DNA of 64,000 nucleotides, taken from assembly GCA_017620475.1 (NCBI GenBank), contig JAFZQI010000004.1, forward strand, positions 1 to 64,000. Direction: 5' to 3'. Numbering within the stretch: the first letter of the stretch is position 1; every line of letters starts with the position of its first letter. This stretch comes from Clostridiales bacterium (lineage in GTDB: Bacteria > Bacillota > Clostridia > Saccharofermentanales > Saccharofermentanaceae). The translations under genes were made by a program, and so were the position numbers. The notes under the pieces are model-generated. The model was given only the letters and a program-made list of their open reading frames with translations, ran no database searches and was not told where the DNA came from. Below are positions 1 to 64,000 of this stretch, one piece after another.

Positions 1-27
1 AAAGAGAAGAAAGAGAAGAAGAAATAG
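1..27 (+). CDS. 3' end of an upstream gene (partial), Lys/Glu-rich tail
   Basis: The first eight codons read K-E-K-K-E-K-K-K and are followed by two consecutive TAG stops. This looks like the lysine-rich carboxyl end of a protein whose body lies outside the window. Such tails occur elsewhere here (GlgB, GlgA). Too little is visible to name a function, and a chance open frame cannot be excluded. Confidence 0.35.
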
Positions 28-92
28 TAGTTCACAAGGTATCCCCTTTGGGATATAGTAAAATTATAACAAAACTATTGGAGGGTTGTATT

Positions 93-512
93 ATGTGGAA
101 AGATTTTAAAGCTTTTCTGATGAGAGGAAATGTTATCGATCTGGCAACAGCTGTAGTAATCGGCGCCGCTTTCGGCAAGATCGTTACGGCCCTTGTAGAT
201 AACATCATCATGCCTTGCATCGGCATGCTGACTGCAGGTGTCGATTTTGCGAACATGAAGTATGTTATGAAGGAAGGCACACTCGACTTGGCGACAGGTG
301 AGATTACAGGCGAAGTTGCAATCGGCTACGGTGTGCTGATCAATTCGATCATCCAGTTCATCATTATCGCTTTCGTGATCTTCCTTGTTATCCGTGCCAT
401 GAACAAGGCGAAGGACAAGTTCGCAAAGAAAGAAGAGGAAGCGGAAGAAGAGACACCAAAGGATATCGAACTTCTCACCGAGATCCGCGATCTTCTTAAG
501 AAGGACGCCTGA
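93..512 (+). CDS. mscL: Large-conductance mechanosensitive channel MscL
   Basis: A 139-residue protein matching the MscL family in length and order. The first transmembrane helix holds the family signature [19 protein letters not shown] (about residues 10-28), a periplasmic loop follows, a second hydrophobic helix lies near residues 89-108, and a charged Lys/Glu-rich cytoplasmic helix closes the protein. MscL opens under membrane tension to release solutes in hypo-osmotic shock. The ATG at 93 is chosen because GGAGGG sits just upstream at 80-85; an in-frame ATG at 48 has no ribosome binding site and would add unrelated residues. The gene stands alone and is followed by a hairpin terminator. 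Confidence 0.95.
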
Positions 513-543
513 TTCCTTTCTCAATGAAATAATGCAAAAGAAT

Positions 544-605
544 ACCCGCTTGCGGCTCGGACAGTTTGCTTGAAGCAATACCCGCCGCGAGCGGGTTTTC
601 TTTTT
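544..605 (+). terminator. Rho-independent terminator after mscL
   Basis: Two 13-base arms (544-556 and 584-596) pair with one wobble/mismatch around a long loop that contains its own small hairpin. The second arm runs straight into a T-rich tract. The position 30 bases after the mscL stop fits a terminator. Confidence 0.7.
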
Positions 606-733
606 GCAGGTAAACAAGAGTGGTTTTTGAGATTTCGATAATTCAAAGGCAATCTGTTTTCCCTTTAGGTTCAGTTGTTCATTTTGCCTAGGGAATGAGT
701 GGAAAGCGTTCATTTTCCTTGTCCTTTGACATG

Positions 734-762
734 TTGATTTTGTTAGGGGGCAAGACTATAAT
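734..762 (+). promoter_or_regulatory. Sigma-A-type promoter of the 2-oxoacid oxidoreductase operon
   Basis: TTGATT at 734-739 is separated by 17 bases from a perfect TATAAT at 757-762. The first gene begins 33 bases downstream with TCAGGAGG as ribosome binding site, so the leader is short and has no room for a riboswitch. Confidence 0.7.
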
Positions 763-795
763 TTGGGATACGCAATAATATATCAGGAGGAATAT

Positions 796-1002
796 ATGGC
801 TAAGGTATCTTTTCAAGAAGATCTGTGTAAGGGCTGCGGTCTGTGTGTATATGCCTGCCCGAAGAAGATCCTCGTGCTCGATAAAGAGCGTCTGAACAGC
901 AAAGGCTATCATCCTGCTTCCTGTACCGATCTTTCCCAGTGCGTCGGTTGCGCGTTCTGTGCAACGCAGTGCCCGGATTCTGTGATCACGGTAGAAAGGT
1001 AA
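796..1002 (+). CDS. korD: 2-oxoacid:ferredoxin oxidoreductase, ferredoxin (delta) subunit
   Basis: A 68-residue 2x[4Fe-4S] ferredoxin. Two complete CxxCxxCxxxCP motifs are visible: Cys 11, 14, 17, 21 and Cys 49, 52, 55, 59. It would pass electrons from the thiamine-diphosphate catalytic core to cytosolic ferredoxin. It is the first gene of a tight four-gene operon (nine-base gap to the next gene) in the order delta, alpha, beta, gamma, which is usual for the 2-oxoglutarate / 2-oxoisovalerate class of enzymes. The ATG at 796 follows TCAGGAGG at 783-790; the in-frame ATG at 763 has no such site. Confidence 0.9.
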   Translation: MAKVSFQEDLCKGCGLCVYACPKKILVLDKERLNSKGYHPASCTDLSQCVGCAFCATQCPDSVITVER

Positions 1003-1011
1003 GGTGGATGT

Positions 1012-2082
1012 ATGGCAAAGAGAGTATTGATGAAAGGTAATGAGGTAATCGCAGAAGCGGCGATCCGTGCAGGATGCCGTCATTATTTCGGTTACCCGAT
1101 CACTCCTCAGACTGAAGTCATGCACTACATGGCTCGTGAGATGGTCAAGCACGGCGGTACGTTTGTACAGGCCGAAAGTGAAGTCGCTGCTATCAACATG
1201 GTATATGGTGCGGCTGCTACAGGTGAGCGTGTTCTCACATCTTCCTCTTCTCCGGGAATTTCCCTGAAACAGGAAGGTATTTCCTATATCGCCGGTGCGG
1301 AGCTTCCGGCTGTTGTCGTAAATATCATGCGTGGCGGTCCGGGTCTTGGTGGTATCCTCCCGTCTCAGGGCGATTACTTCCAGGCAACTAAGGGCGGTGG
1401 ACACGGTGACTACAGAAACCTCGTTATTGCACCGGCTTCTGTTCAGGAACTGTATGAACTGACAGTAAAGGCTTTTGATCTTGCTGATCAGTACAGAATG
1501 GTTTGCATGATCCTCGGTGACGGTACCATCGGACAGATGATGGAGCCGGTTGCATTTAAAGAGCAGGAAGAGACTGTTGAAGTCGCTAAGCCTTGGGCCA
1601 CAACAGGTATGCATGGACGTCAGAAGCACAACACGATCACATCCATCTACATTGATCCGGATGATCTTGAGGCGAAGAACAGAGAACTTCAGGAGAAGTA
1701 TCGACAGATAGAGGAGAAGGAAGTCAGATTCGAATCCAGTAACCTCGACGATGCCGAGATCGTAATCGCAGCTTATGGCACATGCAGCCGTATCTGCAAG
1801 AATGTTATCCGTCAGGCTGCGGAACTGGGTATCAAGGTCGGTATGGTCCGTCCGATCACCCTGTGGCCTTTCCCGAGCAAGGAATTTGCACGTGTTGCAG
1901 ATATGCCGAGCGTAAAGGGATTCCTCGATGTGGAGCTTTCTTCCGGTCAGATGATCGAAGATGTCCGTCTTGCTGTGAACGGCAAGAAGCCGGTCTACTT
2001 CCATGGTCGTATGGGTGGTAACCTACCGACTCAGAAAGAGATCCTGGATGAGATCGTAAAGATTCATAAGGGGGAGATGTAA
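1012..2082 (+). CDS. korA: 2-oxoacid:ferredoxin oxidoreductase, alpha subunit (KorA/VorB type)
   Basis: A 356-residue alpha subunit of a 2-oxoacid:ferredoxin oxidoreductase, which oxidatively decarboxylates a 2-oxoacid to acyl-CoA, CO2 and reduced ferredoxin. The family's N-terminal pyrimidine-binding domain is recognisable: GNEVIAEAAIRAGCRHYFGY followed by PITPQTE, a conserved ESE, and the S-S-S-P-G-I-S-L stretch. The C-terminal half has the transketolase C-terminal type fold. Sequence style resembles 3-methyl-2-oxobutanoate (VorB) and 2-oxoglutarate (KorA) subunits; the substrate cannot be settled by eye. It is co-transcribed with its partners with gaps of one to nine bases. Confidence 0.9.
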   Translation: MAKRVLMKGNEVIAEAAIRAGCRHYFGYPITPQTEVMHYMAREMVKHGGTFVQAESEVAAINMVYGAAATGERVLTSSSSPGISLKQEGISYIAGAELPAVVVNIMRGGPGLGGILPSQGDYFQATKGGGHGDYRNLVIAPASVQELYELTVKAFDLADQYRMVCMILGDGTIGQMMEPVAFKEQEETVEVAKPWATTGMHGRQKHNTITSIYIDPDDLEAKNRELQEKYRQIEEKEVRFESSNLDDAEIVIAAYGTCSRICKNVIRQAAELGIKVGMVRPITLWPFPSKEFARVADMPSVKGFLDVELSSGQMIEDVRLAVNGKKPVYFHGRMGGNLPTQKEILDEIVKIHKGEM

Positions 2083-2083
2083 G

Positions 2084-2830
2084 ATGGCAGTTGTATTTCA
2101 GAAAACAAAAGGTCTGACCGATAAGCCGTTCCATTACTGCCCGGGTTGTATGCACGGTATCATTCACCGCCTGATCGCGGAAGTGATGGAGGAGATGGAT
2201 ATCATCGACAAGACCATCGGTGTGGCATCGGTTGGATGCACATACAATAACTATGACTATTTTTCCTGTGATATGGTACAGGCTGCTCACGGACGTGCTC
2301 CGGCGGTTGCCACCGGTATCAAGCGCTGCAAGCCTGAGGAAATGGTATTCACTTATCAGGGTGACGGTGACCTCGCTTCCATCGGTACAGCAGAGATCGT
2401 TCATGCAGCTGCCCGTGGTGAGAAGATCTGCACATTCTTCGTAAACAATGCTGTTTACGGTATGACTTCCGGTCAGATGGCTCCGACAACGCTCCTCGGT
2501 CAGGTCACAACGACCTCTCCTTTGGGACGTGATGCCGAGACACGCGGTTATCCTATCAACGTCAGCGAGATGCTTTCAACTCTGACCGGTGCGGTTTATA
2601 TCGAGCGTGTAGCACTCTTTGATTACAAGCATATCCAGGAAGCAAAGAAGGCGATTGCCAAGGCATTCCGTGTACAGCAGCAGGGCCTTGGTTTTGCGAT
2701 GGTTGAGTTCCTTTCCACTTGCCCGACAAACTGGGGCAAGGAGCCGATCGAGGCTTTGGAATGGTGCAAAGAGAAGATGGTTCCGCAGTATCCGCTGGGC
2801 GTCTTCAAGGGCAAGGATCTGGAGGTGTAA
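2084..2830 (+). CDS. korB: 2-oxoacid:ferredoxin oxidoreductase, beta subunit (TPP binding)
   Basis: A 248-residue thiamine-diphosphate subunit. CPGCMHG near residues 19-25 is the characteristic beta-subunit start. The TPP/Mg motif runs from GDGD (residues 93-96) to the paired Asn at 121-122. Together with the alpha subunit it forms the active site. It starts one base after the korA stop, so translation is probably coupled. The alternative assignments (2-oxoglutarate, branched 2-oxoacid) share this architecture. Confidence 0.9.
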   Translation: MAVVFQKTKGLTDKPFHYCPGCMHGIIHRLIAEVMEEMDIIDKTIGVASVGCTYNNYDYFSCDMVQAAHGRAPAVATGIKRCKPEEMVFTYQGDGDLASIGTAEIVHAAARGEKICTFFVNNAVYGMTSGQMAPTTLLGQVTTTSPLGRDAETRGYPINVSEMLSTLTGAVYIERVALFDYKHIQEAKKAIAKAFRVQQQGLGFAMVEFLSTCPTNWGKEPIEALEWCKEKMVPQYPLGVFKGKDLEV

Positions 2831-2834
2831 TGAT

Positions 2835-3377
2835 ATGATCGATTTTTCTATTATTCTTGCCGGATTCGGTGGCCAGGGCGTCCTTTCTGCAGGTAAAATG
2901 GCTGCGGAGTCTGCCTTGATCGAGGGAAAGGAAGTATCCTGGTTTCCGTCCTATGGTCCGGAAATGCGTGGTGGTACTGCAAACTGCTCTGTGGTTATCT
3001 CCGATGAGCCGATCGGATCTCCGGTCATCAATGAGCCGGATGTCCTGATCGCACTGAACCAGCCGTCTCTCGAGAAATTCGAGGACACACTGAAGCCGGG
3101 CGGAATCATCATCATTGACTCTTCGCTCGTGAAGGTTTCTCCGAAGCGCACAGATATCCGCTTCATTCCGATCAACTCTTCCGAGATTGCATCTGAGCTG
3201 GGCTCCATGGCGTATGCGACGATCGTGCTTCTGGGCTGTGTTTCCGCTGCGACCGGTGCTTTTACCAGAGATTCTTTTGAAAAAGCACTGTATGATGTAC
3301 TTCCGGAGAGAAGACATCACATGATCCCGAACAACCTCAATGCCTTCGATAAGGGAGCGGAGTTCGCGAAACAGTGA
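2835..3377 (+). CDS. korC: 2-oxoacid:ferredoxin oxidoreductase, gamma subunit
   Basis: A 180-residue gamma subunit, the usual size. The N-terminus contains GFGGQGVLSAGK, the family's glycine-rich motif, and then the typical WFPSYGPEMRGGTANC segment. The open frame extends upstream to 2619 inside korB, but the ATG at 2835 gives the family's normal N-terminus and follows GGAGGTG at the korB end. It is the last gene of the operon; a strong terminator lies about 90 bases downstream. Confidence 0.92.
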   Translation: MIDFSIILAGFGGQGVLSAGKMAAESALIEGKEVSWFPSYGPEMRGGTANCSVVISDEPIGSPVINEPDVLIALNQPSLEKFEDTLKPGGIIIIDSSLVKVSPKRTDIRFIPINSSEIASELGSMAYATIVLLGCVSAATGAFTRDSFEKALYDVLPERRHHMIPNNLNAFDKGAEFAKQ

Positions 3378-3463
3378 TATCTCGGCGGTTGCCCGAGTTA
3401 TTAACAAAATTTTAACAAACGCCTGATAAGTTGATATTTTAGGGATGTTTTGTGACATGTAAT

Positions 3464-3496
3464 AAAAGAGAGCCGAGTAATCGGCTCTCTTTTGTT
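3464..3496 (+). terminator. Rho-independent terminator after korC
   Basis: A perfect 13-base stem (3464-3476 with 3481-3493) and a GTAA loop; the A-rich and T-rich ends pair, giving a T-tract on each strand. It separates the oxidoreductase operon from the glycogen operon. Confidence 0.9.
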
Positions 3497-3588
3497 AAAA
3501 ATGCTAGGAAGAACGGAAAGATTGCGATATAATAAGTTAAATGAATCTTTGTGGGCTGTTTATGCCTGCGGCAGTAGGAGACAAGTAC

Positions 3589-5583
3589 ATGGATCAAGCT
3601 TATCTTTTCAATACGGGAAAGGATTATAAGAGCTATAACTATCTTGGTTCGAGACCGTATCAGAACCAGGATGGCGAGAAGGGCTTCCTTTTCCGTGTCT
3701 GGGCGCCTAATGCTAAGACTGTAAGTGTCGTTGGAGATTTTAATGATTGGAATCCTGAAGCGTACTACATGAACCGCATTGGGAATTCCGGTATTTGGGA
3801 AGCGTACATCAAAGGTGCCAAGCAATGGGACCGGTATAAATACCATATTTACGGAGCAGATGGAAGTGAAATGAATAAAGTCGATCCGTATGCCCGGCAT
3901 TGCGAAACACGGCCTGCAGATGCCTCGATCCTTTATGATCCTAACGATTATACCTGGCATGATGACGCATTTACGAGTAAACGCGTGCACGCATGTTCAC
4001 CCCGTCCGATCTCGATTTATGAAGTGCATCTCGGTTCGTGGAAACGCCACGAAGACGGGAATTTCATGAACTATAGAGAGATAGCCAAAGATCTGGCGAA
4101 GTACTGTAAAAAAATGGGGTACACGCATGTTGAACTCATGCCGATACTTGAGCATCCGTTGGATGATTCCTGGGGATATCAGGTCATCTGTTACTATGCA
4201 GTAACCAGCCGTTTCGGAACACCGGCGGACTTTAAATTCTTTGTTGATCACCTTCATAAGAACGGGATCGCCATCATCCTTGACTGGGTACCGGCGCATT
4301 TCCCGAAGAATACGGAAGGTCTTGTACGGTTTGACGGGTCTGCATGCTATGAGTATAAGGATCCGCGAATCGGTGAGCATAAGGAATGGGGTACATTCGT
4401 ATTTGACTACGCAAAAGCGGAAGTGCAGTCTTTCCTGATTTCCAATGCCGTATTCTGGATCGAAGAGTTCCATCTTGACGGTATCCGTATGGATGCGGTA
4501 TCAAGTATGCTCTACCGTGATTACGGCAGGACGGAGTATATTCCGAATATTTACGGCGGCACAGATAACCTCGAAGCAATCGACTTTATCCGAAACTTGA
4601 ATACGATCATGTCTGAGAATTATCCGTATGTCATGATGATTGCCGAAGAATCAACGGCCTGGCCGAAGGTCTCCCATCCGGTCAACGATGGCGGTCTGGG
4701 TTTCACGCACAAGTGGAACATGGGCTGGATGCACGATACGCTTGACTATTTCCAGACGGATTCGTATGCCAGAGAATGGCATCACGACCAGTTCTGTTTC
4801 TCCATGATGTATGCATTCTCGGAGAATTTCATCTTGAGTTTGTCTCACGATGAAGTGGTTCACGGAAAGAAGAGTCTTATCGATAAGATGCCGGGCGACA
4901 ACTGGAGAAAGTTTGCCAATCTCCGTTTGATGTTTATGTACATGATGGCTCATCCGGGTGCGAAATTGAACTTCATGGGTTCTGAATTCGGACAGTTTAT
5001 CGAGTGGCGTTTCTATGAGCAGCTGGAGTGGTTCATGCTCCAGTATGAATCTCACAAACTTCTGCAGGATTATGTGGCGGACTTGAATCATTTCTATATC
5101 AAGAATGCGCAGTTCTGGCAGGATGATCATTCCTGGGGCGGTTTTGAGTGGGTCGATGCATCCGATGTGAAGAATAACGTGTTTGTATTTAAGCGTAAGG
5201 GTGTCGCCAATCAGGAGGATATTTACGTGGCGCTGAACATGGTGCCGGTTCCGCTCGAGAACTATAACATCGGTGTAACGGAGAGCGGCAGATATAAGAT
5301 CCTCATGAACACCGATGATATGAAGTACGGCGGATCCGGATATCCGGATGGCACAGACAGTAAGGGTACATTTAAGACTGTTGATGAAGGCTGGAACGGT
5401 AAACCGTGCCATATCTCTGTCAATCTCCCGCCACTTGGTGGTATCTACTTCCAGAAGGTGAAGTCACCGGCGAAGAAGACTTCGGAGAAGCCGGCGGAGA
5501 AAACGGACGTGAAGAAAACGACCGTGAAGAAACCGACCACATCCAGGACAACGAGAACAACGAAGAAAAAAGAGAATAAATAA
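3589..5583 (+). CDS. glgB: 1,4-alpha-glucan branching enzyme with Lys-rich tail
   Basis: Forms alpha-1,6 branches in glycogen. A CBM48 domain is seen near residues 30-90 (FRVWAPNAKTVSVVGDFNDW). The GH13 barrel keeps the catalytic residues: Asp in GIRMDA, Glu in IAEEST, Asp in SHDEVVHGKKS. From about residue 625 to 664 there is an added tail of Lys, Thr, Pro and Glu, absent from ordinary GlgB. I start at 3589 because TAGGAG lies eight bases upstream; the frame is open from 3541, but the ATGs at 3541 and 3562 lack a ribosome binding site. First gene of the glycogen operon; glgC follows after 15 bases. Confidence 0.95.
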   Translation: MDQAYLFNTGKDYKSYNYLGSRPYQNQDGEKGFLFRVWAPNAKTVSVVGDFNDWNPEAYYMNRIGNSGIWEAYIKGAKQWDRYKYHIYGADGSEMNKVDPYARHCETRPADASILYDPNDYTWHDDAFTSKRVHACSPRPISIYEVHLGSWKRHEDGNFMNYREIAKDLAKYCKKMGYTHVELMPILEHPLDDSWGYQVICYYAVTSRFGTPADFKFFVDHLHKNGIAIILDWVPAHFPKNTEGLVRFDGSACYEYKDPRIGEHKEWGTFVFDYAKAEVQSFLISNAVFWIEEFHLDGIRMDAVSSMLYRDYGRTEYIPNIYGGTDNLEAIDFIRNLNTIMSENYPYVMMIAEESTAWPKVSHPVNDGGLGFTHKWNMGWMHDTLDYFQTDSYAREWHHDQFCFSMMYAFSENFILSLSHDEVVHGKKSLIDKMPGDNWRKFANLRLMFMYMMAHPGAKLNFMGSEFGQFIEWRFYEQLEWFMLQYESHKLLQDYVADLNHFYIKNAQFWQDDHSWGGFEWVDASDVKNNVFVFKRKGVANQEDIYVALNMVPVPLENYNIGVTESGRYKILMNTDDMKYGGSGYPDGTDSKGTFKTVDEGWNGKPCHISVNLPPLGGIYFQKVKSPAKKTSEKPAEKTDVKKTTVKKPTTSRTTRTTKKKENK

Positions 5584-5598
5584 ACGGAGGTTCTAATT

Positions 5599-6861
5599 AT
5601 GGCGAAAGCGCAAGTAGTCGCAATGATATTGGCAGGAGGACAAGGGTCCAGACTGGGCGTGCTGACAAAGAATATTGCCAAGCCGGCCGTACCTTTTGGC
5701 AGCCGTTACCGCATCATCGATTTCCCTCTTTCCAATTGTGCGAATTCAGGAATTGAAACGGTAGGCGTGTTGACTCAGTATCAGCCGTTGGCACTGAATA
5801 CATATATCGGTAACGGTCATCCGTGGGATCTGGACAGAAATAACGGCGGCGCGTTTATTCTTCCGCCTTTCCAGAAGACCGGAAAGAGCGACTGGTACAA
5901 GGGCACGGCCAATGCTATTTATCAGAACCGTGATTTTATTGATGATTGCGAACCGAAGTATGTGCTGATCCTTTCCGGTGACCACATCTATAAAATGAAT
6001 TATGCGGAGATGCTCCGTCAGCATATCGCAAATGAAGCGGATGCAACTCTGGCGGTGCTCGAAGTTCCGTGGGAGGAAGCTTCCCGATTCGGTATCCTCA
6101 ATACCAAGGAGGGTACGGATGTTATTACCGAATTCGTTGAAAAGCCGGCCAAGCCGGAAAGCAATCTGGCTTCCATGGGCGTTTACATCTTTACTTGGGA
6201 TGTTCTTCGTGCCGCGCTGATCAAGGATGAGGAAGATCCGAAATCGAATAATGACTTCGGTAAGAATATCGTTCCCATGCTGCTTGATCAGGGTAATAAG
6301 CTTTGCGCATACCGCTTCTCCGGTTACTGGAAAGATGTCGGAACGATCTCATCACTTTGGGAGTCCAATATGGATATTTTGGATCGGCCTCATGAAATCA
6401 ATCTCATTGACCGTTCCTGGAGAATCTACAGCCGTAACCCGGTTAAGCCGTCACAGTTCCTGGGGGACAGTGCAGAAGTCCGTGGGTCGGCACTTACGGA
6501 TGGCTGCCAGATCTTCGGCTCGGTTCAGCACTCTGTTCTTTCGAACTCCGTTACCGTTGAGAAAGGTGCTGTCGTGAAGGATTGCGTTCTTTTCCCTGGT
6601 GTAACGGTTAAAGCCGGAGCACATTTGAACCGTTGTATCGTCGCTTCCGGTACGATCATCGGAGAGAATGTAAAAGCCGGTTCGGATGTGAAGGGGAAGA
6701 GCCCGTATCTGAATGAGAAGATCTGCCAGGAAGGTATCGTTGTGATCGAGGGCGGGCTCCGCATCAAGGATAACGCCGTGATCCCTGCCAATTGTCAGGT
6801 TGATAAAGATATTAGTGTATCGGCGAAAGACAATGTGATTGAAGAAGTCTTTCGGGTATGA
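5599..6861 (+). CDS. glgC: Glucose-1-phosphate adenylyltransferase, catalytic subunit
   Basis: Makes ADP-glucose from glucose-1-phosphate and ATP, the committed step of glycogen synthesis. The nucleotide-binding loop [13 protein letters not shown] is near residues 12-24, followed by [27 protein letters not shown] and the [11 protein letters not shown] segment match the active site, and the C-terminal third is a left-handed beta-helix. Length (420) is slightly above typical GlgC. It pairs with GlgD encoded next (21-base gap). Confidence 0.96.
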
Positions 6862-6882
6862 CGCAGTTGGGAGGAATGAATA

Positions 6883-7995
6883 ATGTTTATTGATGCAATG
6901 GGTTTGATCCTTGGTGATAACAAAAAGATTACGCTGGGTGAGCTTTCCAAGCCGAGAGCGCTCTCCGCTATTCCGTTTGGCGGAAGATACCGTATTATTG
7001 ATTACATGCTTTCCAACATGGTGAACTCCGGAATCAAGAATATCGGTATCCATACTTACACGAAATACAAGTCCCTGATGGACCATCTTGGAACGGGTTC
7101 CTCCTGGGATCTCGACAGAAAGAACTCCGGCGGACTTCATATCCTGCCTCCGTATGTTAACTCGGAAGCGACATCAGTACAGGGTGATGAAGAGATGGCC
7201 GGTCTTCTGGATTTTGTCCGTTCCAGCAAGGCGTCTTATGTAATCATGGCGGCAAGTAATGTTATCCTCAACACGACTTTTACGGATTTTGTTGAAGACT
7301 TCAAGGCTTGCGGTGCGGATATTTCCGTTATGTACAATCGTGACGGCACGAAGTTCGGCGGACCGAACTACATCCTGGACGTGGATAGAAGAGGCTGGGT
7401 CAAGGATATGCTTTTCAATCCTGAGAAGAGTTCCTTTACTAAGAGCAGCATGGGTATCATCGTTCTTAGAAGAGAGCTCCTAATTGACCTGATTGCGGAG
7501 ATGATGGCGCGTGGTACGAATCATGTGGGTATTCACTCTTTCGTAAAGAAATACGATACGCTACGTGTTCATGCTTACGAGTACAAGGGCCTGGTTCTCC
7601 GGATCAATAATGTTCAGTCCTATTTCAATTCATCAATGATGCTTCTTAACAATCAGATCCGTGCCGAACTTTTCTGGAATGGCATGCCGATCTTTACTAA
7701 GGTCAAGGATGAAGCGCCGACACTCTATTCGGATGATTGTAAGGTAACAGATGCCATCGTTTCTGATGGTTGCCGGATCTCCGGTACGGTTACCGAATCG
7801 ATCCTGTTCCGTGGAGTCGCGGTATCAAAGAATTGTACGATCAAGAATTGCGTAATCATGCAGGATGTGCATATCTCCGATAACTGTTATCTTGAGAATG
7901 TTATCCTTGATAAGAATTCTGTGGTCCGTCCGGGTATCAAACTTGTAGGACACAAGGACTATCCGGTCGTGATCGGTAAAGGAGCAATCGTATGA
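6883..7995 (+). CDS. glgD: Glucose-1-phosphate adenylyltransferase, regulatory subunit GlgD
   Basis: A 370-residue paralogue of GlgC. The start (MGLILGDNKKITLGELSKPR) lacks the GGxGxRL nucleotide loop, as is normal for GlgD, while the IPFGGRYRIIDYMLSNMVNSG core and the C-terminal beta-helix are kept. In Firmicutes GlgD associates with GlgC and modulates its activity. GAGG lies upstream of the ATG. The stop overlaps the glgA start by four bases (ATGA), implying translational coupling. Confidence 0.95.
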   Translation: MFIDAMGLILGDNKKITLGELSKPRALSAIPFGGRYRIIDYMLSNMVNSGIKNIGIHTYTKYKSLMDHLGTGSSWDLDRKNSGGLHILPPYVNSEATSVQGDEEMAGLLDFVRSSKASYVIMAASNVILNTTFTDFVEDFKACGADISVMYNRDGTKFGGPNYILDVDRRGWVKDMLFNPEKSSFTKSSMGIIVLRRELLIDLIAEMMARGTNHVGIHSFVKKYDTLRVHAYEYKGLVLRINNVQSYFNSSMMLLNNQIRAELFWNGMPIFTKVKDEAPTLYSDDCKVTDAIVSDGCRISGTVTESILFRGVAVSKNCTIKNCVIMQDVHISDNCYLENVILDKNSVVRPGIKLVGHKDYPVVIGKGAIV

Positions 7996-9728
7996 ATACA
8001 GTAAAAGTCTTATTTGTTTCCTCGGAGGTCTATCCTTTCGCGAAGGTGGGCGGTCTTGCCGATGTTGTTGGCGCACTGCCGGTGGAGTTGCAGCATCATC
8101 ACTGCGATGCCAGGGTGATTATGCCTCTTTATAAAAGCGTAAAGGAGAAACAGACGCACAATCTCGATTTCATCGGATGGAAGATGATCAAGATGGGCTG
8201 GAGATCACTCTATGCCGGCCTTTATACCTTGAAGATGAACGGCGTGCAGTTCTACTTCGTCGATAATGAGTATTACTTTAACTTTGATCAGGTCTATGTG
8301 GAGTATGTGTTCGATATCGAGCGTTTCTGCTTCTTCCAAAGAGCTGTTCTGGATTTCCTTGGTGACTTTATGGGATTTGAACCGGATGTCCTTCACTGTA
8401 ACGACTGGCAGTCCGGAATGATGCCGCTGCTTCTGGATGCTCACTACAAGAAGTATGGTTATCATACGAACGTGAAAACTGTATATACGATCCATAACCT
8501 TAAATATCAGGGTATCCATGGTATTGAAGTGATCCAGGATCTCCTCGATCTTCCCGGTGAGTATCTGACGGATGAGCTTTCCATCAAGGACGGTGCCGTA
8601 AACTTTATGAAAGCCGGTATCGTCTATTCCAATTCCGTAACGACGGTGTCGCCCACTTACGCATATGAAATTATGACGGACTACTACGGCGAGGGCCTTA
8701 ATCATACGCTGCAGCGCTATGCGTATAAGGTCTCAGGTATTCTCAACGGTATCAATGCGACGGAATATAATCCGGCCAAAGACCCGATGATCCCTGCCAA
8801 GTATTCGATCAAGACATACGAAGAGGGTAAGGCGCAGAATAAAAAGTCTGTGCAGGAGCAGCTGGGTCTTGAGGTCAATCCCGGTGCACCGTTATGTACT
8901 ATGATTTCCCGTTTGGTCGATCAGAAAGGCCTGGATCTTCTCCTTCGTGTCGTGGAGGAGATGCTCTTTGACGGTATGCAGATCGTTGTACTGGGTACCG
9001 GTGATGCGTATTACGAGAGAGCACTGGCGGACATCGCTTCACGTAATCCCGGTAAGATGTGTGCCTGTATCTCGTTTGATAACGGTCTGGCGCATACACT
9101 TTATGCCGGCTCGGATATTTTCCTGATGCCGTCACTCTTTGAGCCTTGCGGGCTTTCCCAGCTCGTGGCTATGACTTATGGTACGATCCCGATCGTCCGT
9201 GAGACCGGTGGTCTTCGTGATACTGTCATACCGTATAATGAATTCACTGGTGAAGGAAACGGTTTCTCGTTTGCCAATATCAATGCACATGAGTTCCTGT
9301 TCGTCACCAAATATGCCTGTGATCTGTACCGTCACAATAAGCCGGTATGGAATAAGCTGATCGAAGAGGGGATGAAGGCGGATTATTCCTGGAAGAAGTC
9401 TGCTGAAGAATACGCAGGGTTGTATTCCTTTATCACCGGAATCTCTATTGCAGAGGAGAAGGAGCCTGAGAAGAAGAGCCTGACGGAAGAAATCCTGGAT
9501 ATGGCTCCTAAGGCAGAGAAGAAGGTGCCGGCGAAGGCCGAGCCTGCAAAGAAGACCGTTAAGAAAGAAGAGAAGAAAACCGAAAAGAAGCCGGAAATTA
9601 AGGCGTCTGCGAAGAAAACTGCTTCTCCTGCTAAGAAGACGGCGGCTAAGCCGAAAGCAGCTAAACCTGCTTCTTCAGCGAAGAATTCTAAATCTGCTTC
9701 GAAGGAGACGGATAAGAAAGAGAAATGA
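7992..9728 (+). CDS. glgA: Glycogen synthase (ADP-glucose) with long Lys/Ala/Pro tail
   Basis: GT5 glycogen synthase, extends alpha-1,4-glucan from ADP-glucose. The N-terminus holds the substrate-binding KVGGLADVVGALP loop (about residues 16-28); the C-terminal Rossmann half shows MPSLFEPCGLSQL, the GT5 signature containing the catalytic glutamate. The enzyme normally ends near residue 480-490, but here residues 494-578 form an extra region that becomes very rich in Lys, Ala, Pro, Ser and Thr, resembling histone H1 tails. It overlaps glgD upstream and the GH13 gene downstream by four bases each. Confidence 0.95.
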   Translation: MNTVKVLFVSSEVYPFAKVGGLADVVGALPVELQHHHCDARVIMPLYKSVKEKQTHNLDFIGWKMIKMGWRSLYAGLYTLKMNGVQFYFVDNEYYFNFDQVYVEYVFDIERFCFFQRAVLDFLGDFMGFEPDVLHCNDWQSGMMPLLLDAHYKKYGYHTNVKTVYTIHNLKYQGIHGIEVIQDLLDLPGEYLTDELSIKDGAVNFMKAGIVYSNSVTTVSPTYAYEIMTDYYGEGLNHTLQRYAYKVSGILNGINATEYNPAKDPMIPAKYSIKTYEEGKAQNKKSVQEQLGLEVNPGAPLCTMISRLVDQKGLDLLLRVVEEMLFDGMQIVVLGTGDAYYERALADIASRNPGKMCACISFDNGLAHTLYAGSDIFLMPSLFEPCGLSQLVAMTYGTIPIVRETGGLRDTVIPYNEFTGEGNGFSFANINAHEFLFVTKYACDLYRHNKPVWNKLIEEGMKADYSWKKSAEEYAGLYSFITGISIAEEKEPEKKSLTEEILDMAPKAEKKVPAKAEPAKKTVKKEEKKTEKKPEIKASAKKTASPAKKTAAKPKAAKPASSAKNSKSASKETDKKEK

Positions 9729-11857
9729 CATCCCGGATTGCGAATACGTCGGATTGTGTTATTCATTGCTCAAGGCTTCCGGAATACCGTGCACCATTTG
9801 GTGCATTGGCGACCGGAAGTACTGTGGAATTGAACATAGATGCTTATGTAACTGTCGACGAAATCGTTCTGTGTTATGCCTATGGTCTCTATGGGCTCTC
9901 CTATAATGAGCTCCGCTGTCATAAAAACGAAAAAGTCCCGAACCGCTGGAGCTGCCGTTTGCGTATGCCCGCGGAGCCGGGACTTCTTTTCTATTGGTTC
10001 TGTATTCGAAGTAAAGACTCGGATATTGAGGCGATCGTTGATCCCCAGTACCATAACCTTCTTTACCGTAAGTTTGATGAAGGCCGTACGTATCTTTATT
10101 ATGTGGCTTCCTGGGAAGGAAAAGACGGGAAGGGAAAGTTTGCTTTCAGCGCACCGCAGGTCGGGGTGTTTGAAGAGAAGTACCCGCATGCTTTTCAGAT
10201 CACGGTGTATGAAGAAGGCTTCGTTACACCGGATTGGATGAAAGGCGCCGTTATGTATCAGATCTTTCCGGATCGGTTCTTCCGTGGATCAGATTATTCG
10301 TTTGCTAAGATGGAGGAGACTGGTAATTCGCGTCTGGAGAGGATCTTTCACGAAGACTGGGACGAGGATGTGGATATCGACGGAAAACCTCAAACCGGCT
10401 ACCTTGCCTGTGATTTCTACGGCGGAACGCTGATGGGAATCGCAGAAAAGACAGAATATCTTCAGTCCCTGAATGTCGATGTTCTTTACCTGAATCCTAT
10501 CTGTGAAGCCAGATCCAATCATCGCTATGATACGGCGGATTATATGAATGTGGATCCGATCCTTGGAGGAAAACAGGGCTATAAAGCTTTTTCTTCTGTG
10601 ATGCATGACAAGGGGATCCGATACATCGTGGATGGCGTCTTTAGCCATACGGGCGCGGATAGCCGGTATTTCAATAAATATGGCAGGTACGAAGAACCCG
10701 GAGCATACAGTGCTTTTGCAGAAGGAAAAGACAGCCGCTTTGCTTCCTGGTATTCTTTCCGAAGAGGGGAGAACGGAGCGGTGGAGTACGACTCCTGGTG
10801 GGGATTTCCTGAACTTCCGAATGTGAAAGAGGATGACCTGAGTTACCGTGAGTATATTCTCGGAGATCATGGTGTGGTCGCCGGATGGCTTCGTGGAGGT
10901 GCTTCCGGTATTCGTTTGGATGTTTCGGACGAGCTTCCGGATTCCTTCCTGAGGGAGATGCGTTCGTGTGTGAAGAAAGCATCCCGGGGTGACGGACTTG
11001 TCCTGGGAGAAGTCTGGGAAGAGGTTACGACGAAGATCAGTTATGGGAACTACCGGGACTTTGCCTTTGGAAGAACACATGATACAGTTATGGGATATCC
11101 GTTTCGGGAAGCGCTGATCTCGTTCCTTCGAGGAGAGACGGATGCGCACACATGGTGCCTGACCATGGAGAAGTACCGCGAGAATCTTCCGGATCAAATG
11201 TATTATTGTATGATGAATCTCATATCCAGCCATGATGTGCCGCGTGCAATCACGGAACTGGCCGGTCCGCCGGATCCGGGTTCGCGGGAGGACCAGAAGA
11301 AAATCGTTCTTTCTAAGCACATGAAGAGCCGTGGAGCAGCACTGATGAAAATGGCGTTTGCCGTGCAGATGCTTTATCCCGGATGTGCCTGCACCTACTA
11401 TGGCGATGAGATCGGAATGGACGGATACCGTGATCCTTTCAATCGACGGACATATCCCTGGGGAAAAGAAGCTTCTTGGCAAAAGGATCTTCTTGAGACA
11501 TTCCGGGCGCTTAGCGGTCTTCGAAGACAGTATGGTGTACTCCGGTGCGGAGACATCCGGATGATTCTGGCTGAATCCGATGATCTTATCTTTGAGCGTT
11601 TCCTGGATGACGAGGGAAAAGATCATTTCGGTACCCCGTGTGAAGGCCCGAAAAAGATTTTGTGTATATTGAACCGAAGTGATAAAATAAAATTGTTGGT
11701 TCAGATGGACGAATCCGCAAGGGTCGTTGCTGTAGAACACATTGCGGATATTTTTTCCGGGACAGGTGACACGAAGTGCGTGATATCTTCTTTGGAAGCG
11801 CCTGTGAATAAGGTAGAGGTTCGACCGCTTTCGGTCTGCGTATATATTATTAAATGA
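9725..11857 (+). CDS. GH13 alpha-amylase-family enzyme (neopullulanase / cyclomaltodextrinase-like)
   Basis: A 710-residue GH13 enzyme. An N-terminal beta-sandwich domain (about 1-160, with PEYRAPFGALATGSTVEL) precedes the barrel that begins near VMYQIFPDRF. Catalytic residues look intact: Asp in GIRLDVSDE, Glu in LGEVWE, and SSHDVPR as the third motif. It probably trims or debranches short glucans in the cytoplasm; no signal peptide is seen. The ATGA overlap with glgA places it in the glycogen operon. The precise specificity cannot be read from sequence. Confidence 0.88.
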   Translation: MTSRIANTSDCVIHCSRLPEYRAPFGALATGSTVELNIDAYVTVDEIVLCYAYGLYGLSYNELRCHKNEKVPNRWSCRLRMPAEPGLLFYWFCIRSKDSDIEAIVDPQYHNLLYRKFDEGRTYLYYVASWEGKDGKGKFAFSAPQVGVFEEKYPHAFQITVYEEGFVTPDWMKGAVMYQIFPDRFFRGSDYSFAKMEETGNSRLERIFHEDWDEDVDIDGKPQTGYLACDFYGGTLMGIAEKTEYLQSLNVDVLYLNPICEARSNHRYDTADYMNVDPILGGKQGYKAFSSVMHDKGIRYIVDGVFSHTGADSRYFNKYGRYEEPGAYSAFAEGKDSRFASWYSFRRGENGAVEYDSWWGFPELPNVKEDDLSYREYILGDHGVVAGWLRGGASGIRLDVSDELPDSFLREMRSCVKKASRGDGLVLGEVWEEVTTKISYGNYRDFAFGRTHDTVMGYPFREALISFLRGETDAHTWCLTMEKYRENLPDQMYYCMMNLISSHDVPRAITELAGPPDPGSREDQKKIVLSKHMKSRGAALMKMAFAVQMLYPGCACTYYGDEIGMDGYRDPFNRRTYPWGKEASWQKDLLETFRALSGLRRQYGVLRCGDIRMILAESDDLIFERFLDDEGKDHFGTPCEGPKKILCILNRSDKIKLLVQMDESARVVAVEHIADIFSGTGDTKCVISSLEAPVNKVEVRPLSVCVYIIK

Positions 11858-11880
11858 AATAAGGATAACGGGAGGTTTCT

Positions 11881-12984
11881 ATGGCAGAGTTTGATGAGAA
11901 CATTGGACAGCAGATCCAGACAGAGGTTACGGAGGACGTGACAAATAAGAAGTGTCCGAATTGCGGCGCTACGGTCGTCTTTGATCCTGAATCCGGCGGA
12001 ATGCTCTGTGAATTCTGCGGATATAAGACTGAACTTCCGAAAGCTGACTCGGATAACGCGATCTGTGAACTGGATTTTGAGTCGGCGGAGAAGACGGCCA
12101 GCTTCGAGTGGGGAACTCAGAAGAAGTCCGTTGTTTGTAAGCAGTGCGGTGCGGAGACGATTTATGATGCTTTGGAGACTGCTGCGGTTTGTCCGTTCTG
12201 CGGATCCACAAGTGTTATGCCTGCTGCCAGCAGTGATTCTATGTCGCCGGGTGCAGTTTGTCCTTTCGCCATTTCAAAGGAGAAGGCAGGGCAGAAGTTT
12301 ACATCCTGGATTTCGGGCAAATTCTTTACTCCTTCTAAAGCGAAGAAGAGTGCGAAACCGGAATCTTTCCAGGGCGTTTATCTTCCGTACTGGACATACG
12401 ATTCTCAGACAACTTCATCCTTTACGGCTCGTGCGGGTTACGATAGAAGAGTCAAGAGAGGCGACAGTTATGTGACAGAGACGACATGGCGGCCGGTACG
12501 CGGCGTATATCAGGAGTTTATTGACGACGAGACGGTCATGGCTTCGAAGAGAAATGAGAATTCCGTGATCAAGTCCTGTGAGCCTTTCGATTTCACAAAG
12601 CTTGTACCATATTCTCCGCAAGTCGTCGCCGGCTTTATCGCTGAACGATATTCGGTAGGTCTTAAAGAAGGCTGGGGAATTGCTCAGAATTCAATCAAGA
12701 AACAGCTGCAGAATCACATCAATCAGTATATTCGTCAGAATTGGAGATGCGATCGTGTCGATTCACTGCATTTCTCCACTCTCTATAGTAATATTACATA
12801 TAAATATATACTGGTTCCTGTTTGGATCTCCTCGTTCAAGTTTAACGATAAAGTCTATCAGTTTGTGGTCAACGGCCAGACCGGTAAAGTCGGCGGACAC
12901 GCTCCTGTATCCGTACTTCGTGTATTGGCAGTTATCGGTGCAGTGCTTGCGGCGATCATTTTGATCTATATGCTTACACATTAA
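11881..12984 (+). CDS. Double zinc-ribbon protein with C-terminal membrane helix, unknown function
   Basis: A 367-residue protein with two zinc ribbons: CPNCG...CEFCG near residues 25-47 and CKQCG...CPFCG near residues 77-104. A middle region of about 200 residues has the YLPYWTYDS motif seen in the group often annotated as TFIIB-type zinc ribbon protein or, misleadingly, as helicase PriA. One membrane helix lies at the extreme C-terminus (VLAVIGAVLAAIILIYML). It starts 23 bases after the GH13 gene with GGGAGG upstream, so it is likely in the glycogen operon. Function is unknown; a membrane-tethered adaptor is a guess. Confidence 0.8.
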   Translation: MAEFDENIGQQIQTEVTEDVTNKKCPNCGATVVFDPESGGMLCEFCGYKTELPKADSDNAICELDFESAEKTASFEWGTQKKSVVCKQCGAETIYDALETAAVCPFCGSTSVMPAASSDSMSPGAVCPFAISKEKAGQKFTSWISGKFFTPSKAKKSAKPESFQGVYLPYWTYDSQTTSSFTARAGYDRRVKRGDSYVTETTWRPVRGVYQEFIDDETVMASKRNENSVIKSCEPFDFTKLVPYSPQVVAGFIAERYSVGLKEGWGIAQNSIKKQLQNHINQYIRQNWRCDRVDSLHFSTLYSNITYKYILVPVWISSFKFNDKVYQFVVNGQTGKVGGHAPVSVLRVLAVIGAVLAAIILIYMLTH

Positions 12985-13014
12985 TCCGAAGTAAAAGAAT
13001 CCGAAAAAAAGTGG

Positions 13015-13046
13015 AAAGGTTCGTAACAATTGTTACGAACCTTTTT
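13015..13046 (+). terminator. Terminator of the glycogen operon
   Basis: A 30-base perfect palindrome (13015-13044) starting AAAGGTTCGTAAC and running into T residues. It is symmetric, so it could stop transcription from either side. Confidence 0.9.
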
Positions 13047-13054
13047 ACTAATTG

Positions 13055-13078
13055 TGTACAAAATGTGAAATTTGTACA
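13055..13078. promoter_or_regulatory. Inverted repeat, candidate operator
   Basis: TGTACAAA (13055-13062) and TTTGTACA (13071-13078) form a perfect 8-8-8 inverted repeat. A related TTGCACAAA follows at 13081. The repeat sits about 20 bases upstream of the putative -35 box of the surface-protein gene. A dimeric DNA-binding regulator could bind here; none is encoded adjacent. Confidence 0.4.
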
Positions 13079-13098
13079 ATTTGCACAAACGAAAACGG

Positions 13099-13127
13099 TT
13101 GAGCAAAAAGCTTTGATATTATATCAT
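13099..13127 (+). promoter_or_regulatory. Putative promoter of the anchored surface protein
   Basis: TTGAGC at 13099-13104, a 17-base spacer, and TATCAT at 13122-13127. The leader to the ATG at 13201 is about 65 bases and ends with GGAGGG. Confidence 0.5.
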
Positions 13128-13200
13128 GATTGTGGTTGGGCCTATATATGTAAAAATTTATAGACAAAGCATCGTTTGGTGAACCGTATGGAGGGTTAAC

Positions 13201-15408
13201 ATGACAGAAGAAAAGACGCAAAAGAAAACGAACACCTGTCGTTTTGGCCGCTGGATCAAGGTTCTTTCCTGCACTCTGGTTATTGCGTTCCTTGGAACGC
13301 AGGGGATTGCGGCGATTCCTTTTGAGTCAGCAAGCAGCCACCTCGCTCATGACAGCGGATCGGGGCTGAACTTGGACAATCCGATGAATTATGCATTGTT
13401 CTGCTTTGACTATGCATCGTTCGGAAGCCAGGAAGGCGCACATACTTCAGGTGCATTGGCTGTTGCAGGTAATGCTGATTTCAGTACATTCTCTTTCTCA
13501 GGAAGTAACGCCGGAAGCAATGGTCTTCCTCAGCTCGTTGTTGGCGGAACTCTTTCGTTCCAGAATCTGAATAACCTCAATGGTAATATCATGGTTCCCT
13601 CTATTTCGAACCTTCAGGGCGGCAACTACAGTTTCGATAACTCCTACGGTATCGTAGAGGGTGTGACTGTTGACTTTGGTGCCGTTCGTGACAAGATGGT
13701 TGCTCGTGCGAACAGCGCGAATTACTATGCACAGAATTCTGCCAATGCTGATACTGTTGTCAGCGGCGGTGGCGGATGGAAAGTAGTTGAAGCCGTTCCG
13801 AAGGCCGGTTTTGATTCTTCCAGCAGCGTAATGATCTTTAATCTTCCTTCCGGTACGAGCCAGCTTATTGTTCCGGCTTATACAGATGTCATCATCAACG
13901 TTCAGGGATCTGAGATCAACGAACTCCCGCAGCTTCAGTATAAGGATGGTGGAAGCGTCTCCACTCCGAACGGCGGTGGCGATGATCGTGATGCATACGT
14001 TGTTTGGAACTGCGCAGAAGCAACGAAGGTTACTCTGACAAATACTTCCTTACACGGTGCGTTGCTTGCTCCGAATGCTCATGTAGAAAAGAAGAGCGGT
14101 AACTCCAATGGTGCGATCATCTGTAACTCGATCTTCAGCACATCGGAATTCCATAATGTTCCGAATCGCGTGAAGTTTAGATTCAATACTCCTACACCGA
14201 CACCTACGGAAACACCTACACCTACGCCGACAGATACGCCGACGCCGACTCCTACTGATACACCTACACCTACACCGACGGATACACCTACGCCGACGGC
14301 TACTCCGACAGCTACTCCGACGCCTACGGATACACCGACACCTACGGCAACTCCGACGGCCACACCTACACCGACGGATACGCCGACTCCTACGAATACA
14401 CCTACACCTACGGATACGCCTACACCGACTCCGACGGATACGCCGACACCTACGCCGACGAACACTCCGACTCCGAAGCCGACTGAGACACCGGTTCCGA
14501 CGAATACACCGATTCCGACGGCAACGCCGATTCCGAGCGCGACACCGTCGCCGACGCCGACAGATACACCTACACCGACGGCTACACCTACGGATACGCC
14601 GACTCCGACACCTACGGATACGCCGACTCCGACGCCTACGGATACACCTACACCGACGGCTACACCTACTGACACGCCGACACCGACTCCGACGGATACG
14701 CCTACACCGACACCGACGGATACACCGACGCCGACACCAACGGATACGCCGACACCGACAGAGACTCCGACGGCAACACCTACTGACACGCCGACGCCGA
14801 CTCCGACGGAGACACCTACGCCGACACCGCTGCCGACAAATACTCCGATTCCGACAGCGACGCCGATCCCGACGGTAACACCATTGCCGAGCGAGACACC
14901 GACACCTACGGAGACACCTACGCCGACTCCGACGGAGACGCCGACACCTACGCCGACAGATACTCCGACTCCGACGCCGACAGAAACTCCGACACCTACA
15001 CCGGTTGTCAAGTTGAACTATACGCCGACACCTACGCCGACGAATACTCCGACTCCGACACCGCTGCCGACCGCAACGCCGATTCCGACTGCAACTCCTG
15101 TTCCGACGGCAACACCGGTTCCGGTTGATAAGAAGACGGTGAATAAGATCACACCGACGGAGACTCCGGTTCCGACAGAGACTCCGGTGCCGACCGAGAC
15201 GCCGACACCTACACCGACTGAGACTCCGGCTCCTACGGAGACTCCGGTTCCGAAGCCGACATCTGATGTACTCGGAGCAACACGTGTACCGAAGACCGGT
15301 GATACGGGATCCTCTATCAAGCTTCTTGCGGGTCTGTTCTTCCTGGTAGCATCCGCAACAACAGTTACAGTAGTAGCGAAGAAGAAGGAAGAGGAAGACG
15401 AACAATAA
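13201..15408 (+). CDS. Cell-wall-anchored choice-of-anchor A protein with Thr-Pro repeat stalk
   Basis: A 735-residue surface protein. A signal peptide with a hydrophobic stretch lies near residues 18-38 ([20 protein letters not shown]). Residues about 60-325 match the choice-of-anchor A type domain ([13 protein letters not shown]...TSGALAVAG), predicted beta-rich and exported. Residues about 330-687 are an extended stalk of T-P dipeptides with Asp, Glu, Asn, Ala inserts. The C-terminus has VPKTGD, a hydrophobic helix and a KKKEEEDEQ tail, which is a sortase sorting signal of the LPXTG class. No sortase gene is present here. The N-terminal domain may bind a ligand at the cell surface; none can be named. 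Confidence 0.85.
14188..15261 (+). repeat. Thr-Pro-coding minisatellite-like repeat
   Basis: About 1.07 kb of degenerate tandem units built on ACNCCNACN triplets, coding [13 protein letters not shown]-like peptide. Two different short interruptions (around 14497-14550 with Ile/Val-Pro, and around 15010-15150 with a KLNY and a VDKKTVNKI insert) divide it into blocks. Third codon positions vary, which suggests selection on protein rather than recent duplication. Length variation between strains is likely. Confidence 0.85.
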
Positions 15409-15429
15409 GGTATTTGTTCAAATAGTCTG

Positions 15430-15462
15430 AAAGGCTGTCTCAGAAATGAGACAGCCTTTTTG
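15430..15462 (+). terminator. Terminator after the anchored surface protein
   Basis: Stem AAGGCTGTCTCA (15431-15442), GAAA loop, matching arm TGAGACAGCCTT and a run of T. It separates the surface protein from the TIR gene, so the two are probably independent transcripts. Confidence 0.92.
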
Positions 15463-15521
15463 TTTTGCCTTTTTTACGTTACAATAGAAAGGTAATGTGA
15501 TTTGGGGAGATAACAATACGA

Positions 15522-18500
15522 ATGATCGATTACTACAACGCTTTTATTTCATATAAACATGCGCCGCTTGATATTAAAGTGGCAGAACATGTCCAGGCCC
15601 AGCTTGAACACTTTCACATTCCCGGGAGAATACGCAATAAAACGGGGAAGAAACGAATTCAGAGGATCTTTAGGGATAAGGAAGAACTTCCGATCACCAG
15701 TGATCTCTCTGAGACAATTGAGCGTGCTCTTGAGAATTCTGATTTTTTAATCGTCATTTGCTCGCATAGTACTTGCCAATCACAATGGGTCAAGCGCGAG
15801 ATACAGCTTTTTTTGAAGAATCATACCCGTGATCAGATCCTCACAGTTCTTGCCGAAGGCGAACCATCTGAGGTGATACCTGAGGAACTTCTCAAGGACG
15901 AGAAGCCGGAACTTCAGCCGGATGGATCGATCAAACTGGTTGTGCATGAGAAGGAACCCCTCTCCTGTGATTACCGTATGCCGTTCAAAAAAGCTGATAA
16001 GGAGGAGTTACCGCGTCTCGCAGCGGCGATTATCGGATGTTCCTATGATGAACTTATGAACAGAAGACGTCAGTATCAGATGCAGAGGATCGGTGTTCTG
16101 GGAATCATTTTGGCTTCGCTTGCACTCGGCTTTTCCGGATATATGTTTTATAGCCGTATGCGTGTCCAGCGCGCGTACCAGGAATCTTTGCGCAATCAAT
16201 CGATCTACCTGGCCAATGAGTCGCGTAAACTTCTTGAGAACGAGCAGCGAATCGAAGCCATTCAGTTGGCCCTGGCGGCACTTCCTTCCGAGAATGATGA
16301 AAGACCGATCACGGCAGAAGCGGTTCGCGCCTTAACGGATGCGACTTTAGCTTATATGCCGCTTTCCGGTTCAAGTATAGAATCTGTGTGGAATTATGTG
16401 GTATCTGAGAGAATAAGATCAATGACGATTTCCGATGATCATAACACTCTTGCCTGCAGTGATTATTCGGAAACAGTAACCGTATGGAATACAGAAAGTC
16501 ATGAGACCATCATTCAGAAAACTTTCCCGAAACAAAACGTTCTGCAGATCGTATTCGCCAATGATGAAACTTTGATCGTATTAACGAATACTACTGTATA
16601 TTCATTTGATGTTTCCAAGAAGAAAGAACTGTGGAATTACGAAATGAAAAAATCCGGTTACCGCAATGTGGCACCGATCTGCACATCTGATGGAGAGTCG
16701 TTTTACCTGCTCGATCTGGACAATACTTTCTGGCATTTCGCCGCTGAAAGCGGAGATGTTCTGGATAAGTTGAGTATTCCGAAAATGGAGGATAATACAT
16801 ATCCGATTTACGGAGATTTTGTTCTGTCACCTAATGACAGAACGATCGCTTTTGTTTCGCAGATCTATGATGGAGAAAATGCCAGTATTGGTGTAATCGA
16901 TGTGAAGACCGGTGATGCGGAATTTGCTTCCATCACTTCACCGGATGTCCGGAATATTATGTGGGTGGACAACGATCGTATTGCGGTATGCGGATATGAT
17001 ATTATGGACTCCAAAAACATGATCAATGGAGACTCGAGGATCCTGGAACCGAATAATTGCCGGATCACGCTTTTCCGGTTTGATGATACGCTTAAGGAAG
17101 TCTGGTCTTCCGACTTTATTTTTCACGAGTTCCGGGCAGCGAACGGATTCCTTTATATGGAGTCGAATGATACACTGGCTTATTACTGTGGCGATGTAAT
17201 GAAGATTTATGATTGTGCATCGGGAGAGGTGAAGAACACTTACGATACCAATCGTACTATTGTTCACATTAATGATAATGACGGAGATGGTCTTCCTGTT
17301 TTTATTACTGAAGACGGAGCGCTGGGGTCACCTTTAATGAGCGCAGGACCGGATACGATTTCATTTTCCTTCGAGCTCGTGAATAATATCGATATGGTGC
17401 TCGTTGGCGGAGGGGTCTATGTCCTTCGTACCAATGAATCCAAAATCTACTATTACGATGTTTTTGTTTCAGATGAAGAATGGGAAGAACTCGATGAAGA
17501 TGTGCTTATCGCCATGCCTGATCTTGATTACTTTCTTGACGATGATTATCTTGTATGCAGTTATCCGCTTGACATGAGCACTCATATTGTCGCTTATGAT
17601 TTGGCAGATGAGTCTTTGCTGTGGGATATCACACTCGAAGATGTCTATTCTTCGAGTTGCACGGTCCTGGGCGTAAGAGAAGATACGCTATATGTGTTGT
17701 GTCAGTATCATGTGGATTTCAGTTGTACTTATCTTCTCAGTCTATCTATGGAAGATGGAGAAGAAATCGACTCGCAGGTTTTGACGTATTACATAGGACG
17801 GATCGAGTCCGCAGTATCATTCGAGGGAGAGTATCTGACATACATTTATAAACGGAACGGAGGGAAAATCAATCAGATCGGCTTGCTGAATATTCTGACG
17901 GGAGATGAAGAGTATTATGACCTTCCGTTTAACACTTGCAATGCAAAGTGTGCTCCGGTGTATTTCCCTCAGGCGAATGCCATCTACTATGCTGATCAAG
18001 ATGAAGGTGAGTACATCATCGATGCAGAGTCCGGTGATTGGGTAGAGGTTGATCTTCCTGATGAGTGGAGCGGTACGAATATTGTTGAAGTGAATACTGC
18101 CGGCGATAAATGGGTAATTGCAGATACAAATCAGATCCTGTTTGTTGATGGTGACGGTGAAGTCGAGCAGGAATTGAACTGCGTTGGAAGACAGGCAATC
18201 GGTATTATGTTTTGGAAAGAGAAAAAGACAGAGCAGATGCTTGTCGTATTTATGGACGGCACAATGTATCGGTATGATGCTTCTGATGGTAAGTTTTTAG
18301 GTAGTCTTTCAGTGGAAACGTATGAGCTGGAAAACCTCCCGGCAACCATGATTATGGACGAGAAGAACCATACGCTGTTTATTCAGACCGGTTTCATAAC
18401 GGATGTGATCGATATCGATTCGTGGTATGAAGTGGCTGTTGTTCAAAACTCCCTGGGATACCATGCACCCAGTGATCAGTTCTTCGCTTACTCTTATGAA

Positions 18501-18629
18501 ACCAGCTATAAGTGCCGTATAGGAAAATTCCGTCACTACACGCTGAGTGATCTGATCAACAAGGCGCACAACATCCTCGGTGGTGCGGAATTACGGGAAG
18601 ATCAGAAGGCCAGATATGGTATCAGCTGA
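15522..18629 (+). CDS. TIR-domain / transmembrane / beta-propeller protein
   Basis: A 1035-residue protein. Residues 1-115 are a TIR domain: YNAFISYKH (box 1), RIFRDKEELP (box 2), ALENSDFLIVICS, and SQWVKREIQLF, where Glu93 lies where NAD-cleaving TIR proteins such as SARM1 keep the catalytic glutamate. One membrane helix is at about 190-211. Residues about 215-260 form a helical SIYLANESRKLL...AIQLALAALP segment known from TIR-WD40 and STAND-type proteins. The remaining 770 residues are repeated beta-strand blades of WD40/PQQ type, very acidic. If the N-terminus is cytosolic, the propeller is outside, like a receptor. It stands alone, after a terminator; its stop overlaps the convergent DHH gene. 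Function is inferred only. Confidence 0.85.
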   Translation: MIDYYNAFISYKHAPLDIKVAEHVQAQLEHFHIPGRIRNKTGKKRIQRIFRDKEELPITSDLSETIERALENSDFLIVICSHSTCQSQWVKREIQLFLKNHTRDQILTVLAEGEPSEVIPEELLKDEKPELQPDGSIKLVVHEKEPLSCDYRMPFKKADKEELPRLAAAIIGCSYDELMNRRRQYQMQRIGVLGIILASLALGFSGYMFYSRMRVQRAYQESLRNQSIYLANESRKLLENEQRIEAIQLALAALPSENDERPITAEAVRALTDATLAYMPLSGSSIESVWNYVVSERIRSMTISDDHNTLACSDYSETVTVWNTESHETIIQKTFPKQNVLQIVFANDETLIVLTNTTVYSFDVSKKKELWNYEMKKSGYRNVAPICTSDGESFYLLDLDNTFWHFAAESGDVLDKLSIPKMEDNTYPIYGDFVLSPNDRTIAFVSQIYDGENASIGVIDVKTGDAEFASITSPDVRNIMWVDNDRIAVCGYDIMDSKNMINGDSRILEPNNCRITLFRFDDTLKEVWSSDFIFHEFRAANGFLYMESNDTLAYYCGDVMKIYDCASGEVKNTYDTNRTIVHINDNDGDGLPVFITEDGALGSPLMSAGPDTISFSFELVNNIDMVLVGGGVYVLRTNESKIYYYDVFVSDEEWEELDEDVLIAMPDLDYFLDDDYLVCSYPLDMSTHIVAYDLADESLLWDITLEDVYSSSCTVLGVREDTLYVLCQYHVDFSCTYLLSLSMEDGEEIDSQVLTYYIGRIESAVSFEGEYLTYIYKRNGGKINQIGLLNILTGDEEYYDLPFNTCNAKCAPVYFPQANAIYYADQDEGEYIIDAESGDWVEVDLPDEWSGTNIVEVNTAGDKWVIADTNQILFVDGDGEVEQELNCVGRQAIGIMFWKEKKTEQMLVVFMDGTMYRYDASDGKFLGSLSVETYELENLPATMIMDEKNHTLFIQTGFITDVIDIDSWYEVAVVQNSLGYHAPSDQFFAYSYETSYKCRIGKFRHYTLSDLINKAHNILGGAELREDQKARYGIS

Positions 18630-20112
18630 CGGTTTCAGAGCGACGGTATAGCTGCGGGAACAAGCTTCCTTTTATGATATAGATATCGTGCATATCCTCG
18701 GCGCGAACTGCGATGTAATCGCCGATGTTGCCAAGATAGTATTTCTCTTCGTCCCATGAAGTGAAAAGCTTGATACAGTGATCAAGAGGCTTAGCATAAA
18801 TGAGTCCGCCACCGTGGCTGATCACGGCCTGTGCATATTTCATGACATCTTTTCTTTCGCCTGTAGCGATATCCTTTATGCTCGGCGAGTAATCAAATTT
18901 GCGTGAATAGGGACGGCCTAACTCCTTATATCTATCCAGAAGCTTTTTGCGGTTGATGGGGTAGACTTCACCTTCGATACCGATCATCAGATAACTGTCT
19001 TCCTCAACGGAAATACTGACGTCGCCTTCCAATGTGCGAATCTCGATGCGTGTATTGGGAGGATATATATCGGAAAGATGCACGGTTCCCACTTCCTGAG
19101 GCAATTTCTCATACAGTTCCATATCAGATGGATCAAGATTGGTATCCTTGGCATAAAGAATCGTAAACATCTCAAAGTAAGCCTCCATACGTTCCTGCAG
19201 AAAAGAAGGAGCATCCTTTGTCAGTTTCTCGGGGCGTAGTGCTCCGCCCGCTTTGTAAATGTGTCCGCCACCACCGCCTACGCCGTCAGCCAGAAAAGCA
19301 GCTAATTCGTTGGCATGGACCTCTTTGACACAGCTTCTTACGGAGAATTTGACCTCGTATGAGCTGATATAGTAGGCAAGGCATACATCTACCTTGTCCG
19401 TCTCTAATGAAAAATCACTGATTACGCCCAGAATGTTCGGATCACAGGGCTCGGATTGGATAATCAGGTAGTTGTGTTTATTGAAAAATTCATAGGAGAG
19501 GATCGCCTGTCCCGTGATCTTCAGTTCCCGCAGAGATATGTTGGAGTTACTCATCTTCGTAATCAGGCTCCTTTGGATCGAAAGCGTATCCAGCATATCG
19601 CGGTCAAGCGGGTGGGAAACTTCGGAGAGACGGTTGGTATCCGTATATACCCCGTAATAAAGCGCGGTAGCCAAATCCTTGTTTTCGTTGACGTCGAGGC
19701 CTTCTTCGCGGATCAGATCCCACACCAGAGTGGAACAGCTTCCGAGATTACCACGTACTTCTGAGAGTTCGGGAAGGGGAACCGTGACCTGATGATGATC
19801 TATGATGGAGATAGTCTTCGCAGGTGTCTGCGTAATATTCCGCTGACCGTACTGGCAGTCTACGGTGATCAGTAATTCCGGCTCCGATGTGACCTCTTCC
19901 TCGTATGTAACGGGAATATGAAGTTCATCGAGCATGATCCGAAGGTTGCTTTTGGTGATCTGATTATGGCCGCGATAAATAAAGCGGGCCTTCTTATTGT
20001 TCTTTTCAAAATACCACATGAGGGCGGCGCCACTTGCGAGCGCGTCTGCATCGGGGTTGTCATGACACTGGATCACGATATCGTTGAATGATAGAAGTTG
20101 TGAGAGTTTCAT
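18622..20112 (-). CDS. DHH/DHHA1-family phosphoesterase (NrnA/RecJ-like) with C-terminal extension
   Basis: A 496-residue DHH phosphoesterase. Motif I is HDNPDADALASG (residues 17-28), the DHH motif itself is IIDHHQ (residues 103-108), and DHHA1 carries a GGGGGH near residue 285. Relatives degrade short oligoribonucleotides or cyclic-dinucleotide products such as pApA. Residues beyond about 340 form an extra domain of roughly 150 residues not seen in short NrnA; I do not recognise it. GAAGGAG precedes the ATG. The gene converges with the TIR gene, both stops lying in the shared octamer TCAGCTGA. Confidence 0.85.
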   Translation of the reverse strand: MKLSQLLSFNDIVIQCHDNPDADALASGAALMWYFEKNNKKARFIYRGHNQITKSNLRIMLDELHIPVTYEEEVTSEPELLITVDCQYGQRNITQTPAKTISIIDHHQVTVPLPELSEVRGNLGSCSTLVWDLIREEGLDVNENKDLATALYYGVYTDTNRLSEVSHPLDRDMLDTLSIQRSLITKMSNSNISLRELKITGQAILSYEFFNKHNYLIIQSEPCDPNILGVISDFSLETDKVDVCLAYYISSYEVKFSVRSCVKEVHANELAAFLADGVGGGGGHIYKAGGALRPEKLTKDAPSFLQERMEAYFEMFTILYAKDTNLDPSDMELYEKLPQEVGTVHLSDIYPPNTRIEIRTLEGDVSISVEEDSYLMIGIEGEVYPINRKKLLDRYKELGRPYSRKFDYSPSIKDIATGERKDVMKYAQAVISHGGGLIYAKPLDHCIKLFTSWDEEKYYLGNIGDYIAVRAEDMHDIYIIKGSLFPQLYRRSETVS

Positions 20113-20215
20113 TAGACTGCTCCTTCGTAGAAGATCTTTTATATTTTACCACTCTTCTACTCGTGTGGGAACGAGACGCCGGTTCGGGATACTTTATCCG
20201 GAGGGAAAAACGCTA

Positions 20216-20244
20216 TTGACACGTTCATGTTCTATAAGTATAAT
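20216..20244 (+). promoter_or_regulatory. Consensus promoter of tRNA-Leu
   Basis: A perfect TTGACA (20216-20221), a 17-base spacer, and a perfect TATAAT (20239-20244). The tRNA starts 22 bases downstream. A full consensus is typical of stable-RNA genes. Confidence 0.92.
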
Positions 20245-20266
20245 GATTCATGCTTTAGCGAGCCAT

Positions 20267-20349
20267 GCGGCGGTGGCGGAATTGGCAGACGCGCACGTTT
20301 GAGGGGCGTGTGGGCGACCATACGGGTTCAAGTCCCGTTCGCCGCACCA
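20267..20349 (+). tRNA. tRNA-Leu (anticodon GAG), CCA encoded
   Basis: An 83-base class II tRNA. The acceptor stem pairs GCGGCGG with TCGCCGC followed by A and an encoded CCA. The anticodon stem-loop reads CACGT-TTGAGGG-GCGTG, giving anticodon GAG for CUC/CUU codons. The T arm contains GGTTCAAGTCC. The variable arm is long, as expected for leucine. Confidence 0.95.
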
Positions 20350-20382
20350 AGACTTGAGGAAGAATTTCCTCAAGTCTTTTTT
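20350..20382 (+). terminator. Terminator after tRNA-Leu
   Basis: GACTTGAGGAA (20351-20361) pairs with TTCCTCAAGTC (20366-20376), followed by six T. It begins right after the CCA end. Confidence 0.9.
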
Positions 20383-20389
20383 ATTTTGT

Positions 20390-20418
20390 TTGAATATGGT
20401 TATAGATTATTGTATAAT
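20390..20418 (+). promoter_or_regulatory. Promoter of the lipoprotein gene at 20466
   Basis: TTGAAT (20390-20395), 17-base spacer, TATAAT (20413-20418). The gene starts 47 bases further with AAAGGAGGT as ribosome binding site. Confidence 0.75.
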
Positions 20419-20465
20419 AACACTCTACAGCTAGGAGAGTTGTATAGCTGTAAAAGGAGGTAAAT

Positions 20466-21548
20466 ATGAAACTGAATCTTAAGAAGTTTGCATGTCTGGC
20501 GATCTCGTTGTCGATGATCCTTTCTGCGGCGGCTTGTACTTCCAAGAAGTCAAAAGACAAGGATGATGAAGAAGAATCCTCCGGCTGTGTAGCTGCAGCG
20601 GAGACCGTTCTTGACGCCATCGTTTCGCTCGATAGTAAGAAGATCAAGAAGCTTAGTAAAGAATTCGGAGTCGATGAGGATTATATTGCTGATCTGAACA
20701 GCATTTCCGAGTATGAGTTCGTTGCCGCTCTTATGGAGAAGGCTTCCTACGAGATCGATGAAGATAGCGTAAAGGAAAAGAAGAAGACCGCTTCATGCGA
20801 TGCGACGATCAAGATCCCGGATTATGAAGCAGCCATGGAAGAATCGGATGGTGATCTGGATGCATTTAAAGATGCGATCAAGTCCCAGAAAGAGAAGAAA
20901 TACAAGTCTTATGATGTCACACTCGAGTTCACGGTCGATGATGGTGAATACACACTTACCAATATCAGTGATATCCTTTCTGACTTTTATTCTCCGATCG
21001 TAATAGACCTGGATAACGGCGGAAGCACAGGAACCGAGCCGACTTTGAATACGGAGCCGACGGAAACCGAGCCGGCCGACACAAAGGAAACGAAGGATAC
21101 AACGCAGGATACTACAACACAATCCACTGAAGAAGTTACTCCGGTGAAGATTGCTGATCTGAAGAAGGTTTCCCTTGATTCTGAAGCTTTCATCATGGCT
21201 TTGGAAATCGCTGATGGCGGTGCGGCAAAGAACGCAACCGAAGAGGAACAGGACGGTGTTCAGAAGTACATCTCTTCGTATTCGAACGATTTCGGCTGCA
21301 TGTATATGTACTATGAGTACGCGACGGATGACGAGGCGAAGCAGTTCTTCGGCTCCTTCAGTTATTTCAAGGATGAGGCGCCCTATTATGCCGATAACGG
21401 TGACTGGGGATATATCGCTTACCAGTACACGACCTTGACATACTTCGTTTACTACTCTGACAATGTCATCGTATATGCATATGCATTGGACGGCAGTGAA
21501 GAGGTTATGAATAGACTTTACGATTTCACGGAAGCCCTTGCCGGCTGA
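20466..21548 (+). CDS. Lipoprotein of unknown function
   Basis: A 360-residue exported lipoprotein. The signal peptide ends in the lipobox SAAAC with the modified Cys at residue 24. Residues about 25-175 form one alpha/beta domain (a DUF-type domain with LDAIVSLDSKKIKKLS). A Thr/Glu/Asp linker follows (about 180-225), and the last 130 residues form a second domain rich in Tyr and acidic residues. No catalytic motif is seen. It has its own promoter and terminator, so it is a single-gene unit between tRNA-Leu and a metallo-hydrolase. Function unknown. Confidence 0.8.
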   Translation: MKLNLKKFACLAISLSMILSAAACTSKKSKDKDDEEESSGCVAAAETVLDAIVSLDSKKIKKLSKEFGVDEDYIADLNSISEYEFVAALMEKASYEIDEDSVKEKKKTASCDATIKIPDYEAAMEESDGDLDAFKDAIKSQKEKKYKSYDVTLEFTVDDGEYTLTNISDILSDFYSPIVIDLDNGGSTGTEPTLNTEPTETEPADTKETKDTTQDTTTQSTEEVTPVKIADLKKVSLDSEAFIMALEIADGGAAKNATEEEQDGVQKYISSYSNDFGCMYMYYEYATDDEAKQFFGSFSYFKDEAPYYADNGDWGYIAYQYTTLTYFVYYSDNVIVYAYALDGSEEVMNRLYDFTEALAG

Positions 21549-21578
21549 GAAATGATCTCGTCATTTTCGTTAAAAACC

Positions 21579-21609
21579 AGGCGTCTCACATCTGTGGGAC
21601 GCCTTTTCT
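21579..21609 (+). terminator. Terminator after the lipoprotein
   Basis: AGGCGTCTCAC (21579-21589) pairs with GTGGGACGCCT (21594-21604) with one G-T pair; a T-rich stretch follows. Confidence 0.88.
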
Positions 21610-21699
21610 TTTACCGGAGGTGTTTCATTTACAACGATATCCGAATATGCGAAAATACCTAAGAACGAGAATATAGATCAGGACGATGAGGCAGATGCT

Positions 21700-22482
21700 A
21701 TGAAAATATGTGCACTATCAGAGAATACAAGCCTTTGTGGTCTTCCGACTGAACATGGTTTGAGCCTCTACATTGAGACGGACAAACACAAGATCCTCTT
21801 TGATTTCGGACAAAGCCCGCTTTTTTATCAGAATGCGAAGGTGATGGGCGTTGATCTCGGCAAAGTGGATATAGCATTTCTTTCTCACGGGCATTATGAT
21901 CATGGCGGAGGTCTCGCAACGTTTCTGGATGTGAACCGGATTGCAAACGTGTATATGCATGAACTGGCCTTTGAACCGCATTATAACGGACGTAACGAGT
22001 ATATCGGCCTGGATCCGACTATGGACGGACACCCCCGATTCATCAAAGTGCGCGAGAATGTCCGGATCGACGATGAACTGTCCTTTGTGACCATGGATAA
22101 TCTCAAGACTCACATAGATACAAGCGGTCTTCGTGTAAAGCGCGGGAAATATTTGGAAAGCGAGAAGTTCGAACATGAGATGTATCTTCAGATCCGTGAA
22201 GGGTATAAGACCTATCTCATCAGCGGATGCTCTCACAAAGGATTGATCAATCTTATCTACGCTTTTAGATTTGATGCATTTGTCGGCGGATTTCATTTCA
22301 TGAAGTACGATGTTCTCTGGGATGAGGACAAGCTTCTCGATGCCGCCCAGGCGATAAAAAACTCCTGTGCCGATTACTACACCTGTCACTGCACCGGATC
22401 CGAACCCTACCAATTCCTTAAAGACGAGATCGGGGCAAAGATGCACTACATATCGGCAGGAGAGACAATCACCATAGACTGA
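21700..22482 (+). CDS. Metallo-beta-lactamase-fold hydrolase
   Basis: A 260-residue MBL-fold protein. The metal motif LSHGHYDHGGG (His63, His65, Asp67, His68) is complete and further His residues (YLISGCSHKGLIN, THIDT) supply the second metal ligands. The N-terminus resembles the group of small 7,8-dihydropterin-synthase-like MBL hydrolases; the substrate is unknown. ATG at 21700 gives the family start and has only a weak GAGG. A much better GGAGG at 21616-21620 is followed by an in-frame open stretch with no normal start codon (see findings). Confidence 0.82.
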   Translation: MKICALSENTSLCGLPTEHGLSLYIETDKHKILFDFGQSPLFYQNAKVMGVDLGKVDIAFLSHGHYDHGGGLATFLDVNRIANVYMHELAFEPHYNGRNEYIGLDPTMDGHPRFIKVRENVRIDDELSFVTMDNLKTHIDTSGLRVKRGKYLESEKFEHEMYLQIREGYKTYLISGCSHKGLINLIYAFRFDAFVGGFHFMKYDVLWDEDKLLDAAQAIKNSCADYYTCHCTGSEPYQFLKDEIGAKMHYISAGETITID

Positions 22483-22510
22483 TTTGCTTTCGTTTTCCGT
22501 ATTGAAAGAA

Positions 22511-22580
22511 GAATGGGGATATCGTGAGAGACGAGTTTTGCGCAAGCAAACTGTTTGAGTCGCGAATGATATCCCCATTC
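22511..22580. repeat. 70-bp element with 13-bp perfect terminal inverted repeats
   Basis: GAATGGGGATATC (22511-22523) and its exact reverse complement (22568-22580) flank a 44-base centre that can also pair partially (AGTTTTG with CAAACT, GAC with GTC). It lies 28 bases after the metallo-hydrolase and is not followed by a T-run on the plus strand, so it is not a standard terminator. It may be a structured RNA, a weak minus-strand terminator or a small palindromic repeat element. Confidence 0.5.
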
Positions 22581-22615
22581 TCTTATGCGACATGGAAAAC
22601 GCAAGAAAAAAGTAC

Positions 22616-22643
22616 TTGAATCTTTCTTTTTCTCTGATATTAT
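22616..22643 (+). promoter_or_regulatory. Putative promoter and leader hairpin of the symporter
   Basis: TTGAAT at 22616-22621 and TATTAT at 22638-22643 with a 16-base spacer. The leader then holds a perfect short hairpin, GCCCCG-ATTT-CGGGGC (22661-22676), before the ATG at 22731. Confidence 0.5.
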
Positions 22644-22730
22644 AAGAACGTAGTTTTTATGCCCCGATTTCGGGGCGAAAGTAAATTGTAGGGCTGTCAT
22701 TTCTTATCGGCAGCAGAAGGATGGTAGAAT

Positions 22731-24344
22731 ATGGATTCTCTCGACTTATTGTACGGGATAGTCATTGTCGTGTTCTTCGCAATGATTATCGGGGTAGGTG
22801 TGTACTCAAGAAAAAACACCAAAGACGTGTCTTCTTTTGTACTCGGTGGCAGAAGGGTTGGCCCGTGGCTTACGGCGTTCTCCTTCGGTGCAACGTATTT
22901 TTCCGCAGTTATCTTTATCGGTTATGCAGGTAAGTTCGGATGGGACTTCGGTGTTTCGGCGCTGTGGATCGGTCTGGGCAATGCTTTTATCGGTTCTCTT
23001 GCGGCCTGAGTGGTCCTCGGCAAGAGATGCCGTATCATGACCAAAACTCTGAATACAAACACGATGCCGGACTTTTTCGGTAAGCGTTATAATTCCAAGT
23101 CTCTTCGTATCGCGGCGGCGCTGATCATCTTCATCTTCATGATCCCGTACTCCGCTTCGGTATTCAATGGACTGTCTTATCTTTTCACATCCGCTCTTCG
23201 TCTGGACCGTATTACAAACGGCTACGAGATCTGTATTGTTGTTATGAGCCTTCTTGCGGCCACATACGTAATTCTTGGCGGATATATGTCTACAGCAATC
23301 AACGATTTCATCCAGGGTATGATCATGATCGTCGGTATCGTGATGACGATCGTATGTGTATTGAATTATCATGGCGGCCTGATGGATTCCATGACGGAAC
23401 TGTCCATGATTCCGGCAGCTAACGGATCTGCTTTCCAGGGCGTCTATTCCTCGCTCTTCGGACCTGAGCCGCTGAACCTCCTCGGTGTTGTCATTCTTAC
23501 CTCTCTTGGCACATGGGGCTTGCCGCAGATGGTTCAGAAGTTCTATTCTATCAAGGATGATAAGTCCGTACATACTGCAACAGTTATTTCGACGATCTTT
23601 GCCGTCATCATTGCCGGCGGTTCCTATTTCATGGGTGGCTTTGCCCGTATTTTCGTTGGCGCTGAAGATATCAAGACGGCTTCCGGGTCTCTTAACATGG
23701 ACAAGATCATGCCGATCATTCTCGATAAAGCGATTCCGACGCTTCTGGTTGCGATCCTGGTAGTTCTGGTTCTGTCAGCTTCGATGTCTACGCTGACATC
23801 TCTGGTCCTGACTTCCAGTTCCACGATTACACTGGATGTAATTTCCGATAACGTTATTAAAGATATGGATGAGAAGAAGAAGGTGAGAATCATTCGTCTG
23901 CTTCTTGCATTCTTCGTTCTGGTTTCTATGGCTCTGGCCATCTACTCTTACCGCAGCAATGATATGTACATCACCAAGCTGATGTCTATCTCCTGGGGCG
24001 CTATGGCCGGTTCTTTCCTGGCTCCGTTCTTCTATGGATTGTTCTGGAAGGGTGTCACAAAGGCAGCTGTATGGGCTTCCTTTATCAGCGGTGTGGGCAT
24101 TACCGTCTCCCACCTGATCCTCAGTAACGGTGCGCTCTTCGGACATAGCTTCAAGTTCCCGACAGGACTTCCGATCAATCTGGCTTCCCCAATCAATGCA
24201 GGTGCTTTTGCCATGTTATTCGGACTTGTGATCGTACCGGTTGTTTCCTGGATCACTCCGAAGCCGGACAAGAAAGTGATCGATGCGGCATTCAAAGATA
24301 TGCCGGCAGACATCCCTGCGAGAATTGATGATATTAAAGCGTAA
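22731..24344 (+). pseudogene. Sodium:solute symporter (SSS family) interrupted by one in-frame TGA
   Basis: Read through a single TGA at 23007-23009, the frame encodes a 537-codon sodium:solute symporter of normal length. The N-terminus carries the family pattern (GVGVYSRKNTKDVSSFVLGG, then GPWLTAFSFGATYFSA). The TGA falls in SLAA-stop-VVLGKRCR, where relatives have a tryptophan before the V/L-GKR motif, so a TGG-to-TGA change explains it. Downstream the rest is intact with multiple hydrophobic helices and the conserved VLVLSASMSTL region. No ribosome binding site supports a restart at GTG 23010. It may be a real nonsense mutation, a sequencing error, or readthrough. Substrate unknown. Confidence 0.75.
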
Positions 24345-24410
24345 AACATGATACAATAGACGGGTGCTTATTATAGTCTTTACTATCAAAATATAAGTGA
24401 GGTACGCAAA

Positions 24411-26180
24411 GTGAAACAGATTATGTTAGGTAACGAAGCTGTAGCACGTGGCGCCTACGAAGCAGGAGTGAAGGTCGTTTCCTCCTATCCGGGCACCCCG
24501 AGTACAGAGATCACGGAAACGATTGCAACGTACGATCGTATCTATTGTGAGTGGGCAACCAATGAAAAAGTTGCTTCCGAGGTAGCCATCGGTGCTTCCA
24601 TCCGCGGAGCCCGTGCGATGACATGTATGAAGCATGTTGGAATGAATGTGGCTGCTGACCCGATGTTTACAGCCGCTTATGAGGGAGTTAATGGCGGTCT
24701 TGTGTTCGTGGTTGCCGATGATCCGGGTATGCACAGTTCCCAGGATGAGCAGGACAGCCGTAATTACGGCCGTGCTGCGAAACTCATGATCCTCGAGCCT
24801 TCCGACAGCCAGGAGTGCAAGGATTTTGCCAAGAAGGCATTCGAGCTCTCCGAGCGTTTCGACACACCGGTGATCCTTCGTATGCACACCCGTGTATCCC
24901 ACTCCCGTTCTATTGTTGAACTCTCTGATCCGGAAGACATCGTCGTCAAGCCGTATGAGAAGAACGTCAACAAATACGTCATGATGCCGGCTATGGCCAT
25001 CAAGCGTCATGTCGTTGTTGAGCAGAGAACGCTGGATATCGCCAAGGCTTCTAATGAAGAGTTCCTCGGTATGGGTATTCATAAGATCGAAATGAACGAC
25101 ACCAAGCTCGGCATCATTACGGCCGGTGCTTCCTTCCAGTATGTAAAAGAAGGCGTTCCGACCGCTTCCGTCCTCAAGCTTGGCTGCGTATGGCCGTTGC
25201 CGATGGATCTGATCCGCGATTTCGCCTCTAAGGTAGATCGTCTGGTCGTTGTTGAAGAACTTGATCCGTTTATGGAAACCGAGATCAAGGCCGCCGGCAT
25301 CGCCTGTGAAGGAAAGGCTCTGTTCACGCTGCAGGGCGAGTATAACGCCAGAATGATCCGTTCCGTGCTTTCTTCGGATGCTCTTCCGGAAAAAGCACTG
25401 GACCTCGACAAGCTTCCGAAGGCTCCGGGCCGTCCGCCGCTTCTCTGCGCAGGCTGTCCGCATAAGGGCATGTTCCTTGCTTTGAATCGTGCTAAGGTAC
25501 AGGTCATGGGCGATATCGGATGCTATACACTGGGTACGCTTCCGCCGACAGCCGCGATGGATGTTTCTGTCTGCATGGGTGCTTCAGTTGGTATGGCGCA
25601 TGGCTTCGATAAGGCCAGTGACGGTGAAGACAGCAAGAAGACAGTTGCCGTTATCGGTGACTCCACATTCCTGCACTCCGGTATCACGAACCTGATCAAC
25701 GCTGTATATAACCAGAGTGCGATCACGGTCATGATCCTCGATAACTCTATCACGGGCATGACAGGACATCAGCAGAACCCTGCTTCCGGTAAGAATATCC
25801 GTTTGCAGCCGGCTCCGGCCATCGACCTTGAGACACTCTGCAGAAGCGTAGGTGTAACTTCGGTAAGAACCGTCGATCCGGTAGATACATATGAAGTGGA
25901 GAAAATCGTTAAGGAAGAAATCGCCAAGGATTGCGTATCAGTCATCATCGTACGCCGTCCGTGCGCGCTGATCCCGACAGGCAAGAAGCCGAAGGGTGTT
26001 TCGATCGTACTGAACGAAGAGAACTGCAAGAAGTGTGGCGCCTGCTCCCGCATCATGTGTCCGGCTCTCGTAGCCGGTGAGGATAAGAAACCGGTGATCG
26101 ATCCTGAGGCTTGCAATACCTGTGGCCTTTGTATCAATATGTGTAAATTCAATGCTCTGAGCAAGAAAGAGGAGGCGTAA
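24411..26180 (+). CDS. iorA: Indolepyruvate ferredoxin oxidoreductase, alpha subunit
   Basis: A 589-residue fused subunit that decarboxylates aryl pyruvates to aryl-acetyl-CoA with reduction of ferredoxin. The N-terminus has GNEAVARGAYEAGVKVVSSY then PGTPSTEI, the TPP part shows IGDSTFLHSGI and DNSITGMTGHQ, and the C-terminus holds two 4Fe-4S motifs (CKKCGACSRIMCP and CNTCGLCINMC). The start codon is GTG at 24411 after a weak GAGG. iorB follows one base later. Its company with IlvE and a second oxoacid oxidoreductase in the window suggests amino-acid oxidation or synthesis by reverse carboxylation. Confidence 0.95.
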   Translation: MKQIMLGNEAVARGAYEAGVKVVSSYPGTPSTEITETIATYDRIYCEWATNEKVASEVAIGASIRGARAMTCMKHVGMNVAADPMFTAAYEGVNGGLVFVVADDPGMHSSQDEQDSRNYGRAAKLMILEPSDSQECKDFAKKAFELSERFDTPVILRMHTRVSHSRSIVELSDPEDIVVKPYEKNVNKYVMMPAMAIKRHVVVEQRTLDIAKASNEEFLGMGIHKIEMNDTKLGIITAGASFQYVKEGVPTASVLKLGCVWPLPMDLIRDFASKVDRLVVVEELDPFMETEIKAAGIACEGKALFTLQGEYNARMIRSVLSSDALPEKALDLDKLPKAPGRPPLLCAGCPHKGMFLALNRAKVQVMGDIGCYTLGTLPPTAAMDVSVCMGASVGMAHGFDKASDGEDSKKTVAVIGDSTFLHSGITNLINAVYNQSAITVMILDNSITGMTGHQQNPASGKNIRLQPAPAIDLETLCRSVGVTSVRTVDPVDTYEVEKIVKEEIAKDCVSVIIVRRPCALIPTGKKPKGVSIVLNEENCKKCGACSRIMCPALVAGEDKKPVIDPEACNTCGLCINMCKFNALSKKEEA

Positions 26181-26181
26181 T

Positions 26182-26778
26182 ATGGCTAAGGATATTTCAA
26201 TTGTACTCGCCGGCGTCGGCGGACAGGGAACCTTGATTGCCGGAAAACTCCTCGGCATCCTTGCGATGAAACAGGGCTTGGATATCAAGGTTTCCGAGGT
26301 GCACGGTATGAGCCAGCGCGGAGGTTCCGTAATCACATATGTAAGAATGGGAGAGAAAGTCTACTCTCCGATCATCGAAGAAGGCATGGCTGATTATGTG
26401 CTTGCTTTTGAAGAGGTAGAGGCTGTACGTTGGGCAAACCTCCTGAAAAAGGATGGTGTGCTCCTTGTAAACTCCCAGAAGATCAAAAGTCTTCCGGTCC
26501 TTCTCGGAAATGCCGAGTACCCGGAGAATATCAAGGCTTCTCTGGATGCATCTGCTTCCGGAAATGCGAAAGTCGTCGAATTCGATGCTCTTTCCGCTGC
26601 CCTCTCCTGCGGCAGCAGCAAAGCCGTCAATATGGTCATGGTCGGTGCCCTTTCTGCCGGTATGGATTTCCCGAAGGAATTGTGGGAGGAAGCGATCGAC
26701 GAAGCTTTCGCCAGCAAGGCAAAACTTATTCCTATGAATATTGAAGCTTTTAACAAAGGAAGAGATTTTGTTTCATAA
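26182..26778 (+). CDS. iorB: Indolepyruvate ferredoxin oxidoreductase, beta subunit
   Basis: A 198-residue beta subunit of the expected length. GVGGQGTLIAGKLLG lies near residues 12-26 and SEVHGMSQRGGSV follows, both family hallmarks. It begins one base after the iorA stop, so the two are a translational pair. A phenylacetate-CoA ligase gene often next to iorAB is absent; an ACT-domain gene takes that place after 54 bases. Confidence 0.95.
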   Translation: MAKDISIVLAGVGGQGTLIAGKLLGILAMKQGLDIKVSEVHGMSQRGGSVITYVRMGEKVYSPIIEEGMADYVLAFEEVEAVRWANLLKKDGVLLVNSQKIKSLPVLLGNAEYPENIKASLDASASGNAKVVEFDALSAALSCGSSKAVNMVMVGALSAGMDFPKELWEEAIDEAFASKAKLIPMNIEAFNKGRDFVS

Positions 26779-26832
26779 ATATCCTTCTCATGCGATATAA
26801 TAAGAGTAGACCACAAAAGGAGGATCTTCCGT

Positions 26833-27264
26833 ATGTTAGTTAAGCAGATCAATGTTTTCCTTGAGAATTCTTTCGGCCGTCTTGCCGAGGTGACCAAAAC
26901 CCTTGGAAAGGCCAACATCGACATCCGTGCGCTGTATGTTGCGGATTCCTCCGATTATGGCGTCCTTCGCATGATCCTTGATAAGCCGGAGGAAGCCGTT
27001 CAGGTTTTGACCGATGCCGGATTTACGGTAAGTATGTCGCCGGTCCTTGCTATTGCGATTCCGGATCAGCCGGGTACGCTGGATCAGGCGCTGACGAAGT
27101 TCTCGGAGACCGGTGAGTCAATGGAATACATCTATGGCTTTGTCGGACGCAAGTCTTCTGAAGCGGTGATGGTGATCCGGGTCCAGAATTTTGATCCGGT
27201 CGTTAAGAAGTTTGAGGAAGCCGGAATCAGGATCTTAAAGCCTGAGGAGGTATACGGTATCTGA
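26833..27264 (+). CDS. Tandem ACT-domain protein
   Basis: A 143-residue protein made of two ACT domains (about 1-66 and 70-140), each with the beta-alpha-beta pattern (VFLENSFGRLAEVTKTL and IAIPDQPGTLDQALTKF). ACT domains bind amino acids and control enzymes or regulators. No catalytic domain is attached. Proteins of this type frequently sit beside iorAB, and an aromatic or branched amino acid is a plausible ligand. GGAGG precedes the ATG. Its stop shares one base with the next start. Confidence 0.88.
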   Translation: MLVKQINVFLENSFGRLAEVTKTLGKANIDIRALYVADSSDYGVLRMILDKPEEAVQVLTDAGFTVSMSPVLAIAIPDQPGTLDQALTKFSETGESMEYIYGFVGRKSSEAVMVIRVQNFDPVVKKFEEAGIRILKPEEVYGI

Positions 27265-28544
27265 TGAAAGACAATCCGTTTGCAAAATACGGAATCAGTG
27301 ATGCGGTGGTTGAGATGGCTTCTGAAGCGATGACCACCGTTTCATCTGTATTTCGGAAAATCGATGAAACCAGAGAAATCAACCAGTTGCGTGTATTGGA
27401 CGCATTTCGTAACGCGAGGTTCGCCGAAGCTCATTTGGGCGCAACCACAGGGTATGGTTATGATGACATCGGAAGAGAGAAGATCGAGGAGATGTATGCC
27501 GAGCTCTTTGGAGCGGAGGCGGCCTATGTACGTATCCAGGTTGCTTGCGGTACACAGATCCTGGTAGCATGCCTCTTCGGTATTCTTAAACCGGGTGAGG
27601 AGATGCTGGCCGTGACCGGCCGTCCTTATGATACGCTGGCTTCTGCGCTGGGCGTGGAGAAGAAGGAGGATACATTCACCGGATCGCTTCTTGACTATGG
27701 CATGAAGTACAATGAGGTTCAGCTTCTTGAAGACGGTTCTCCGGATCTTCTGTTGATCCGTAATGCCATTAAGCCGGAAACCAAGGTGGTTTTCCTTCAG
27801 AAATCCAAGGGCTATACCTCCAGAAGATGTCTTCGTTCCGAGGATATCAAAGCCGTGGTAGATCTGGTAAAGGGAATACGGGATGACATTATCGTATTTG
27901 TAGACAACTGTTACGGGGAATTTGTGGAGACTTCAGAGCCGTGTGCGCTGGGAGCAGATCTTTGTGCGGGATCGCTTATTAAGAACGCCGGAGGCGGAAT
28001 TTGTCCTTCAGGAGCATATGTCTGCGGACGTAAAGATCTTGTTGAGCGTGTAGCGGAAAGAGTGACGGCGCCGGGATTGGGAAGTCATGTGGGACCAAGT
28101 CTCGGATTTAACCGGCAGATCGCCCAGGGTCTTTTTATGGCACCTCACGTTGTTGCGGAAGCGCTGAAGGGCGCGGTGTTTGCGTCAAAATTGCTGGAGA
28201 TGGCGGGCTGCCATTGCGAACCCGCTTTTGATGAACCTCGTGGCGATATCGTGCAAAGTGTGGCTTTTCCAAATGCGGAACAAATGGTACACTTTTGTAA
28301 ACAAGTGCAGAACTGTTCGCCTGTCGACTCTTTTGTCTCGCCGGAACCGTGGGATATGCCCGGATACGACGCTCAGGTCGTTATGGCGGCAGGTGCTTTT
28401 GTACAGGGATCATCGATCGAATTCTCGGCTGATGGCCCCGTGAAACCGCCTTATCTTGTTTATATGCAGGGCGGTTTGGTATTTGAACAGGTGAAGCTGG
28501 CAGTCATGATGGCGGTCAGCGGCATGATCGAGAACAGGGGATAA
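27264..28544 (+). CDS. Methionine gamma-lyase family PLP enzyme (former aluminium-resistance protein)
   Basis: A 426-residue PLP-dependent fold-type I protein of COG4100 type. Visible hallmarks are HLGATTGYGYDDIGR near residue 57, the VQ/ACGTQIL region, and SLIKNAGGG, where the Lys is the probable PLP anchor. The family has been linked to methionine gamma-lyase-like chemistry and historically to aluminium resistance, but its substrate is poorly known. It is in a run with the ACT gene (one-base overlap) and the HlyD-like gene (one-base gap). Confidence 0.85.
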   Translation: MKDNPFAKYGISDAVVEMASEAMTTVSSVFRKIDETREINQLRVLDAFRNARFAEAHLGATTGYGYDDIGREKIEEMYAELFGAEAAYVRIQVACGTQILVACLFGILKPGEEMLAVTGRPYDTLASALGVEKKEDTFTGSLLDYGMKYNEVQLLEDGSPDLLLIRNAIKPETKVVFLQKSKGYTSRRCLRSEDIKAVVDLVKGIRDDIIVFVDNCYGEFVETSEPCALGADLCAGSLIKNAGGGICPSGAYVCGRKDLVERVAERVTAPGLGSHVGPSLGFNRQIAQGLFMAPHVVAEALKGAVFASKLLEMAGCHCEPAFDEPRGDIVQSVAFPNAEQMVHFCKQVQNCSPVDSFVSPEPWDMPGYDAQVVMAAGAFVQGSSIEFSADGPVKPPYLVYMQGGLVFEQVKLAVMMAVSGMIENRG

Positions 28545-28545
28545 T

Positions 28546-30480
28546 ATGGCGAAGGGGAAGCGTCCCAACAACGGCAATCGCCCGAATAACACAGGTAAAC
28601 CGGCAAACGGATCGCTGGGAAGTGCGAATGCGAAGAACACTTCCGGTATCCGCAGTGACAGGTCTGCTCCTGTGAATTCCAGAGACCCCAAGGGAAATGT
28701 GCAGGGTAAGGCCCAAAGCAGTATGAAACCCGGTGCATCTAATCTTCCCCGCACGTCCAATAAACCGGTCGAACGTTATCCGTCGCCCGTTAAGTATCAG
28801 CACAGGTTTAAGGATAAGAACCTTTCCCAGAATAAGAAAGTGCAGAAACCACGTATGACGAACACGATCGTGTCCGGTGCGACTTCTGTATATTCCAACA
28901 ATAATGCGGCTTCGGATCAGGTTCCGCCGCAGCTAAAAAGGCCACTCTTCGGCGACGAACCGGTAACACCGGCAAAGGTTGTGGAAAAAGAGCCCGTGAA
29001 GGATCCCAGAAAGCTTTCCTGGTGGAAAGTCCGCCAATTGGAAAGGAAAAACAGGGCACAGCAGAAGGCTCAACTCAAAGAACAGCAACTTAAAGAACAG
29101 CAGGCAATTGCCGAGCAGATCGCTCAGGCGGAAAAGAAGACGAAACTTTCGGATGTGCTGGAGGAAACACGTCCGGAGATCGGTGAGGCGAGAAGACAGC
29201 ATATGGCTAAGAAGCGCAAAAGAGACGCGCTTCGGGCGGCTTTCAATGCTCTTTTGAGTGTGATGATCCTGGTGGGCATGCTGATTATCGCCGTGCTTTA
29301 TGTCGTAGACTACGTTGCCGCCAAACCGACATATGCTTTTGCTACGGAGGGGTCAATCGAGCATACGATCGGTGCAACAGCTCTGGTGGTAAGAAATGAA
29401 ACCGTGATGACATCTACACATACGGGTTCCTTGCTCACTCAGGCCACTGAGGGAAGCCGAGTGGCGAAAAGCCAGCTTCTGGCAATGGTCATTCCGACAG
29501 GTATGGAGTCCACCATGACGGAACTTCATAATGTCGAACAGCAGATCGTTGATATCGAGCGTCAACTGATGGCACAGGGAAAGGGCGTTGCGGCGAAGAC
29601 GATATTCAGTGAAACAAATGAGGAGATCAAGCCGATCATTACGATGGTTCGTCAGGATGCCATCTTGAAAAAACTGAATAATATGACCAGCTATTCTTCG
29701 TCTATCCGTGTTCTGATGGAGAAGCGCGAGTCGGATCTGAAGTCGATCGATTTTAATGACGAGACACTGGAGGCACTTAGAAGAAGTGAAGCGGCTCTTC
29801 AGAACCAGCTGGAGAACAATGCCAACTCGATATATGCGTCATCTCCGGGAATCGTTTCTTATAAACTGGATGGCCATGAGAGTGAGATCACATATGATCT
29901 GGTAATGGATATTGTTGAGTCGGATTGTGCGGAACTGATCAAGAAGTGCAGCAGCATTATTACGAGTGACCTGGACATTAAACAGAATGAGCCGGTACTG
30001 CGTATCGTACAGAACGATGAACAGTATTTCTGCTGTCTGGTCAAAGATGCTCCTATGAGTGAATTCCAGCCGGATTCGAATCACGTGATCCGTATTCCTT
30101 CGGAGGGTATTTCCATTTCGGATTGCAAGGTGGTTCGCTGCTCCGTAACGAGAGACGGCCTTCTCGTTGTATTTCAGACGACCAATCAGGTGGAGCGTCT
30201 TCTTGACCGCCGTACAGTCAATATTGAGATCGTTCAGACCAAGACGACCGGTATTCGCGTGCCGATCTCAACTTTAGCCAACGCTGATTATGACAGAGGG
30301 GTGGCAACGATCTTTGTAAATGAGAGCGGATATGCCCGTGGCTATTCTGTACAGATCAAAGACTATGATCGTGAGTATGCCATCATTGCACCTCTTGAAA
30401 ATGAACAGATCCCGAGTATCAGTACTATTGTGATAACAAATCCGGGTACGGTCAAAGAAGGGGATAAGGTGGAGAAGTAA
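28546..30480 (+). CDS. HlyD-like membrane protein with long disordered N-terminus
   Basis: A 644-residue protein. Residues 1-160 are low-complexity, rich in Asn, Pro, Lys, Ser and predicted cytoplasmic. A Gln/Glu/Lys coiled segment (165-200) precedes one membrane helix at about 235-256. The outside part has a lipoyl-like barrel (EGSIEHTIGATALVVRNE...TGSLLTQATEG), coiled coil (about 320-430) and a C-terminal beta domain, the layout of HlyD/MFP adaptors. No partner transporter is adjacent. The same gene is often seen just before yggS and sepF in Clostridia, hinting at an envelope or division role. Confidence 0.75.
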   Translation: MAKGKRPNNGNRPNNTGKPANGSLGSANAKNTSGIRSDRSAPVNSRDPKGNVQGKAQSSMKPGASNLPRTSNKPVERYPSPVKYQHRFKDKNLSQNKKVQKPRMTNTIVSGATSVYSNNNAASDQVPPQLKRPLFGDEPVTPAKVVEKEPVKDPRKLSWWKVRQLERKNRAQQKAQLKEQQLKEQQAIAEQIAQAEKKTKLSDVLEETRPEIGEARRQHMAKKRKRDALRAAFNALLSVMILVGMLIIAVLYVVDYVAAKPTYAFATEGSIEHTIGATALVVRNETVMTSTHTGSLLTQATEGSRVAKSQLLAMVIPTGMESTMTELHNVEQQIVDIERQLMAQGKGVAAKTIFSETNEEIKPIITMVRQDAILKKLNNMTSYSSSIRVLMEKRESDLKSIDFNDETLEALRRSEAALQNQLENNANSIYASSPGIVSYKLDGHESEITYDLVMDIVESDCAELIKKCSSIITSDLDIKQNEPVLRIVQNDEQYFCCLVKDAPMSEFQPDSNHVIRIPSEGISISDCKVVRCSVTRDGLLVVFQTTNQVERLLDRRTVNIEIVQTKTTGIRVPISTLANADYDRGVATIFVNESGYARGYSVQIKDYDREYAIIAPLENEQIPSISTIVITNPGTVKEGDKVEK

Positions 30481-30482
30481 TT

Positions 30483-31211
30483 ATGCATATGTTCAGCCCT
30501 GAAGAAATGGCAGAGAATATTCTGAAAGTTCGGGAACAGATCAGTGATGCGGCAAGGGAGGCGGGAAGAGATCCCGAAGAGATAACACTGATCGGTGTTT
30601 CGAAGTTCTTTCCTGCGGAATACGCGGCACAGGCGTTTTCTTTAGGGTTAACCGATCTTGGCGAGAACCGTCCTGAAGAAATGCATATGAAAAAACAGAT
30701 CCTTGATGAGCAGGGTATCTGCCCGAACTGGCATCTGATCGGAACCCTTCAGAGCCGCAAAGTCAGAATGATCATTGGTGAGCCTTGCCTGATCCATAGT
30801 GTGGATACACTGTCGCTTGCATCCGAGATATCTAAAAGATCTGTCGCAAATGAACTTCGTTCATCGATACTTCTTGAAGTGAATGTTTCAGGGGAAGAGA
30901 GTAAACACGGTTTCTCTGCGACAGAAGCTGAACAGATGCTGCCTCAGTTGCTCGATCTTCCCGGATTGGATATTTGCGGCCTGATGACCATGGCTCCGAT
31001 TCAGCAGGTTCCCGGTCAGGCTGAAGAAGTATTTGAAAAGGCGAAAGTGCTTTTCGATAAGATGAAAAATATGGGCGTCGATGCGTCAAAATGGAAATGT
31101 CTTTCGATGGGAATGAGCGGAGATTATAAAGAGGCGATCCTTTGCGGGGCCACTCATGTGCGTGTCGGAACGGCGATTTTCGGAAAGCGAGACTATCCCG
31201 ATCCGGTGTAA
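30483..31211 (+). CDS. YggS-family PLP homeostasis protein
   Basis: A 242-residue PLP-binding protein. IGVSKFFPAEY contains the PLP lysine (Lys41), followed by GLTDLGENRPEE and WHLIGTLQSRKV. YggS/YlmE proteins hold and distribute PLP and affect amino-acid balance. It starts two bases after the HlyD-like gene. The next gene is sepF, giving the familiar ylmE-ylmF order of Gram-positive division clusters. Confidence 0.93.
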   Translation: MHMFSPEEMAENILKVREQISDAAREAGRDPEEITLIGVSKFFPAEYAAQAFSLGLTDLGENRPEEMHMKKQILDEQGICPNWHLIGTLQSRKVRMIIGEPCLIHSVDTLSLASEISKRSVANELRSSILLEVNVSGEESKHGFSATEAEQMLPQLLDLPGLDICGLMTMAPIQQVPGQAEEVFEKAKVLFDKMKNMGVDASKWKCLSMGMSGDYKEAILCGATHVRVGTAIFGKRDYPDPV

Positions 31212-31310
31212 TAATGTTGCACAAATGTTACATCGATTTCTGTAAATGTTTCGGGGAAATTACACGAAGCTTGTCAAAGTTACATGTTATTTACCGATGC
31301 TCAAATTCTC

Positions 31311-31339
31311 TTGAAAGGGCCAGAACCTAGTTCTATACT
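31311..31339 (+). promoter_or_regulatory. Promoter of sepF
   Basis: TTGAAA (31311-31316), exactly 17 bases, TATACT (31334-31339). Together with GGAGGT before the ATG at 31402 it gives sepF its own transcript. Confidence 0.8.
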
Positions 31340-31401
31340 TACCTCATAGTGAAATTCGCAAGTGCTTAGAAGCACTGTAGCAGTAAATTTTGGAGGTAGT
31401 T

Positions 31402-31929
31402 ATGGCAGGTTTTTGGAATAATCTCGTAAACAAAATTGCGGGCGTAAGTGAGACAGATTACGAAGACATCTATGATAATCCTTACGAGGGTGACGAGTAC
31501 GGCGATGGTGGAATCGACGCGCTTGACGGCGAAGGTGAAAGCTACATTCCCGATCAGGAGCCGGCATCCTTTAGCCTTCCTGAAATGAACAATCGTATTG
31601 TTCCAATCAAGAGTGTACAGGCTACAGATACTCAGGTTGTTATTCTTCAGCCTGATAGCATCCGCTCTTCCCAGCAGGTTTGCGATCACATCCGTGCAGG
31701 CCACACAGTAATCTGCAACATTGAGAATGTTGACCGTTCTGTTGCACAGCGTGTAATCGATTACATTTCCGGTGCTGCTTATTCTATCGATGGCAACGTT
31801 AAACCGATCGATCAGAACAGAAAGACATTTGTAGTTGCTCCGAGAACAGTATCCCTTATGGATCGCGAGACTCTTGCAAAGCAGGAAGCGGAGCAGGCTC
31901 AGGCAAACGCTTATCGTCAGGTACTCTGA
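31402..31929 (+). CDS. sepF: Cell division protein SepF
   Basis: A 175-residue SepF. The N-terminal amphipathic start MAGFWNNLVNKIAGVSE is the membrane-targeting helix, an acidic variable linker follows, and residues about 75-165 form the SepF core (VVILQPDSIRSSQQVCDHI, TFVVAPRTVSL). SepF anchors FtsZ to the membrane in Gram-positive bacteria. I prefer the ATG at 31402, which follows GGAGGT, over 31390, which has none. Confidence 0.95.
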   Translation: MAGFWNNLVNKIAGVSETDYEDIYDNPYEGDEYGDGGIDALDGEGESYIPDQEPASFSLPEMNNRIVPIKSVQATDTQVVILQPDSIRSSQQVCDHIRAGHTVICNIENVDRSVAQRVIDYISGAAYSIDGNVKPIDQNRKTFVVAPRTVSLMDRETLAKQEAEQAQANAYRQVL

Positions 31930-31945
31930 TTTATTCACTTTCAAA

Positions 31946-31986
31946 TAGAAAAGGACTGCTGTGAACTCACAGCAGTCCTTTCTATT
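31946..31986 (+). terminator. Terminator after sepF
   Basis: AAAGGACTGCTGTG pairs with CACAGCAGTCCTTT around a short AACT loop, and the arms extend with an A-rich and T-rich outer part. It lies 17 bases after the sepF stop. Confidence 0.88.
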
Positions 31987-32016
31987 TATCGGAATGAGGA
32001 AAAGAGTAAAAATATG

Positions 32017-32052
32017 AAGGTCTGTCTTAGGCACAAGACAGACCTTCTGTTT
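32017..32052. terminator. Bidirectional terminator between sepF and glnS
   Basis: AAGGTCTGTCTT (32017-32028) pairs exactly with AAGACAGACCTT (32035-32046). T-rich sequence follows on the plus strand (CTGTTTTT) and on the minus strand (CATATTTTT), so it can end glnS as well as any readthrough from sepF. Confidence 0.8.
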
Positions 32053-32077
32053 TTGTGTGAATTCTTTAGTGGAAGAA

Positions 32078-33742
32078 TCAGCCTTGCGGCTTATAGCTGT
32101 CCTTCAATGAAACACTTCTGTTGAAAACAAGCTTACCGTCCTTGCTGTCCTTGGTATCCATGCAGAAATATCCGATACGCAGGAACTGGAACCGGTCTGC
32201 CGGCTTGGCTTCTGCAAGGGAAGCTTCCACTTTAGCGCCCTCAACGATCGTCAGCGAATCCGGGTTAATGAAGTCAAGATAATTGCAATCGGCAAGATCT
32301 GGTGCCTCAACAGTGAAGAGACGATCGTATAGACGAACAGTGGCATCCAGAGCGGTTTTGGTATCGACCCAGTGGATCGTTGCCTTGATACGGCGTCCAT
32401 CTGCGGGATTTCCGCCCCGGCTGCTCTCTTCATATTCGGCATGCACTGCAGTAACGTTACCGTTCTCGTCTTTGTCGCATCCTGTGCATTTGATAACGTA
32501 TGCGGACTTCAGTCTGACTTCGTTACCCGGGAAGAGTCGGAAGTATTTCTTTTCCGGTACTTCCATAAAGTCATCTGCTTCGATCCAGAGTTCACGGGAG
32601 AAGGAGACTTCGCGCGTCCCGTCTTCCGGACGCTCCGGATTGTTCTCTACAGTAAATGACTCGGTCATATCCTCAGGATAGTTGTCAATGATGAGTTTGA
32701 TCGGATGGACAACACCCATAACACGTTTGGCCGTAGCATTGAGATCTTCTCTCAGACAGTATTCCAGGAAGGCAAAATCCACAACAGAGTTCACCTTGGA
32801 GATACCATTTCTCTCGTGGAAGTTATGGATCGATGCCGGTGTATAGCCTCGACGGCGCAGGCCGCAAAGTGTAGGCATACGCGGATCATCCCAGCCATCA
32901 ACGACGCCGGTTTCCACCATATTGCGAAGTTTTCGCTTGGAGAGCACCGTGTGTGTGATTCCGAGTCTGGCAAACTCGATCTGACGTGGTTTGCATGGAA
33001 CGGAAACGTTCTCGATGACCCAGTCATACAGTGGACGATGCGCTTCGAACTCAAGTGAGCAGAGGGAATGGGTAATGCCCTCAAGTGCGTCTTCGATCGG
33101 ATGAGCAAAATCGTACATCGGGTAGATGCACCACTTGTCACCGGTGTTGTGATGACGCATATGGTTGATACGGTAGATCGCCGGGTCACGCATGTTGAAG
33201 TTCCCGGATGCCAGGTCGATCTTCGCGCGAAGTGTCATCGCACCGTCTTCAAATTCGCCGTTCTTCATTCTCTCGAAGAGATCAAGGCTCTCCTCGATCG
33301 GACGATCACGATAAGGACTTGTGGCCGGGTGAGTAAGGTCACCTCTGTGCTCCTTCATCTCCTCAGGTGTCAGCTGGCAGACATAGGCCAGCCCCTTCTT
33401 GATCAATTCAACCGCATATTCATACATCTTATCAAAGTACGAAGACGCATAGTAGAAGCGGTCGTCCCAATCATGGCCGAGCCATTTGATATCTTCCTTG
33501 ATGGCTTCTACATACTCTTCGTCCTCTTTAGTCGGATTGGTGTCATCCATACGCAGATTGCAAAGGCCGCCGTACTGCTCCGCCATACCGAAATCGATCT
33601 CCAGCGCTTTGGCGTGACCGATATGCAGATAACCGTTCGGCTCCGGTGGGAAACGGGTATGGACGGTCTTTCCTTCATAACGGCCGCCCGGTCCGATATC
33701 TTCTTCGATCGCTTCATGGATAAAACTCTTATATTCGCTCAT
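32078..33742 (-). CDS. glnS: Glutaminyl-tRNA synthetase
   Basis: A 554-residue class I synthetase that charges tRNA-Gln. The N-terminus carries FPPEPNGYLHIGHAKA (HIGH motif) and later VLSKRKL (KMSKS equivalent). The C-terminal beta-barrel anticodon-binding part is present and full length. Having a GlnRS means tRNA-Gln need not be made through the transamidation route, although that route may coexist. The gene lies 77 bases downstream of gltX on the same strand and may be co-transcribed. Confidence 0.96.
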   Translation of the reverse strand: MSEYKSFIHEAIEEDIGPGGRYEGKTVHTRFPPEPNGYLHIGHAKALEIDFGMAEQYGGLCNLRMDDTNPTKEDEEYVEAIKEDIKWLGHDWDDRFYYASSYFDKMYEYAVELIKKGLAYVCQLTPEEMKEHRGDLTHPATSPYRDRPIEESLDLFERMKNGEFEDGAMTLRAKIDLASGNFNMRDPAIYRINHMRHHNTGDKWCIYPMYDFAHPIEDALEGITHSLCSLEFEAHRPLYDWVIENVSVPCKPRQIEFARLGITHTVLSKRKLRNMVETGVVDGWDDPRMPTLCGLRRRGYTPASIHNFHERNGISKVNSVVDFAFLEYCLREDLNATAKRVMGVVHPIKLIIDNYPEDMTESFTVENNPERPEDGTREVSFSRELWIEADDFMEVPEKKYFRLFPGNEVRLKSAYVIKCTGCDKDENGNVTAVHAEYEESSRGGNPADGRRIKATIHWVDTKTALDATVRLYDRLFTVEAPDLADCNYLDFINPDSLTIVEGAKVEASLAEAKPADRFQFLRIGYFCMDTKDSKDGKLVFNRSVSLKDSYKPQG

Positions 33743-33819
33743 AGTGTAACTCTCGCTTTCTTATCACACATCTTTGTGTATGTATTTTCGTTTCGAAAAG
33801 CACTGTGGCTTTTCAAGTA

Positions 33820-35292
33820 TTATGAAAGAGCAGCTGAGAGTCGCTGTCGTCCGGATTCGATACGCTTCAGGGCCTCTTCCTTTCCAAGAAGGAGCAGGAC
33901 CTCGACAGCACCGCCGGGCGTAACAGCTGTACCGGACGCGGCGATACGTACCGGCCACATGACCAGCGCATTCTTCACGCCCAGACCTTCTGCAAACCCG
34001 GTCAGACACTCGGAAAGGGAATCCTTAGTCCATTCTACCGTCTCCAGCATCGGCAGAACCGCGTTGAGCATCTCCAAAGAACCTTCCTTGGTGGTCTTAC
34101 TCTTCTTATGAACATAAAGCTCCAGATCGTAATCCGCGAGTTCCAGCAGGAATCCGAGTTTCTCGGATATCTGAGGAAGTCTCGTGATACGCGGCTGCAT
34201 GATCTCAACAAAGAGAGGATAAAGGTCAGGTGTGATCATCGGGAACTTATCAAGTTCAGGTTTAGCAAACTCGATGAATTCCTCCTTCGACATTTTGCGG
34301 ATATACTCTCCGTTGAACCACTCGAGTTTGTCGTAGTCGAAAACAGACGGTGACTTGCTGATTCCCGAGATATCAAATGCCTCGCAGAGCTCCGGTAGAG
34401 AGAAGACCTCCTGATTGTCCTTCGGGCACCAGCCGAGAAGGGCGATGTAATTGATGATTGCCTCAGGGAGAAAGCCCTGCGCAACAAGATCCTCGAATCC
34501 GGTAGAACCGTGACGCTTACTGAGCTTGCTGACCGTACCGTCCGGATTCTTTCCCTGGATCAGAGGCAGGTGGACATAGGTCGGAATCTCCCAGCCGAAA
34601 GCCTCATAGCAGAGGTTATACTTCGGAGTAGAAGACAGGTACTCGGAACCTCGCACCACATGCGAGATCTTCATGAGATGATCATCGATGATATTGGCGA
34701 AGTTATATGTCGGATAACCATCGGCCTTCAGAAGGATCTGATCCTCCAGCTCCTTGTTCTGCACAGTGATGTCACCGTAAACACAATCGTGGAAAGTCGT
34801 CTCGCCATCAAGCGGCATCTTCTGACGGATCACGTACGGAATGCCGGCGTCAAGGTTCTTTTGGATCTCCTCGGCAGACAGATCACGGCAATGACGATCG
34901 TAACCGCCCTCGACACCGCCCTGCTCATGAAGGGCGGCAAGGCGTTCCTTGCTGCAGAAGCAGTAGTAAGCGTGGCCTTTCTTGACCAGCTCTTCGGCAT
35001 AAGGCTTATAAAGCTCCATCCGCTGGCTCTGCACATACGGCCCGAACTCTCCGCCGATGTCCGGTCCCTCGTCATGAACGAGCCCGGCTGTCTTTAAGGT
35101 CTTGTAAATGATATCAACGGCTCCGTCAACATAGCGTTCCTGATCGGTGTCCTCTATACGAAGGACAAACGTACCGCCCAGGGATTTCGCAATCAGGTAC
35201 TCGTAAAGTGCGGTACGGAGATTGCCGACATGCATAAAGCCCGTCGGACTCGGGGCAAAACGCGTACGGATAGCCGGATTTGTAATTGGCAT
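33820..35292 (-). CDS. gltX: Glutamyl-tRNA synthetase
   Basis: A 490-residue class I synthetase. APSPTGFMHVGNLRTAL provides the HIGH-like motif (HVGN) and VSKLSKRHG the KMSKS motif. The helical C-terminal domain matches bacterial discriminating GluRS. The two synthetases gltX and glnS being neighbours reflects their common ancestry and function. An AGAGGG ribosome binding site precedes the ATG. No tRNA-like or T-box leader is seen upstream. Confidence 0.95.
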   Translation of the reverse strand: MPITNPAIRTRFAPSPTGFMHVGNLRTALYEYLIAKSLGGTFVLRIEDTDQERYVDGAVDIIYKTLKTAGLVHDEGPDIGGEFGPYVQSQRMELYKPYAEELVKKGHAYYCFCSKERLAALHEQGGVEGGYDRHCRDLSAEEIQKNLDAGIPYVIRQKMPLDGETTFHDCVYGDITVQNKELEDQILLKADGYPTYNFANIIDDHLMKISHVVRGSEYLSSTPKYNLCYEAFGWEIPTYVHLPLIQGKNPDGTVSKLSKRHGSTGFEDLVAQGFLPEAIINYIALLGWCPKDNQEVFSLPELCEAFDISGISKSPSVFDYDKLEWFNGEYIRKMSKEEFIEFAKPELDKFPMITPDLYPLFVEIMQPRITRLPQISEKLGFLLELADYDLELYVHKKSKTTKEGSLEMLNAVLPMLETVEWTKDSLSECLTGFAEGLGVKNALVMWPVRIAASGTAVTPGGAVEVLLLLGKEEALKRIESGRQRLSAALS

Positions 35293-35444
35293 AAGATATA
35301 CCCTCTTCCTGTTTTTGTAACAACCTATTTTATCACATATACTTTGCGAAAAGCACTGTCTTATACATTTTTATACAAACTTATTCGCAAAAGTGTTATC
35401 ATTACATGAGTGAAGAAATATCTTGAGAAGGAGAAGAAACGTAT

Positions 35445-36467
35445 ATGACCTGTGTAAAGCGCGTCGAGAGCCGGGCTTCATATCCGATCGAATGTGGCAG
35501 GGCCATGGCGCACACGAGCGTCCTGGAACTGGTCCGTACCCTTTCTTCTTCAGATCCGATCAAGGTAGCCGTGGTCACGGATAAAGAGGTGAACGGCCTT
35601 CACCATATGGGTTTCATATCAGAACTGGAAGCCAGGGGCGTTAGTCCAACCGTGATCCAGATCGACGGAAGGCAGTCTTCGAAGAATTTCGATGTGGTCA
35701 TGCAGGTATTTGAGCGGCTGATGGATATCTCCTTTACACCGAAGGACCTTCTCGTTGGCTGGGGAGGCGGAAGCATCCTGGATGTCACCGCATTTGTTGC
35801 CTCCACTTTTCTCGGCGGTTTGACGTACTGCCTCGTTCCGACGACACTACTTGGCATGCTTGAATCAGCAGAAGCGGATACTTCTTATCTCAACTACATG
35901 AGCCACAAAGACTGCGTAAGTGTGGCATGTAAGCCGATCGCCGTGATTATGGATGTGGATTTTCTTCCGACGGTCCCGGAGAATTTCATGAAGAACGGAT
36001 ACGCCGAAATCATCCAGTATGCCATGCTCGACCAGATCACTCTGCTCAATCGCCTGGTGACGAAAGCGGATATGTTTATTACTATTGATGAGTGTTATCT
36101 TGCCAAATCCAGAATACGGGCTTTGGACAAGCATGCTTTTGACTTTGGCAAAGAGATTAAAGAGGCGATACTTCAGCATTTCCGCTTCCTTCGCTATACA
36201 GAAGGGGAGGCGCTTGCCTTTGCCGTTGCGGCGATGAATCCATCGGAGCCTCTTTTCCGGCTTTATGACATGCTGGGTTTCCCGAGAAAACTGGAGGGCG
36301 TTTCCAAAGACTCGCTCCTTCGCCGGATCATGAAGGATATCGCTCCTTACAAGGATGAGGTAAATGTGATCCTGGCTTCCGGAAACGGTGAGATCCGAAA
36401 TCGAAAAATGACTCAGGCTGAGGCGCTGCTTTTCTTCTCGGAAAAGCTGGATGTTATCTGCGGCTAG
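35445..36467 (+). CDS. 3-dehydroquinate synthase-like protein lacking metal ligands
   Basis: A 340-residue member of the dehydroquinate synthase / alcohol dehydrogenase fold. The NAD-binding GWGGGSILDVTAFVAS and VPTTLLGMLES segments are clear and LPTVPENFMKNGYAE keeps the first metal ligand Glu. However, where AroB has GGKTGIN this protein has a divergent ADTSYLN, where AroB has GHTFGH it has GKEIKE, and HGEAV is replaced by EGEAL. Two of three zinc ligands are therefore missing, so it is unlikely to make dehydroquinate. The next gene, an M28-like lipoprotein, begins 23 bases later. Function unknown. Confidence 0.72.
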   Translation: MTCVKRVESRASYPIECGRAMAHTSVLELVRTLSSSDPIKVAVVTDKEVNGLHHMGFISELEARGVSPTVIQIDGRQSSKNFDVVMQVFERLMDISFTPKDLLVGWGGGSILDVTAFVASTFLGGLTYCLVPTTLLGMLESAEADTSYLNYMSHKDCVSVACKPIAVIMDVDFLPTVPENFMKNGYAEIIQYAMLDQITLLNRLVTKADMFITIDECYLAKSRIRALDKHAFDFGKEIKEAILQHFRFLRYTEGEALAFAVAAMNPSEPLFRLYDMLGFPRKLEGVSKDSLLRRIMKDIAPYKDEVNVILASGNGEIRNRKMTQAEALLFFSEKLDVICG

Positions 36468-36490
36468 CCTGACGGATAAAGGAAAAAGTA

Positions 36491-37714
36491 ATGAAGAATA
36501 GAACGGAACAGAATATAACCGTCCGGATCATATCCCTGATCTTATGTCTTACCATGCTGATTTCAGCTACGGCCTGCAGCGGCAAAAAACAGGAACAGAA
36601 GCCGGCAGATTATGGTCCTTATGGAGCCGATTTTGCACTCAAACTTGCGGAGACATTTCCTTATCGTAATGCCTTTTCTTCAGGTGAACAGGGTGCAGGA
36701 CTCATGATACGAAATGAATTGGAGAGCATGGGCTATCAGGTCGAGACGCAGTCTTTTCATTCAGCAGATGGCAAAGAATCCTGTAATTATGTCGTTCGTA
36801 TTCCGGGCGAGGGTTTCATGCAGCGCGATTCTTTCGGAGAGTACTCCGAGGTGCATAAGACGATCGTGATCGGCGCACATTATGACTCTCCGATCGCCTA
36901 TAGTGATAAGCCGTCCTACCCCAAGTACGACGGAATACAGGATAATGCCTGTGGTATCGGGGCGTTAATGACGATAGCCAAAGAGATGTATGGGCATACT
37001 TATGCTTACGATGTCGTGATCGTGGCTTTTGGCGCATCGTCTGCCAACTATCTCGGTGCAGGCATCTTCGTCAACCAGCTGACGCCGGATGAAAAGAAAA
37101 AAATCGAATGTATGTATTGCATCGAAAGTATTTACGCCGGCGATAAATTATATGCGCATGCCGGCTGGTCATCGCTTAAAGAAGGAAATAAATATACGTA
37201 CAGAAGAAAACTTTATGAGGCTTACGACGTAGCCTACGAGAACCGGATCCTCGCAGAAACGAATGTGGACCTGTATTACAACATGTCGCTTTTGATTTTC
37301 GATGTGAACGGAGACAATGTGGACGACAAATACCGGGAAGTGACTACGGTTCGATCAGATTACACGATATTCGATAATGAATCGATTCCTGTCGTGTTCT
37401 TCGAGTCATCCGACTATCACTTTTCTAAGCTTTCCGATATGAAGGAAACGAAGAACCTGGAATTACAGGAATACGATGGAGCGATCCGAAGGACCCCTCT
37501 GGATTCCTCTGAGATCCTCAAGGAATCTCTGGATGAAACCAGGCTGCAGGTGCGCGTGAATGTGGTTGCGTTTATCGTAATCAAAGCGGTGGAGAAGGGT
37601 TCGAAGAACTGTGTTCCGCTCTCCAAGTATAACGAAGGAGAACGTCTCGCGCCGACAGTTGTTCCGAAGAAAAAAGAAGATAAGACGAAAGTGTCTGATA
37701 CAAGCGGATCGTAA
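36491..37714 (+). CDS. M28 peptidase-like lipoprotein, catalytic Glu pair replaced
   Basis: A 407-residue exported lipoprotein: hydrophobic segment then lipobox ISATAC (Cys29). The body has the M28 zinc aminopeptidase fold: IVIGAHYDSP (His130, Asp132) and GIQDNACGIGA (Asp151). The motif that should read F-x-A-E-E reads FGASSANYLG, so Ser183 and Ser184 replace the general base and a metal ligand. A His near ESSDYHFS is kept. It may bind peptides or sugars rather than cleave them. It sits 23 bases after the dehydroquinate-synthase-like gene. Confidence 0.75.
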   Translation: MKNRTEQNITVRIISLILCLTMLISATACSGKKQEQKPADYGPYGADFALKLAETFPYRNAFSSGEQGAGLMIRNELESMGYQVETQSFHSADGKESCNYVVRIPGEGFMQRDSFGEYSEVHKTIVIGAHYDSPIAYSDKPSYPKYDGIQDNACGIGALMTIAKEMYGHTYAYDVVIVAFGASSANYLGAGIFVNQLTPDEKKKIECMYCIESIYAGDKLYAHAGWSSLKEGNKYTYRRKLYEAYDVAYENRILAETNVDLYYNMSLLIFDVNGDNVDDKYREVTTVRSDYTIFDNESIPVVFFESSDYHFSKLSDMKETKNLELQEYDGAIRRTPLDSSEILKESLDETRLQVRVNVVAFIVIKAVEKGSKNCVPLSKYNEGERLAPTVVPKKKEDKTKVSDTSGS

Positions 37715-37747
37715 TACGGCACCGGTGTATCGAAAGGAAGGAATAGA

Positions 37748-38170
37748 TTGGACAATCAAGAGAAGGATCAGATCATTCACGGTGACCTCTTTACGGGAAT
37801 CGTGGTGAGTGAACTGGAAGACAAAGATTATCATTTTACTCTGGAGGGAAGCGATATATCCGTCGCTCAGCGGGTAACAAGTCCCAGGGCGGATCGCAAA
37901 GTGTTGGGATTCCTTTTCCTTATGGATAAACCGTCGAGGTTCCGTTTGGATGTTCTGATCCCCGAGGACTGCAAAAATGCGCAGATATCGTTAAATGATA
38001 AAGAACTGCTCGGCTTTTTCTCAAAGGATGTTCCTGCGGATCCCGAATATGTTGAAGTGACTCACTGTAATGATTCGGCGAAGTACACACCGCTTAGTCC
38101 GGGCAAATTCCAGTCCCTGAATTTCCGTTGGGAGTCCGGGGATGTACTGAAGTGTTTCTTTTACTATTAA
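37748..38170 (+). CDS. Small beta-rich protein of unknown function (TTG start)
   Basis: A 140-residue protein without a signal peptide. The start codon is TTG at 37748, supported by GAAAGGAAGG just upstream; no in-frame ATG fits better. The second half (FRLDVLIPEDCKNAQISLND ... FRWESGDVLKCFF) resembles the jelly-roll accessory domains of glycoside hydrolases such as GH127, but only weakly. It follows the M28-like gene after 33 bases. I cannot name a function. Confidence 0.6.
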   Translation: MDNQEKDQIIHGDLFTGIVVSELEDKDYHFTLEGSDISVAQRVTSPRADRKVLGFLFLMDKPSRFRLDVLIPEDCKNAQISLNDKELLGFFSKDVPADPEYVEVTHCNDSAKYTPLSPGKFQSLNFRWESGDVLKCFFYY

Positions 38171-38186
38171 TGCGTTTTCCTTCGAA

Positions 38187-38215
38187 TTGACTCGTTTTTT
38201 TGAGAGTGTTATATT
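38187..38215 (+). promoter_or_regulatory. Promoter of the RDD-family gene
   Basis: TTGACT (38187-38192), 17-base spacer, TATATT (38210-38215); AGGAGGG is found before the ATG at 38240. Confidence 0.65.
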
Positions 38216-38239
38216 GGTTTTATATTAGGAGGGTAAAAT

Positions 38240-38809
38240 ATGAATACCAATGCTTCCATGTTTAATCGGTTTTTTGCTGTATTCCTGGATCTGCTGACTT
38301 TCCTCGGATATGCAGCCGGAATCGCGATGGCTGTGCTTTCCAGTTCGGAAATTGATGCTGATCTGCATTTACAGATCTTCACGAAAGATCAGTTGATCAA
38401 GGCAGGTATCGTAGTGGTTCTTGCGTACTTTGTTCTGGATGTTCTTTTGACGAGGATATTCGCCACCACTCCGGGAAAACTCTGCATGAATTGCGATGTG
38501 GATTTCCATGCAGGAAATACCATGGTTCATAACATTATCCGCAGCTTCTTTAAAGTAGTCTTCCTGTTCTCGGTCATCCCGGGTCTGATCTCTTACTTAT
38601 ACGGTTCGGCTAACGTTGATAACCAGACGATCCATGATAAGATCGCCAGGACCAATGTAACGGATACAACAAGAACTCCGCGCGGGCTGGGCATCTTTGT
38701 TGTTTTTGTCGGCATCGTTCTTCTGGTATTCTTCATCATTACCTATCATTCGGCTCTGGGTATCAACCCGAGTCTGGGACTTTCTGATTACAAAATCTTC
38801 GAGTTCTGA
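38240..38809 (+). CDS. RDD-family membrane protein
   Basis: A 189-residue protein with hydrophobic segments near residues 10-35, 55-75, 95-120 and 150-175. The N-terminal MFNRFFAVFLDLLTF (with the family's R and D) and GKLCMN, plus the LYGSANVDNQTIHDKIARTNV end, match the RDD family. Its transport or other role is unknown. It forms a single-gene unit with its own promoter. Confidence 0.78.
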   Translation: MNTNASMFNRFFAVFLDLLTFLGYAAGIAMAVLSSSEIDADLHLQIFTKDQLIKAGIVVVLAYFVLDVLLTRIFATTPGKLCMNCDVDFHAGNTMVHNIIRSFFKVVFLFSVIPGLISYLYGSANVDNQTIHDKIARTNVTDTTRTPRGLGIFVVFVGIVLLVFFIITYHSALGINPSLGLSDYKIFEF

Positions 38810-38840
38810 TCTTTGAAGATTGAAACTAGTTTACAATTCG

Positions 38841-38896
38841 GTGAAGATAATTTTTTGATACTTGTTATTTTGTGAATTACATGGTATTATCTTCAC
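38841..38896. other. Long-loop 11-bp inverted repeat in intergenic region
   Basis: GTGAAGATAAT (38841-38851) and its perfect reverse complement (38886-38896) are 34 bases apart. It lies 31 bases after the RDD gene and is not followed by a T-run. A leader or operator is possible. The remaining stretch to 38941 holds no gene. Confidence 0.4.
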
Positions 38897-38941
38897 AGAA
38901 AGACGGACAAAAAGTCTGGATTTTTGTAACTACAAGAATGG

Positions 38942-38972
38942 CCATCTGATATTGTTCAGATGGTTATTTTTG
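38942..38972 (+). terminator. Terminator in the RDD-ilvE interval
   Basis: CCATCTGA (38942-38949) pairs with TCAGATGG (38956-38963), followed by TTATTTTTG. It likely ends transcripts from the RDD side. Confidence 0.75.
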
Positions 38973-39060
38973 TATCTAACGGCAAGTGTCCGTAACCCTT
39001 GTGATTCCAGTCGTTTCGAGGTGTGGTGAAAACCGGTCTTGCGGTACGGATAAAACATGA

Positions 39061-39104
39061 AAAAAACCCGTTTTCTTCGATTGTTTTTCGATAGAAAACG
39101 GGTT
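39061..39104 (-). terminator. Terminator of ilvE (minus strand)
   Basis: AGAAAACGGGTT (39093-39104) pairs with AACCCGTTTTCT (39065-39076), and on the minus strand a T6 run follows (A6 at 39061-39066 on the plus strand). It is about 35 bases beyond the ilvE stop. Confidence 0.85.
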
Positions 39105-39138
39105 GTTCTGATTACGGATTTATTGCGGTCCGAAAGGA

Positions 39139-40215
39139 TCAATCTACCTTCGTGACCCAGCCGAACTTATCTTCCACTTTACCACTCTGAATACCGGTGA
39201 TCGTGTCGTAGAATTTCTGCGTGATCGGTCCGATCTCGCCATTGTTGATTGTGAAAACGGTATCTTCATACTTGAGTTCGCCGACTGGAGAAACAACTGC
39301 TGCTGTACCGCAGCCGAAGCACTCCTGCATGCGTCCGGACTTACCGGCTTCGATAACCTCGTCGATGGAGATCTTTCTCTCTTCGACCTCAAGTCCCATG
39401 TCCTTGGCGATCTCGATGCAGGATCTTCTTGTGATACCCGGCAGGATAGAACCGGCAGCGAGGGAAGGAGTAACGAGCTTACCGTCGATGATGAACATGA
39501 TGTTCATGGCGCCAACTTCCTCGATGTATTTCTGTTCTACGCCATCGAGCCAGAGTACCTGCTCGTAACCTGAGTCATGAGCGATCGTCTGGGCGATCAG
39601 GGAGCATCCGTAGTTACCTGCGCACTTGGTAAAACCTGTACCGCCACGAACCGCACGAACGTACTTGTCTTCCACGTAGATCTTAACCGGCTGGATACCA
39701 TGTGCATAATAAGCGCCGGAAGGTGAGAGCAGAATGAAGAACTTGTATGTGTTCGAAGGACGCACGCCGAGATACGGATCAGTTGCGATAACGAACGGAC
39801 GGATATACATGGACTCGCCTTTGCCGGACGGGATCCAATCCTTGTCGATTTCAACGAGCTTCTTCGTAGCATATACGCAGAAGTCAACATCGACCTTCGG
39901 AATTACGAGACGGTCGTTGCTGTTATTCATACGCTCGAAGTTGCAAGCAGGACGGAAAAGGTTGATGGAACCGTCTTCGCACTTGTATGCCTTCAAACCT
40001 TCAAATACGGCCTGACCATAATGGAATACCATGGCAGACGGCTCGATTTCGAAAGGTCCGTAAGGTACGATCCTCGGATTGATCCATCCCTGTCCTTCAA
40101 CATAGTCCATGACGAACATGTGGTCAGAGAAGATGTGACCGAACGGCAACGGCTGGCCCGGCTGGGGTTTTTGTCTTGGTGAGGTTGTCTTAGTAACCGA
40201 AATTTCTGGGAACAT
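39139..40215 (-). CDS. ilvE: Branched-chain amino acid aminotransferase
   Basis: A 358-residue class IV PLP aminotransferase of the large-type IlvE group. GTGFTKCAGNYGCSL contains the PLP lysine, and the substrate-domain signatures (GPFEIEPSAMVFHYGQAVFEG, then EEVGAMNIMFI) are present. It interconverts Leu, Ile, Val with their 2-oxoacids, which the 2-oxoacid oxidoreductase at the window start may also use. The leader (about 40216-40440) contains no T-box that I can see. The ribosome binding site is AGGAGG. Confidence 0.95.
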   Translation of the reverse strand: MFPEISVTKTTSPRQKPQPGQPLPFGHIFSDHMFVMDYVEGQGWINPRIVPYGPFEIEPSAMVFHYGQAVFEGLKAYKCEDGSINLFRPACNFERMNNSNDRLVIPKVDVDFCVYATKKLVEIDKDWIPSGKGESMYIRPFVIATDPYLGVRPSNTYKFFILLSPSGAYYAHGIQPVKIYVEDKYVRAVRGGTGFTKCAGNYGCSLIAQTIAHDSGYEQVLWLDGVEQKYIEEVGAMNIMFIIDGKLVTPSLAAGSILPGITRRSCIEIAKDMGLEVEERKISIDEVIEAGKSGRMQECFGCGTAAVVSPVGELKYEDTVFTINNGEIGPITQKFYDTITGIQSGKVEDKFGWVTKVD

Positions 40216-40462
40216 AATAATCCTCCTGTCTCATCTCTATATATTCTTACATTAGATTATAGTCTCTTTTACGGGATGTGAAGCAGACAATTTGCGAAAT
40301 CCCCGAAATTGTGCTATTTCGTGAAGAAAAATGCCCCGTTTGCGATTTGCACCCACGTAAGATCCGGGTATTGGCGGCAGGGTGTTGAATAAGGAGAATA
40401 AGAGGTACAATAGAAAAAGATGAAACAATATCGCTTCTTGCGATCGGGAGGAGTACATACTT

Positions 40463-41653
40463 ATGCGTCTGAATCATGTGGATCTTGTTGATCCGTCCTT
40501 TGCCTTGCAGAAAGATATGACGATCACCATTGAACATGGAAAAATCGAGAACATAGCAAAGGAGATTTTATCTGTTCCTGCAGATGAAGAGGAGTATGAT
40601 CTTTCCGGATTAATACTGATCCCCGGCTTCATCGATCTTCATGTACATGGTGCTATGGGGGCGGATACTTCCGACGGGACGGAAGATGCAATAGCCAGAG
40701 TGGCATCATATCTGGCTGAACACGGAGTGACCTCTTTCTGCCCGACGACGATGATGATTCCGAAGGACAGTCTCGAGCGTGTTTTGATTGCATCAGAGCA
40801 TTATGCGCGTGAGGAAAGAAATGGCGCTAAAACGCTGGGCGTGCGGTTGGAGGGTCCTTTTCTATCGAAAGAAAAGTGCGGAGTGCAGAATACGGAATAT
40901 GCAATGTTACCATCGGAAGAGTATGTAACGGAGCTGCTTAAGGGGTTTCCGAAAGACCTGATCTCCATCATCGATATCGCTCCGGAACTGGACGGCGCCA
41001 TGGATTTTATCCGTAGCCTGAAAAATGATTATGTCCTCTCCTGTGCACATACGTCTGCCACATTCCAGTGCTGCAAGGAGGCTATTGCCGCGGGAATGAA
41101 ACATGGGACACACTTGTTCAATGCAATGAATGTCATGCATCATCATGAACCGGGTGCGGTGGGGGCATTGCTGGATGATCCTTCCGTAACTTGTGAACTG
41201 ATCTGTGACGGGCTTCATGTTCATCCGGCAGTGCTTAAAATCGCGATTGCTGTTCTTGGGGAGGACCGTGCGGTTGTGGTATCGGATTCAATGAGAGCTG
41301 CCGGCATGCCGGATGGCGAGTATGACCTGGGAGGAAAAACTGTACGAGTGACGAATGGCCGTACTGATTCCGGAGACGGAAGACTTGCGGGAAGTACGAC
41401 GAACATCCACACTGAATTCCTCAACCTGCTTAAGCTCGGGTTTCCTCTTAAGACTGCACTTAAGGCGTGTACGCTTAACCCGGCTAAGGTCATCGGTAAG
41501 GACAAAGAAACCGGCACCCTGGAAATCGGCAAATACGCGGATATGGTTGCAATGGATCAGGAATACCGCATCCGTAAGGTGTGGGTGAATGGCCGGCTGG
41601 TGAAAGATATGAATGTGGAAGAAATGAAAAAGGAAACGGAAGACCGGGCATGA
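40463..41653 (+). CDS. nagA: N-acetylglucosamine-6-phosphate deacetylase
   Basis: A 396-residue amidohydrolase that converts GlcNAc-6-phosphate to glucosamine-6-phosphate and acetate. Metal-binding IDLHVHGAMGADTSDG, HGTHLFNAM, HHEPGAVGA and a final VVVSDSMRAAG (with the catalytic Asp) are all there. GGGAGGAG precedes the ATG. nagB is not adjacent. The next gene, a Crp/Fnr-type regulator, overlaps by four bases (ATGA), so both are co-expressed and amino-sugar recycling may be coupled to that regulator. Confidence 0.95.
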   Translation: MRLNHVDLVDPSFALQKDMTITIEHGKIENIAKEILSVPADEEEYDLSGLILIPGFIDLHVHGAMGADTSDGTEDAIARVASYLAEHGVTSFCPTTMMIPKDSLERVLIASEHYAREERNGAKTLGVRLEGPFLSKEKCGVQNTEYAMLPSEEYVTELLKGFPKDLISIIDIAPELDGAMDFIRSLKNDYVLSCAHTSATFQCCKEAIAAGMKHGTHLFNAMNVMHHHEPGAVGALLDDPSVTCELICDGLHVHPAVLKIAIAVLGEDRAVVVSDSMRAAGMPDGEYDLGGKTVRVTNGRTDSGDGRLAGSTTNIHTEFLNLLKLGFPLKTALKACTLNPAKVIGKDKETGTLEIGKYADMVAMDQEYRIRKVWVNGRLVKDMNVEEMKKETEDRA

Positions 41654-42315
41654 AAGACGTATTGGAAAACACGGTATTATTCCGGCAATTGGATGAATCT
41701 GCTAAGAAATGCTGTCTGTCCTATCTCCGTGCGCGCAAAGTCTCCCGCGGGGAACTGATCGTGCGGGAGGGAGAGGTGCATGCAGGATTGATCCTCCTGG
41801 TTAAGGGCGAGGCGGCCGTACAGAAGTACACATCCGGAGGAGATTATTCCACTATTTCGCTTTTGCTTCCCGGAGACTGCTTCGGCGAAGAGACGGTAGT
41901 CAACGGTAAGGAAAAATGTGCGTTTACGCTGGAAGCTGTTTCTGATGTGGAGTTTCTGTATATTACCGCCGAGAATCTCCTCTTACTGATGGAGAAATAC
42001 CCCCGGGTAAAAGACGGGTTCATGAGTGTCCTTTCCGATCGTATCCGCATTCAGGCTATGCAGATCACTATCCTTTCGCAAAAGAGTGTAAGGCAGAAGA
42101 TCGTCTATTATTTGTTGATGCTTCGGCAAAGACAGGGAACGGAGAAGGTATGTCTTCCCGGATCGAGGGAAGTAGTTTCCAAACTCCTTGCGATGCCCAG
42201 ACAAAGCTTCACCCGTGAATTGATGATGATGGAGAAAGAGGGCCTGATCAGTATTACCGGAAGAAATATTGCTTTTTCGGATCCGTCGGCCCTGAAGAAA
42301 TGTATCGGGGAATGA
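41650..42315 (+). CDS. Crp/Fnr-family transcriptional regulator
   Basis: A 221-residue protein with an N-terminal cyclic-nucleotide-binding fold (residues about 12-125: LIVREGEVHAGLILLVKGEA) and a C-terminal winged helix (SREVVSKLLAMPRQSFTREL). No cysteine cluster for an iron-sulfur sensor of FNR type is obvious, so the effector is unknown. The start is the ATG at 41650 overlapping the nagA stop; longer in-frame ORFs upstream lie inside nagA. It may control nagA or its own operon. Confidence 0.85.
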   Translation: MKDVLENTVLFRQLDESAKKCCLSYLRARKVSRGELIVREGEVHAGLILLVKGEAAVQKYTSGGDYSTISLLLPGDCFGEETVVNGKEKCAFTLEAVSDVEFLYITAENLLLLMEKYPRVKDGFMSVLSDRIRIQAMQITILSQKSVRQKIVYYLLMLRQRQGTEKVCLPGSREVVSKLLAMPRQSFTRELMMMEKEGLISITGRNIAFSDPSALKKCIGE

Positions 42316-42373
42316 AGAATACCCGTCAAATGTGGTATAATTAAGAGACATCTAAGGGAAGGAGAATGACGAC

Positions 42374-43792
42374 ATGTTTGAGAAGCTCACAGATTTTATT
42401 CGTGAAATATTCTCCAGCCTTGATAGTGGGTACATGTTTTTCGGCGGTCCGCTGGATCTGGTGCGGTATCTTATCGATATCGTTTTGGTTACTTTCATTC
42501 TCTATAATATCCTCAAGATCATCCGTGATACCCGTGCCTGGCAGCTGCTGAAGGGCGTAATCCTTATTCTTGCTTTCATCTTGTTCTGTAGCTTCCTGGG
42601 CCTCGAGATGGTCGGTTACATCTTCAATAAACTCCTATACATCGTTGCTATACTGTTCGTAGTTATTTTCCAGCCGGAATTGCGTCATGCTCTGGAGACG
42701 GTAGGTCTAAAGTCGTTCGCGTCTTTCTCCAGTGTGCTTTTGAATGACAATTCTGATGAACAGCTGCGATATGTTTCGATGGTAGATGAGATTGTCAAGG
42801 CCTGCACGGAGATGAGCAAGACCTATACAGGTGCGATCATGCTTCTGGAAAGAACAACAAAGCTCGGCGATCTTCTTAAACAGGAGAATGTCGTGCGTCT
42901 GGACTCATCGGTAACCAATTCGATGCTTCAGTCTATTTTCTACAAAGGATCTCCTATGCATGATGGTGCGCTTCTTATCCGTGATGGAAGGATCATTGCG
43001 GCACGCTGCCATGTTCCGCTTTCAGAGACATTCCATATGATGGAGAGATACGGCACACGGCACAGAGCCGCAGTGGGCGCGAGTGAGATCGGCGATACGA
43101 TAGCCGTCGTCGTTTCGGAAGAGCGCGGAACCATGTCGATCGCGGTAGATGGCGTCCTTTATGAGATGAAGGATGGACAGGAACTCCGTAAGAACCTTTA
43201 CTATCTGCTGGGCCTTACTTCCGGCAATGGACGGCTTGCGATCCGCGGGAAGAAGCACGGAAAGAAGAACAATAAGAAGCAGCTTGTAACCGAGAGTGCG
43301 GTTTCCGAGCCGGTAACGGTCGCTAGTACAACAGTTGCTGCGGCGGAGAAGGAAGAGGAAACGCTTCCGGTCGTTGCTAAGCGCAAGAAGGTTAAAAAGA
43401 GCGGCAAGCGTTCAAGAAATGCAGTGCTGCTTCTGGTGTCGTTCCTTTTCTCACTGGTACTTTGGATGTATATTCAGGTTACGACCAATCCGGTTACGCA
43501 GAAGACATATACCTTACAGCTTCAGTTTGAGAATTACCAGAAACTTGAAGAGAAGAATCTGGCCATTACATTACCCGTTGAGAACGTGACCGTAAGGCTG
43601 GTTGGCCGTAAGAATGATCTGGAGAAACTAACGGCCTCCGACCTGTCGGCATACATCGATCTTTCTACTGTAGAGGAGACCGGTTCCGTAAGATTGAATG
43701 TAAATATCAAGTGTGATGAGAATGTGTATTACCGTGTCGAGTTACAGAATCCACAAGATATTCCGGTGTCGATTTCGACAAAGACTTCCTAA
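42374..43792 (+). CDS. Diadenylate cyclase fused to a YbbR (CdaR-like) domain
   Basis: A 472-residue fusion. Residues 1-100 hold three membrane helices (about 30-50, 57-77, 84-103) as in CdaA. The DAC domain (about 105-275) keeps DGA (residues 197-199) and GTRHR (227-231), the motifs that make c-di-AMP from two ATP. A Lys/Ala/Glu linker follows, then a fourth membrane helix (about 350-368) and one YbbR domain (about 373-470), the CdaR-type unit. In most Firmicutes cdaA and cdaR are separate genes and CdaR has several YbbR repeats. Here the cyclase and its probable regulator are one chain. The gene begins 58 bases after the Crp gene. Confidence 0.92.
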   Translation: MFEKLTDFIREIFSSLDSGYMFFGGPLDLVRYLIDIVLVTFILYNILKIIRDTRAWQLLKGVILILAFILFCSFLGLEMVGYIFNKLLYIVAILFVVIFQPELRHALETVGLKSFASFSSVLLNDNSDEQLRYVSMVDEIVKACTEMSKTYTGAIMLLERTTKLGDLLKQENVVRLDSSVTNSMLQSIFYKGSPMHDGALLIRDGRIIAARCHVPLSETFHMMERYGTRHRAAVGASEIGDTIAVVVSEERGTMSIAVDGVLYEMKDGQELRKNLYYLLGLTSGNGRLAIRGKKHGKKNNKKQLVTESAVSEPVTVASTTVAAAEKEEETLPVVAKRKKVKKSGKRSRNAVLLLVSFLFSLVLWMYIQVTTNPVTQKTYTLQLQFENYQKLEEKNLAITLPVENVTVRLVGRKNDLEKLTASDLSAYIDLSTVEETGSVRLNVNIKCDENVYYRVELQNPQDIPVSISTKTS

Positions 43793-43816
43793 GCAAATAA
43801 CTGCAGGTAAATCGGA

Positions 43817-44968
43817 TTACAGTGCGGCGATGCATTGCATGGCCTGTTCGATGCTTTCTGAAATCGAGTAATTCCGATAACAGGCCAGACGTCCGAGAAG
43901 GAATAAAGAAGGATAATTCTTCGCAAGTTCAAGATACTGCGAATACAGTTTCCGGTTTTTCTCGGCCAGATCCGGTTCAAAAGGGTCTTCCCATCCATTA
44001 ACGACAGAGGAGTAGGGCGATTCCATACAAAGTGTAGTGTGCCCGGAAATATCCTGTAAAGTAATATGCTTGCTTTCCGTAATACGTACATATTCCGAAC
44101 CTTTCGGCATGACGATGACCGCTGATTCGTTGGAAAAATCTGTCTGCAGATCACGAATGGTGATCTTGGTCGTACGGAATGGGAGAGCCCCCAGCTTATA
44201 ACCGAACAGGCGGTCCAAAGGCTGTGTGTAGATTACGGGCCCCTTGAACGGCGCGCCATCTAAAAGGATCGAAGAGGATTCTTCGTGAATGGAGATACGG
44301 GACAGCGGACTGGTATCGTAATACGCTGTAATCGCCGGATGATTGATCATGTTCTCCAGAAGGGAGGTAAACCCCTGAATGGGCATGGCTTGAAAGCTGT
44401 CTTTGTAATAGCAGTCGTCTGTTCCGAGATCTACCATATCATCATTCTCATAGGAGTCGTCCAAAGGGGAGAAGGAGCTTCCGTCCTTAGTGTTGACGTG
44501 AAGTGTGAGGATGTTTTCCACGATAAAACGCCCCAGATCGATCAGCTTCGAATCCTTGGATTTCATAAGAAGATCAACAGGGATCCTTTCCTGATCCGGA
44601 AAATGCGCAGTCAGCCGAGAAAGCAGGGAAGACGCCTGTTTCTCTCCGAAAAGAATTTCCAGTGAACGTGCATTAAGAGGAAGCGGAACCGTTTTATTGT
44701 TGATCGTTGCCAGTACACGGTGCCGATATGGATAGAATGCGCCGAATCTCTTAAGAAAGCGGAAGACCTCCTCATTATCCGTGTGGAGGATGTGAGGTCC
44801 TCTCGGATTGATGCGGATGCCGTTAGGACGGATCTCATCGAAAAGCGCCCCTCCGATGTGACATTCCCGTTCGAAACAGGTAACCTGATAGCCCGCATCA
44901 GCCAGCATCCGGGCTGCTGTACAGCCGGAGATCCCCAATCCTAATACTAATGCGCTTTTTCGTGCCAT
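43817..44968 (-). CDS. glf: UDP-galactopyranose mutase
   Basis: A 383-residue flavoprotein. The FAD-binding ALVLGLGISGCTAARMLADA (residues 6-25) and HIGGALFDE, NPRGPHILHTD, and a later RPLDR-like FAD/substrate region identify Glf, which interconverts UDP-galactopyranose and UDP-galactofuranose for cell-surface glycans. It converges with the diadenylate cyclase gene across a 24-base gap. No glycan cluster lies around it. Confidence 0.9.
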   Translation of the reverse strand: MARKSALVLGLGISGCTAARMLADAGYQVTCFERECHIGGALFDEIRPNGIRINPRGPHILHTDNEEVFRFLKRFGAFYPYRHRVLATINNKTVPLPLNARSLEILFGEKQASSLLSRLTAHFPDQERIPVDLLMKSKDSKLIDLGRFIVENILTLHVNTKDGSSFSPLDDSYENDDMVDLGTDDCYYKDSFQAMPIQGFTSLLENMINHPAITAYYDTSPLSRISIHEESSSILLDGAPFKGPVIYTQPLDRLFGYKLGALPFRTTKITIRDLQTDFSNESAVIVMPKGSEYVRITESKHITLQDISGHTTLCMESPYSSVVNGWEDPFEPDLAEKNRKLYSQYLELAKNYPSLFLLGRLACYRNYSISESIEQAMQCIAAL

Positions 44969-45168
44969 CCGTTTACTCCTCGTCCTCCGAATGTTATTAT
45001 TTTATATGATTATCGTGAAAAATTCAAAACATTTTTACAAAGGCCCGTGTCTCGGTGAAAATGCGGATGGAGTGTTCTGTAATAAAGGATACGCGAAGAT
45101 GTAAAACCGATGCCATATGTCTTGTGATAGAATCGATTCTGATAATGTATGTGTGAAGGGAAACTGAT

Positions 45169-46446
45169 ATGAATCGGCCAGAAGATAAACCTAACCATTC
45201 CGGAGACACACCTGATTTCGGAAAAGCACCGGACCTGTCTGAATTTTCACATCCTTCTTCCGCTCCTGAGGAACCGGCTGAAACGGTTGATCTGGAAGCA
45301 TTGCTCCACGAGATCCGTCGCGTGCCGTCCAATGGGAACGTAGCTTCATCCAACAAGAAAACTCCGCCTTCTGCACCTTCTGCGAAGAGCAGCGAAGATA
45401 TACCGGTTAGAAAACCTGTCACCGAAACCGCACCTTCGTTAACGCAGAAAGAATCTGTGGACGAAGCTTCAGATCCGTCGGAAGAGGAGGATCTTCCTGT
45501 TATTTCCCGTACACCGGCCCGCCGTGTACCGTCTGATCCGCAAAGAATAGCCAGGATACGTGCTAAACGAAGAAGAGTGTCTATTATGCTTGGCGTGACG
45601 GCAGTTCTTCTTGTTGCGGCAATCGGCATGGGCATTTTCTATGCGGTTTCCAGTTTGTCTTCAAATAAAAAATCAGATACCTCTGTCACCACGTCTTCAA
45701 GTGTGATGACCGACACGCAAACGAGTACAACGGAGCAGGTTACTTCGGAAACCACAACTGAAAATACCGAGCCGACACCTACCCCGACACCTGCTGTAAC
45801 GCCTTTCCCGGCGGGAGGACCTGACCTTACGGGATACTGTGTAGTTATCGATCCGGGCCATCAGGCGGTTCCGAATCTGGAGCAGGAACCCATGTCTTCC
45901 TCGATGGGAGGATCCAAGGATAAGTCTGCGCAAGGATTTACCGGTGTGGTCACCGGAACCGACGAATCTGAGATCGATCTTCAGACAGCCCTTCTGCTCC
46001 GTGATTACCTCCAATCCCTCGGATGTGAGGTATATATCACAAGAGAAACGAATGATGTAGATATCTCGAACAAGGAACGTGCGGAATTTGCTGTTTCCCA
46101 TGATCCGGATCTGTATATCCGCCTTTTCTGCAATGCCGCAAACGATTCCCTGACTAACGGATGCCTGGTTATCGTCCCTTCTTCAGGAAAGTATTCCGAG
46201 CAGGTTGCCGTATGGGGTGACAATCTCGGTAAAGCCATATCTTCCAGCTGCGGATGCGCGTACAACGGATGTAAGTCCAGCAGTAACTACAGCGGATTGA
46301 ACTGGGCGGATTCCGTTCCTTCCTTTATGGTGCGTATGGGTTATCTGACCAATAGTGATGAAGAAGCACATCTTTTGGATGAAGAGTATCAGTACGAGAT
46401 CTGTCAGGGAATCGCTCAGTTTGTTTCTACCATGGCGAAGCGCTGA
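45169..46446 (+). CDS. N-acetylmuramoyl-L-alanine amidase-like membrane protein, catalytic residues missing
   Basis: A 425-residue type II-like membrane protein: a charged cytoplasmic region (1-135), one helix at about 138-161, a Thr/Ser/Pro linker (165-215), and an outer Amidase_3 domain (about 220-422). VVIDPGHQ keeps His231 and TDESEIDLQ keeps Glu268, but the third zinc ligand is gone (YIRLFCNAAN has Phe320 where His of SIHxNA belongs) and the catalytic Glu is an Arg (VRMGYLTN, Arg389). It is therefore probably a binding or regulatory pseudo-amidase. GAAGGG precedes the ATG weakly. Confidence 0.75.
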   Translation: MNRPEDKPNHSGDTPDFGKAPDLSEFSHPSSAPEEPAETVDLEALLHEIRRVPSNGNVASSNKKTPPSAPSAKSSEDIPVRKPVTETAPSLTQKESVDEASDPSEEEDLPVISRTPARRVPSDPQRIARIRAKRRRVSIMLGVTAVLLVAAIGMGIFYAVSSLSSNKKSDTSVTTSSSVMTDTQTSTTEQVTSETTTENTEPTPTPTPAVTPFPAGGPDLTGYCVVIDPGHQAVPNLEQEPMSSSMGGSKDKSAQGFTGVVTGTDESEIDLQTALLLRDYLQSLGCEVYITRETNDVDISNKERAEFAVSHDPDLYIRLFCNAANDSLTNGCLVIVPSSGKYSEQVAVWGDNLGKAISSSCGCAYNGCKSSSNYSGLNWADSVPSFMVRMGYLTNSDEEAHLLDEEYQYEICQGIAQFVSTMAKR

Positions 46447-46455
46447 CCTTCGTTG

Positions 46456-46484
46456 TTGTGATTTTCCGTTTTCTTTGTTAAAAT
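46456..46484 (+). promoter_or_regulatory. Promoter of the lipoprotein gene at 46519
   Basis: TTGTGA (46456-46461), 17-base spacer, TAAAAT (46479-46484). CGGAGGAG precedes the GTG start. Confidence 0.5.
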
Positions 46485-46518
46485 CATATAGTTACAGGTA
46501 TAAACGGAGGAGACACAA

Positions 46519-47628
46519 GTGAAAAGGATCAATTTTTCTGCACTTATATCGGTTCTGCTTTGTGTGATGGTACTCTGCACCTCTTGCGGACTGCACCGCA
46601 AAGAGACGACCAAGAAAACAAAGGTCAAAGAAGAGACAGAAGAAGAGGAGACCGACGAATCTACGGATGAGACTGAGAATCCGCAGTCGGTGGCTCTTAT
46701 GAAAGTTGATACGCTGGACGCATTCATCAGCGATGGCAGTATTTTTGCCGAGAATGTTCCGATCCCTACTCCAACGCCGATTCCGGTAACCCAGTCTCCT
46801 TTGGGCCTTACGAATGATGTGGACGGGTATTTCAGCGGCCCTCTGACCAACGCTTCAATCGTTGATAACGAGTTTTTCCGATATACCATCATCAGCGTGG
46901 AACTGACAGATACCACTTATGTCGTAAATGCGGAAATGGAGAATAAGACGGATGTTCCGTATATCTTGTATTTCCGCGATCCTATCATGGATAACATGAG
47001 TACGGACTGGTATGTCTATACGGATACGATCGAGCCGCATACTGTACTGGAAGATACTACGGATTTTGCCAGCATATTTGAAGACTTTGACGGGAGTGAG
47101 CCGACACGATTGTCATTCCTCATTCTGGCTATACCCAATGATGATTCGCAGATCGCCATACTGGCTGATCCGGTTGATAAGCTGAATTTTATCCCGGTCA
47201 ATATTTTCCCTCAAGGTGAGGATGCTTTTGTATATCAGGAGAAGCCTCTGGATCCGGAAGCGATGATCGTGTATGACAGCGAGGGCGGCCAGCTTGTGAT
47301 CGATTCTTTCGAGACGACGGAAGGTGGACAGTTCCGTGTGAACTATTCGTTCATAAACAAGACCGGTGACTATATTCAGTTAAAACTTGAAGACGGAACG
47401 ATGACGCTGGATAAGATGGTTTTTGATGTGGGACATCAGTCTACATACGCAGCTCCTTATTCAAGAGTAACCGGTCAGTTCTATGTTTCCGGCACGTTGA
47501 CTACGGAGGCCGGTGTCGATCCGAATTCAGTCAAAAGGGTATCGCTCCCGCTGATTGCCAAATCACTTACCCAGGATTTTAAGGTCCTGTGGCAGTCGAC
47601 GATCACGAAGGAAGTTGTATTTGGCTAA
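46519..47628 (+). CDS. Lipoprotein with two related beta domains
   Basis: A 369-residue lipoprotein starting at GTG 46519 (CGGAGGAG upstream). The signal peptide ends in lipobox LCTSC (Cys23). An acidic Glu/Thr region (about 30-60) and a Thr-Pro linker precede two similar beta-sandwich domains (roughly 115-235 and 245-369), each with the pattern Y-x-I-x-S-x-E, N-K-T-D/G. They resemble extracellular DUF4352-like or telomere-binding-like beta domains, but I do not assign a function. The next gene starts 22 bases later. Confidence 0.75.
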   Translation: MKRINFSALISVLLCVMVLCTSCGLHRKETTKKTKVKEETEEEETDESTDETENPQSVALMKVDTLDAFISDGSIFAENVPIPTPTPIPVTQSPLGLTNDVDGYFSGPLTNASIVDNEFFRYTIISVELTDTTYVVNAEMENKTDVPYILYFRDPIMDNMSTDWYVYTDTIEPHTVLEDTTDFASIFEDFDGSEPTRLSFLILAIPNDDSQIAILADPVDKLNFIPVNIFPQGEDAFVYQEKPLDPEAMIVYDSEGGQLVIDSFETTEGGQFRVNYSFINKTGDYIQLKLEDGTMTLDKMVFDVGHQSTYAAPYSRVTGQFYVSGTLTTEAGVDPNSVKRVSLPLIAKSLTQDFKVLWQSTITKEVVFG

Positions 47629-47650
47629 AGAAGAAAGGAAATAGAGAGAA

Positions 47651-48805
47651 ATGGGATTATTTGACAGGAAGAACAATCACTCCGACAAGGCGGAGAATCA
47701 GGAAGGCGGAAGCGAGAAAAAAGAGGTTCAGTTTCCTTTTCTGACGATCCTTGTAGACGAAGTGTTATCTATGACTTCGACTGAAGTATCCGTTATCGGA
47801 AATGTTCGAGGCGGAACACTTACGGAAGGTGATGAGTTATATCTTCTCGGCCGGAAAAATAAATCGGTCAAGACACGCGCCGTGCGTATCGAAGATGCTC
47901 TTATGAGTAAGATGCAGAAGGCGGAAGAGGGGACCAATGTTTCAGTTGTTTTGGAAGGGTTACGTCAGGGGGATGTAGAGAAATTCGATGTGCTCTCTTC
48001 CGTGAATTGTATTGCCTCGGATACGGATACTCCGGATACACCGGTCAACCCGTTCCTCTCAGGACTTCTGCGGGAAGCAAAAGGAAGACGAGAAGATACA
48101 GACCGTGAATATATGGGACGCGTTATGGAATACATCGCTACGGAAGCCGTCTTCCTGACACCTTGTATGCATGCGGATGGAAAGAATAGCGGATCCGGAA
48201 ATATCGGCGTTGTTCTTCTTAAGGGTAAGGATCAGAAAAACTATCTGGCCGTCTTTACTGATATTCATGAATTGGAGATCATGGAGGGCATGCCGGAGCA
48301 TACGATACAGCCGATGGATTTCGGCATGATCATGAATTATATTTCTAAAGGCCCGATCTTCGGACTTCTGATCAACCCGAAATCGGAAGGCTTCGTTATG
48401 ACCAAATCTTTTCTGGAATTGTTGGCTAATCACAAGCGTAAAGTGGATAACAACCTCAAAGAACAGAAGATCGATCCGAAGCAGCCGATGCTGCTGGCCG
48501 TTCCGAAGGAAGGCAACATGCCTGATGAACTTTTCGGTGCGCTTCGCTCCTATATGGAGACGGAGCCGAGCATCCTCCGTGCTTGGTATGCGCTTATGAT
48601 CTTCCCCCAGGACAACGATCGGAAAGCTCATTTGATCATTGTGGATACGTTGGAAGAGACTCCGGAGCTTTTCGGTGCCATCGGCCGGGCGGCCAGAGAG
48701 CATGTGGACGGAATGCAGATCAATATGCAATCGGCATCAAAGGTCGGAAAAATGACCGAGAAGATGATGCTTTTCTATGAGAGAAAAGACGACCTAAAGG
48801 TGTAA
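47651..48805 (+). CDS. SseB-like protein with N-terminal EF-Tu domain 2-type barrel
   Basis: A 384-residue cytoplasmic protein. Residues about 25-118 look like the beta-barrel domain found in translation factors (STEVSVIGNVRGGTLTEGDELYLLG, with VVLEGLRQGDVEK). Residues about 130-255 resemble the SseB N-terminal domain (AVFLTPCM... YLAVFTDIHELE), and residues about 270-380 the SseB C-terminal domain. SseB was first found to affect serine sensitivity in E. coli; its job is unclear. Gap to the lipoprotein upstream is 22 bases, so co-transcription is likely. Confidence 0.72.
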   Translation: MGLFDRKNNHSDKAENQEGGSEKKEVQFPFLTILVDEVLSMTSTEVSVIGNVRGGTLTEGDELYLLGRKNKSVKTRAVRIEDALMSKMQKAEEGTNVSVVLEGLRQGDVEKFDVLSSVNCIASDTDTPDTPVNPFLSGLLREAKGRREDTDREYMGRVMEYIATEAVFLTPCMHADGKNSGSGNIGVVLLKGKDQKNYLAVFTDIHELEIMEGMPEHTIQPMDFGMIMNYISKGPIFGLLINPKSEGFVMTKSFLELLANHKRKVDNNLKEQKIDPKQPMLLAVPKEGNMPDELFGALRSYMETEPSILRAWYALMIFPQDNDRKAHLIIVDTLEETPELFGAIGRAAREHVDGMQINMQSASKVGKMTEKMMLFYERKDDLKV

Positions 48806-48809
48806 TCGT

Positions 48810-49475
48810 TTAAGGAAATAAACCTTCATCAAACAGCATTGAAACGATCAGTACGATTTCCGCGATGATCAGTGCTGCGCAGATCGTCGCGTCAAATACA
48901 AACGTTTTCCGGATGTTGCTTTTGCTCCACAGAAGTTCGGCAGGATCATTAGGATCGATCCAAATATCCATTACCGAACCTATGCCGGGTATTTTCTTAC
49001 TGCCGGTATACATGCCGTCGAAAGCAACATAGTCTTTCCCGCCATACGAGTATTCGAATACCGGACACCTGGTTGTACCTCCGCCGGTATCCGTTTTCTC
49101 GCTGTGTAAACTGTAGCCGATACATTTGGCCTCGACCGGCTCGGTGATCCTTCGCGTTCTGATCAACAATTTATAGCAGATAAATGAGAACACGGTTGTC
49201 GTGCCGCCTAAAAACAGGCACATGAATCCTAGAGCAAAAGAGCCTATACCGGATCGGCTTACGAGGAAAGCAATACCGCCGGCAGCAATCGCCAGACCGA
49301 GCGTAATCAAAAGTCCGGTCTTAAATATCTTCGGTTCCGTATCGGCAGCTTGAGAGACAGGGCGGGGCTTGCTTACCGTGTTGCCGTAGCTCATGCCTGA
49401 AAGTTCGGAGAAACTGATCATCCCGCCTTCTCTGTCACAGAATATCTGTCCTGAATAATCGGCGTTAAACAGCAT
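48810..49475 (-). CDS. DUF3592-like membrane protein
   Basis: A 221-residue protein with two N-terminal membrane helices near residues 62-82 and 88-112, a soluble region with the DUF3592-style core (RCPVFEYSYGGKDYVAFDG, GSVMDIWIDPNDPAELLW) and another helix near the C-terminus (about 190-215). The ATG at 49475 follows AAGGAGGG; a longer frame to 49565 lacks a ribosome binding site and runs into the next gene. Its stop is four bases from the convergent SseB gene, and there is no terminator between. Function unknown. Confidence 0.72.
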   Translation of the reverse strand: MLFNADYSGQIFCDREGGMISFSELSGMSYGNTVSKPRPVSQAADTEPKIFKTGLLITLGLAIAAGGIAFLVSRSGIGSFALGFMCLFLGGTTTVFSFICYKLLIRTRRITEPVEAKCIGYSLHSEKTDTGGGTTRCPVFEYSYGGKDYVAFDGMYTGSKKIPGIGSVMDIWIDPNDPAELLWSKSNIRKTFVFDATICAALIIAEIVLIVSMLFDEGLFP

Positions 49476-49530
49476 CTTATGAATCCCTCCTTCGCATTTA
49501 TTGCTTGCTGATATGTTACAATATTGATCT

Positions 49531-50502
49531 TCACTGCAACTTGATCTCAAATTCAGCCGCAACACACTCCCGATCGTCTTCGCTTGACACGTATATCACG
49601 AGCCTGTAATCACCAGGCGGAAGTAAGCCATAATATCCAAGAGAATACTCCACATCAACATCATGTCCGGCTTCGAGCGGCTTATTGCATGAAAGCATTC
49701 CAAGAAAATTGTCATCGACATTAGGATCGTGATAGACACGATACCATTCTCCGTCAAGTAAAACATCCAATCCGACATACATGGACTGATCACTGTATAG
49801 CTTTTCCTGGGTTCCGTTGTTCCTAAGGCTGACGGTAACTGTCCTTGCATATTCATCACCGGCAATGGCAGTTACTGTCGCATCAATATCTTCCGTAAAC
49901 ATCATGTCACTATGATCTGACGGCTTAAGCATATCTTTATTCCACTCATTGTTTGCCATGTGAAGCGGACGGAGATTTCTGGAATCGGATAGATTTGATC
50001 CGCTTGATTCATACACATAATCATGCTCATCACTTTCTAAAAACGGTTTGAAATTGGGGTTGCATCGGTATACATCTCCTGACGAAGTGATCAGGTATCC
50101 GTTCGTCCAGACAACTGTTTCGCCATGCACATACGTTTCGCTCTTATAAATTATCGGTCTTATCGTAAGGGCATAAATCGGATATGTGATCTTATCCGGT
50201 GTCCATCCCGTAACTTTCTTTCCCCGTACGCTGCAAAAATGTTTTATTGTTTTTACTTCTTCTTCAAATTCATCAAGGTCAGCAGGATGGTGAGAGACAA
50301 AAGCGGTCGTCTCTCCATCCAGGGAAAGACAGAATACGTCATAACTGTTTACTTCCATGTTTTTGATCCGATTAAGTTCGGGTATTGGCTTTAGGATAAG
50401 ATACCGATATATCAGGAATCCTGAGAGCACGACAAATACAGTAATAATACAAGAGATTACAGGTATCTTGCCGATCTTGATCTTGGTTTTGTCCGGGCAC
50501 AT
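49531..50502 (-). CDS. Membrane-anchored protein with C-terminal Ig-like domain, unknown function
   Basis: A 323-residue protein anchored by one N-terminal helix (about residues 14-36). The outer region has no familiar catalytic motif. The last 110 residues form a beta domain of bacterial Ig-like type (RTVTVSLRNNGTQEKLYSD ... LPPGDYRLVIYVSS), similar to domains in surface lipoproteins. GGGGAG precedes the ATG. It lies downstream of tmRNA on the same strand and is 55 bases from the DUF3592-like gene, so they may form a unit. Confidence 0.7.
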   Translation of the reverse strand: MCPDKTKIKIGKIPVISCIITVFVVLSGFLIYRYLILKPIPELNRIKNMEVNSYDVFCLSLDGETTAFVSHHPADLDEFEEEVKTIKHFCSVRGKKVTGWTPDKITYPIYALTIRPIIYKSETYVHGETVVWTNGYLITSSGDVYRCNPNFKPFLESDEHDYVYESSGSNLSDSRNLRPLHMANNEWNKDMLKPSDHSDMMFTEDIDATVTAIAGDEYARTVTVSLRNNGTQEKLYSDQSMYVGLDVLLDGEWYRVYHDPNVDDNFLGMLSCNKPLEAGHDVDVEYSLGYYGLLPPGDYRLVIYVSSEDDRECVAAEFEIKLQ

Positions 50503-50569
50503 GTTTTTCTCCCCGCATATTGATTCCTGTGTTCTTCGACAAACGATCTAATCAAATTATATCATAAAG

Positions 50570-50601
50570 AAAAAACCGCCTGATCCTGTCAGATCAAGCG
50601 G
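50570..50601 (-). terminator. Terminator of tmRNA (minus strand)
   Basis: On the minus strand CCGCTTGATC pairs with GGATCAGGCGG around TGACA and is followed by TTTTTT (A-run at 50570-50575). It is 12 bases beyond the tmRNA 3' end. Confidence 0.85.
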
Positions 50602-50612
50602 TACCTGAAAAT

Positions 50613-50991
50613 TGGTGGAGGCGAGGAGAATCGAACTCCTGTCCGAAACCACAGCGGCAAGGACATCTCCGGGTGCAGTTCGTGTATGGAGTATTCCCCT
50701 CGACGGCATTCCCACGAACAGGCAGCTGTCTCCGGTAGCTTCATAGATACGTTCCCGGCGCAAAGCTTTGCCTGAAACGTTGTCCCGTTTAACCTGCCGA
50801 CAGGTAAGGTCTGTCATCTGACATCTCCGGTCCGGCCGACAGATAGACCGGGGAGATGGTAGCTAAATTAAGCAGCTACGAGTTGTGTTTTGTTTGCAAT
50901 TACTTGCATTTCCCGTTTTTTAAAGAGGCCAACGAGAATCCTCTACCCGCTTTCCAAGTCTCCACGACCCCGTCGAAACCAGTGCGCCCCC
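50613..50991 (-). ncRNA. ssrA: Transfer-messenger RNA (tmRNA)
   Basis: 379 bases on the minus strand. The 5' end reads GGGGGCG...TTCGACGGGG, and the 3' end is a tRNA-like T arm (GGAGTTCGATTCTCC) with GCCTCC-A-CCA; the ends pair as an alanine-type acceptor stem. The tag frame is at 50868-50897 and begins with GCA and ends with TAA. tmRNA rescues stalled ribosomes by adding the tag. Confidence 0.96.
50868..50897 (-). other. tmRNA tag peptide reading frame (ANKTQLVAA)
   Basis: Within tmRNA, GCA opens a nine-codon frame ANKTQLVAA followed by TAA. The hydrophobic LVAA end is the usual ClpXP recognition signal. The resume codon is inferred from the family pattern; an upstream in-frame start would add residues. 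Confidence 0.75.
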
Positions 50992-51028
50992 ACATCTCAC
51001 AACTCTCCTATGTGGTGTTTGTTGGATA

Positions 51029-51057
51029 AGTATACAAGATGGTAATTCTGTTTTCAA
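51029..51057 (-). promoter_or_regulatory. Promoter of tmRNA (minus strand)
   Basis: On the minus strand TTGAAA (51052-51057) and TATACT (51029-51034) are 17 bases apart, about 38 bases upstream of the mature 5' end. Confidence 0.8.
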
Positions 51058-51062
51058 GAGTA

Positions 51063-51091
51063 TTTCTTGCTTTATACAACAGGTATATAAT
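51063..51091 (+). promoter_or_regulatory. Weak promoter of the GH3 gene
   Basis: TTTCTT (51063-51068), 17-base spacer, TATAAT (51086-51091). The -35 box is poor but the -10 box is perfect. It is divergent from the tmRNA promoter. Confidence 0.45.
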
Positions 51092-51157
51092 GAAAACAGT
51101 ATGATGTTGGGAAATGTCCGAATTACATACTTAGTCCACATGACAAGGAGACACGAT

Positions 51158-53605
51158 ATGGCTTCCGAATTTGTAACTTCCTTGATGAAAAAACTCAGCG
51201 TGAAACAGAAGGCTTCCTTGTGTTCCGGATGGGATTTCTGGCGGACGCAAAGACTTCCGATGAATAATGTGGATCCTATCATGATGACTGACGGACCTCA
51301 CGGCCTTCGTAAACAGGACTCGGAAGAGGGGAGAAGCGGAGGAGGAGACAGCCGTGCGGCAACGTGTTTCCCGCCGGCGGCCACTACGGCGAATTCCTTT
51401 GATGAGAAACTGATGGAAGCCATCGGCAAGGCTATCGGTGAAGAGGCGATCGATCAGGATGTGTCTATTGTTCTGGGTCCGGCGATCAATATCAAGCGTT
51501 CCCCGCTTTGCGGCCGTAACTTCGAATACGTTTCAGAGGATCCGTATCTTGCCGGTAAGCTGGGTGCCGCATGGGTACGCGGCGTGCAGAGCATGGGGAT
51601 CGGAACTTCAGTGAAGCATTTTGCGGCAAACAGCCAGGAGAGATACCGCTTGATCAATGATTCGATCGTAGACGAACGCACGCTGCGTGAAATCTATCTT
51701 TCTGCGTTTGAGACGGTTGTCAAAGAAGCCGCTCCATGGACGGTTATGGCTTCTTATAACCGGATCAACGGAACCTATGCGTGTGAAAACAGGAAACTTC
51801 TGACAGATATCCTTCGGGATGAATGGGGATTTGACGGCGTGGTCATGAGCGACTGGGGTGCAGTCAATCATCGCCTTGACGGTCTTGCGGCCGGATTGGA
51901 ACTGGAGATGCCTTCCTCTGTGGGGGAACGCGATCGCCAGATCTGTGAAGCGGTAGAATCCGGGAAACTTCCCATGGCGCTCCTTGATCGAGCGGCAGAG
52001 CGTATGCTGACCCTGATCGAGAAGGGCAGGAATAAACCGAAGCCGACATCTTCGCCTTACCAGAATCATCAGCAGCTCGCGCGTCAGGCCTTCGAGGAAT
52101 CGGCGGTGCTTCTGAAAAATGACAAGCTGCTGCCGCTTGACGCAGACAAGAGTGTCGCCGTACTTGGCGCGATGGTGAAACAGACGCGGTTCCAAGGCGG
52201 CGGGAGCTCGCATATCCATCCGACGCATATCACGGATGCTTTCTCCGGTTTTTCGACCGCGAGTGAGAATTTCATCTATGAGCCCGGTTATTCCCTTGAA
52301 AATGATGAAGTGGATGAGAAACTGCTTGCGGCAGCTGTCGATGCAGCGAAAGACAAAGATGTGGTGATCATATTTGCCGGACTTCCTGACAGTTTTGAGT
52401 CGGAATCCTTTGACCGTGCACATATGCAGCTTCCTAAGTCTCATACGCGACTGATCGAAGAAGTCGTGCGCAGAAACAGTAATGTGTGCGTGGTGCTTTA
52501 TGCCGGATCTCCGGTCGAAATGCCGTGGATCGCACACGTTAAGGCTGTCCTGATGGCGTATCTTCCCGGTCAGGAAGGCGCCGGTGCGATTGCAGATATC
52601 CTTTATGGCAAAATCAATCCCTCCGGAAAACTCGCAGAGACTTTCCCGGTCAAACTCTCCGATACACCGACGTATCTGCATTTCGGAGAGAAGAGACAGA
52701 CGCTTTATATGGAGAGTATCTATGTCGGATACCGTTATTATGATGCCGCGAAAATGCAGGTCCTTTTCCCCTTCGGACATGGACTTTCGTATTCCTCGTT
52801 TTCGTATGGTGAAATCAAACTGTCCTCTCCGGATTATCAGGAAGGGGACAAGGTAACGGTTTCCATCGATGTGACTAACATTAGTGACATGGACGGAAAA
52901 GAAGTGGTGCAGCTTTATATTGCACCGCCGGAATCCCGGATCTATAAACCTGTCCGTCAGCTTGCCGGATTTAAGAAGGTGTTCATCCAGCGTGGTGAAA
53001 CAAGGACCGTGGAGTTTACGCTCAGTAAACGTGCATTTGCTTACTATAACGAAGAGATCAAGGATTGGCACGTGGAAAACGGTGCGTATAAGATCGAGAT
53101 CGGGGCATCCTCGCGGGATATCCGCGCAAGCCGGGAGATCAACGTGATCTCTAAGCTTCCGGAGGTTTTGGCTCCGGATTATCGGGAGAAGGCACCCCAG
53201 TATTATCGTCTGGATTCCCAGACCAAGATCTTCGATCAGAAGCAGTTTGAAGAGGTGCTGGGTCACAAGATCAAAGAAGAGAAGGACCCGAAGAAGGGCG
53301 AGTTTACCCTGAATTCGAGTGTGGAAGATGTCCGCAACGGTAACCTGATCGGAAAACTCTTCTATCAAAGCATCAGATTAGGGATCAAAAAGAGAAACAA
53401 GACGGAGACGCAGGAGCATCTCAAGAAAATGAACGAAGTCATGACGATGGAAATGCCGCTTCGGACCGTGGCCACATTTAGTCTCGGCAGAATCACGATC
53501 GAACAGATGGAAGCGCTCCTTCTGATGATGAACGGTCACTTCTTCAAGGGCCTCTGGCGGATGCGGAAAGCAAAAAAGAGAAAGAAGGATCTGTCTTTCC
53601 TCTGA
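51158..53605 (+). CDS. GH3 beta-glucosidase
   Basis: An 815-residue GH3 enzyme. The N-terminal barrel carries VMTDGPHGLR and GVVMSDWGA, with Asp the catalytic nucleophile, then the alpha/beta sandwich (AVLLKNDKLLPLD), a fibronectin-like domain (VTISIDVTNISDMDGKEVVQLY-like pattern) and a helical C-terminus. No signal peptide is seen, so it is likely cytoplasmic and acts on imported beta-glucosides. The ATG at 51158 follows AAGGAG; a longer frame to 51101 has no ribosome binding site. It lies 120 bases before the GH2-like gene. Confidence 0.9.
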   Translation: MASEFVTSLMKKLSVKQKASLCSGWDFWRTQRLPMNNVDPIMMTDGPHGLRKQDSEEGRSGGGDSRAATCFPPAATTANSFDEKLMEAIGKAIGEEAIDQDVSIVLGPAINIKRSPLCGRNFEYVSEDPYLAGKLGAAWVRGVQSMGIGTSVKHFAANSQERYRLINDSIVDERTLREIYLSAFETVVKEAAPWTVMASYNRINGTYACENRKLLTDILRDEWGFDGVVMSDWGAVNHRLDGLAAGLELEMPSSVGERDRQICEAVESGKLPMALLDRAAERMLTLIEKGRNKPKPTSSPYQNHQQLARQAFEESAVLLKNDKLLPLDADKSVAVLGAMVKQTRFQGGGSSHIHPTHITDAFSGFSTASENFIYEPGYSLENDEVDEKLLAAAVDAAKDKDVVIIFAGLPDSFESESFDRAHMQLPKSHTRLIEEVVRRNSNVCVVLYAGSPVEMPWIAHVKAVLMAYLPGQEGAGAIADILYGKINPSGKLAETFPVKLSDTPTYLHFGEKRQTLYMESIYVGYRYYDAAKMQVLFPFGHGLSYSSFSYGEIKLSSPDYQEGDKVTVSIDVTNISDMDGKEVVQLYIAPPESRIYKPVRQLAGFKKVFIQRGETRTVEFTLSKRAFAYYNEEIKDWHVENGAYKIEIGASSRDIRASREINVISKLPEVLAPDYREKAPQYYRLDSQTKIFDQKQFEEVLGHKIKEEKDPKKGEFTLNSSVEDVRNGNLIGKLFYQSIRLGIKKRNKTETQEHLKKMNEVMTMEMPLRTVATFSLGRITIEQMEALLLMMNGHFFKGLWRMRKAKKRKKDLSFL

Positions 53606-53725
53606 CGCGCTCCCGGGCTGTATTTGTTGTCGTGCGTTATTCAAAATGAAATATCTCTGATACATGAAGAAATATCCCACGTGCTAAAATAGCATTAACG
53701 AAACTAGCGCGATTGGGAGAGGATC

Positions 53726-56700
53726 ATGCAGCTACCTTCACAAGGGTACTTCTATCCATATGATTCTATCGACGAACTCTACGCGGAAAAACAGCCGCCG
53801 GAGTTCGGTCGTGTACATTCGCTTTGGAGACTGGATCTTCCGAAGTGGAGATTCTTTCATGCGCCATATAAAGAGGATATTCCGGATAATTGGACAAGCC
53901 CTGATTTTGACGATGATGCCTGGGATCTGATCGATGTACCGAGTGTTTGGCAACAGCAGGGATACGGATATCCGAGTGATCTGGTATACGAGAAGAATGC
54001 ACTCCTTTCCAAGAAAACGAGCAAACTCCAGCAAAGACTTGCAGATGATGCAGGGATGGAGAACACCAACGATTACGGTCTTTACCGTGTATGGGTAAAT
54101 CTCCCGGCTCAGTTTACCGAGCGGTTCGTGTATTTTGTAACAGACGGAATTGTCGGTCATTACGACATTTGCGTCAATGGCGAGCACATCTCCTCTTCCA
54201 GAAGTACATTCTCCACGACCAAATGCCTTTTGAGTGAAGTGCTTCACGAGGGCGCAAATCTGATTACCGTCATGGTAAGAAGATTCGATATCCGTATGGA
54301 AAAGGGAAAACTCAAGAAGACCGTACGTGCACAGGGTGCCTTCGGTTTTTCGGGACTCTTCCGTCTTCCGTATCTTGTCGCCGAATCCGCCGTGGAGATC
54401 TCATCGGTACGCCTTTTCACCAATTGGCTTACGGATACGATCGCTAAAGACGTGGTTCCGAAGACGGCACTGGTTTCCAGCCTTTACCGTTCGGAGAATG
54501 AGGACCAGCTGACGGACCGCCAGCGTGAGATCCTTCCCAACGCGGAAATCAGAAGAGATGCGGGCATGAATGTGGAAGTGGAGCTGCAGAACCATCTGCC
54601 GTATGATATGCAGATCACGGTAAACTGCCGCCTGATGGAAGCCCGTGATGAATATGACCTTTATAACCTCCCGGAGCATCGTCTCTCCCAGCGAAAAGAA
54701 CTGTCTGATACCATTCCGAAAGAAGGCGTGAAGATCGTCGGTACCGAGTTCTACGCGAAACTGGTGCTTCCGTGGACGGATCAGACGCCGAATCTATACG
54801 ATTTGATCATTGAAGTGAGAAACAACCGGGACGAAGTGATCTGTGTGAAGAAGCAGCGCTTCGGGTTCCGTAGTGTTTCATATTCGCAGAATGTTTTTCA
54901 TGTCAACGATCTGGCTGTCCCGCTTCATGGGGTGAAGTACTATGAATTCGATCCGGAAAACGGCATTTCCGTTCCGCTGGAGAGGTTCCGTCAGGACATT
55001 CTGCTTATGAAATGTGCTAATATCAATACGATCTATGTGGTACATCATCCGACGGATTCCCGCTTCTTCGATCTTTGTGACCGCTATGGCATGTATGTTA
55101 TTTTGCAGTCTGCGGCGGCCGTGCTTCCGCAAACGGTATACTCGCTGATCAACCACCCGTGTATTATCATGTGGTCCATGACCGGACGAAAATTTGAAGA
55201 GAATGCGTATATGGATGTCAAGCAAAGGATCAATGCTTTTGATGCGAGACGACCGCTATATTGTGAGATCGATAAGTCCGGAAGAGTATCGGATATGCCG
55301 GCATTTCCCAATAAGGCCGGTATGCTCTTTGGCGAATGGTGTGACCTTTGCCTCAACCGTCCATATCTCCGCAGCCGTCTGAAGGAAGATAAAGTACTCT
55401 TTGATTCGATCCTGGCAAGACCGAGAAGAGAAGAGGATACGATGGACCTGAAGTATATCCATCAGGGAGATCTTGTAGAATATGCCGAGCAGATCGGTGT
55501 GTCGATCGCACAGGGTATCGTCGATGCCAACAGAAAGCCGCATCCGATATTCTATGAAGTAAAGAAACAGTGCGAAGGAATCAAGATATTTGCTTCTGCG
55601 GATAATCCTGCGAACCTTACGATCCATAATGTATTGCAGTTTGGTTCCACGCCGTCGATAGAACTTAAATGGCAGCTGCTTCTCGGCGGTATCCGGCTGA
55701 CGGGAGGTTCGGGTATCATTCCGCCTATCGCGGCATTGGGTAATCGTGAGATGCAGTTCCCGATTGCCGTGAATGAATTCCTGTCACCGGCATGGAAAGA
55801 GAAGTATCCGAAAGCGCTTGAAGTCTATAATCAGGCTGTGTGCAAAGAACTGATCCTGGACATTCGTCTTACTCTGGCCAAGGATACGATGTTCGCCCGC
55901 GCCGGATATGAGATGGCATTCTATCAGCAGATCCTTGTGGACGAAGTGTGCGATCCATCCTCCGAAGTACCGTCATGGGAAGCGGAGATCGAGGGAACTC
56001 CTATCCAGATCATTGATGCATCAGCGATTCAGGATGGCCTGATCGTCGAAGAGAAGAAAGATACGGTACAGATCATGACTTCGCCTGCGCTCCTTTTCGC
56101 GCAGACAAAACATGTCCGGTATGGCTTCAGCCGGCAGGAGGGCGGATTATGTTCAGTCCTGATCGACGGGAAGGAATATATCGACGGATTGATGGAACCC
56201 AGCTTCTATCGTGCGGCATCCAATATTGACCGTGCCGACAAATCTTATGTGCTTTCACAGACGGTATTCTCCCATGAGACGGATTGGAGAACGATACAGG
56301 GAGACATGCGCTTTACCGGAAGCTTCTATGAAATGGACGGAGAGGATTTTCATCTGATCTGTAAATATACTTCTTCCGGTATGAAAGGACCGATCCTGGT
56401 ACATTATCGCGTAAAACCTGATGGGCTTCTTCTGGCGACTCTCAATTTTGTTCCGAGATTCGATCTGGTGAGGTACGGATTCCGTGTGCCGATCGATCCT
56501 TCGGCCATGATCGGCTGGTACGGCCGCGGAAATGGCGAGTCGTATATCGACCGAAAAGAATCTCAGAGGATCGGATGGTACACTTCCCTGGAGAGTGAAC
56601 TGTATCACGAATATGTCCGTCCGTCTGAAAACGGCGGTCATACGGATACCCGCTATCTGATGCTGAAACAGCCTAATGCGGGAGGGCTTTCATTTACGAA

Positions 56701-56920
56701 AAATAAGCTCGAGGGATTCTCGTTCTCCTGTATGCCTTATATGCCTGAAGATCTGGATGATTATGCACATCAGGAACTGATGCCGACGGATGGCCGAATG
56801 CAGCTTTATCTTGATTTCTACATGAAGGGGGTAGAACGAAGCCCCGATGTTCTCGCCAGGAGCGGATTGCAAAAAAACGTCCGCTATCAAGAGACGATTG
56901 AAATAGCTCCAAAATTCTAA
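53726..56920 (+). CDS. GH2 family LacZ-like protein with acid/base Glu replaced
   Basis: A 1064-residue protein with the full LacZ layout: sugar-binding domain (about 35-220), Ig-like domains, a barrel (about 380-590), and a C-terminal beta supersandwich (about 770-1055). NHPCIIMWSMTGRKF (residues 476-490) aligns with the GH2 motif NHP..I.WS.GNE, but Gly487 and Arg488 stand where Asn-Glu should be, removing the acid/base catalyst. A candidate nucleophile Glu537 (MLFGEW) remains. It may be a carbohydrate-binding or otherwise repurposed protein. The start follows GGGAGAGG. Confidence 0.8.
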   Translation: MQLPSQGYFYPYDSIDELYAEKQPPEFGRVHSLWRLDLPKWRFFHAPYKEDIPDNWTSPDFDDDAWDLIDVPSVWQQQGYGYPSDLVYEKNALLSKKTSKLQQRLADDAGMENTNDYGLYRVWVNLPAQFTERFVYFVTDGIVGHYDICVNGEHISSSRSTFSTTKCLLSEVLHEGANLITVMVRRFDIRMEKGKLKKTVRAQGAFGFSGLFRLPYLVAESAVEISSVRLFTNWLTDTIAKDVVPKTALVSSLYRSENEDQLTDRQREILPNAEIRRDAGMNVEVELQNHLPYDMQITVNCRLMEARDEYDLYNLPEHRLSQRKELSDTIPKEGVKIVGTEFYAKLVLPWTDQTPNLYDLIIEVRNNRDEVICVKKQRFGFRSVSYSQNVFHVNDLAVPLHGVKYYEFDPENGISVPLERFRQDILLMKCANINTIYVVHHPTDSRFFDLCDRYGMYVILQSAAAVLPQTVYSLINHPCIIMWSMTGRKFEENAYMDVKQRINAFDARRPLYCEIDKSGRVSDMPAFPNKAGMLFGEWCDLCLNRPYLRSRLKEDKVLFDSILARPRREEDTMDLKYIHQGDLVEYAEQIGVSIAQGIVDANRKPHPIFYEVKKQCEGIKIFASADNPANLTIHNVLQFGSTPSIELKWQLLLGGIRLTGGSGIIPPIAALGNREMQFPIAVNEFLSPAWKEKYPKALEVYNQAVCKELILDIRLTLAKDTMFARAGYEMAFYQQILVDEVCDPSSEVPSWEAEIEGTPIQIIDASAIQDGLIVEEKKDTVQIMTSPALLFAQTKHVRYGFSRQEGGLCSVLIDGKEYIDGLMEPSFYRAASNIDRADKSYVLSQTVFSHETDWRTIQGDMRFTGSFYEMDGEDFHLICKYTSSGMKGPILVHYRVKPDGLLLATLNFVPRFDLVRYGFRVPIDPSAMIGWYGRGNGESYIDRKESQRIGWYTSLESELYHEYVRPSENGGHTDTRYLMLKQPNAGGLSFTKNKLEGFSFSCMPYMPEDLDDYAHQELMPTDGRMQLYLDFYMKGVERSPDVLARSGLQKNVRYQETIEIAPKF

Positions 56921-56936
56921 TTTCACTATATGATGA

Positions 56937-56967
56937 GGGCTTCCGGTGACGATCGGGAGCTCTTTTC
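56937..56967 (+). terminator. Terminator after the GH2-like gene
   Basis: GGGCTTCCG (56937-56945) pairs with CGGGAGCTC (56954-56962) with G-T pairs, followed by TTTTC. It is 17 bases after the stop. Confidence 0.65.
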
Positions 56968-56979
56968 ATATTCTTCCGG

Positions 56980-57762
56980 TCAGTTCTTTTCGGAGTGAAG
57001 AAGATCCAGAAGGATCTTGCGCTCGTTAGCCGTCAGATCCCGATACTGACCGACGGGAAGATTTCCAAGTGAAATATGGAGGATGCGGATCCTCTTTAGT
57101 TTTACGACGCGGTAGCCCAGATATTCGCACATCCGGCGGATCTGGCGGTTCAGGCCCTGATTCAGTACGATATGGAAAGTCTTCGGCCCGGAAAGCTTTA
57201 CCTTGCAGGGAAGGGTGACTGTATCAAGGATCGGAATGCCATTTTCCATCTTCTGCTTGAAGGCTTCATCCACCGGTTTGTCGACGGTCACGATGTATTC
57301 TTTATCGTGGCGTCCCTCTGCGCGAAGCAGACGATTTACGATATCCCCGTCGTTGGTAAGAAGAAGCAGGCCTGAGGAATTCTTGTCCAGGCGTCCGATG
57401 GGAAAGATCCGGCGAGGATAACGGATATAGTCGATGACGTTATCCGGATCTCTTTTGTCGGTGGTGCAGGTGATGCCGAGGGGCTTGTGAAAGGCGATAT
57501 AGACCAGGTCGTCATTCTGCAGGACCGGACGGCCCTGAACGCGAACGACCTGACCGGGATAGACTTTGCTTCCTGTCTGTGCCACGTCATCATCAATGGT
57601 GACCTGTCCGGCGGCGATATATTCGTCGGCTTTTCTTCGTGAACAGAACCCGCTGGAACTGATGTACTTATTGATCCTTACAGCACCCGGGTCATCAGAC
57701 GGCACCGGGTGTGGATTTGTGCTCGGGGATGTATCTGGAGTATTGGACTTCGTCATAGTCAC
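56980..57762 (-). CDS. RluF-like pseudouridine synthase
   Basis: A 260-residue RsuA-family synthase. The S4 domain is at about 28-75 (RINKYISSSGFCSRRKADEY), the catalytic Asp in GRLDKNSSGLLLLTNDGD, and the downstream GLNRQIRRMCEYLGYRV matches RluF, which modifies 23S rRNA near position 2604. The N-terminal 25 residues are Ser/Thr/Pro-rich. The gene begins six bases from the end of the sensor kinase gene. Confidence 0.85.
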   Translation of the reverse strand: MTMTKSNTPDTSPSTNPHPVPSDDPGAVRINKYISSSGFCSRRKADEYIAAGQVTIDDDVAQTGSKVYPGQVVRVQGRPVLQNDDLVYIAFHKPLGITCTTDKRDPDNVIDYIRYPRRIFPIGRLDKNSSGLLLLTNDGDIVNRLLRAEGRHDKEYIVTVDKPVDEAFKQKMENGIPILDTVTLPCKVKLSGPKTFHIVLNQGLNRQIRRMCEYLGYRVVKLKRIRILHISLGNLPVGQYRDLTANERKILLDLLHSEKN

Positions 57763-57768
57763 TACCGA

Positions 57769-59595
57769 TCAATACCAGACAGTGCCGGTAACGCGCTTAA
57801 GTGTGAACGTAAATGTTGTTCCTTCACCATATTCGCTCTGTACGGTGATGGTTTCACCCATGTAGCTGAGAAGCTCTTTGGCAATGGCTAAGCCTAAGCC
57901 GGTGCCCTTCTTGCCGCGGGCGCGATCGGCTTTGTAGAAACGGTCGAAGATATGGTCGATATCGTATTCGTGGATGCCTTGCCCGGTATCGCTTACGGAA
58001 ACCAGTACCTGGTCGGTCTCATCACTGTATTCCGTAGATATGGTGATCGTTCCGCCCGCCGGTGTATATTTCTTTGCATTATCGAGCAGGATGACGATGA
58101 TCTGCTCGACACGGTCCGGGTTACCCATAACCGTCGGAAGAGGTCCGGTCTTATTCTCGACGACAAAATTCAGTTCCGCATCCTCCATGACCGGTGCGAA
58201 CTTCGTTTCGAATTCGGAAAGAAGTTTATTGAGATCAAAAGGAAATGTCTTAAATGCAAGCGTACGTGCCTGAAGTCTCGAGAGTTCAAGCATGTCGTCG
58301 ATAAGACGTGACAGGCGCATGGTCTCGTGAAGAATGATACCGTAATACCGCTGACGGTCTTCTTCCTTCTTAACCATACCGTCAGCCAGAGGCTCAACAA
58401 GTCCTCTCATGGCGGTCAGCGGAGTGCGGAGCTCGTGGGAAACGTTGGCTACATAGTCGCGGCGGGTCTGCTCCAGACGCTCCTGCTCGGAAATGTCACG
58501 GAAGAATCCCGTAGCACCGATGATTGTCTTCTCGTTGTCGAGGATCGGCACGATCATGGAGGAGTAGGCACAATCCTTCGCTTCAATGGTACGCTCGAAG
58601 GTTTCGCCGGTCTTCAGGCATTTCTCGAAATCTTCCCATACTTCTTCAAAAGGGATCAGCTGAAGCTTCTCGGTAAACAGGTTCTTTCTCGGAACCTTCT
58701 CGAAAAGCGTAGCGATGGCGTTATTGGAATAGTCCGGCTGAAGATCCTGGTTGACGGATACGATACCTTCGGAAATGATGTCGAAGATCTCTTTGAGGCG
58801 GTTACGCTCGGTTGTGACGCTGGTGATGGATTTGGACAGCCTCTCGGCAAGTTCGTTGACCGATGCCGCAAGATCTCCGATCTCGCCTTTGGTCCGGTCG
58901 TTCGCGCGGACGGAAAAGTCACCCTGGCCCAAAGCCGTAGCGACTTCCGCGACCCGGTTGAGCGGGCGGATAAGGCGTTTACTTGCGAAATAAACAGGAA
59001 TCAGCATAAACAGGGAGACCATAAGGGTGGAAAGAAGGAGCACCCGGCTGAAGCCGTTGATGAGAGAACTGTGAGAGGTGCTCTGGTCGCCAACTACCAG
59101 ATACGCGATCAGGTTTCCCTGACTTGTGATCGGAAGCTGAACCAGGATGGTCGTCATCTTGTTCCCGGAAGCGGGGATCTGTCCAATCAGATTTTTATTG
59201 TCGCTATTGGTCAGCATGTTTGTCTTAGCATACTGATCGATGGACAGAAGGATCTCCTGATCGTTTCCGTCTTTTACCGAAGTATAGCTGATGGTATTGC
59301 CGTGTGCATCGTAAAGCAGGTAGTAGGCATTGAGGACCGAGTGATCCGCATAGCCCAGGGTGGCGTTCTTCAAAAGAGGAATCTTTCCAGCGTCGCTCTC
59401 GACTCGCTCGTCATCGGCATAAGCGGAGAGGAAAGAGGCCATGGATCTGGCTTTATCGATCATGACATCCTCGGAACTGATGCGGGTGATCTCGTTGGCG
59501 GCATAGTTAAACAGCGTAGCAGAAAGAAGTGCTGAGGCGAAAAGCGCCACCAGCACCAAAAGGATCATCTTGCGTAGAAAAACGCTACGGAACAT
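57769..59595 (-). CDS. WalK-like sensor histidine kinase (TM-sensor-TM-HAMP-PAS-HisKA-HATPase)
   Basis: A 608-residue kinase. Membrane helices lie at about 8-30 and 182-205, with an extracytoplasmic sensor domain of about 150 residues between them. Then come HAMP (about 205-260), PAS (about 270-375), HisKA with the H-box NVSHELRTPL, and HATPase_c with DTGQGI and GTGLGLA. This is the WalK/VicK type. It overlaps the response regulator stop by one base and would be made together with it. It probably senses wall or membrane state, as WalK does. Confidence 0.88.
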   Translation of the reverse strand: MFRSVFLRKMILLVLVALFASALLSATLFNYAANEITRISSEDVMIDKARSMASFLSAYADDERVESDAGKIPLLKNATLGYADHSVLNAYYLLYDAHGNTISYTSVKDGNDQEILLSIDQYAKTNMLTNSDNKNLIGQIPASGNKMTTILVQLPITSQGNLIAYLVVGDQSTSHSSLINGFSRVLLLSTLMVSLFMLIPVYFASKRLIRPLNRVAEVATALGQGDFSVRANDRTKGEIGDLAASVNELAERLSKSITSVTTERNRLKEIFDIISEGIVSVNQDLQPDYSNNAIATLFEKVPRKNLFTEKLQLIPFEEVWEDFEKCLKTGETFERTIEAKDCAYSSMIVPILDNEKTIIGATGFFRDISEQERLEQTRRDYVANVSHELRTPLTAMRGLVEPLADGMVKKEEDRQRYYGIILHETMRLSRLIDDMLELSRLQARTLAFKTFPFDLNKLLSEFETKFAPVMEDAELNFVVENKTGPLPTVMGNPDRVEQIIVILLDNAKKYTPAGGTITISTEYSDETDQVLVSVSDTGQGIHEYDIDHIFDRFYKADRARGKKGTGLGLAIAKELLSYMGETITVQSEYGEGTTFTFTLKRVTGTVWY

Positions 59596-60284
59596 TATTG
59601 ATTAACCTCAAACTTGTATCCTACGCCGTATACGGTAATGAGGGACCAGGGGGCACCCTCGTAATAGATCTTCTGACGGATACGCTTGATATGTGTATCC
59701 ACCGTACGGGTATCACCGAAATAGTCATAACCCCAAATCAGAGAGAGGATCTGTTCACGATCCATAACCTGTCCGACATGGGATGCAAGAAGGTGAAGGA
59801 TCTCAACTTCCTTAGGCGTGCAGGGAACCAGTTCGCCTTTGACTTTAACCTGATAGTTATCGAGATTGATCTCCAGACCCTCAAAACGAAGGAGAGAGGT
59901 ATTCTCCTGCGGTTCACTGATACGTCGAAGAACCGCCTTGATGCGGGCGATCACTTCGCGCGGAGAGAAAGGCTTAACGATATAGTCATCGGCGCCCAGC
60001 TCAAGTCCGAGGACACGGTCGATCTCCTCGCCTTTGGCGGTGAGGATGATGATCGGCGTAGACAACGTCTTTCTGATTTCCCGGCAGACTTCGATACCGG
60101 TCTTCTCCGGCATCATGACATCCAGGATGATCAGATCCGGCTTGTCGGAAGCCACGTGCGCCAAGGCATCACGTCCGTCATACGCGCTGGAATACGTAAA
60201 GTGTTCGTTCTCAAAATACAGACCCAGGGACTCATGTACGACCGGGTCGTCGTCACAGATTAAAATGTGAGGAGCAGTAGCCAT
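59595..60284 (-). CDS. OmpR-family response regulator (WalR/PhoP-like)
   Basis: A 229-residue regulator. The receiver domain keeps the acidic pocket (CDDD, residues 10-13), the phospho-Asp in LIILDVMMP (Asp55), and Lys104 in VKPFSP. The C-terminal winged helix (about 130-225) is of the OmpR class. It precedes its kinase with a one-base overlap, standard for a two-component pair. A TTGTTT-18-TATAAT promoter is visible on the minus strand in the 155-base gap upstream. Confidence 0.9.
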   Translation of the reverse strand: MATAPHILICDDDPVVHESLGLYFENEHFTYSSAYDGRDALAHVASDKPDLIILDVMMPEKTGIEVCREIRKTLSTPIIILTAKGEEIDRVLGLELGADDYIVKPFSPREVIARIKAVLRRISEPQENTSLLRFEGLEINLDNYQVKVKGELVPCTPKEVEILHLLASHVGQVMDREQILSLIWGYDYFGDTRTVDTHIKRIRQKIYYEGAPWSLITVYGVGYKFEVNQ

Positions 60285-60439
60285 TCTTCTTACCTCGTTA
60301 TGTCAACATTACATCTATTATAATCTAAAAAACGGTTTACAAACAAACTTTTTTCGCAGAAAAGATGATGATATACTAAACGTGGACTTTCGGGTATTCC
60401 CGATGGCCCGTATCACGTAAGGAAAAGAGCGGAAAAATT

Positions 60440-61345
60440 ATGTTTCTGGCAGACAGATGGTCGGATTTTGAATTGCTATACTGCGGGGAAGGCGAGAAGT
60501 ATGAAAGATGGGGCGACATCTTTCTTCAGCGTCCGGATCCCCAGGCCATCTGGCCGAAGACCGGTTATGCCGGGATGAAAGAAGAATACTGGCCGAAACC
60601 TCATGCGGTCTATCACCGAAGCGAGAGCGGAGGCGGGCACTGGACCAAAGAAAAACCCATGCCGCAGAAGTGGAAGATCCGCTATGATGCCATAGGCCGG
60701 CCGCTGACGTTCATTATTGAGCCCACAAGTTTCAAGCACACGGGCCTTTTCCCGGAGCAGGCGGCGAACTGGGATTTCTGCGGAAAGAGAATACAGGATG
60801 CTGTCAAGAAGGGAAGAAAACCCCGCATTTTGAACCTCTTTGCATACACAGGCGGCGCAACGATGGCTTTTGCTGCCGCTGGCGCCGGTGAGGTAGTGCA
60901 TGTCGATGCCAGTAAGGGCATGGTCGGAAGAGCCAAGGAGAATATGGAGGCAAGCGGTCTGACGGATTGCTATATCCGTTTCATCGTTGAAGATTGCGGA
61001 AGGTTTGTGGAACGGGAGATCCGAAGAGGAAGAACGTACGATGGTATTATCATGGATCCGCCTGCCTATGGCAGAGGTCCTTCCGGAGAAATGTGGAAAC
61101 TGGAAGATGCCCTTTTCCCGCTGGTGGAAAAATGTGAGAAACTCATTTCCGATGATCCGCTGTTCTTCCTGATCAATTCATATACGACCGGCTTATCCTC
61201 CATGGTCATAGAGGATATCCTGCGTCTTGCGGTCAAGACAAGGCATGGCGGAAAGGTCGTTTCTGAGGAACTCGGGCTTCCCTGCAGCAAGATGGACCTG
61301 GTACTCCCTTGCGGAAGTACGGGCAGATGGACACCGGAGGAGTAA
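60440..61345 (+). CDS. Class I SAM-dependent RNA methyltransferase (RlmI-like)
   Basis: A 301-residue methyltransferase. Motif I is LNLFAYTGGATMAFAAAGAG (about 132-151), a later VHVDASKGMVGRAKEN gives the acidic SAM residue, and GIIMDPPAYGRG matches the catalytic region of 23S rRNA cytosine-C5 type enzymes. The N-terminal 90 residues are an accessory domain. No PUA domain as in RlmI is obvious. It is followed four bases later by an RluA-type gene, a plausible rRNA modification pair. Confidence 0.78.
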   Translation: MFLADRWSDFELLYCGEGEKYERWGDIFLQRPDPQAIWPKTGYAGMKEEYWPKPHAVYHRSESGGGHWTKEKPMPQKWKIRYDAIGRPLTFIIEPTSFKHTGLFPEQAANWDFCGKRIQDAVKKGRKPRILNLFAYTGGATMAFAAAGAGEVVHVDASKGMVGRAKENMEASGLTDCYIRFIVEDCGRFVEREIRRGRTYDGIIMDPPAYGRGPSGEMWKLEDALFPLVEKCEKLISDDPLFFLINSYTTGLSSMVIEDILRLAVKTRHGGKVVSEELGLPCSKMDLVLPCGSTGRWTPEE

Positions 61346-61348
61346 CGG

Positions 61349-62056
61349 ATGATGACACCGAAGATCCTTTTTGAAGACAATCATCTTCTGGTGGCCGTAA
61401 AACCGGCAGGAGTGCTTTCACAAAGCGATGCTTCGGGTGCGCCGGATATGCTGACTCTTTTGAAAGCGTACCTTGTAGAGAAATATCATAAACCCGGAGA
61501 GGCATACCTGGGGCTTCTGCATCGACTGGACCGTCCGGTACGTGGCGTGATGGTCTTTGCCAAGACCAGTAAGTGCGCGTCGAGGGTGAGCGAACAGATC
61601 CGTAACAGAACCATCGGCAAGAGATACCGCGCGATCGTGTACGGTGCTTTTGACGAGGAAAAAGGGGAGATACGTTCTTTCCTTCGTAAGAACAGCAAAA
61701 CAAATCTGGTCGATGTATATCCGGATCGGGTTTCGGCGCCGAAGGATGCCAAGGAGTGCTTCCTGGAGTATGAAGTCCTGGGACAGGGAAAGATCGCCGG
61801 AGTCCCGGTTTCGCTTCTTGCGGTGGATCTGCATACGGGAAGATCACATCAGATCCGTGCGCAGCTGTCGTCGATCGGTCATCCGATCGTAGGAGACCGT
61901 AAGTACGGGCGGGGGCCGAACCGCTTTGCGGGGGACATTCTTCTGGAGTCTTTCCACCTGGAACTGGATCATCCGGTGAGTGCGGAGAGGATGGTGTTTG
62001 AGATTCCGATCTCGGACGAAGAACCTTGGAAACAGTTCATTAAGAACGAAGAGTAA
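61349..62056 (+). CDS. RluA-family pseudouridine synthase
   Basis: A 235-residue synthase without an S4 domain. The catalytic Asp lies in LLHRLDRPVRGVMVF, and a late LHTGRSHQIRAQLSSIGHPI matches the family. It acts on rRNA or tRNA uridines; the position is not known. GGAGGAG precedes the tandem ATGs at 61349 and 61352. It stands right after the methyltransferase and before the HD gene. Confidence 0.88.
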   Translation: MMTPKILFEDNHLLVAVKPAGVLSQSDASGAPDMLTLLKAYLVEKYHKPGEAYLGLLHRLDRPVRGVMVFAKTSKCASRVSEQIRNRTIGKRYRAIVYGAFDEEKGEIRSFLRKNSKTNLVDVYPDRVSAPKDAKECFLEYEVLGQGKIAGVPVSLLAVDLHTGRSHQIRAQLSSIGHPIVGDRKYGRGPNRFAGDILLESFHLELDHPVSAERMVFEIPISDEEPWKQFIKNEE

Positions 62057-62099
62057 AAACGGTACGTCATTTGAAAATTTATAAGCGAGGAGTGAGGAA

Positions 62100-62723
62100 A
62101 TGGCTGAAGAGTTCATGATTTCAAAAGAACATCAAGAGGAAAATAAGAAAACGATCACGGAACTTCTGCTTTCTACGAAACGCCCCGGCATGGAGCGGCT
62201 GCTGGAGTGGATCACGACGAAAACGGACTTCTTTACGGCGCCGGCGTCGACCAAGTATCATCTGCACTGTGAAGGCGGGCTTGCCCAGCATAGCCTGCAC
62301 GTGTATAAACGGCTCAAGGAAAAGGTCGATCAGGGTTTGATCAAGATCGAACCGGACACATTGATCATCACGTCGCTTCTGCATGATCTTTGCAAGGTGA
62401 ATTTCTACGTCAAGGAGACGAAGAATGTCAAAGAAGGCACGAAGATCAACCAGTACGGGAAGGAAGTACCGAACTGGGTTGAAAAAGAGGTGTGGGGCAT
62501 TAAAGATAACTTCCCGGTCGGACACGGCGAGAAGTCCTGCTGCTATATTCAGAATTTCATCCGGCTGAAGGCGGAGGAATATGCGATGATCCGCCTGCAC
62601 ATGGGGCCGGATAAGAATGCGTACCCGGATCCCTTCTCGGAAACGGCCAAGATCTACCCGTCAGTAGTGGCCATCTTCACATCGGATATTGAATCAGCAT
62701 ATATTTTGGAGGCAGAACAATGA
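62100..62723 (+). CDS. HD-domain phosphohydrolase
   Basis: A 207-residue HD protein. His in GGLAQHSLHVY and HD in SLLHDLCKVNFY make the metal site. The C-terminal part has further His (RLHMGPDKNA). It resembles nucleotidyl phosphohydrolase-type HD proteins; the substrate is unknown. GCGAGGAGTGAGG lies upstream of the ATG. Its stop overlaps the next start by four bases. Confidence 0.82.
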   Translation: MAEEFMISKEHQEENKKTITELLLSTKRPGMERLLEWITTKTDFFTAPASTKYHLHCEGGLAQHSLHVYKRLKEKVDQGLIKIEPDTLIITSLLHDLCKVNFYVKETKNVKEGTKINQYGKEVPNWVEKEVWGIKDNFPVGHGEKSCCYIQNFIRLKAEEYAMIRLHMGPDKNAYPDPFSETAKIYPSVVAIFTSDIESAYILEAEQ

Positions 62724-64000
62724 TCTACTACGTTGACCAGAACACGAAATCCCAGGGATCCGGTACGAAAGACCATCCCTTCCTGACGATCAGCGCGGCG
62801 GCCAAGGTGGCCAAGCCCGGAGATGAGGTTTTAGTTTTCCCGGGTGTGTACCGCGAATATGTAGATCCGCAGAACGCGGGAACCGAAGATGCCCGTATCA
62901 CGTACAGGTCGGTCGAGCCGCTTAAAGCGGTCATTACCGGCGCCGAAATCGTGAAAGGCTGGAAAAAATACAAGGGAAAGACATGGGTCGTGGAGATCGA
63001 TAACGGGATCTTCGGCGCATATAACCCCTATGAAACCCGCATCGGCGGTGACTGGTATTTCTGGCACCGTCACCCGCATACCGGGTGTGTGTATCTCAAT
63101 GATGTTGCGCTCTACGAGACGGATGATCTTGAATCCTGCCTTAAGGGCGAGAAGGATATCTCTTCCTGGGAACCGGAGAACTCCATCTACAAGTGGTATT
63201 GCGAGCAGAAAGACGGGAAGACCGTGATCTATGCGAATTTCCAGGGTAAAGACCCGAATAAGCAGAAGGTCGAGATCAATGTGAGGAGGAACTGTTTCTT
63301 CCCATCTAAGACCGGTGTCGGCTATATTACGCTTTCCGGATTTACCGTCAATAAAGCGGCGACAACTTGGGCGCCGCCGGCGGCTTTCCAGGACGGTATG
63401 ATCGGTCCGCACTGGAGCCGCGGCTGGATCATCGAGGATTGCGAAGTGTCACATAGCCGCTGCTGCGGTATCTCGCTCGGCAAGTATCTTGACCCTGAAA
63501 ATGATCACTATTTCACGAAATTCCGGGTCAAGAGTCCGACGCAGATGGAACGTGATGCGGTTTGCCGCGGTCAGTATCACGGGTGGCTCCGGGAGAATAT
63601 CGGCTCACATATCGTCCGCCGCTGTCATATCCATCACTGCGAGCAGACCGGTATCGTCGGACGTATGGGCGGGGTCTTCTCCATTATTGAGGACAACCAC
63701 ATTCATAACATCAACAATATGATGGAGGTCGGAGGTGCCGAGATCGCCGGCATCAAGATGCATGCGGCCATCGATGTTATCATGAGAAGGAACCACATTC
63801 ATCACTGCACGATGGGTATTTGGTGTGACTGGCAGGCACAGGGAACCATTCTTTCGCAGAACTTCCTTCATGACAACCATACCCCGGCATTTGCCAAGAG
63901 GATCCCGGGTACGATCATGAGCCAGGATATTTTTGTCGAAGTGAGCCATGGCCCGACGATCGTGGACAATAACGTCATGCTCAGTAAAGCCTCGCTCCGC
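62720..64000 (+). CDS. Right-handed parallel beta-helix protein (partial, cut by window end)
   Basis: At least 427 residues open to the window end, starting at ATG 62720 with GGAGG at 62708-62712. The first 80 residues match the N-cap of beta-helix pectate-lyase-like proteins (YYVDQNTKSQGSGTKDHPFL then AAKVAKPGDEVLVFPGVYRE), and later turns (IVRRCHIHHCEQTGI, IIEDNHIHNINN, VIMRRNHIHHCTM) repeat with His-rich rungs. No signal peptide is seen. It may act on oligosaccharides such as polyuronides; the substrate is not clear. ATGA overlap with the HD gene. Confidence 0.85.
   Translation, partial: MIYYVDQNTKSQGSGTKDHPFLTISAAAKVAKPGDEVLVFPGVYREYVDPQNAGTEDARITYRSVEPLKAVITGAEIVKGWKKYKGKTWVVEIDNGIFGAYNPYETRIGGDWYFWHRHPHTGCVYLNDVALYETDDLESCLKGEKDISSWEPENSIYKWYCEQKDGKTVIYANFQGKDPNKQKVEINVRRNCFFPSKTGVGYITLSGFTVNKAATTWAPPAAFQDGMIGPHWSRGWIIEDCEVSHSRCCGISLGKYLDPENDHYFTKFRVKSPTQMERDAVCRGQYHGWLRENIGSHIVRRCHIHHCEQTGIVGRMGGVFSIIEDNHIHNINNMMEVGGAEIAGIKMHAAIDVIMRRNHIHHCTMGIWCDWQAQGTILSQNFLHDNHTPAFAKRIPGTIMSQDIFVEVSHGPTIVDNNVMLSKASLR

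What the first reader, a model, noticed from the sequence alone, without database searches (positions are those of the whole stretch)
15522..18629. TIR - transmembrane helix - beta-propeller protein: a possible bacterial receptor with an NADase end
Seen: an N-terminal TIR domain with both box motifs, Glu93 in SQWVKREI where NAD-cleaving TIR domains (SARM1 type) carry the catalytic Glu, one membrane helix near residues 190-211, and about 770 residues of WD40/PQQ-like blades. Known: TIR domains in bacteria are mostly NADases in defence. Inferred: if the N-terminus is inside, the propeller faces out and could sense a ligand, echoing animal Toll receptor topology. It stands alone rather than in a defence island, so its role may be signalling or surface sensing rather than phage defence.
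Basis: partly seen in the sequence, partly recalled or inferred. Interest (0 to 1): 0.8.

Follow-up and report, generated by a model that had tools for sequence, protein, structure and literature searches.

The report
Membrane TIR receptor with phosphodiesterase partner
A gut-type Clostridia bacterium carries, as a standard gene rather than a sporadic phage-defence gene, a membrane protein that appears to sense something outside the cell and to cut the coenzyme NAD inside it, and its gene sits again and again beside one for a nucleotide-cleaving enzyme, which suggests an undescribed receptor-and-reset signalling pair.

Summary
The ORF 15522-18629 (+, 1035 aa) is real and built as described: TIR domain (Pfam TIR_2, 4e-11), one membrane helix near 190-208, helical linker, then about 720 residues of tandem WD40/BamB-like propeller. 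The WxxxE motif with Glu93 is invariant (33/33 aligned orthologues; 58/58 in a wider set that overlaps it). The topology guess is supported: in 55 of 58 relatives the propeller part has the composition of exported proteins, the TIR part in none. 'Stands alone' is wrong. The gene is near-universal in its family (101/115 genomes), so it is not a patchy defence gene, and it has one conserved partner: a 496-aa DHH/DHHA1 phosphodiesterase of the GdpP/NrnA/DhhP fold with intact catalytic motifs. 89 of 99 TIR genes lie beside it, as convergent pairs or as a DHH-TIR tandem. The link recurs in other families, where both genes are sparse. Most likely mechanism: the propeller senses an extracytoplasmic cue, the cytoplasmic TIR converts NAD+ into ADP-ribose or a cyclic isomer, and the DHH enzyme hydrolyses, or is switched by, that nucleotide. 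Shown by sequence: architecture, conservation, linkage. Inferred: NADase activity, ligand, DHH substrate. I found no paper describing this pair.

The parts
15522..18629 (+). TIR - single membrane helix - tandem beta-propeller protein, 1035 aa
   Evidence: ORF; Pfam TIR_2, ThsB_TIR, PQQ_2; homologues in 101 of 115 family genomes
15522..15881 (+). TIR domain, residues 1-120 (box 1 'AFISY', WxxxE with Glu93 at 15798-15800)
15882..16076 (+). conserved TIR extension and juxtamembrane segment, residues 121-185 (EPLSCDYRMPF..EELPRLAAAIIGCSYDELMNRRRQY)
   Evidence: 71% mean conservation, many invariant residues
16089..16145 (+). membrane helix, residues 190-208
   Evidence: only hydrophobic peak in 33 orthologues and in 58 relatives
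16158..16376 (+). helical linker, residues 213-285
   Evidence: predicted helices 175-239, 243-252, 265-278; conserved
16377..18536 (+). tandem WD40/BamB-like beta-propeller region, residues 286-1005; predicted extracytoplasmic
   Evidence: composition classifier P(exported) 0.91
18537..18626 (+). conserved C-terminal tail, residues 1006-1035 (helices 1008-1018 and 1026-1031; most relatives end ...YGL/YGI)
18622..20112 (-). partner: DHH/DHHA1 phosphodiesterase, 496 aa, 3' end overlapping the TIR gene by 8 bases; metal-site motifs CHDNPDAD, VDCQYG, DHH, GGGGGH intact; C-terminal 190-aa extension without a family match
   Evidence: adjacency

Best explanation
A two-gene receptor/turnover module. 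The 1035-aa protein is a single-span membrane receptor: the tandem propeller faces out and binds an unknown extracytoplasmic cue (ligand, wall fragment or partner protein). Binding changes the oligomeric state of the cytoplasmic TIR domains, which then cleave NAD+ at the Glu93 site to ADP-ribose or a cyclic ADP-ribose isomer. The neighbouring cytoplasmic DHH/DHHA1 phosphodiesterase acts on that nucleotide, most likely hydrolysing it to switch the signal off; alternatively its C-terminal extension binds the nucleotide and the enzyme is the effector. Shown by sequence: the architecture, invariant catalytic residues in both proteins, export-type composition of the propeller, near-universality, and conserved linkage in several gene arrangements and families. 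Inferred: NADase activity, ligand sensing, the product, and that the product is the DHH substrate.
For: TIR with invariant WxxxE in 58/58. Single helix plus export-like C part in 55/58 relatives and cytoplasmic-like N part in 58/58; an all-beta cytoplasmic control (GyrA C-terminal domain) scores 0.02 and the DHH protein 0.11. Near-universal in the family: 101/115 genomes, 57/62 high-quality ones. DHH neighbour in 20 of 21 loci, while the next most frequent neighbour appears in 8 of 21; 89 of 99 TIR genes adjacent, 76 convergent and 13 in DHH-TIR tandem 20-77 bp apart. In another family sampled at one genome per genus (80 genera), DHH is present in 6 of 8 TIR-positive and 8 of 72 TIR-negative genomes (Fisher p=2e-4); of those 6, three are DHH-TIR tandems, one is convergent, one is a tandem with DHH downstream, and one has a gene in between. 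DHH metal-site motifs intact in 39/39 partners; TIR and DHH distances correlate at r=0.92 against at most 0.25 in shuffles, which is partly plain phylogeny. DHH model (pLDDT 79) matches GdpP, NrnA and DhhP, enzymes for cyclic dinucleotides and short oligonucleotides (VIA Z 18-21).
Against: No catalytic activity is shown for either protein. Only 28 of 152 bacterial TIRs were active as isolated domains (PMC9092222). The positive-inside signal is weak (5.1 K/R before, 4.4 after the helix). Linkage is not absolute: some genomes hold the DHH gene without this TIR (G104; 8 genera of the other family) or both genes unlinked (G086, G052, G098), and a second full-length DHH paralogue in the genus is not beside a TIR. 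Three distant relatives have a C part without clearly export-like composition. DHH/DHHA1 enzymes are not known, to my knowledge, to act on ADP-ribose nucleotides.
Confidence: 0.5

Rival explanations
1. The DHH protein is the effector, not the off-switch: a TIR-made nucleotide binds its C-terminal extension and switches on a nuclease or phosphodiesterase, in a two-gene logic like Thoeris (maker plus responder).
For: Same linkage data. The DHH protein carries a conserved 190-aa C-terminal extension with no Pfam match, and no other gene recurs as an effector candidate.
Against: The extension has no detected ligand-binding family. The enzyme core resembles signal-degrading phosphodiesterases. The DHH gene also occurs without the TIR.
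Confidence: 0.2
2. The TIR protein acts on NAD-capped RNA or free NAD in turnover, and the DHH enzyme is a nanoRNase/pAp phosphatase that clears the resulting short RNAs or nucleotides: NAD/RNA housekeeping rather than signalling.
For: Bacterial TIR proteins can remove nicotinamide from NAD-RNA (PMC10937652, abstract). NrnA-type nanoRNases are among the best structural matches of the DHH protein. Both genes are near-universal in the family.
Against: A membrane span and a 700-residue, apparently exported propeller make little sense for RNA housekeeping.
Confidence: 0.13
3. The TIR is a non-enzymatic assembly domain; the protein is a receptor or scaffold whose output is protein contact.
For: Most bacterial TIRs tested in isolation showed no NADase activity (PMC9092222); animal Toll-receptor TIRs act mainly by assembly (general knowledge).
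Against: The WxxxE glutamate is invariant in 58/58 members across families, and the partner is a nucleotide enzyme.
Confidence: 0.15
4. A stand-alone abortive-infection (phage defence) TIR NADase that happens to be membrane bound.
For: TIR NADases are common defence effectors. PADLOC matches exist but are weak, at 12-24 bits.
Against: Near-universal in the family; neighbours are ordinary chromosomal genes; the sensor-type domain appears to lie outside the cell; a conserved phosphodiesterase partner.
Confidence: 0.1

Closest known systems
SARM1/plant/bacterial TIR NADases (TIR_2 group)
   Same: TIR family by Pfam; WxxxE with the catalytic-type Glu in register with solved TIRs
   Different: fused to a membrane helix and an apparently exported tandem propeller; core chromosomal gene; activity untested
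Animal Toll / Toll-like receptors
   Same: single-span receptor layout with a cytoplasmic TIR and an apparently outer sensor
   Different: order reversed (TIR at the N-terminus), propellers in place of leucine-rich repeats, probably enzymatic; resemblance of layout only, no evidence of common origin of the architecture
Thoeris (ThsB TIR + ThsA)
   Same: the TIR matches the ThsB_TIR Pfam model (3.8e-9); possible two-gene logic with a nucleotide intermediate
   Different: partner is a DHH phosphodiesterase, no ThsA found beside it; membrane receptor; not a patchy defence gene
GdpP, DhhP, NrnA/Pde2 DHH-DHHA1 phosphodiesterases
   Same: the partner protein has this fold (VIA Z 18-21) and the intact metal-site motifs
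   Different: adds a conserved 190-aa C-terminal extension of unknown fold and lies beside a TIR gene
Apaf-1 / NACHT-WD40 / TEP1-type TIR-like proteins (PMC13174449)
   Same: tandem WD40 propellers as the presumed sensor for a cell-death or NADase domain (Foldseek to 5juy)
   Different: no NACHT/AP-ATPase found; a membrane helix takes its place

Membership tests
TIR NADase | TIR sequence family | tested here: met
   TIR_2 4.1e-11 and ThsB_TIR 3.8e-9, above curated cut-offs
TIR NADase | catalytic-position Glu (WxxxE) | tested here: met
   Glu93 and Trp89 invariant in 33/33 and in 58/58 of a wider, overlapping set; in register with solved TIRs
TIR NADase | TIR fold in a predicted structure | tested here: inconclusive
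   TIR part of the model has pLDDT mostly under 50 with a 4-sequence alignment
TIR NADase | cleaves NAD+ | not testable with these tools
   needs an enzyme assay
Toll-like receptor layout | single membrane span separating a cytoplasmic TIR from an outer sensor | tested here: met
   one hydrophobic segment; export-like composition of the propeller in 55/58, cytoplasmic-like TIR in 58/58; indirect, and the positive-inside bias is weak
Toll-like receptor | N-terminal LRR ectodomain and C-terminal TIR | tested here: not met
   TIR is N-terminal and the C-terminal part is a propeller
Thoeris | ThsA effector gene adjacent to the TIR gene | tested here: not met
   the only recurrent neighbour is the DHH gene; PADLOC found no ThsA among the adjacent genes scanned
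Thoeris | patchy, mobile, defence-island distribution | tested here: not met
   101/115 family genomes hold a homologue
DHH/DHHA1 phosphodiesterase (GdpP/NrnA/DhhP) - partner gene | DHH and DHHA1 domains with metal-site motifs | tested here: met
   PF01368 5.7e-14, PF02272 2.5e-6; motifs conserved in 39/39; VIA Z 18-21
DHH/DHHA1 phosphodiesterase - partner gene | hydrolyses a known signal nucleotide | not testable with these tools
   needs an enzyme assay
WD40/BamB-like beta-propeller | repeated four-stranded blades | tested here: met
   PQQ_2 3e-8; clear WD40 repeats in relatives (L149, L152, L154); Foldseek to tandem WD40 proteins

The most novel reading that the evidence does not exclude
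A core, non-defence NAD-derived second-messenger pathway in Clostridia: a transmembrane receptor that is itself the messenger synthase (outer propeller sensor, inner TIR cyclase) and a dedicated DHH phosphodiesterase that destroys or reads the messenger, comparable in logic to a receptor cyclase with its phosphodiesterase.
Probability: 0.35. Interest if true: 0.9.

Novelty: new variant of a known kind. Interest (0 to 1): 0.68.

Why it matters
TIR NADases in bacteria are usually studied as phage-defence effectors. A TIR protein that is near-universal in a family of gut-type Clostridia, shaped like a receptor and tied to a signal-type phosphodiesterase, would mean that bacteria use TIR-made nucleotides for everyday sensing. 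It would give TIR chemistry a physiological role outside immunity, could help explain the cyclic ADP-ribose variants made by gut bacteria (PMC9092222), and makes a direct test possible: does the DHH enzyme act on the TIR product?

Tried and rejected
Defence-island reading: rejected on distribution and neighbourhood. Stand-alone gene: rejected. Passive conservation of a neighbour: less likely, because other neighbours turn over while the DHH gene stays, and because convergent and tandem arrangements and several families all keep it; the mirror-tree r=0.92 is partly plain phylogeny and is not used as proof. Two internal repeats in the DHH C-terminal extension (my reading by eye): not supported by hhalign (probability 0.2%). 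The extension had no Pfam match, a weak PHROG match only (phrog_419, E 0.005) and no significant PDB sequence match; its fold was not searched on its own. Cysteine-poverty as a topology test: abandoned, since exported proteins of these genomes contain cysteine too. The 1035-aa AlphaFold model was too weak for the TIR domain. Literature searches for a TIR-WD40 or TIR-DHH system found none; subscription papers are mostly not held, so this is not proof of absence. Resemblance of layout to Toll receptors is analogy only. Laying the whole genome for a proteome-wide topology control was not possible.

Full report
WHAT IS THERE. The ORF at 15522-18629 (+) encodes 1035 aa from an ATG. Pfam gives TIR_2 (4.1e-11), ThsB_TIR (3.8e-9) and BamB/PQQ_2 propeller (3e-8). 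Thirty-three full-length orthologues were aligned. Conservation is highest in the TIR domain (mean 81%), the following 65 residues (71%) and the helical linker 213-285 (65%), and lower in the propeller (39-46%). Trp89 and Glu93 (WxxxE) are invariant in the 33 and in a wider set of 58 (overlapping the 33) that includes other families. A profile of the TIR part aligns Glu93 with the catalytic-type glutamate of solved plant TIRs, though at weak E-values. Relatives in other families show unmistakable WD40 repeats.

TOPOLOGY. There is one hydrophobic segment (190-208) in all members and no second one. The K/R bias around it is weak (5.1 before, 4.4 after). I therefore trained a composition classifier on the loci at hand (lipoproteins and signal-peptide proteins against soluble cytoplasmic ones; cross-validated 95% and 98% correct). 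The propeller part scored as exported in 33/33 orthologues (mean 0.92; window protein 0.91), and in 55/58 of the wider set with a retrained classifier; the TIR part scored cytoplasmic in every case. A cytoplasmic all-beta control, the GyrA C-terminal domain, scored 0.02. This is indirect evidence, but it agrees with a folded cytoplasmic N-terminal domain, no signal peptide and one span.

DISTRIBUTION. In the window's family, 101 of 115 genomes hold a homologue (57 of 62 high-quality ones). That tally mixes the 1035-aa type, which makes up most of it, with a shorter, about 830-aa TIR-membrane-helix paralogue that also exists in the window's own genome (contig C37, beside argH). Across the class, 27 of 292 sampled genomes have a match. 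This is the pattern of a core gene in one family with scattered occurrence elsewhere, not of a defence gene.

THE PARTNER. In 20 of 21 loci from the family it is followed by the same convergent gene, encoding a 496-aa DHH/DHHA1 protein (window 18622-20112, -); the next most frequent neighbour occurs in 8 of 21. Using whole-genome hits, 89 of 99 TIR genes have the DHH gene on the same contig within 3.5 kb: 76 convergent (71 of them within 600 bp, several with overlapping ends) and 13 in tandem with DHH upstream, 20-77 bp apart. In a different family sampled at one genome per genus, DHH is present in 6 of 8 TIR-positive and 8 of 72 TIR-negative genomes (Fisher p=2e-4). Of those 6, three are DHH-TIR tandems, one is convergent, one has DHH downstream on the same strand and one has a gene in between. 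A third family has a convergent pair (L149). The shorter 833- and 877-aa TIR-helix proteins L062 and L180 also sit in tandem with DHH. Conservation across orientations argues for functional linkage rather than chance inheritance. Exceptions exist: genomes with DHH but no such TIR, and genomes with the two genes apart.

WHAT THE PARTNER IS. All DHH motifs (CHDNPDAD, VDCQYG, DHH, GGGGGH) are present in the window protein, and the metal-site residues are conserved in 39/39. The model (pLDDT 79) matches the catalytic domain of GdpP, Rv2837c/NrnA, TM1595 and DhhP (VIA Z 18-21), that is, enzymes for c-di-AMP, pApA and nanoRNA. It carries a conserved 190-aa C-terminal extension without a Pfam match.

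MECHANISM. My reading is a receptor-synthase with a turnover enzyme: the outer propeller senses a cue, the inner TIR converts NAD+ to an ADP-ribose nucleotide, and the DHH enzyme removes or reads it. Clostridia TIR_2 domains with demonstrated ADPR or cyclic-ADPR products exist (PMC9092222, Table 1), but most TIRs in that screen were inactive in isolation. No step of the chemistry is shown here. The rivals are DHH as effector, NAD-RNA/nanoRNA housekeeping, a non-enzymatic TIR, and phage defence.

NOVELTY. The TIR domain, WD40 propellers and DHH enzymes are each well known. The core receptor-like TIR and its conserved DHH partner were not found in the papers searched (open-licence PMC only). I class it as a new variant of a known kind, with a testable possibility of a new signalling pathway.

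Noticed in passing
13201-15408 (+): LPXTG-type surface protein with a putative ice-binding-like adhesive (choice-of-anchor A) domain and a very long Pro/Thr repeat stalk, just upstream of the TIR gene and separated from it by a strong terminator-like hairpin at 15429-15460; conserved as neighbour only within the genus.
   Followed up: partly
own genome contig C37:2726-3442 (L055 968-3475, -): A second TIR-membrane-helix protein of 835 aa beside argH, with relatives in nearly every genome of the genus; no DHH partner there, C part without a Pfam propeller match but of export-like composition.
   Followed up: partly
own genome contig C12:142474-143967 (L101): A full-length paralogue of the DHH protein (40% identity) in the genus with conserved surroundings and no TIR beside it; in L103 a transposase-like gene pair lies next to it.
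   Followed up: partly
18625-19212 (-): The C-terminal 190 aa of the DHH protein are strongly conserved but match no Pfam family; a faint match to a phage family of unknown function (phrog_419, E 0.005).
   Followed up: partly
20216-20244 (+): A perfect consensus promoter TTGACA-17-TATAAT between the DHH gene and the lipoprotein-like ORF at 20466, followed by a hairpin with a T tail at 20349-20378.
   Followed up: no
L195 6815-10583: Two TIR-encoding ORFs head to tail (963 and 268 aa) in a genome without the DHH partner.
   Followed up: no
own genome contigs C11, C27, C26: Three further TIR_2 matches (open frames of 736, 377 and 283 aa), possibly defence genes.
   Followed up: no

Follow-up and report, generated by a model that had tools for sequence, protein, structure and literature searches.

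Does the TGA inside the sodium:solute symporter gene of this Clostridiales genome reflect an unusual reading of the codon, a gene that was broken recently, or a fault in the assembled sequence? The window considered here, i.e., the whole stretch of DNA analysed, comprises the first 64,000 of the 120,224 bases of contig C40, which belongs to a draft genome that totals 2.68 Mb, is spread over 50 contigs and is 81.6% complete. Its near relatives are mainly metagenome-assembled genomes of rumen and other gut Clostridiales. Translation confirmed what an earlier note on this DNA had reported—a single TGA, at codon 93, as the sole in-frame stop of a 537-codon frame with no second lesion (Table 1). 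The read-through product matches the SSF family (PF00474) over residues 36-450 with an E-value of 6.7e-53 and 180.5 bits, compared with a gathering threshold of 22.8, and the gene is single-copy in the genome at ortholog-level identity. Although this core is that of the SSF family, and PutP and PanF were among the best NCBIfam models, the protein fell below the curated cut-off of every NCBIfam model listed, these two included (best model, TIGR02121, 187.8 bits versus a cut-off of 515.5), and no named substrate subfamily was assigned.

Table 1. Features of the symporter locus, with the single comparable stop found in a relative. Positions are those of the window unless a genome is named.
Feature	Position	Strand	Remarks
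Metallo-beta-lactamase-fold protein, upstream of the symporter	21700..22482	+	PF00753; conserved neighbour
Promoter-like TTGAAT-16-TATTAT	22616..22643	+	Match to the consensus only (0.6 such matches expected in shuffles); aligned in the leaders of relatives
Conserved leader motif GTAGGG-hairpin-AGAAGGATGGTAG	22688..22727	+	Directly before the start codon, intact; no Rfam match
Sodium:solute symporter (SSF) gene	22731..24344	+	537 codons with codon 93 read through; PF00474 match
Predicted translated part if the TGA terminates	22731..23009	+	92 residues
In-frame TGA, codon 93	23007..23009	+	TGG in all aligned orthologues
Open remainder 3' of the stop	23010..24344	+	444-codon ORF, GTG start directly after the TGA; purifying constraint
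Short stem CGGCA/TGCCG	23018..23032 (arms 23018-23022 / 23028-23032)	+	Judged incidental
TPP/ferredoxin oxidoreductase alpha subunit (iorA-like), downstream	24411..26180	+	PF02775, PF01855; conserved neighbour
Oxidoreductase gamma-domain subunit (iorB-like)	26182..26778	+	PF01558; conserved neighbour
ACT-domain pair protein	26833..27264	+	PF19571; conserved neighbour
Methionine gamma-lyase family protein	27264..28544	+	PF06838; the G012 orthologue has its own lone TGA
Lone in-frame TGA in G012	G012:C18 near 106717; L037 10092	-	Interior-stop survey of relatives

The relatives are uniform at this codon. Each of the other 22 genus genomes that were searched has a symporter orthologue, which in G015 is divided between two contigs. 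G015 and more distant matches were left out of the codon alignment, whose 28 orthologues (21 of the genus, seven of other genera in the family) all have TGG at the site. In a wider scan of 80 relatives, about 20 of which are genus genomes that the codon alignment also contains, tryptophan was found in all 79 that covered the site, with 58 below 80% identity. The comparison indicates that the tryptophan of codon 93 is strongly conserved, and TGA is one base away from TGG—so that the earlier note was right to state that relatives carry tryptophan here and that a single change separates the two codons, and the residue, aligned with SSF relatives as the note had proposed, proved invariant. Sharing of the TGA by close relatives, an outcome which the note had set against its own reading, occurred in none of the 28 aligned orthologues. 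Moreover, when 59 whole genomes were searched, 49 gave matches, and only the genome studied here had a stop inside a full-length orthologue. Two distant SSF paralogues (27% identity; G019:C9:110400-111947 and G011:C26:29002-30528) each have one TAA inside the match, which may be the natural stop taken in by the alignment. An exact 30-base match across the symporter stop was found nowhere in viral_contigs, a search of viral scope that is uninformative on bacteria.

This pattern bears on two rivals to a plain nonsense mutation. One is an error of sequencing or consensus calling, with G as the true base and the gene intact, which is favoured by the privacy of the stop to this genome. The other is functional readthrough, whereby a near-cognate tRNA-Trp would read the UGA and yield some full-length transporter, its dose lowered or regulated. 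Tryptophan is the usual near-cognate product at UGA, and a site that is tryptophan in all relatives would suit such a mechanism, but the occurrence of TGA in 0 of 28 aligned relatives speaks against it.

The rates of substitution tell how long the gene could have gone without selection. Against the nearest species, dN/dS was 0.0365 for the gene and 0.0370 for the part after the stop; against six genus relatives, the ranges were 0.037-0.052 and 0.037-0.053, respectively. As a control, the nearest intact species (L002) gave similar values, 0.031-0.047 against five others, and 0.033-0.056 after the same point. The changes private to this lineage amount to six synonymous and one non-synonymous, with the TGA codon excluded. 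Constraint is present on both sides of the stop, and such figures mean that the symporter has apparently spent little or no time under relaxed selection. The stop appears to be young, since dN/dS is low against the nearest species and remains so 3' of the stop. Such absence of decay would be expected equally of a mutation of very recent origin, of an error and of a gene that still functions: the lack of relaxed selection adds to the case for an error, and the constraint that persists 3' of the stop adds to that for readthrough.

Whether TGA could be decoded here at all was approached through its general use in the genome. Among 154 long frames in 218.8 kb, TGA ends 68, TAA 67 and TAG 11, and eight run off the end; TGA thus terminates 68 of the 146 frames that have a stop. 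RF2 scores over its curated cut-off, and the tRNA-Trp is canonical: its anticodon is CCA, the anticodon stem has its full 5 bp, and by the usual numbering position 24 is a G. The exclusion of genome-wide recoding in the earlier note is therefore upheld, and recoding was rejected on the ordinary use of TGA as a stop and the presence of RF2. Reassignment of TGA, be it genome-wide or in the lineage, has nothing in its favour among our findings; the termination count and RF2 refute it, the symporter TGA is the only clear interior TGA among 46 gene places in the window, and we regard its probability as negligible. A suppressor tRNA likewise found no support: a UCA anticodon was absent from the 44 of 45 tRNA matches in the draft genome that ARAGORN read (the 45th is cut by a contig end), and the tRNA-Trp is canonical.

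Selenocysteine insertion at the symporter UGA would draw some encouragement from the stem lying just 3' of the codon. However, the residue of the relatives is tryptophan, not cysteine, and selA had no match in this genome or in any of the 15 genus relatives searched, with selB and tRNA-Sec under the cut-off in all 16. Two order-level relatives (G035 and G041) scored over the cut-off for selA, selB and tRNA-Sec, so these searches can detect the selenocysteine machinery. As far as a draft of this completeness—the scope of all decoding-machinery searches—allows, selenocysteine insertion is refuted, and it strikes us as exceedingly improbable.

The stem itself received separate attention. Its stability was reached by only 1 of 200 dinucleotide shuffles (z = -2.39), and by 164 of 2000 synonymous redraws that preserve the protein. 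In addition, the same or a near-identical stem was seen by eye in 11 of 21 genus relatives, all of which have TGG. We judge that the hairpin is probably best explained by the coding sequence and probably not linked to the TGA; as a readthrough signal it was set aside as unlikely, given the TGG relatives that have the stem and the redraws that reach its stability. The hairpin, which the earlier note thought might be due to chance, exists as described there. Restart of translation at the GTG codon that immediately follows the TGA was likewise considered unlikely, for want of a Shine-Dalgarno sequence that was clear by eye and because a symporter product without its first 92 residues would lose the first helices of the fold.

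With these results, functional readthrough can be weighed. In the part of PMC13092985 available to us, UGA reading is tied to a 4-bp anticodon stem of tRNA-Trp or to the Hirsh G24A change. The symporter resembles that system in having a UGA at a tryptophan position; the tRNA-Trp(CCA) of this genome differs, with its canonical 5-bp stem and G24. The hairpin common to TGG relatives and the lack of a UCA anticodon among the 44 tRNA matches read tell against readthrough as well. On the other side, bacterial in-frame stops are described as widespread and with dN/dS below 1 by Belinky et al. (2021; PMC7918605, as far as the accessible text goes), though as mostly short-lived. On balance, we consider functional readthrough improbable. 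A more elaborate variant, in which the UGA would be a tolerated switch for dose or tryptophan supply—full-length transporter, from the gene at the head of an iorAB-like cluster with a possible role in handling aromatic amino acids, being made only with plentiful charged tRNA-Trp—is a good deal more doubtful still.

How often lone stops of this kind arise in such draft genomes was estimated by aligning the ORFs of relatives to the DNA. Across the 46 gene places that this gave in the window, nine stop positions were listed, of which the symporter TGA was the sole clear interior stop; the other eight fell, by eye, in unaligned or weakly aligned stretches near the start of an alignment. A further 134.8 kb of the genome (110 gene places) yielded 19 more positions and no other clear case: judged by eye and in a follow-up comparison, they fall in start regions, at ends, or in frames that run antisense to a longer ORF, with C37:50317-50539 as the exception. 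There, stops occur in a frame aligned at 60-69% to ORFs of relatives, possibly the start of a disrupted or divergent gene. The reverse survey covered 671 kb of relatives and 476 gene places, and disregarded stops lying no more than 20 residues from an end of the alignment. It listed eight stops, seven of which were shadow frames or divergent ends by eye and one of which was clearly interior, so that one clear case in 476 serves as a rough base rate of such lone stops for drafts from this group. This one lies in a sister species (G012), where the methionine gamma-lyase family gene, a member of the symporter's own cluster, has a lone TGA instead of a conserved glycine (183); it is the only stop among 120 copies of six cluster genes in 21 relatives. 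Since it stands at a glycine codon and in another species, it favours chance nonsense or error over a system specific to tryptophan.

The G012 case also lends weight to the error reading, as that genome is likewise a draft and its TGA likewise single and private. Against an error stand the 46 gene places of the window, in which nothing else hints at a noisy assembly, and the 134.8 kb surveyed beyond it, where no well-aligned gene shows a further clear interior stop (C37:50317-50539 set aside). An error at this base seems to us possible but unlikely, and distinctly more credible than any form of decoding. Among the options that the earlier note had left side by side, recent nonsense or error fits all findings, whereas readthrough has gained no positive support: the hairpin is common to TGG relatives, and neither selenocysteine machinery over the cut-off nor a suppressor tRNA was found.

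The account that we consider probable is a single recent nonsense substitution from TGG to TGA, confined to this genome or to whichever strain its consensus reflects. One G-to-A change would have turned TGG into TGA in the symporter gene that heads a conserved gene cluster. Since this organism uses TGA as an ordinary stop, the predicted product breaks off at residue 92, and the allele would not be expected to yield a working transporter. We infer that the base at 23009 is real and the product non-functional. The remainder of the frame still looks intact, and so do the promoter-like hexamers, the leader and the ribosome-binding region; as these last three are as in the relatives, no upstream decay was seen.

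The surroundings of the gene are equally well kept. The six-gene order of metallo-beta-lactamase-fold protein, symporter, iorA-like and iorB-like subunits (names that we presume to apply), ACT pair and methionine gamma-lyase recurs at 19 of 21 loci of relatives, and at the other two the contig stops after or within the iorA-like gene. Elsewhere in the window, a 735-codon ORF on the forward strand (13201-15408) with a long TPTPT/TPTDTPT repeat, a C-terminal hydrophobic stretch and a charged tail has the look of a surface-anchored protein.

The leader of the symporter gene deserves mention on its own account. Of 58 genomes, 23, which represent four genera of the family, contain a single match to a general pattern, GTAGNG-hairpin-AGRAGGATGGTAG, and each match (the window and loci L205-L227) lies just upstream of this symporter gene; variants outside the pattern are also present by eye. 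In 19 distinct sequences, pairing at the first four positions of the stem is preserved throughout (76 of 76 cells), a level reached by none of 2000 shuffles, and all four Watson-Crick types occur at pair 4. Rfam gave no match for the leader within the window. We propose this element as a candidate cis-regulatory leader, and its hairpin is possibly a better lead than the stop codon, from which it is separate.

As to the stop, the kind of event is already known, because PMC7918605 (to the extent of the text available) describes in-frame stops as widespread in bacteria and as mostly short-lived, with lifetimes of the order of population polymorphism. The symporter resembles the young nonsense pseudogenes and segregating stops of that work, with one stop, an intact frame and dN/dS well below 1, and would belong to the short-lived class. 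The filter used there calls for the same stop in two or more species, whereas that of the symporter was seen in one genome. The TGA has the appearance of a commonplace nonsense mutation of very recent date, or of a miscalled base, rather than of a new reading of the genetic code. It carries little weight beyond annotation: annotators should label the gene as an SSF transporter that has an internal stop and should not deduce any alternative decoding from it. If the stop is fixed in the species, this lineage would have lost the first gene of a cluster that its relatives keep intact.

Follow-up and report, generated by a model that had tools for sequence, protein, structure and literature searches.

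Domain layout of the fused gene

The window, by which we mean the whole 64,000-nucleotide stretch of DNA analyzed here, carries a fused cdaA-cdaR gene on its forward strand at positions 42374-43792. A Shine-Dalgarno-like AGGAGA (42360-42365, +), found by direct reading of the sequence, sits 8 bases 5' of the ATG start codon, and the frame then runs for 472 amino acids without an internal stop. The original prediction held that a single polypeptide here joins a diadenylate cyclase to a YbbR domain, and this is confirmed by the uninterrupted open reading frame, in which the Pfam families CdaA_N, DAC, and YbbR all score above their curated cut-offs. The CdaA_N transmembrane part covers residues 31-102 (42464-42679, +; PF19293, 39.2 bits against a cut-off of 23.8) and the DAC catalytic domain residues 142-261 (42797-43156, +; PF02457, 118.1 bits against 27). 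NCBIfam TIGR00159, "diadenylate cyclase CdaA", matches the protein at 189.8 bits, one bit above its cut-off of 188.8. The catalytic motifs of DAC proteins, given as DGA, GxRHR, and SEE in the portion of PMC7288161 consulted, are present as DGA at residues 197-199 and GTRHR at 227-231, both as predicted, together with SEE at 248-250. D197, R229, H230, S248, and E250 are invariant among 30 fused members, and T228 is nearly so. Judged by its sequence, the first part of the protein is a membrane diadenylate cyclase of the CdaA type whose catalytic motifs are in place.

The cyclase is followed by a lysine-rich disordered linker (residues 283-342; 43220-43399, +; pLDDT below 50), a fourth transmembrane helix (residues 343-371; 43400-43486, +; AlphaFold2 and hydropathy), and one YbbR domain (residues 374-469; 43493-43780, +; Pfam PF07949, AlphaFold2, and PDB fold match). 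The hydropathy profile contains a stretch at residues 25-51, a long stretch at 53-105 that corresponds to two helices, and a final stretch at 347-371, so that hydropathy, Pfam, and AlphaFold2 together bear out the predicted layout of three helices, DAC domain, linker, fourth helix, and single YbbR domain. In an alignment of the 30 fused proteins, helix 4 leads into a conserved stretch, LWxYxQVTxNPV. The domain search places the Pfam YbbR match at residues 394-446, inside the region 373-470 where it was expected, with 25.9 bits against a cut-off of 22.3 and 30.0 bits when the tail is scanned by itself. Neither Pfam nor AlphaFold2 finds a further YbbR repeat in the window protein, whose frame ends after residue 472. 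Residues 283-345, just ahead of helix 4, hold 16 K/R against 6 D/E; given this excess and the helix count, the YbbR domain is predicted to lie outside the membrane, on its outer face.

An AlphaFold2 model of the full-length protein, built on 30 relatives, shows the linker at about residues 283-343 with pLDDT below 50, the helix at 343-371, and a beta-rich domain at 374-469. The model has a mean pLDDT of 76.9 and a pTM of 0.48, at which the single domains are reliable but their mutual packing is not; this applies also to the way helix 4 sits against helices 1-3. Folded alone, the tail reaches a mean pLDDT of 92.5, and its top PDB match is 5hqh, the YbbR domain of Listeria lmo2119 (E = 2.1e-5, TM 0.80 on the target); it also matches 3lyw, a YbbR domain of Desulfitobacterium (E = 1.0e-4). 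The cyclase part resembles solved CdaA structures, with a PDB fold match to 8ogk (E = 4.8e-15).

Distribution and origin of the fusion

We surveyed the order Saccharofermentanales with a profile made from 30 fused proteins of four families (alignment A1). The fusion lies in a single frame in 168 of 188 genomes; 11 hold only fragments, and 9 have no match to the profile. The window's own family accounts for 105 fused genomes out of 115, with fragments only in 5 (G010, G019, G101, G112, and G114) and no match in another 5, and the other three families for 63 of 73, with 6 fragmentary and 4 unmatched. Thirteen of these 63 were matched as two pieces of one frame, and all 13 are free of stops. Because the open-frame figure given by the search can read across stops, fusions were counted by stop-free matches or by stop-to-stop ORFs. 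Two genomes with one stop within the match (G045 and G135) are counted among the fused since in G046 and G048 a similar stop falls where the match ends (L014 and L004, both open frames). Of the 30 A1 proteins, 28 match the Pfam YbbR model at E 0.01, or 29 with tails scanned alone; at E 0.001 the model is detected in 61 of the 115 family genomes, and we read the gap between this figure and the 105 found by the A1 profile as a matter of sensitivity. The named relatives are MAGs, many from rumen or gut, that carry the labels Clostridiales, Mageeibacillus sp., Ruminococcaceae, and Candidatus Scatonaster coprocaballi. In the NCBI taxonomy, Mageeibacillus belongs to Oscillospiraceae and Scatonaster to Saccharofermentanaceae, Saccharofermentanales; the Scatonaster placement is our ground for assigning the window's order to Saccharofermentanales. 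The fusion is a fixed trait of the whole order Saccharofermentanales and not an oddity of one genome.

The original prediction had allowed for a separate cdaR elsewhere in the genome combined with a tail that is no YbbR domain at all. The tail does match Pfam YbbR, and no other YbbR/CdaR match was found in the source genome (G000), a MAG of 2.68 Mb in 50 contigs that is 81.6% complete. Two apparent cases of separate genes among close relatives were rejected. A stand-alone cyclase of 273 residues in G114 is explained by a contig end (L126). A separate cdaA-cdaR pair within the genus (L117, contig C64 of G108) consists of a stand-alone cdaA and a cdaR with several YbbR domains, which share their 3.4-kb contig with an epimerase-like ORF. 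The MAG has 6% contamination and also carries the fusion, and the contig is probably a stray one. In one MAG with an intact copy of the fused gene (L038), the gene occurs once more at L048 2197-3643 (also seen as L012), where it is broken into two frames of 121 and 427 residues. We also note a second YbbR match of 22.2 bits in a 1264-residue frame of G061.

A class-wide draw took in 391 genomes, 16 of them from the order. These 16 all carry the fusion unbroken, and the other 134 places among the best 150 matches listed show no fusion. A phylum-wide draw of 398 genomes likewise gave no fusion at the 149 places besides the window among its best 150 matches listed. The two lists share 11 genomes of the same class, and fused proteins would be expected near the top of both. 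The scan of relatives finds the order fused and no fusion at the places listed outside it. Several long frames were set aside: G312 (734 residues) and G286 (527 residues) in the class search proved to be two adjacent genes once the DNA was read; G235, G198, and G812 (frames of 378-395 residues) have a separate CdaR downstream; and frames of 704-706 residues in one genus of the phylum search were rejected as fusions where the DNA was read, which covered the genus apart from G831 and G875. At the loci read (L113, L114, L136, L137, and L139), cdaA and cdaR are adjacent with one stop codon between them. Since a single in-frame stop is the sole barrier between the two genes in several outside lineages, a fusion could arise by one change.

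The source of the tail was sought at 25 loci where cdaA is a gene of its own (from 24 genomes, as L100 and L121 are the same gene; L117 of G108 is included). All 25 carry a stand-alone CdaR-like ORF on the same stretch, and in all 25 the best alignment of the fused tail is with the CdaR N-terminus, that is, its helix and first YbbR domain, at 29.8-81.0 bits as against 27.3 bits or less for any other repeat. This supports the predicted nature of the tail as a CdaR-type module joined to CdaA and points to a fused gene composed of cdaA and the 5' part of cdaR, the later repeats having been lost. On these alignments the tail is best described as the CdaR transmembrane helix plus the first YbbR domain, with the other YbbR repeats gone. 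In a tree of the CdaA part, from a short search without bootstrap, a single branch with SH-aLRT 99 divides 30 fused proteins from 25 separate ones (L117 among the latter), a topology that fits a single origin of the fusion at the base of Saccharofermentanales.

Linker length varies from 23 to 120 residues across the 30 A1 members. Comparison of 14 genes of the window's genus (91 pairs) gave median dN/dS values of 0.04 in the cyclase, 0.33 in the linker, and 0.14 in the tail (helix 4 plus YbbR); because synonymous sites are near saturation, these values come only from pairs with dS below 3 (72 of 91 for the cyclase, 43 of 91 for the linker, and 65 of 91 for the tail). Five tail residues, W364, P373, R412, A426, and P460, are kept in 30 of 30 members from four families. 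The dN/dS values indicate that the tail is still under purifying selection, and the fusion has been maintained by selection since its origin.

Neighboring genes and the c-di-AMP setting

As originally predicted, glmM does not adjoin the fusion in the source genome; it lies on a separate contig, C12, at 83159-84487. The two genes are on different contigs in all 10 members of the window's genus tested. Three sister families include 64 genomes in which both fusion and glmM were found, and in 59 of these glmM is directly downstream, on the same strand and no more than 500 bases away (median gap 105 bases). In the window's genus glmM has moved away, while the sister families mostly keep it next door. 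Two genomes of family f3 (G153 and G154) possess the fused cyclase, but their best glmM matches, 143 and 165 bits, are below the family cut-off; a replacement of GlmM is possible in these two.

Upstream of the fusion in the window are nagA (40463-41653, +; N-acetylglucosamine-6-phosphate deacetylase, NCBIfam TIGR00221, 291.4 bits) and a gene for a Crp/Fnr-type regulator (41581-42315, +; Pfam cNMP_binding and HTH_Crp_2). Of 22 named loci, 19 have nagA upstream and 19 have the regulator there; the regulator is also found at this position in three genomes from other families (G154, G164, and G181). The place that glmM has in the sister families is occupied by a convergent UDP-galactopyranose mutase-like gene (43817-44968, -; Pfam GLF), which is present in 20 of the 22 loci. 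The upstream nagA and the downstream glmM of the sister families suggest a link between the fusion and cell-wall sugar supply. Further upstream in the window (39139-40215, -), a branched-chain aminotransferase is 96-99% identical in protein sequence among genus members, and the nearby nagA and glf proteins have 50-74% identity. Recent transfer of the aminotransferase gene was rejected because its third codon positions are 59-71% identical (seven loci), which makes strong constraint the likelier explanation.

The fusion is the sole DAC found in the source genome, and one DAC is present in 173 of the 176 genomes of the order with a DAC match, the exceptions being G095, G026, and G108. With a single cyclase in nearly all of these genomes, the fused enzyme is likely a control point and possibly essential in these bacteria. 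The source MAG contains a PgpH-type 7TM-HD protein; a search of it for RF00379, the c-di-AMP riboswitch, gave no match. A look-up for GdpP gave six DHHA1 matches. The three scanned in detail, RecJ, a short DHH-DHHA1 protein beside truB, and a protein encoded in the window at 18625-20145 (-), lack PAS and GGDEF domains. The last of these is a 506-residue DHH-DHHA1 protein with about 200 residues beyond its two domains and is a possible nucleotide phosphodiesterase.

Proposed working of the fusion and its alternatives

In the two-protein system, CdaR contacts the membrane helices of CdaA and GlmM contacts its cytoplasmic domain, according to the parts of PMC8573169, PMC6368335, and PMC10243994 consulted. 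The sign of CdaR regulation differs among reports, again as far as the consulted parts go: its effect is negative in P. gingivalis (PMC9259658) and positive or limiting in C. trachomatis (PMC12422730), conclusive evidence for a regulatory role is said to be lacking in S. aureus (PMC6368335), and both signs are on record overall (PMC8573169). Taken as a whole, the locus is probably best explained as a natural in-frame fusion of cdaA and the 5' part of cdaR, with the cyclase inside the cell and the YbbR domain outside tuning its activity. The DAC domain would produce c-di-AMP at the inner face of the membrane. Helix 4 would pack on the CdaA helices in the manner proposed for the helix of a separate CdaR. 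The outer YbbR domain would tune the readiness of the cyclase to form active dimers. The disordered linker, at 23-120 residues, would serve as a tether that sets a 1:1 ratio and not as a signal-carrying rod, the signal passing instead via the packed helices. The YbbR part may act as the built-in outside sensor that the original prediction proposed. Points that weigh against this account are the one-bit margin of the TIGR00159 match, the low pTM of the full-length model, the contested regulatory role of CdaR, the lack of an RF00379 match in the MAG, and the Pfam YbbR detection in no more than 61 of the 115 family genomes.

The same features could be read as those of a tail that no longer senses anything, with CdaA and a minimal CdaR locked in a constant state and the YbbR domain merely holding or stabilizing the complex. 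The loss of the later CdaR repeats throughout, the disordered and variable linker, and a tail that evolves faster than the cyclase (dN/dS 0.14 versus 0.04) all suit such a reading, but the purifying selection on the tail and its five residues retained across four families speak against it, and we regard it as unlikely. Far less probable still is that two proteins act as usual because the fusion is cleaved after synthesis or because translation from an internal start yields the tail as well. A long disordered linker could indeed be cut, but the linkers of the 30 members show no apparent conserved cleavage motif, and the window protein has no methionine in residues 283-345 and hence no internal ATG start ahead of helix 4. 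A merger of neighboring genes by sequencing or assembly error, which the original prediction had named as a risk and which a MAG source that is 81.6% complete might invite, was rejected because relatives carry the same fusion; its recurrence in one frame in 168 of 188 genomes of the order, and a sister-family glmM so close downstream (median 105 bases) that there is no room for the rest of cdaR, leave it with practically no likelihood.

Returning to the reading of a cyclase tuned by its own YbbR domain, a stronger form of it, which we put forward tentatively and at somewhat less than even chances, is that the sole c-di-AMP synthase of the order runs with a minimal CdaR (one helix and one YbbR domain, 1:1) as its complete outside input, the other YbbR repeats being dispensable for regulation. 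The fit to one origin and the retention of the fusion in four families argue that CdaA and CdaR work as one unit, and the fusion singles out the helix with the first YbbR domain as what is essential in CdaR. The mode of CdaA regulation by CdaR is described as unclear in the part of PMC8573169 consulted. A typical CdaR comprises several domains and is encoded separately, and the fusion offers a simpler, minimal system in which to study its role as well as a natural single-chain 1:1 construct for structures and assays. In the literature, as far as it was searched in part, we found no description of a DAC-YbbR fusion in Saccharofermentanales or of one with a single YbbR domain. Galperin's 2023 survey of DAC domain architectures may well list DAC + YbbR.

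Compared with the Bacillota operon of CdaA, CdaR (YbbR), and GlmM, the parts and their order are the same, the sister families keep glmM downstream, and the fusion tail corresponds to the CdaR N-terminus. The differences are that cdaA and cdaR form one gene here, that glmM is gone from beside it in the window's genus, and that one YbbR domain replaces the three or four usually carried by CdaR (PMC10243994, in the part consulted). The same part of that source describes CdaA-CdaR fusions in some streptococcal strains (A5LQF8, E1M7C3, and V8IIN0), so the fusion as such is already in print. Compared by description, the streptococcal proteins likewise hold both partners in a single polypeptide; they are large and occur in some strains of one genus, whereas Saccharofermentanales have a short CdaR part and carry the fusion as a fixed trait of the order. 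Set against that account, the short order-wide form is a new variant.
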